Shown here: positions 1-5,982 of the stretch, in pieces | Layout of the letters: every line of letters starts with the position of its first letter | Numbering within the stretch: position 1 is the stretch's first letter | From: an uncultured Lachnospiraceae bacterium | GTDB lineage: Bacteria > Bacillota_A > Clostridia > Lachnospirales > Lachnospiraceae | Direction: 5' to 3' | Assembly: GCA_947564305.1 (NCBI GenBank) | Contig: CANOBT010000270.1 | Location: forward strand, 1-5,982 | DNA length: 5,982 nt | Notes under the pieces: generated by a model | What the model was told of the DNA's origin: nothing | Databases searched by the model: none | Seen by the model: the letters and a program-made list of their open reading frames with translations, nothing else | Made by a program: the position numbers and the translations under genes

Positions 1-234
1 TCTTGCCGCCTCACGGAGCTTTTCGACAGCATCGGTCTGTGGAATTTTCGGATTCTCATACCCCGCAAAAACATATTCTGGTATAGTATTAATAACAGCC
101 CGTGTAAACTCATCTAATTGATATAAAGGTTTTCCGTTATCATCTATATCCAAGTCAATCAAAAATGAATTTACATCATCTTCTTGAACCCTTGCTATAA
201 TAATATTTTTTCTATCAAAAGTCCTGTTTATCAC
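1..234 (-). CDS. Hypothetical protein, N-terminal 78 residues (runs off the left edge)
   Basis: The reading frame starts at GTG (232-234) and is open to the window edge. An AAAGG Shine-Dalgarno lies 8 nt before the GTG, and the frame has no ATG between the upstream stop and this codon, so the GTG start is well supported. The visible part begins MINRTFDRKN, is acidic and soluble-looking (a DDVNSFLIDLDIDDNG stretch), and has no signal peptide or membrane segment. It contains a TIPEYVFAGYENPKIP segment that I do not recognise. It lies downstream of the disrupted YhcG-type nuclease on the same strand, 130 bp away. That gap shows no obvious terminator or strong promoter, so the two may once have been co-transcribed. 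I assign no function. Confidence 0.6.
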   Translation of the reverse strand, partial: MINRTFDRKNIIIARVQEDDVNSFLIDLDIDDNGKPLYQLDEFTRAVINTIPEYVFAGYENPKIPQTDAVEKLREAAR

Positions 235-364
235 TTGAGTCGCCTTTCTCTTATGATTTAATGAAATCTTAAAGATTCGGTTTGTTAATTACCTACATAA
301 ACATTATTGGCGCACGCTCGAAATATTTGTTAATAATTGTTTATTCAATCACTTGTCATAAAAA

Positions 365-713
365 TCAATCCGATTCCGTGTCTTCAATTTTTTTAATCTT
401 TCCATTCTCCAACGCCCGATATTCCCGCCTTAATTCCTGTAACAGCTCTTCCTCACTCGGCAAATATAATTTATACTTCGATGCAAAAATCTGTGTTTCA
501 TTCTCTGGTAATGTAAACTTAACCACCGATTCGCTCTTGTCCGCACACAGCACAATTCCAATCGGCGGATTATCTCCCTCATTCATCAGCTCCCGCTCAT
601 AATAATGAACATACATCTGCATCTGTCCTAAGTCTTGATGCGTTAAGTCTCCGACTTTTAAATCAATCAGTACAAAACACTTCAAGATATAATTATAAAA
701 TACAAGGTCAATC
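365..713 (-). pseudogene. yhcG: YhcG/DUF1016 PDDEXK nuclease, C-terminal fragment (downstream half of the interrupted gene)
   Basis: This is the 3' half of a YhcG-like (DUF1016) protein, separated from its 5' half by the mobile element at 714-4246. Reading from the aspartate codon at 709-707 it encodes 114 residues and ends at TGA (365-367). It begins DLVFYNYILKCF, continues with VLIDLKVGDL and GQMQMYVHYYERE, and then IGIVLCADKSESVVKFTL. These match the conserved C-terminal nuclease part of DUF1016 proteins. The D of FWIDL (restored residue 228) and the D-x-K of IDLK (243 and 245) fit the PDDEXK active-site pattern; usual family members have E-L-K, so Asp replaces Glu here. No start signal of its own is seen; an in-frame TTG at 685 exists but lacks a clear ribosome binding site. 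YhcG-type proteins are often found near restriction-modification or defence genes, but their role is not well defined. Confidence 0.9.
708..713. repeat. Left 6-bp junction repeat TCAATC
   Basis: TCAATC lies immediately left of the element and is repeated at 4247-4252 on the right. Joining 1-713 directly to 4253 onward, with one copy kept, gives on the minus strand codons for H-F-W-I-D-L-V-F-Y with no extra or missing base. The repeat is therefore either the shared crossover (overlap) segment of tyrosine recombination or a target duplication of the same length. The 6-bp size fits the overlap length of tyrosine recombinases. Confidence 0.85.
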
Positions 714-722
714 TTATTCTGA

Positions 723-750
723 AATCGGAATAACGTGGATTATTCCGATT
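723..750. repeat. Symmetric 11-6-11 core-like site at the left end (circle-junction-like)
   Basis: AATCGGAATAA (723-733), spacer CGTGGA (734-739) and TTATTCCGATT (740-750) form two perfectly inverted 11-bp arms around a 6-bp centre. This is the geometry of tyrosine recombinase core sites such as dif. The left arm equals the outermost arm of the right end of the element (4236-4246), and the right arm equals the outermost arm of its left inverted repeat. The site therefore looks like right end plus spacer plus left end joined, as in an excised circle. A weaker arm-like sequence, TTATTCTGAAA (714-724, 8 of 11 matches), lies directly after the TCAATC junction. Binding by the recombinases is inferred, not shown. 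Confidence 0.7.
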
Positions 751-773
751 CTCTGATTATTCCGATTTTAGCA
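740..773 (+). repeat. Left terminal inverted repeat (34 bp, paired with 4213-4246)
   Basis: This 34-bp segment is a perfect inverted copy of 4213-4246, and two further bases (738-739) also match 4247-4248. It consists of the 11-bp arm TTATTCCGATT (740-750), spacer CTCTGA (751-756), the same arm again (757-767), then TTAGCA sharing into a T-rich edge. The two arms are direct repeats with a 17-bp period. They are the likely binding sites of the recombinases. Confidence 0.9.
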
Positions 774-810
774 TAGAAACCTTGATATTAACAGTCCCCC
801 CATAAGAAAA

Positions 811-836
811 AATCGGAATAATTCTTAATCCCCTAC
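811..836 (-). repeat. Left subterminal inverted repeat: arm copy plus ATCCCCTAC
   Basis: AATCGGAATAA at 811-821 is another exact arm copy, inverted relative to the terminal arms, followed by ATCCCCTAC at 828-836. The same two blocks recur in mirrored order at the right end (GTAGGGGAT 4123-4131 and TTATTCCGAT 4146-4155). The ends of the element are thus related over about 100 bp rather than only 34 bp. The copy lies just upstream of the first recombinase gene, so binding here could also affect its transcription; that is inference. Confidence 0.7.
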
Positions 837-858
837 CTAAGTGATTACTCCTTTGTTA

Positions 859-870
859 TGCTATTAAAAT
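859..870 (+). promoter_or_regulatory. Candidate extended -10 promoter for the recombinase operon
   Basis: TG-C-TATTAA (859-867) resembles an extended -10 element and is followed by more A/T, about 30 bp before the ritA start. No convincing -35 box is seen at 16-18 bp upstream, which an extended -10 promoter can tolerate. It sits inside the element, downstream of the terminal and subterminal arms, so the trio could be expressed from its own promoter after insertion. Confidence 0.35.
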
Positions 871-896
871 AAACCACAGCAAAGGAGGACATATCC

Positions 897-2138
897 ATGT
901 CACTATCAATTGATGAAGCCATCAAAAAAGTGCTTTCCTTTTTGAAAAGTATCCCTATGGCTCCTGCAACAGTAAAGTACTACTCTTGCTGCTGTTCGCA
1001 TGTCAGGGATTACTGTCAGCGCAATGCCTTACAGGAATTCTCATACAAAGATGCGGCTTCTTTCACAGCAGAACAGCTGAAATTGGCTGAAAATGGTAAA
1101 TTCGGCAAAATCTATGCATTGATCATGCGGAAAGCCGCTTACTATGTGGCAGATTGTTTCGAAACAGGTACGCTTGAATGGAAACGCAACAGGTATACAA
1201 TAACGGAACTACCTGAAAATTACCAGCAGATTCTTGGTTCTTTTGAGGAGTCTATTTCCGGAAAACTTGCCGAAGGGTCAGTCTATAACATCATTCATGA
1301 AATCCGGAAATTCCTGAAGTATCTTGAGAAAGCAGGCTGCCTCATTATCCAGGATCTGTCAGCTGATATCCTGCGTGCATATGTGATCCAAGAGGCTCCT
1401 AAACACATGGGCAATTACGTAAACCTCACATGGCCTCTGAAAAAGTTCCTTGCTTATGTCAAAAAGAGCGGCGTTGCCCTCTCGGGAACATTCGATTTCT
1501 TTCTGGCAAACCCGGCACCTGTACATGAGAGGGTGCTTCCGGCATTTGATGATGATGAAACAAAGGCAATACTTGAAAGCATAGATACATCAACAAAACA
1601 GGGCAGGCGTGATTATGCGGTGGTAATGCTTGCGCTTGACACCGGCCTTAGATGGTCGGACATTGCCAAGATGCAGCTTTCCGACATTTTATGGGAGAAG
1701 CGGGAAATCCGGGTGAAACAGGAAAAGACGGACACTCCGCTTACACTTCCGCTGACGCTCCGGGCAGGGACTGCCGTAGCAGACTATATATTAGAGGCCA
1801 GGCCGAAATGCAGCAGTCCATATGTTTTTCTCCGCCTCAGAAAACCTTACTCTTCTATGCTTTCATCTGCGTCTCCCACAAAGGACCTCATGGGACGTTA
1901 CTTCAAGAAAAATGGTATAGAACACCATTTCGGTGATGGAAAGACATTTCACGGGCTCCGCAGGACTATGGGAACCAATCTCGTCAGGAACGGGACCCCG
2001 CTGGAAGAGGTGTCACAGATCTTGGGCCACCGCGATATAAATTCGTCCAGGCACTATATATCCCTCCATGATGAAATGCTGGCTGAATGCTGCATGGACA
2101 TCAGCATGTTCGCTACAGAGAAGGAGGGGCTGCAATGA
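897..2138 (+). CDS. ritA: Tyrosine recombinase, first of the trio (RitA-type), 413 aa
   Basis: This is a tyrosine-family site-specific recombinase that cuts and rejoins DNA through a covalent 3'-phosphotyrosine. The start ATG follows a strong AAAGGAGG (881-888) at 8 nt. Residues about 1-100 form an extra N-terminal region, about 112-205 a SAM-like core-binding domain, and about 213-405 the catalytic domain. The complete active site is visible: R252 in TGLRWSDI, K277 in EKTDT, H352 and R355 in FHGLRR, H378 in ILGHRD, and nucleophile Y387 in SRHYI. It is longer than its two partners because of the N-terminal extension. The stop codon overlaps the next start (ATGA, 2135-2138), implying translational coupling. 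As the first gene of a RIT-type operon it probably acts with the next two on the repeated arms at the element ends. Recombinase assignment is very secure; the RitA label rests on gene order and size. Confidence 0.95.
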   Translation: MSLSIDEAIKKVLSFLKSIPMAPATVKYYSCCCSHVRDYCQRNALQEFSYKDAASFTAEQLKLAENGKFGKIYALIMRKAAYYVADCFETGTLEWKRNRYTITELPENYQQILGSFEESISGKLAEGSVYNIIHEIRKFLKYLEKAGCLIIQDLSADILRAYVIQEAPKHMGNYVNLTWPLKKFLAYVKKSGVALSGTFDFFLANPAPVHERVLPAFDDDETKAILESIDTSTKQGRRDYAVVMLALDTGLRWSDIAKMQLSDILWEKREIRVKQEKTDTPLTLPLTLRAGTAVADYILEARPKCSSPYVFLRLRKPYSSMLSSASPTKDLMGRYFKKNGIEHHFGDGKTFHGLRRTMGTNLVRNGTPLEEVSQILGHRDINSSRHYISLHDEMLAECCMDISMFATEKEGLQ

Positions 2139-3100
2139 AAACAAAACAGAAAACATTTGTATTTGCAAGCCTTTTTGCCGATGACATCCAGGGGATGGTG
2201 GAATACAAAGCCGCGCTCGGACATAAATGCGAAAGCTATGCCTGGGCCCTGCAGACTTTTGACCGGTACTGCCTGTCCCATCATCCGGATTCCGGCACGC
2301 TCACCCAGGAGATCGCTTTTGGCTTCTGTCAGGCCGGGACAGATGGGAAAAACTGCGGATACCGCGCAGGCACAGTCCGGGAATTCGGCCGTTACCTCTC
2401 TGCCATAGGGAAAGAGGCATACATCCTTCCCATGAATTTCTTCCCGCAGAAAAAAGCAGACCTTCCCTATATCATGTCAGATAATGAGATCCGGTCATTT
2501 TTCGGGGCGGCAGACCGTTATCCTCATGCGGACAACAGCCCCCTGCTCGAATATACGGTTCCGGTAATCTTCAGGCTCCAGTTCGCTACGGGAATGAGGC
2601 CGCAGGAAGCAAGGACCCTGAAGCGGGCCGACTTTAATTTTTCGAAAAACATGATATATATAGATGAAGCAAAAGGCCATAGGGACCGCAGGATTTTGAC
2701 TCTGCCGAATGTGATGGAACTGTGCAGGAAATATGACGCCATAGCAGAATCCCTCCATCCTGGCAGGACATATTTCTTCCCGTCCCCTGACGGCAGCCCA
2801 TACACGCATGGCTGGATGACGGAAAAATTCCACAAATGCTGGGAAAATGCCGGGAACAATACATCTTCCAAAAGCTGTACCCCCTATGATCTCAGACATA
2901 ATTTCGCAACAAGGACGCTCATGCGCTGGGTGGAGGAAGGAAAGGACCTGAATGCATATGCGCCATACTTAAGCACCTACATGGGGCATGTCACTTTTAA
3001 CAGCACCTTCTATTACATCCACCTTCTGCCAGAGAAGCTGGGTATCCAGAAGTTCATGGACATCCAGGGGATCATCCCGGAGGTGCCGCATGAAAGCTGA
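2135..3100 (+). CDS. ritB: Tyrosine recombinase, second of the trio (RitB-type), 321 aa
   Basis: The start ATG at 2135 is chosen because AAGGAGGGG (2121-2129) lies 5 nt upstream and the ATG overlaps the ritA stop by 4 nt. An ATG 16 codons earlier lies inside ritA and lacks such a site. Residues about 1-105 are a short core-binding domain and about 112-310 the catalytic domain. Active-site residues: R155 in ATGMRPQEAR, K180 in EAKGHRDRR, R254 in YDLRHNF, H285 in YMGHV, and Y294 in FYYIH, nine residues after H285 as in its neighbours. The first His of the usual HxxR motif is replaced by Tyr (Y251 in Y-D-L-R), so this box differs from ritA and ritC. The protein should still be catalytically competent, since that His varies in some family members. 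It overlaps ritC by 11 nt. Its role is presumably as a partner subunit in element excision and integration. Confidence 0.94.
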   Translation: MKTKQKTFVFASLFADDIQGMVEYKAALGHKCESYAWALQTFDRYCLSHHPDSGTLTQEIAFGFCQAGTDGKNCGYRAGTVREFGRYLSAIGKEAYILPMNFFPQKKADLPYIMSDNEIRSFFGAADRYPHADNSPLLEYTVPVIFRLQFATGMRPQEARTLKRADFNFSKNMIYIDEAKGHRDRRILTLPNVMELCRKYDAIAESLHPGRTYFFPSPDGSPYTHGWMTEKFHKCWENAGNNTSSKSCTPYDLRHNFATRTLMRWVEEGKDLNAYAPYLSTYMGHVTFNSTFYYIHLLPEKLGIQKFMDIQGIIPEVPHES

Positions 3101-4136
3101 TGCCTCAAGGGTTCTGGTCCGCAAACATCTCAGGCCGTATTTTACCGTGTTTCTTCCAAAACAACGCGGCTGCAGTGACAACACCATACAGAGTATACAT
3201 GACACATGGAACCTGTTCCTCCGTTACCTTTCTGCTGCAAAGGGCATTGACAACAGTCGGCTTGCTTTCTCAGATATCGACCCAGCGGTCGTGACTGGAT
3301 TTCTTGACCAGATGGAATTCGAGAAAGGCTGGAAACCATCAACAAGGAACCAGCGTCTAAGCTGCCTGAGATCATTTTTCAGATATGCGGCATCCATGGA
3401 ACCTGTTCTTTATCCTTGTTCGGCAGCACTGGGGGAGATACCCTTGAAAAAGGGGGCTGACCGTTCATATGTCATTGAATTCCTGAGCCCAGAAGAGATG
3501 AAATCCCTGCTGGCCGTACCGGATACAAAGACAAGACTCGGAGTGAGGGATCAGTTTTTCATGGCGCTGATGTACGATTCGGCAGCAAGGGACTGCGAGA
3601 TGCTGGGGCTGAAGCTGGAGGATTTCCATGAAGATAATAATACTGTCTACTTATGGGGCAAAGGCGCAAAGCCCCGGCTTGTTCCTGTTTCAGGGGAGAC
3701 CACAGCGCTTTTAGTCAACTACCGCAGAAAATTTCATCAGGGTTCAGCCTTACAGGAGCCGTTGTTTTACACGATACATAAAAGGGAGAAGACACCAATG
3801 TCGGATGACAATGTTGCCCGTTTCCTCAAAAAATATGCCGATTTAGCGAGAATGGAAAAACCTGACATCCCTGAAAGGATCCATCCCCACATGTTCAGGA
3901 AGTCGCGTGCCATGCACCTTTACCGTGCGGGAATGCCGCTGGCCCTTTTAGCGGAATTTCTCGGCCATGAGGATCCAGAAACGACCCGTATCTACGCATA
4001 TGCTGACACTGAGATGAAACGCAAAGCGATTGAAAAGGCTTCGCAAAATGTTGGGGAAGTCGCCAGCCTCCCCACAGAAAAAGCGTTTTGGGAAGGTGAT
4101 GACGACATCATCGGGCGACTCTGTAGGGGATACTAA
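3090..4136 (+). CDS. ritC: Tyrosine recombinase, third of the trio (RitC-type), 348 aa
   Basis: The start ATG at 3090 (MKADASRV) has GGAGG (3079-3083) 6 nt upstream and overlaps the end of ritB by 11 nt. The frame is open a further 34 codons upstream, but that part is a shadow of ritB. Residues about 5-108 form a SAM-like core-binding domain with the typical TxxxxxxxxxxFLRYL pattern (N31-L47) and NQRLSCLRSFFRYA (87-100). Residues about 128-318 are catalytic. Active-site residues are all present: R167 in SAARDCEML, K191 in GKGAKPRLVPV, H267 and R270 in HPHMFRKS, H293 in FLGHED, and Y302 in TRIYAYA. It resembles XerC/XerD-type integrases closely. Its last codons contain GTAGGGGAT (4123-4131), which belongs to the right subterminal inverted repeat, so coding and recombination sequences overlap here. 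No terminator hairpin with a T-tract follows it inside the element. Confidence 0.95.
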   Translation: MKADASRVLVRKHLRPYFTVFLPKQRGCSDNTIQSIHDTWNLFLRYLSAAKGIDNSRLAFSDIDPAVVTGFLDQMEFEKGWKPSTRNQRLSCLRSFFRYAASMEPVLYPCSAALGEIPLKKGADRSYVIEFLSPEEMKSLLAVPDTKTRLGVRDQFFMALMYDSAARDCEMLGLKLEDFHEDNNTVYLWGKGAKPRLVPVSGETTALLVNYRRKFHQGSALQEPLFYTIHKREKTPMSDDNVARFLKKYADLARMEKPDIPERIHPHMFRKSRAMHLYRAGMPLALLAEFLGHEDPETTRIYAYADTEMKRKAIEKASQNVGEVASLPTEKAFWEGDDDIIGRLCRGY

Positions 4137-4156
4137 TCAAAAAGATTATTCCGATA
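4123..4156 (+). repeat. Right subterminal inverted repeat: GTAGGGGAT plus arm copy
   Basis: GTAGGGGAT (4123-4131, inside the last ritC codons) and TTATTCCGATA (4146-4156, 10 of 11 matches to the arm) mirror the left pair ATCCCCTAC (828-836) and AATCGGAATAA (811-821). After this arm, TAGCATAGA (4160-4168) matches 769-777 next to the left terminal arm in the same orientation. The right subterminal region is therefore also a direct near-copy of part of the left tip. Confidence 0.65.
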
Positions 4157-4212
4157 AAATAGCATAGACAGTTTAATTCATGCAGACTGTATATAGTTTT
4201 TTAGGCGGCCTG

Positions 4213-4246
4213 TGCTAAAATCGGAATAATCAGAGAATCGGAATAA
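4213..4246 (-). repeat. Right terminal inverted repeat (34 bp, paired with 740-773)
   Basis: This is a perfect 34-bp inverted match to 740-773. It contains the arm AATCGGAATAA twice (4219-4229 and 4236-4246) with spacer TCAGAG (4230-4235), again at a 17-bp period. The next 6 bp are TCAATC, so the junction itself occupies the spacer position of the same 11+6 register. In the nuclease frame this end would add about 14 codons after the aspartate (YSDSLIIPILAQAA) and then a stop. Confidence 0.9.
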
Positions 4247-4252
4247 TCAATC
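4247..4252. repeat. Right 6-bp junction repeat TCAATC
   Basis: This is the second copy of the 6-bp direct repeat bounding the element; see 708-713. It follows directly after the outermost 11-bp arm of the right end. On the minus strand the bases read GATTGA and lie in codons W-I-D of the nuclease. Confidence 0.85.
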
Positions 4253-4928
4253 CAGAAATGGCGTCCATCAAAGGTGATTCTCTTCTGTCTGGCGACAAAG
4301 GAAAACCCTCTACCAAGTTCTAACAGAAACTTCTGCAAATGGGTAATTAAAGCCTGTTCCAAGTCGCTCTCATAGAAATCATCATTCGGATTCAGCCCAA
4401 GAAATTCAAGTACATAGGGGTCACGATAATATCTTCGGGTGTTTTAGCCGTCTCCGATGTCTGAATCTCAGCAGCAACCTTTTCTTTATTTTTACTGGAC
4501 AACAGCCTTTCATAGAAAAAAGTATTTATCTGACGTTCAAGCTGTCTGGTACTCCACCCGGATTTTACTGCTTCCTGCATATAGAACTCCCTTGCATTGT
4601 CATTTTCCACACGCATCAAAAGGCGATAGTGCGTCCAGCTCAATTCGCTACGCAGTGCGTAGCCATTTGGAAACGTCAAGTAAAACTGCCGCATGTTTTT
4701 CAAATTTGCAACAGTAAATCCTTTTCCAAAATCATGCGTCATCTGCTTGGAAAGTTCTTTCAGCAATCCTGCGCCATATTCCGCCTTTTCATTTCCACCC
4801 TGCTCTTCTATAATGGATTTGCCAATATTCCAATATGCTTCCACCATTGCAAAATTAGCAGTCTGGTAGACCTTGTTTCTTGCAGATAGCAATATATTCT
4901 GTATTTGATTATAAAAATTTTGATTCAC
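4247..4928 (-). pseudogene. yhcG: YhcG/DUF1016 PDDEXK nuclease, N-terminal fragment, frameshifted
   Basis: This is the 5' half of the nuclease gene. The start is GTG (4926-4928) with AAGGGG 9 nt upstream. The first 168 residues run in one frame (MNQNFYNQIQNIL...TPEDII) and cover the DUF1016 N-terminal domain, including TVANLKNMRQFYLTFP and LSWTHYRLLMRVEN. At about 4425 one base is missing. The original frame then gives VTPMYLNFLG and stops at 4392, whereas the shifted frame reads RDPYVLEFLGLNP and continues through LEQALITHLQKFLLELG and GFSFVARQKRIT to GRHFWI at the junction. Joined with the C-terminal fragment, the restored protein is about 341 residues, a normal family length. The gene is therefore broken twice, by the frameshift and by the insertion. 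A stable product of about 178 residues holding only the N-terminal domain could still be made. An error in the sequence cannot be excluded for the single base. Confidence 0.92.
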
Positions 4929-4943
4929 CTACAAATTCCCCTT

Positions 4944-5048
4944 TCACAACATATTTATGAAAATCCACTTATAGTTCTTTTCGGTCAGCCCTTTAACCAC
5001 TCTTGCAATGGTAGAATTATCCACATATGCCCTAGCAGAGACTGCCTT
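4944..5048 (-). pseudogene. Possible remnant of a MarR-like winged-helix protein
   Basis: Between the promoter and yhcG, a 34-codon open stretch without its own start encodes KAVSARAYVDNSTIARVVKG followed by LTEKNYKWIFINML and TGA. The part VDNSTIARVVKGLTEKNY resembles the recognition-helix region of MarR-type regulators (pattern V-D-x-S-T-I-x-R-x-V-x-x-L-x-x-K). A different frame just upstream reads QITKIERQSLL, which could be the preceding helix shifted by one frame. There is no room for a full MarR protein, so this would be a degraded fragment. The resemblance is by eye only and the call is tentative. The stretch could also just be the 5' leader of yhcG. Confidence 0.3.
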
Positions 5049-5071
5049 TCAATTTTCGTTATCTGAATACT

Positions 5072-5100
5072 ATTATAGTTCATTTTTCCCTATCTCACAA
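5072..5100 (-). promoter_or_regulatory. Sigma-A-type promoter upstream of yhcG
   Basis: On the minus strand TTGTGA (5095-5100) is followed after exactly 17 bp by a perfect TATAAT (5072-5077). Transcription would start near 5065 and run leftward into the yhcG N-terminal fragment with a leader of about 135 nt. It lies just downstream of the terminator at 5122-5165, so it begins a new transcription unit. Confidence 0.65.
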
Positions 5101-5121
5101 TGCAAAAGCAACACAAACTTC

Positions 5122-5165
5122 AAAAAACAACAGCCCCGCTCATCCTCCAAAGATAAGCAGGGCTG
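5122..5165 (-). terminator. Rho-independent terminator after the HTH gene pair
   Basis: On the minus strand CAGCCCTGCTTATC (5152-5165) and GATGAGCGGGGCTG (5131-5144) can form a 14-bp stem with two G-U pairs around a 7-nt loop. The stem is followed by a T-rich run (TTGTTTTTTG, to about 5121). It begins 12 bp after the stop of the gene at 5178 and ends its transcription unit. Confidence 0.88.
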
Positions 5166-5177
5166 AAACCCTCGTTT

Positions 5178-5468
5178 TTATACAATTCGATTTTCGGGCA
5201 GTTCCCCACGCAGTTTTTTAAGCTGCTCATTGAATTTCTTGTGCTTTTCTGATTTGACAGCAATCCCTATAAAATATCTGCTCACAAGAAAATCTAAAAG
5301 GTATTCTTTAGGAATCTGAAACTTTTGCCGTATAAAAAAGCTCTTTAACTCCTGTTTGCTGCACCATTTGGCAACAGAGCTTTCTCCATAACCCGTAAAT
5401 TGCGCCACCCGTCTGACATTCAACACATCGGGATAGTCTTTCAGCAGCATCTCATAATATTGCCGCAT
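5178..5468 (-). CDS. Small helix-turn-helix DNA-binding protein, 96 aa
   Basis: This is a basic 96-residue protein with an excisionase/MerR-like helix-turn-helix at about residues 16-62. LNVRRVAQFTGYGESSVAKW gives the two helices and the following F-x-I-x-x-K-F-x-I-P-K stretch the wing. The segment after it (LLDFLVSRYFIGIAVKS) ends in a Lys-rich tail. Proteins of this type are frequent in clostridial integrative and conjugative elements, where small Xis-like factors bend DNA or control transfer genes; the exact role is not known from sequence. The ATG follows the stop of the upstream HTH gene by 5 nt, with AGAGGA as ribosome binding site inside the end of that gene, so the two are co-translated. 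A strong terminator follows. Confidence 0.85.
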   Translation of the reverse strand: MRQYYEMLLKDYPDVLNVRRVAQFTGYGESSVAKWCSKQELKSFFIRQKFQIPKEYLLDFLVSRYFIGIAVKSEKHKKFNEQLKKLRGELPENRIV

Positions 5469-5473
5469 ACTGG

Positions 5474-5782
5474 TTAATCCTCTTTTGTAAATACATCTTC
5501 AAAAGACGGAGCTTTCTTGCATCCATCCCTCATATAGAATCCATCTGGAGCTTTATACAGCTCTGGGTAATCTTCTCTGTCATGCAGGTATTGAATGACA
5601 TCGGTTGTCTTGATTTTAAACCGCCGTGTCTTTTTCCCGCTGTCTATGTTTGGTACAAGACCGCTTTCTAAAAGGAAAAGGCAGGTCTTTTTGCTGATAT
5701 GACAGATGCGGTACATCTGGTCTTTGGTTATGTATTCGGGATATTGCTCCAGAATCTCCCTGCAATATTTTTCTGTAATCAT
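5474..5782 (-). CDS. Small helix-turn-helix DNA-binding protein, 102 aa
   Basis: This protein has a predicted excisionase-like helix-turn-helix at about residues 18-70: ITKDQMYRICHISKKTCLFL followed by a short GLVP turn and the basic wing KKTRRFKIK leading into DVIQYLHDRE. The ATG at 5782 is preferred over the GTG three codons earlier because AGAGG lies 8 nt before the ATG, whereas the same bases practically abut the GTG. It forms an operon with the next HTH gene (5-nt gap). The two proteins share layout: a YCREILEQYP- or YYEMLLKDYP-like N-terminus, then the HTH. They may be diverged relatives working as a pair. Function beyond DNA binding is inferred. Confidence 0.85.
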   Translation of the reverse strand: MITEKYCREILEQYPEYITKDQMYRICHISKKTCLFLLESGLVPNIDSGKKTRRFKIKTTDVIQYLHDREDYPELYKAPDGFYMRDGCKKAPSFEDVFTKED

Positions 5783-5834
5783 TCTATGCACCTCTTCGCA
5801 GTATTTTGGTCAACAGCAGAAGATTGGTGCCGTA

Positions 5835-5928
5835 GTTCTCTCTAAATATTTTTAGGAATCTTGAGAAGCCAGTCCAAACCGGGCTTCTGTTCTCTCCTCA
5901 GTTCTCTCCGTTCTCTCCAAGTTCTCTC
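5835..5928. repeat. Iterated GTTCTCTC motif (five copies)
   Basis: The 8-mer GTTCTCTC occurs exactly at 5835-5842, 5889-5896, 5901-5908, 5910-5917 and 5921-5928. Four of the five are clustered with start spacings of 12, 9 and 11 bp. The motif lies upstream of the HTH operon (as GAGAGAAC on the minus strand). An inverted repeat AGAAGCC/GGCTTCT (5864-5870 and 5882-5888) sits between the outlying copy and the cluster. The repeats could be binding sites for a regulator or initiator, or simply low-complexity coding sequence of the partial reading frame that overlaps them. Confidence 0.6.
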
Positions 5929-5982
5929 TTTTTTCCGTTTTTTGAGCCATTTTCGGGTGGCTTTCAGTGAGTTCGAATATTC
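5842..5982 (-). CDS. Possible C-terminal end of an upstream gene (runs off the right edge)
   Basis: From the right edge the minus strand is open for 46 codons and ends with TAG at 5842-5844. It encodes a very basic tail (SLKATRKWLKKRKKERTWRE, later LDWLLKIPKNI). A second frame from 5980 is also open (HPKMAQKTEKRENLERTERT, ending LASQDS) and stops at 5852. I cannot decide which one, if either, is coding. A gene ending here would lie about 60 bp upstream of the HTH pair in the same direction. No function is assigned. Confidence 0.3.
   Translation of the reverse strand, partial: EYSNSLKATRKWLKKRKKERTWRERRELRREQKPGLDWLLKIPKNI

Follow-up and report, generated by a model that had tools for sequence, protein, structure and literature searches.

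A recombinase-in-trio element at the I-D codons of a DUF1016/YhcG nuclease gene, with relatives at the same codons in other genomes

The window, which is the whole stretch of 5,982 nucleotides analysed here from an uncultured Lachnospiraceae bacterium, contains a 3.5 kb RIT (recombinase in trio) element inside a DUF1016/YhcG nuclease gene. The element occupies positions 714-4246, between two copies of the 6-mer TCAATC, and carries three tyrosine recombinase genes on the forward strand. The ritA gene (897-2138, 413 amino acids) matches the Pfam Phage_integrase profile at 2e-29. It shares an ATGA overlap at 2135 with ritB (2135-3100, 321 amino acids, Phage_integrase 1.4e-16), which overlaps the XerD-like ritC by 11 bp at 3090-3100 (ritC 3090-4136, 348 amino acids, Phage_integrase 2e-29, Phage_int_SAM_1 1.9e-07). 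The left terminal inverted repeat (738-776, 39 nt) contains two TTATTCCGATT units and pairs with the 39-nt right repeat (4210-4248), to which it is 97% complementary. At the left end lie a 20-bp imperfect palindrome, TTATTCTGAAATCGGAATAA (714-733), designated PAL and found on the C-terminal side at other loci as well, and an inner 6-mer M, CGTGGA (734-739), which, read in the frame of DUF1016, gives an [I/V]-D codon pair and may be the trace of an earlier target. Three adjacent, overlapping A-B-C tyrosine recombinase genes and ~3.5 kb between terminal inverted repeats identify the element as a RIT. The end palindrome mentioned in an earlier RIT account (PMC3414803) corresponds to PAL, and similar palindromes are present at loci of other clades.

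The interrupted gene lies on the reverse strand. Its 3' (C-terminal) part, at 365-713 (open reading frame match 365-715), starts at the I-D codons (IDLVFYNYILK...) and matches YhcG_C at profile positions 61-155 (4e-34). Its 5' (N-terminal) part, at 4247-4928 (open reading frame match 4392-4928), ends in ...GRHFWI and matches DUF1016_N (1.1e-46). Both domains of the DUF1016/YhcG family are present, and both halves match PADLOC PDC-S02. The initial annotation had described two DUF1016 halves around a recombinase trio, TCAATC at both junctions, and a base-exact insertion at the I-D codons, all of which were confirmed. The target 6-mer T, TCAATC, is found at 708-713 on the C-terminal side and at 4247-4252 on the N-terminal side, and an intact homologue, L065, has it once (...ACAAGG TCAATC CAGAAATGG... 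at 1772-1777). The insertion is base-exact relative to L065 because the window flanks align on either side of this one TCAATC, with 94% (652 bp) and 90% (599 bp) identity. The annotation also noted that fusing the flanks at one copy recreates the F-W-I-D-L-V-F-Y motif in frame. The L065 protein does read across the site (...GRHFWIDLVFYNYILK...), but the gene in the window carries a one-base frameshift in its N-terminal part, ~180 bp from the junction, so that excision by itself would leave no open gene. Judged by what is known of the family, the junction aspartate is likely a PDDEXK active-site residue; we take the Asp of I-D-L to be the metal ligand of the family pattern D...[E/D]xK, represented here by IDL...IDLK. 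No relative of solved structure came up in a sequence search at E 0.01.

Across 84,980 species genomes, a pattern-based scan identified 62 RIT loci, and in nine of them the element end abuts a DUF1016 half at these I-D codons (tblastn). At L002 and L011 the DUF1016 alignments stop before the junction, by 12 and 4 residues, respectively, and Pfam places a split in YhcG_C at profile positions ~58-62 in several of 12 genomes. The target genes differ among loci (pieces derived from the window match at 30-82% amino acid identity), the elements occur in both orientations, and RitA identity extends from 100% down to 38%. Empty alleles exist for the target of the window (L065) and for that of L005 (L068); L068 is 99.9% identical to the right flank of L005 over 1000 bp and 95.6% identical to the left. 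The earlier suggestion that the element recognizes this site, then marked as inference, is thus supported by the repeated codon and the unoccupied alleles. Since relatives lie at the same codon of other DUF1016 copies, the element appears to seek this conserved spot and to be built to find a conserved nuclease codon. Near-identical copies elsewhere and the empty sites point to past movement, not to activity. When the family to which genome G006 belongs was sampled evenly, 12 of 397 genomes had a match and only G006 itself held a close relative, so this sample is small. Plasmids and phages contained only relatives below 60% identity. Among viral contigs, a search with ritA as a single protein found no relative, whereas the alignment picked up L125 and L126, both distant.

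Two points of the initial annotation need qualification. First, trios inserted at unrelated sequences, which it had considered evidence against recognition, do occur, mainly between clades, with L008, L003 and L007, in or near the clade of the window, as exceptions. L008 is inserted in a LamG-like gene and its PAL side spells IELVFYN. The left flank of L003 is not DUF1016 and is without PAL, which runs against the expectation of a PAL there, and the visible (left) flank of L007 is likewise neither DUF1016 nor accompanied by PAL; so rearranged or off-target ends exist. At L004, where the end of another element makes up the 3' flank, a DUF1016 origin is presumed. Secondly, the proposed 6-bp core is present twice in the window as TCAATC, but the same 6-mer stands on both sides in only 3 of 7 two-sided loci of the clade. 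These 6 bp behave as a tolerant spacer and not as a fixed common core.

At the resolved RIT ends, two TTATTCCGA-like units lie within an inverted repeat, and the 20-bp PAL, between two 6-bp spacers, is usually found at one end. PAL-like palindromes at both ends were seen at three loci of other clades (L036, L041 and L046). In the DUF1016 loci the arrangement is polar. PAL lies on the 3' side of the gene in all eight loci where both were seen (window, L001, L002, L005, L006, L009, L011 and L032), and a terminal repeat lies directly on the 5' side in eight of eight (window, L002, L003, L005, L006, L009, L011 and L014). The PAL half that faces each repeat is consistent with one circle in the window, L001, L002 and L004; PAL is flipped relative to this arrangement in L005 and L006, the latter carried by the commensal Eubacterium plexicaudatum ASF492. 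The inner 6-mer fits N[AG]TNGA, an [I/V]-D codon pair, in all 10 loci of the DUF1016 clade, 6 of which carry near-identical elements, and in none of 20 loci of other clades. It is as if the inner 6-mer recorded an earlier DUF1016 target, though the pattern might instead reflect what the recombinases chemically require.

The element in the window, a RIT, very probably belongs to a clade that integrates at the I-D-L-[VI]-F-Y DNA of DUF1016/YhcG genes, presumably by way of a circle. This reading draws directly on the exact site, its recurrence over species and diverged elements, the empty sites, both orientations, the polarity of PAL and the 6-mer patterns; to these it adds a presumed circle, a presumed order of events and presumed separate roles for RitA, RitB and RitC. 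Excision by the trio would be a crossover between two 6-bp spacers, one separating PAL from the 3' half of the gene and one separating the other terminal repeat from the 5' half. The product would be a circle, R-repeat-[T]-PAL-[M]-L-repeat, which offers two usable 6-bp crossover sites flanking PAL. The circle could enter a new DUF1016 gene via either site, and the orientation of the element would therefore be free, while PAL would join the 3' half of the gene and the terminal repeat the 5' half. Because the spacers need not match, 6-mers of earlier targets would be carried along.

A different origin of the ends, in which PAL is a separate tiny unit or an integration by-product (e.g. of end fold-back) and the inner 6-mer is made anew each time, is unlikely but deserves weight. 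The inner 6-mer is the reverse complement of the outer one in 14 of 20 loci of other clades, or 18 of 20 with one mismatch allowed, which makes T-PAL-T^-1 one palindrome, as from fold-back; the L003 end without PAL also counts in its favour. However, in the DUF1016 clade just 3 of 10 loci have matching inner and outer 6-mers, yet the inner one fits the target pattern in all 10, and the inner 6-mer of L031, CAGATC, is the target 6-mer of L029, a member of the same group II clade.

RIT elements of other clades occupy different conserved motifs, within transposases, recombinases and group II introns. When 37 labelled elements were placed on a tree, their 13 target types needed 12 changes, which is the minimum; since only 37 rows of 76 tabulated loci had an assigned target and 39 lie outside the tree (ends off the contig, no recognized target, e.g. 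L012, or flanks not worked out), this fit holds for the labelled elements only. Labels were assigned before tree building, by the same analyst and not blind. DUF1016 is not a single clade on the tree but requires 3 changes, with L032 apart and L008 nested inside, and L004 is labelled DUF1016 by inference. Two IS91 rows are ungrouped. L036 (IS66) is apart from L041 and L049 and lies at a different place in TnpB; its assembly is doubtful because a single TnpB piece makes up both flanks, in inverted order, close to a contig end. The group II intron labels of L123, L028 and L029 derive from Rfam RF00029 matches under the gathering score. D1-D4 models match near L029 and L031, and the junctions of L031 and L033, labelled group II by eye, gave no intron-model match. 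The targets of L021, L025 and L027 were also labelled by eye, and the L027 piece had no Pfam match.

It is very improbable that low-specificity insertion explains these loci, with DUF1016 insertions surviving owing to the abundance and dispensability of the gene. A genome can hold several DUF1016 copies (G006 has 17 YhcG_C matches when fragments are counted apart), and the gene is a non-core candidate for defence (PADLOC PDC-S02), but the same codon boundary recurs in about nine separable insertions and target type tracks the RIT tree with minimum changes. Dispensability cannot fix a codon; random insertion is rejected, as the common codon contradicts it. Scarcely credible is the horizontal spread of a single ancestral DUF1016::RIT allele with a common site by descent, which may hold for L005 and L006 (different species, common target, flanks 96% and element 99.9% identical, possibly a single insertion) but is rejected for the whole set, where target genes differ widely, orientation and spacers vary, RitA diverges to 38%, and L068, in another genome, is an intact copy of the L005 target gene, nearly identical on one side.

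Beyond integration of this clade at DUF1016, a broader proposition, with about even chances of holding or failing, is that all RIT elements are motif-homing transposons, each lineage using ~20 bp that encode the most conserved motif of its target gene, and a circle with a 6-bp target record. The motif would often be catalytic and lie in one widespread gene, mostly of other mobile or defence systems. Targets of this kind would include the PDDEXK Asp in DUF1016, the first Asp in rve transposases, the region of the Tyr in another tyrosine recombinase, the Pro-Cys motif in a C5 methylase and domain V in group II introns. The palindrome of the circle would provide two crossover sites, hence the 6-bp memory of earlier targets. 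If this wider pattern is true, hyperparasites have durable landing sites in those codons of mobile and defence genes that are under the greatest constraint, and they disable the genes. One RIT clade now has a single exact target, base-level empty sites and an end architecture that gives testable predictions, and three-recombinase systems with readable targets could interest builders of integration tools.

Several known systems resemble this element in part. Tn554 family elements carry TnpA, TnpB and TnpC, the third of which is not a recombinase, and use a single main target; we know of no RIT-type trio or PAL in that family. Membership in a Tn554-like group is rejected for the window element, whose third gene is a tyrosine recombinase and whose target is DUF1016, not radC. 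Tn916-type conjugative transposons have one Int plus Xis, relaxed A/T-rich targets and conjugation genes. Their 6-bp coupling sequences allow mismatch and travel with the element, and in this they resemble the RIT elements here, in which non-matching 6-mers are apparently carried along. Like the element in the window, members of the Tn554 family insert site-specifically, in their case at a short core in radC, a conserved gene. The family has a comparison row in Table 1 of PMC10214605. Strand-biased circularizing integrative elements and GInts have 6-bp spacers that are both fingerprint and footprint of their sites (PMC10214605); compared by description only, they are similar in these spacers and in their several recombinase genes, but they have four-gene sets rather than the RIT trio. 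RIT elements (ritA-ritB-ritC) are known from Cupriavidus metallidurans and others, and earlier accounts describe three overlapping tyrosine recombinase genes, ~3.5 kb, an inverted repeat and palindrome at the ends, as here, and copies that interrupt radC (in two hosts) and an IS66 tnpA (PMC3414803, PMC2864759). The literature further describes sequence variation at the ends with no convincing binding sites (PMC3414803), 34-bp terminal repeats with target specificity listed as not tested (PMC10214605, Table 1), and a RitA with two core-binding domains and a RitC with an extra C-terminal helix (PMC8138268). In the literature searched, no account explained what RIT elements target, how their ends are built or why they need three recombinases. 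RIT elements are thus already known as a class; the DUF1016-targeting clade is new relative to the literature searched, in which neither a DUF1016 target nor a clade-wise rule was found for RIT, the main RIT paper being outside that search. To these earlier RIT accounts, this study adds the DUF1016 target, the palindrome set between two spacers of 6 bp, and a target rule that runs by clade.

The recombinase-in-trio (RIT) element of the window carries three plus-strand genes with short overlaps, ritA (897-2138), ritB (2135-3100) and ritC (3090-4136), each matched by a Pfam tyrosine recombinase profile. The gene that it splits is DUF1016/YhcG, on the minus strand; Pfam places the N-terminal domain of this gene (1e-46) on one side and the C-terminal nuclease domain (4e-34) on the other. 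Inverted repeats of 39 nt form the ends of the element, and in each of them two TTATTCCGATT units lie at a distance of 17 bp. The left end reads gene, TCAATC (708-713), a 20-bp imperfect palindrome (PAL, 714-733), CGTGGA (734-739) and repeat; at the right end TCAATC (4247-4252) lies between the repeat and the gene, with no PAL. The profile matches on both sides agree with the initial annotation, which had described a recombinase trio flanked by two DUF1016 halves with TCAATC at both junctions. The 5' half of DUF1016 (4249-4928) also has a frameshift of one base about 180 bp before the junction, separate from the insertion, and intact copies of this gene are present elsewhere. Both halves match the PADLOC candidate defence family PDC-S02, and in one host YhcG_C was matched 17 times, with each fragment as a separate count; thus, the RIT interrupts a candidate defence gene that can be multicopy. 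Two small minus-strand reading frames adjoin DUF1016 at 5178-5791, one of which matches HTH_17 weakly, under the curated cut-off, and their surroundings may be part of a larger mobile element.

Empty alleles had also been predicted, and the search for them yielded two, each with one 6-mer. The first, L065, is an intact homologue from the genome that also carries the occupied locus L005; its DNA reads ACAAGG TCAATC CAGAAATGG, with a single TCAATC at 1772-1777. The flanks of the window match it at 94% across 652 bp on one side and 90% across 599 bp on the other, and the insertion is base-exact against this site. The second, L068, belongs to the genome carrying L001 and is an unoccupied copy of the gene interrupted in L005; it matches one L005 flank at 99.9% across 1000 bp and the other at 95.6%, with the single 6-mer TCGATG.

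A non-exhaustive scan of 84,980 species, one genome per species, with two short peptide patterns taken from aligned RitA sequences gave 62 RIT loci. The DUF1016 pieces of the window were matched in nine of these, with both halves adjoining the element in L002, L005, L006, L009 and L011 and a single half visible in L001, L003, L014 and L032. Where the pieces meet an element end, they stop or start at identical residues, the alignments in L002 and L011 stopping 12 and 4 residues before the junction. The elements in L001-L007 are about 98.5-99.9% identical to that of the window over aligned stretches, and RitA of L009, L011, L014 and L032 shows 38-46% identity. The target genes are diverse (30-82% amino acid identity to the window pieces), and insertions occur in both orientations. 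L005 and L006 have elements 99.9% identical and flanks about 96% identical, and may by this likeness be one insertion event; thus, a cautious count is nine events, the window included. The DUF1016 site finding is real, and recognition of the site by the element, which the initial annotation had proposed, is well supported by the shared residues in 9 of 62 loci. One exception is L008, where the interrupted gene is LamG-like (Pfam 0.0011, under the curated cut-off) and the PAL side spells IELVFYN. Inspection of the flanks revealed neither DUF1016 nor PAL at the left end of L003 or the visible end of L007. The PAL side of L004 is the end of another element, which in L093 occupies a DUF1016 V-D codon.

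Several further observations were made at these and other loci. On contig 10 of genome G010, a DUF1016 N-half (L093:965) and C-half (L094:6859) are separated by about 56 kb, both at the same V-D codon; between them is an apparent large element carrying ParA/ParB-like genes and three serine recombinases near its right end, as its reading frames suggest by eye. This codon may serve a second, unrelated integration system. At L095:860-1100 another N-half ends near the V-D codon and is followed by a short inverted-repeat sequence resembling a MITE. In genome G006, a decayed RIT left end follows TNGIYN (L127:1950) in a gene that by eye resembles another PDDEXK/Rpn-type nuclease; a Pfam search of this gene piece gave no match. 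A further IS-like insertion, partly resolved, lies within the DUF1016 3' half that adjoins the RIT (L001:13467-14340), and about 1.7 kb of other DNA splits the element's own ritA at L019:1050-2761. The 99% RitA cluster of protein P0001 has 787 member sequences, and many homologues are on contigs close to 3.5 kb in length, which would fit collapsed multicopy elements.

The ends are arranged consistently. PAL is on the DUF1016 3'-half side in all eight loci with both visible (window, L001, L002, L005, L006, L009, L011 and L032), and the repeat joins the 5' half directly in 8 of 8 (window, L002, L003, L005, L006, L009, L011 and L014). In L001 the element is inverted relative to the window and PAL is at the opposite end, which a circle of the form R-repeat-[6]-PAL-[6]-L-repeat able to open on either side of PAL would predict. 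The PAL half facing each repeat is consistent with one circle in the window, L001, L002 and L004, and is flipped in L005 and L006. The outer 6-mers, on the gene side, are equal in three and unequal in four of seven two-sided loci; thus, spacer identity is not required. The inner 6-mer, on the repeat side, matches N[AG]TNGA, the DUF1016 [I/V]-D pattern, in all ten loci of the window's clade (L008 included, L032 read by eye) versus none of 20 in other RIT clades; Fisher's p of 3e-8 ignores kinship, six of the ten being near-identical elements. This pattern may reflect a chemical preference of the recombinases instead of a record; we interpret the inner 6-mer as such a record, left by earlier DUF1016 targets. 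The other clades mostly have PAL at a single end, with PAL-like palindromes at both ends in L036, L041 and L046; in 14 of the 20 loci of these clades the inner and outer 6-mers are reverse complements of each other.

Other RIT loci have other motifs at their flanks. These include rve transposases in the first Asp region (L017, L042, L045; L021 by eye), an IS21-like rve protein immediately ahead of its K-x-E (L052), Mutator/IS256 transposases at position 331 of the profile (L057, L059), IS91-type transposases (L039; L027 by eye), IS66 TnpB (L041 and L049 at one site, L036 at another), a DDE_Tnp_1_4 transposase (L020), an AAA_22 ATPase (L044), a C5 methylase directly after GGSPCQ (L047), a MobA-type relaxase (L114) and tyrosine recombinases in the active-site Tyr region (L016, L013 and L023 by Pfam, L025 by eye). 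The assignment of catalytic residues in these motifs follows what is generally known of each family. Group II introns were identified by RF00029 below the gathering score (L028, L029, L123), by an upstream D1-D4 match (L031) and by eye (L033), and the RIT seems by eye to be placed just after domain V. When 37 labelled rows out of 76 tabulated loci are placed on a tree, their 13 target types need 12 changes, the minimum possible; shuffling gave a mean of 24.6, with none of 200 shuffles as low as 12, and the near-copies (window, L001-L006) favour a low count. Group II introns, Tyr recombinases, rve and IS256 each form one starred branch, DUF1016 requires three changes (L032 apart, L008 inside), and the two IS91 rows are not grouped. 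Clade-wise targets are a possible general rule for RIT elements.

DUF1016 together with a tyrosine recombinase was not found in the literature searched, and earlier RIT work may cover parts of these results. In two hosts radC is reported to be split by related rit elements, and another interrupts an IS66 tnpA (PMC2864759); the RitA, RitB and RitC subgroups are named in PMC8138268. PMC10214605 describes 6-bp fingerprints for another element type and lists RIT target specificity as not tested. The same paper gives RITs 34-bp terminal repeats; those of the window element are 39 nt.
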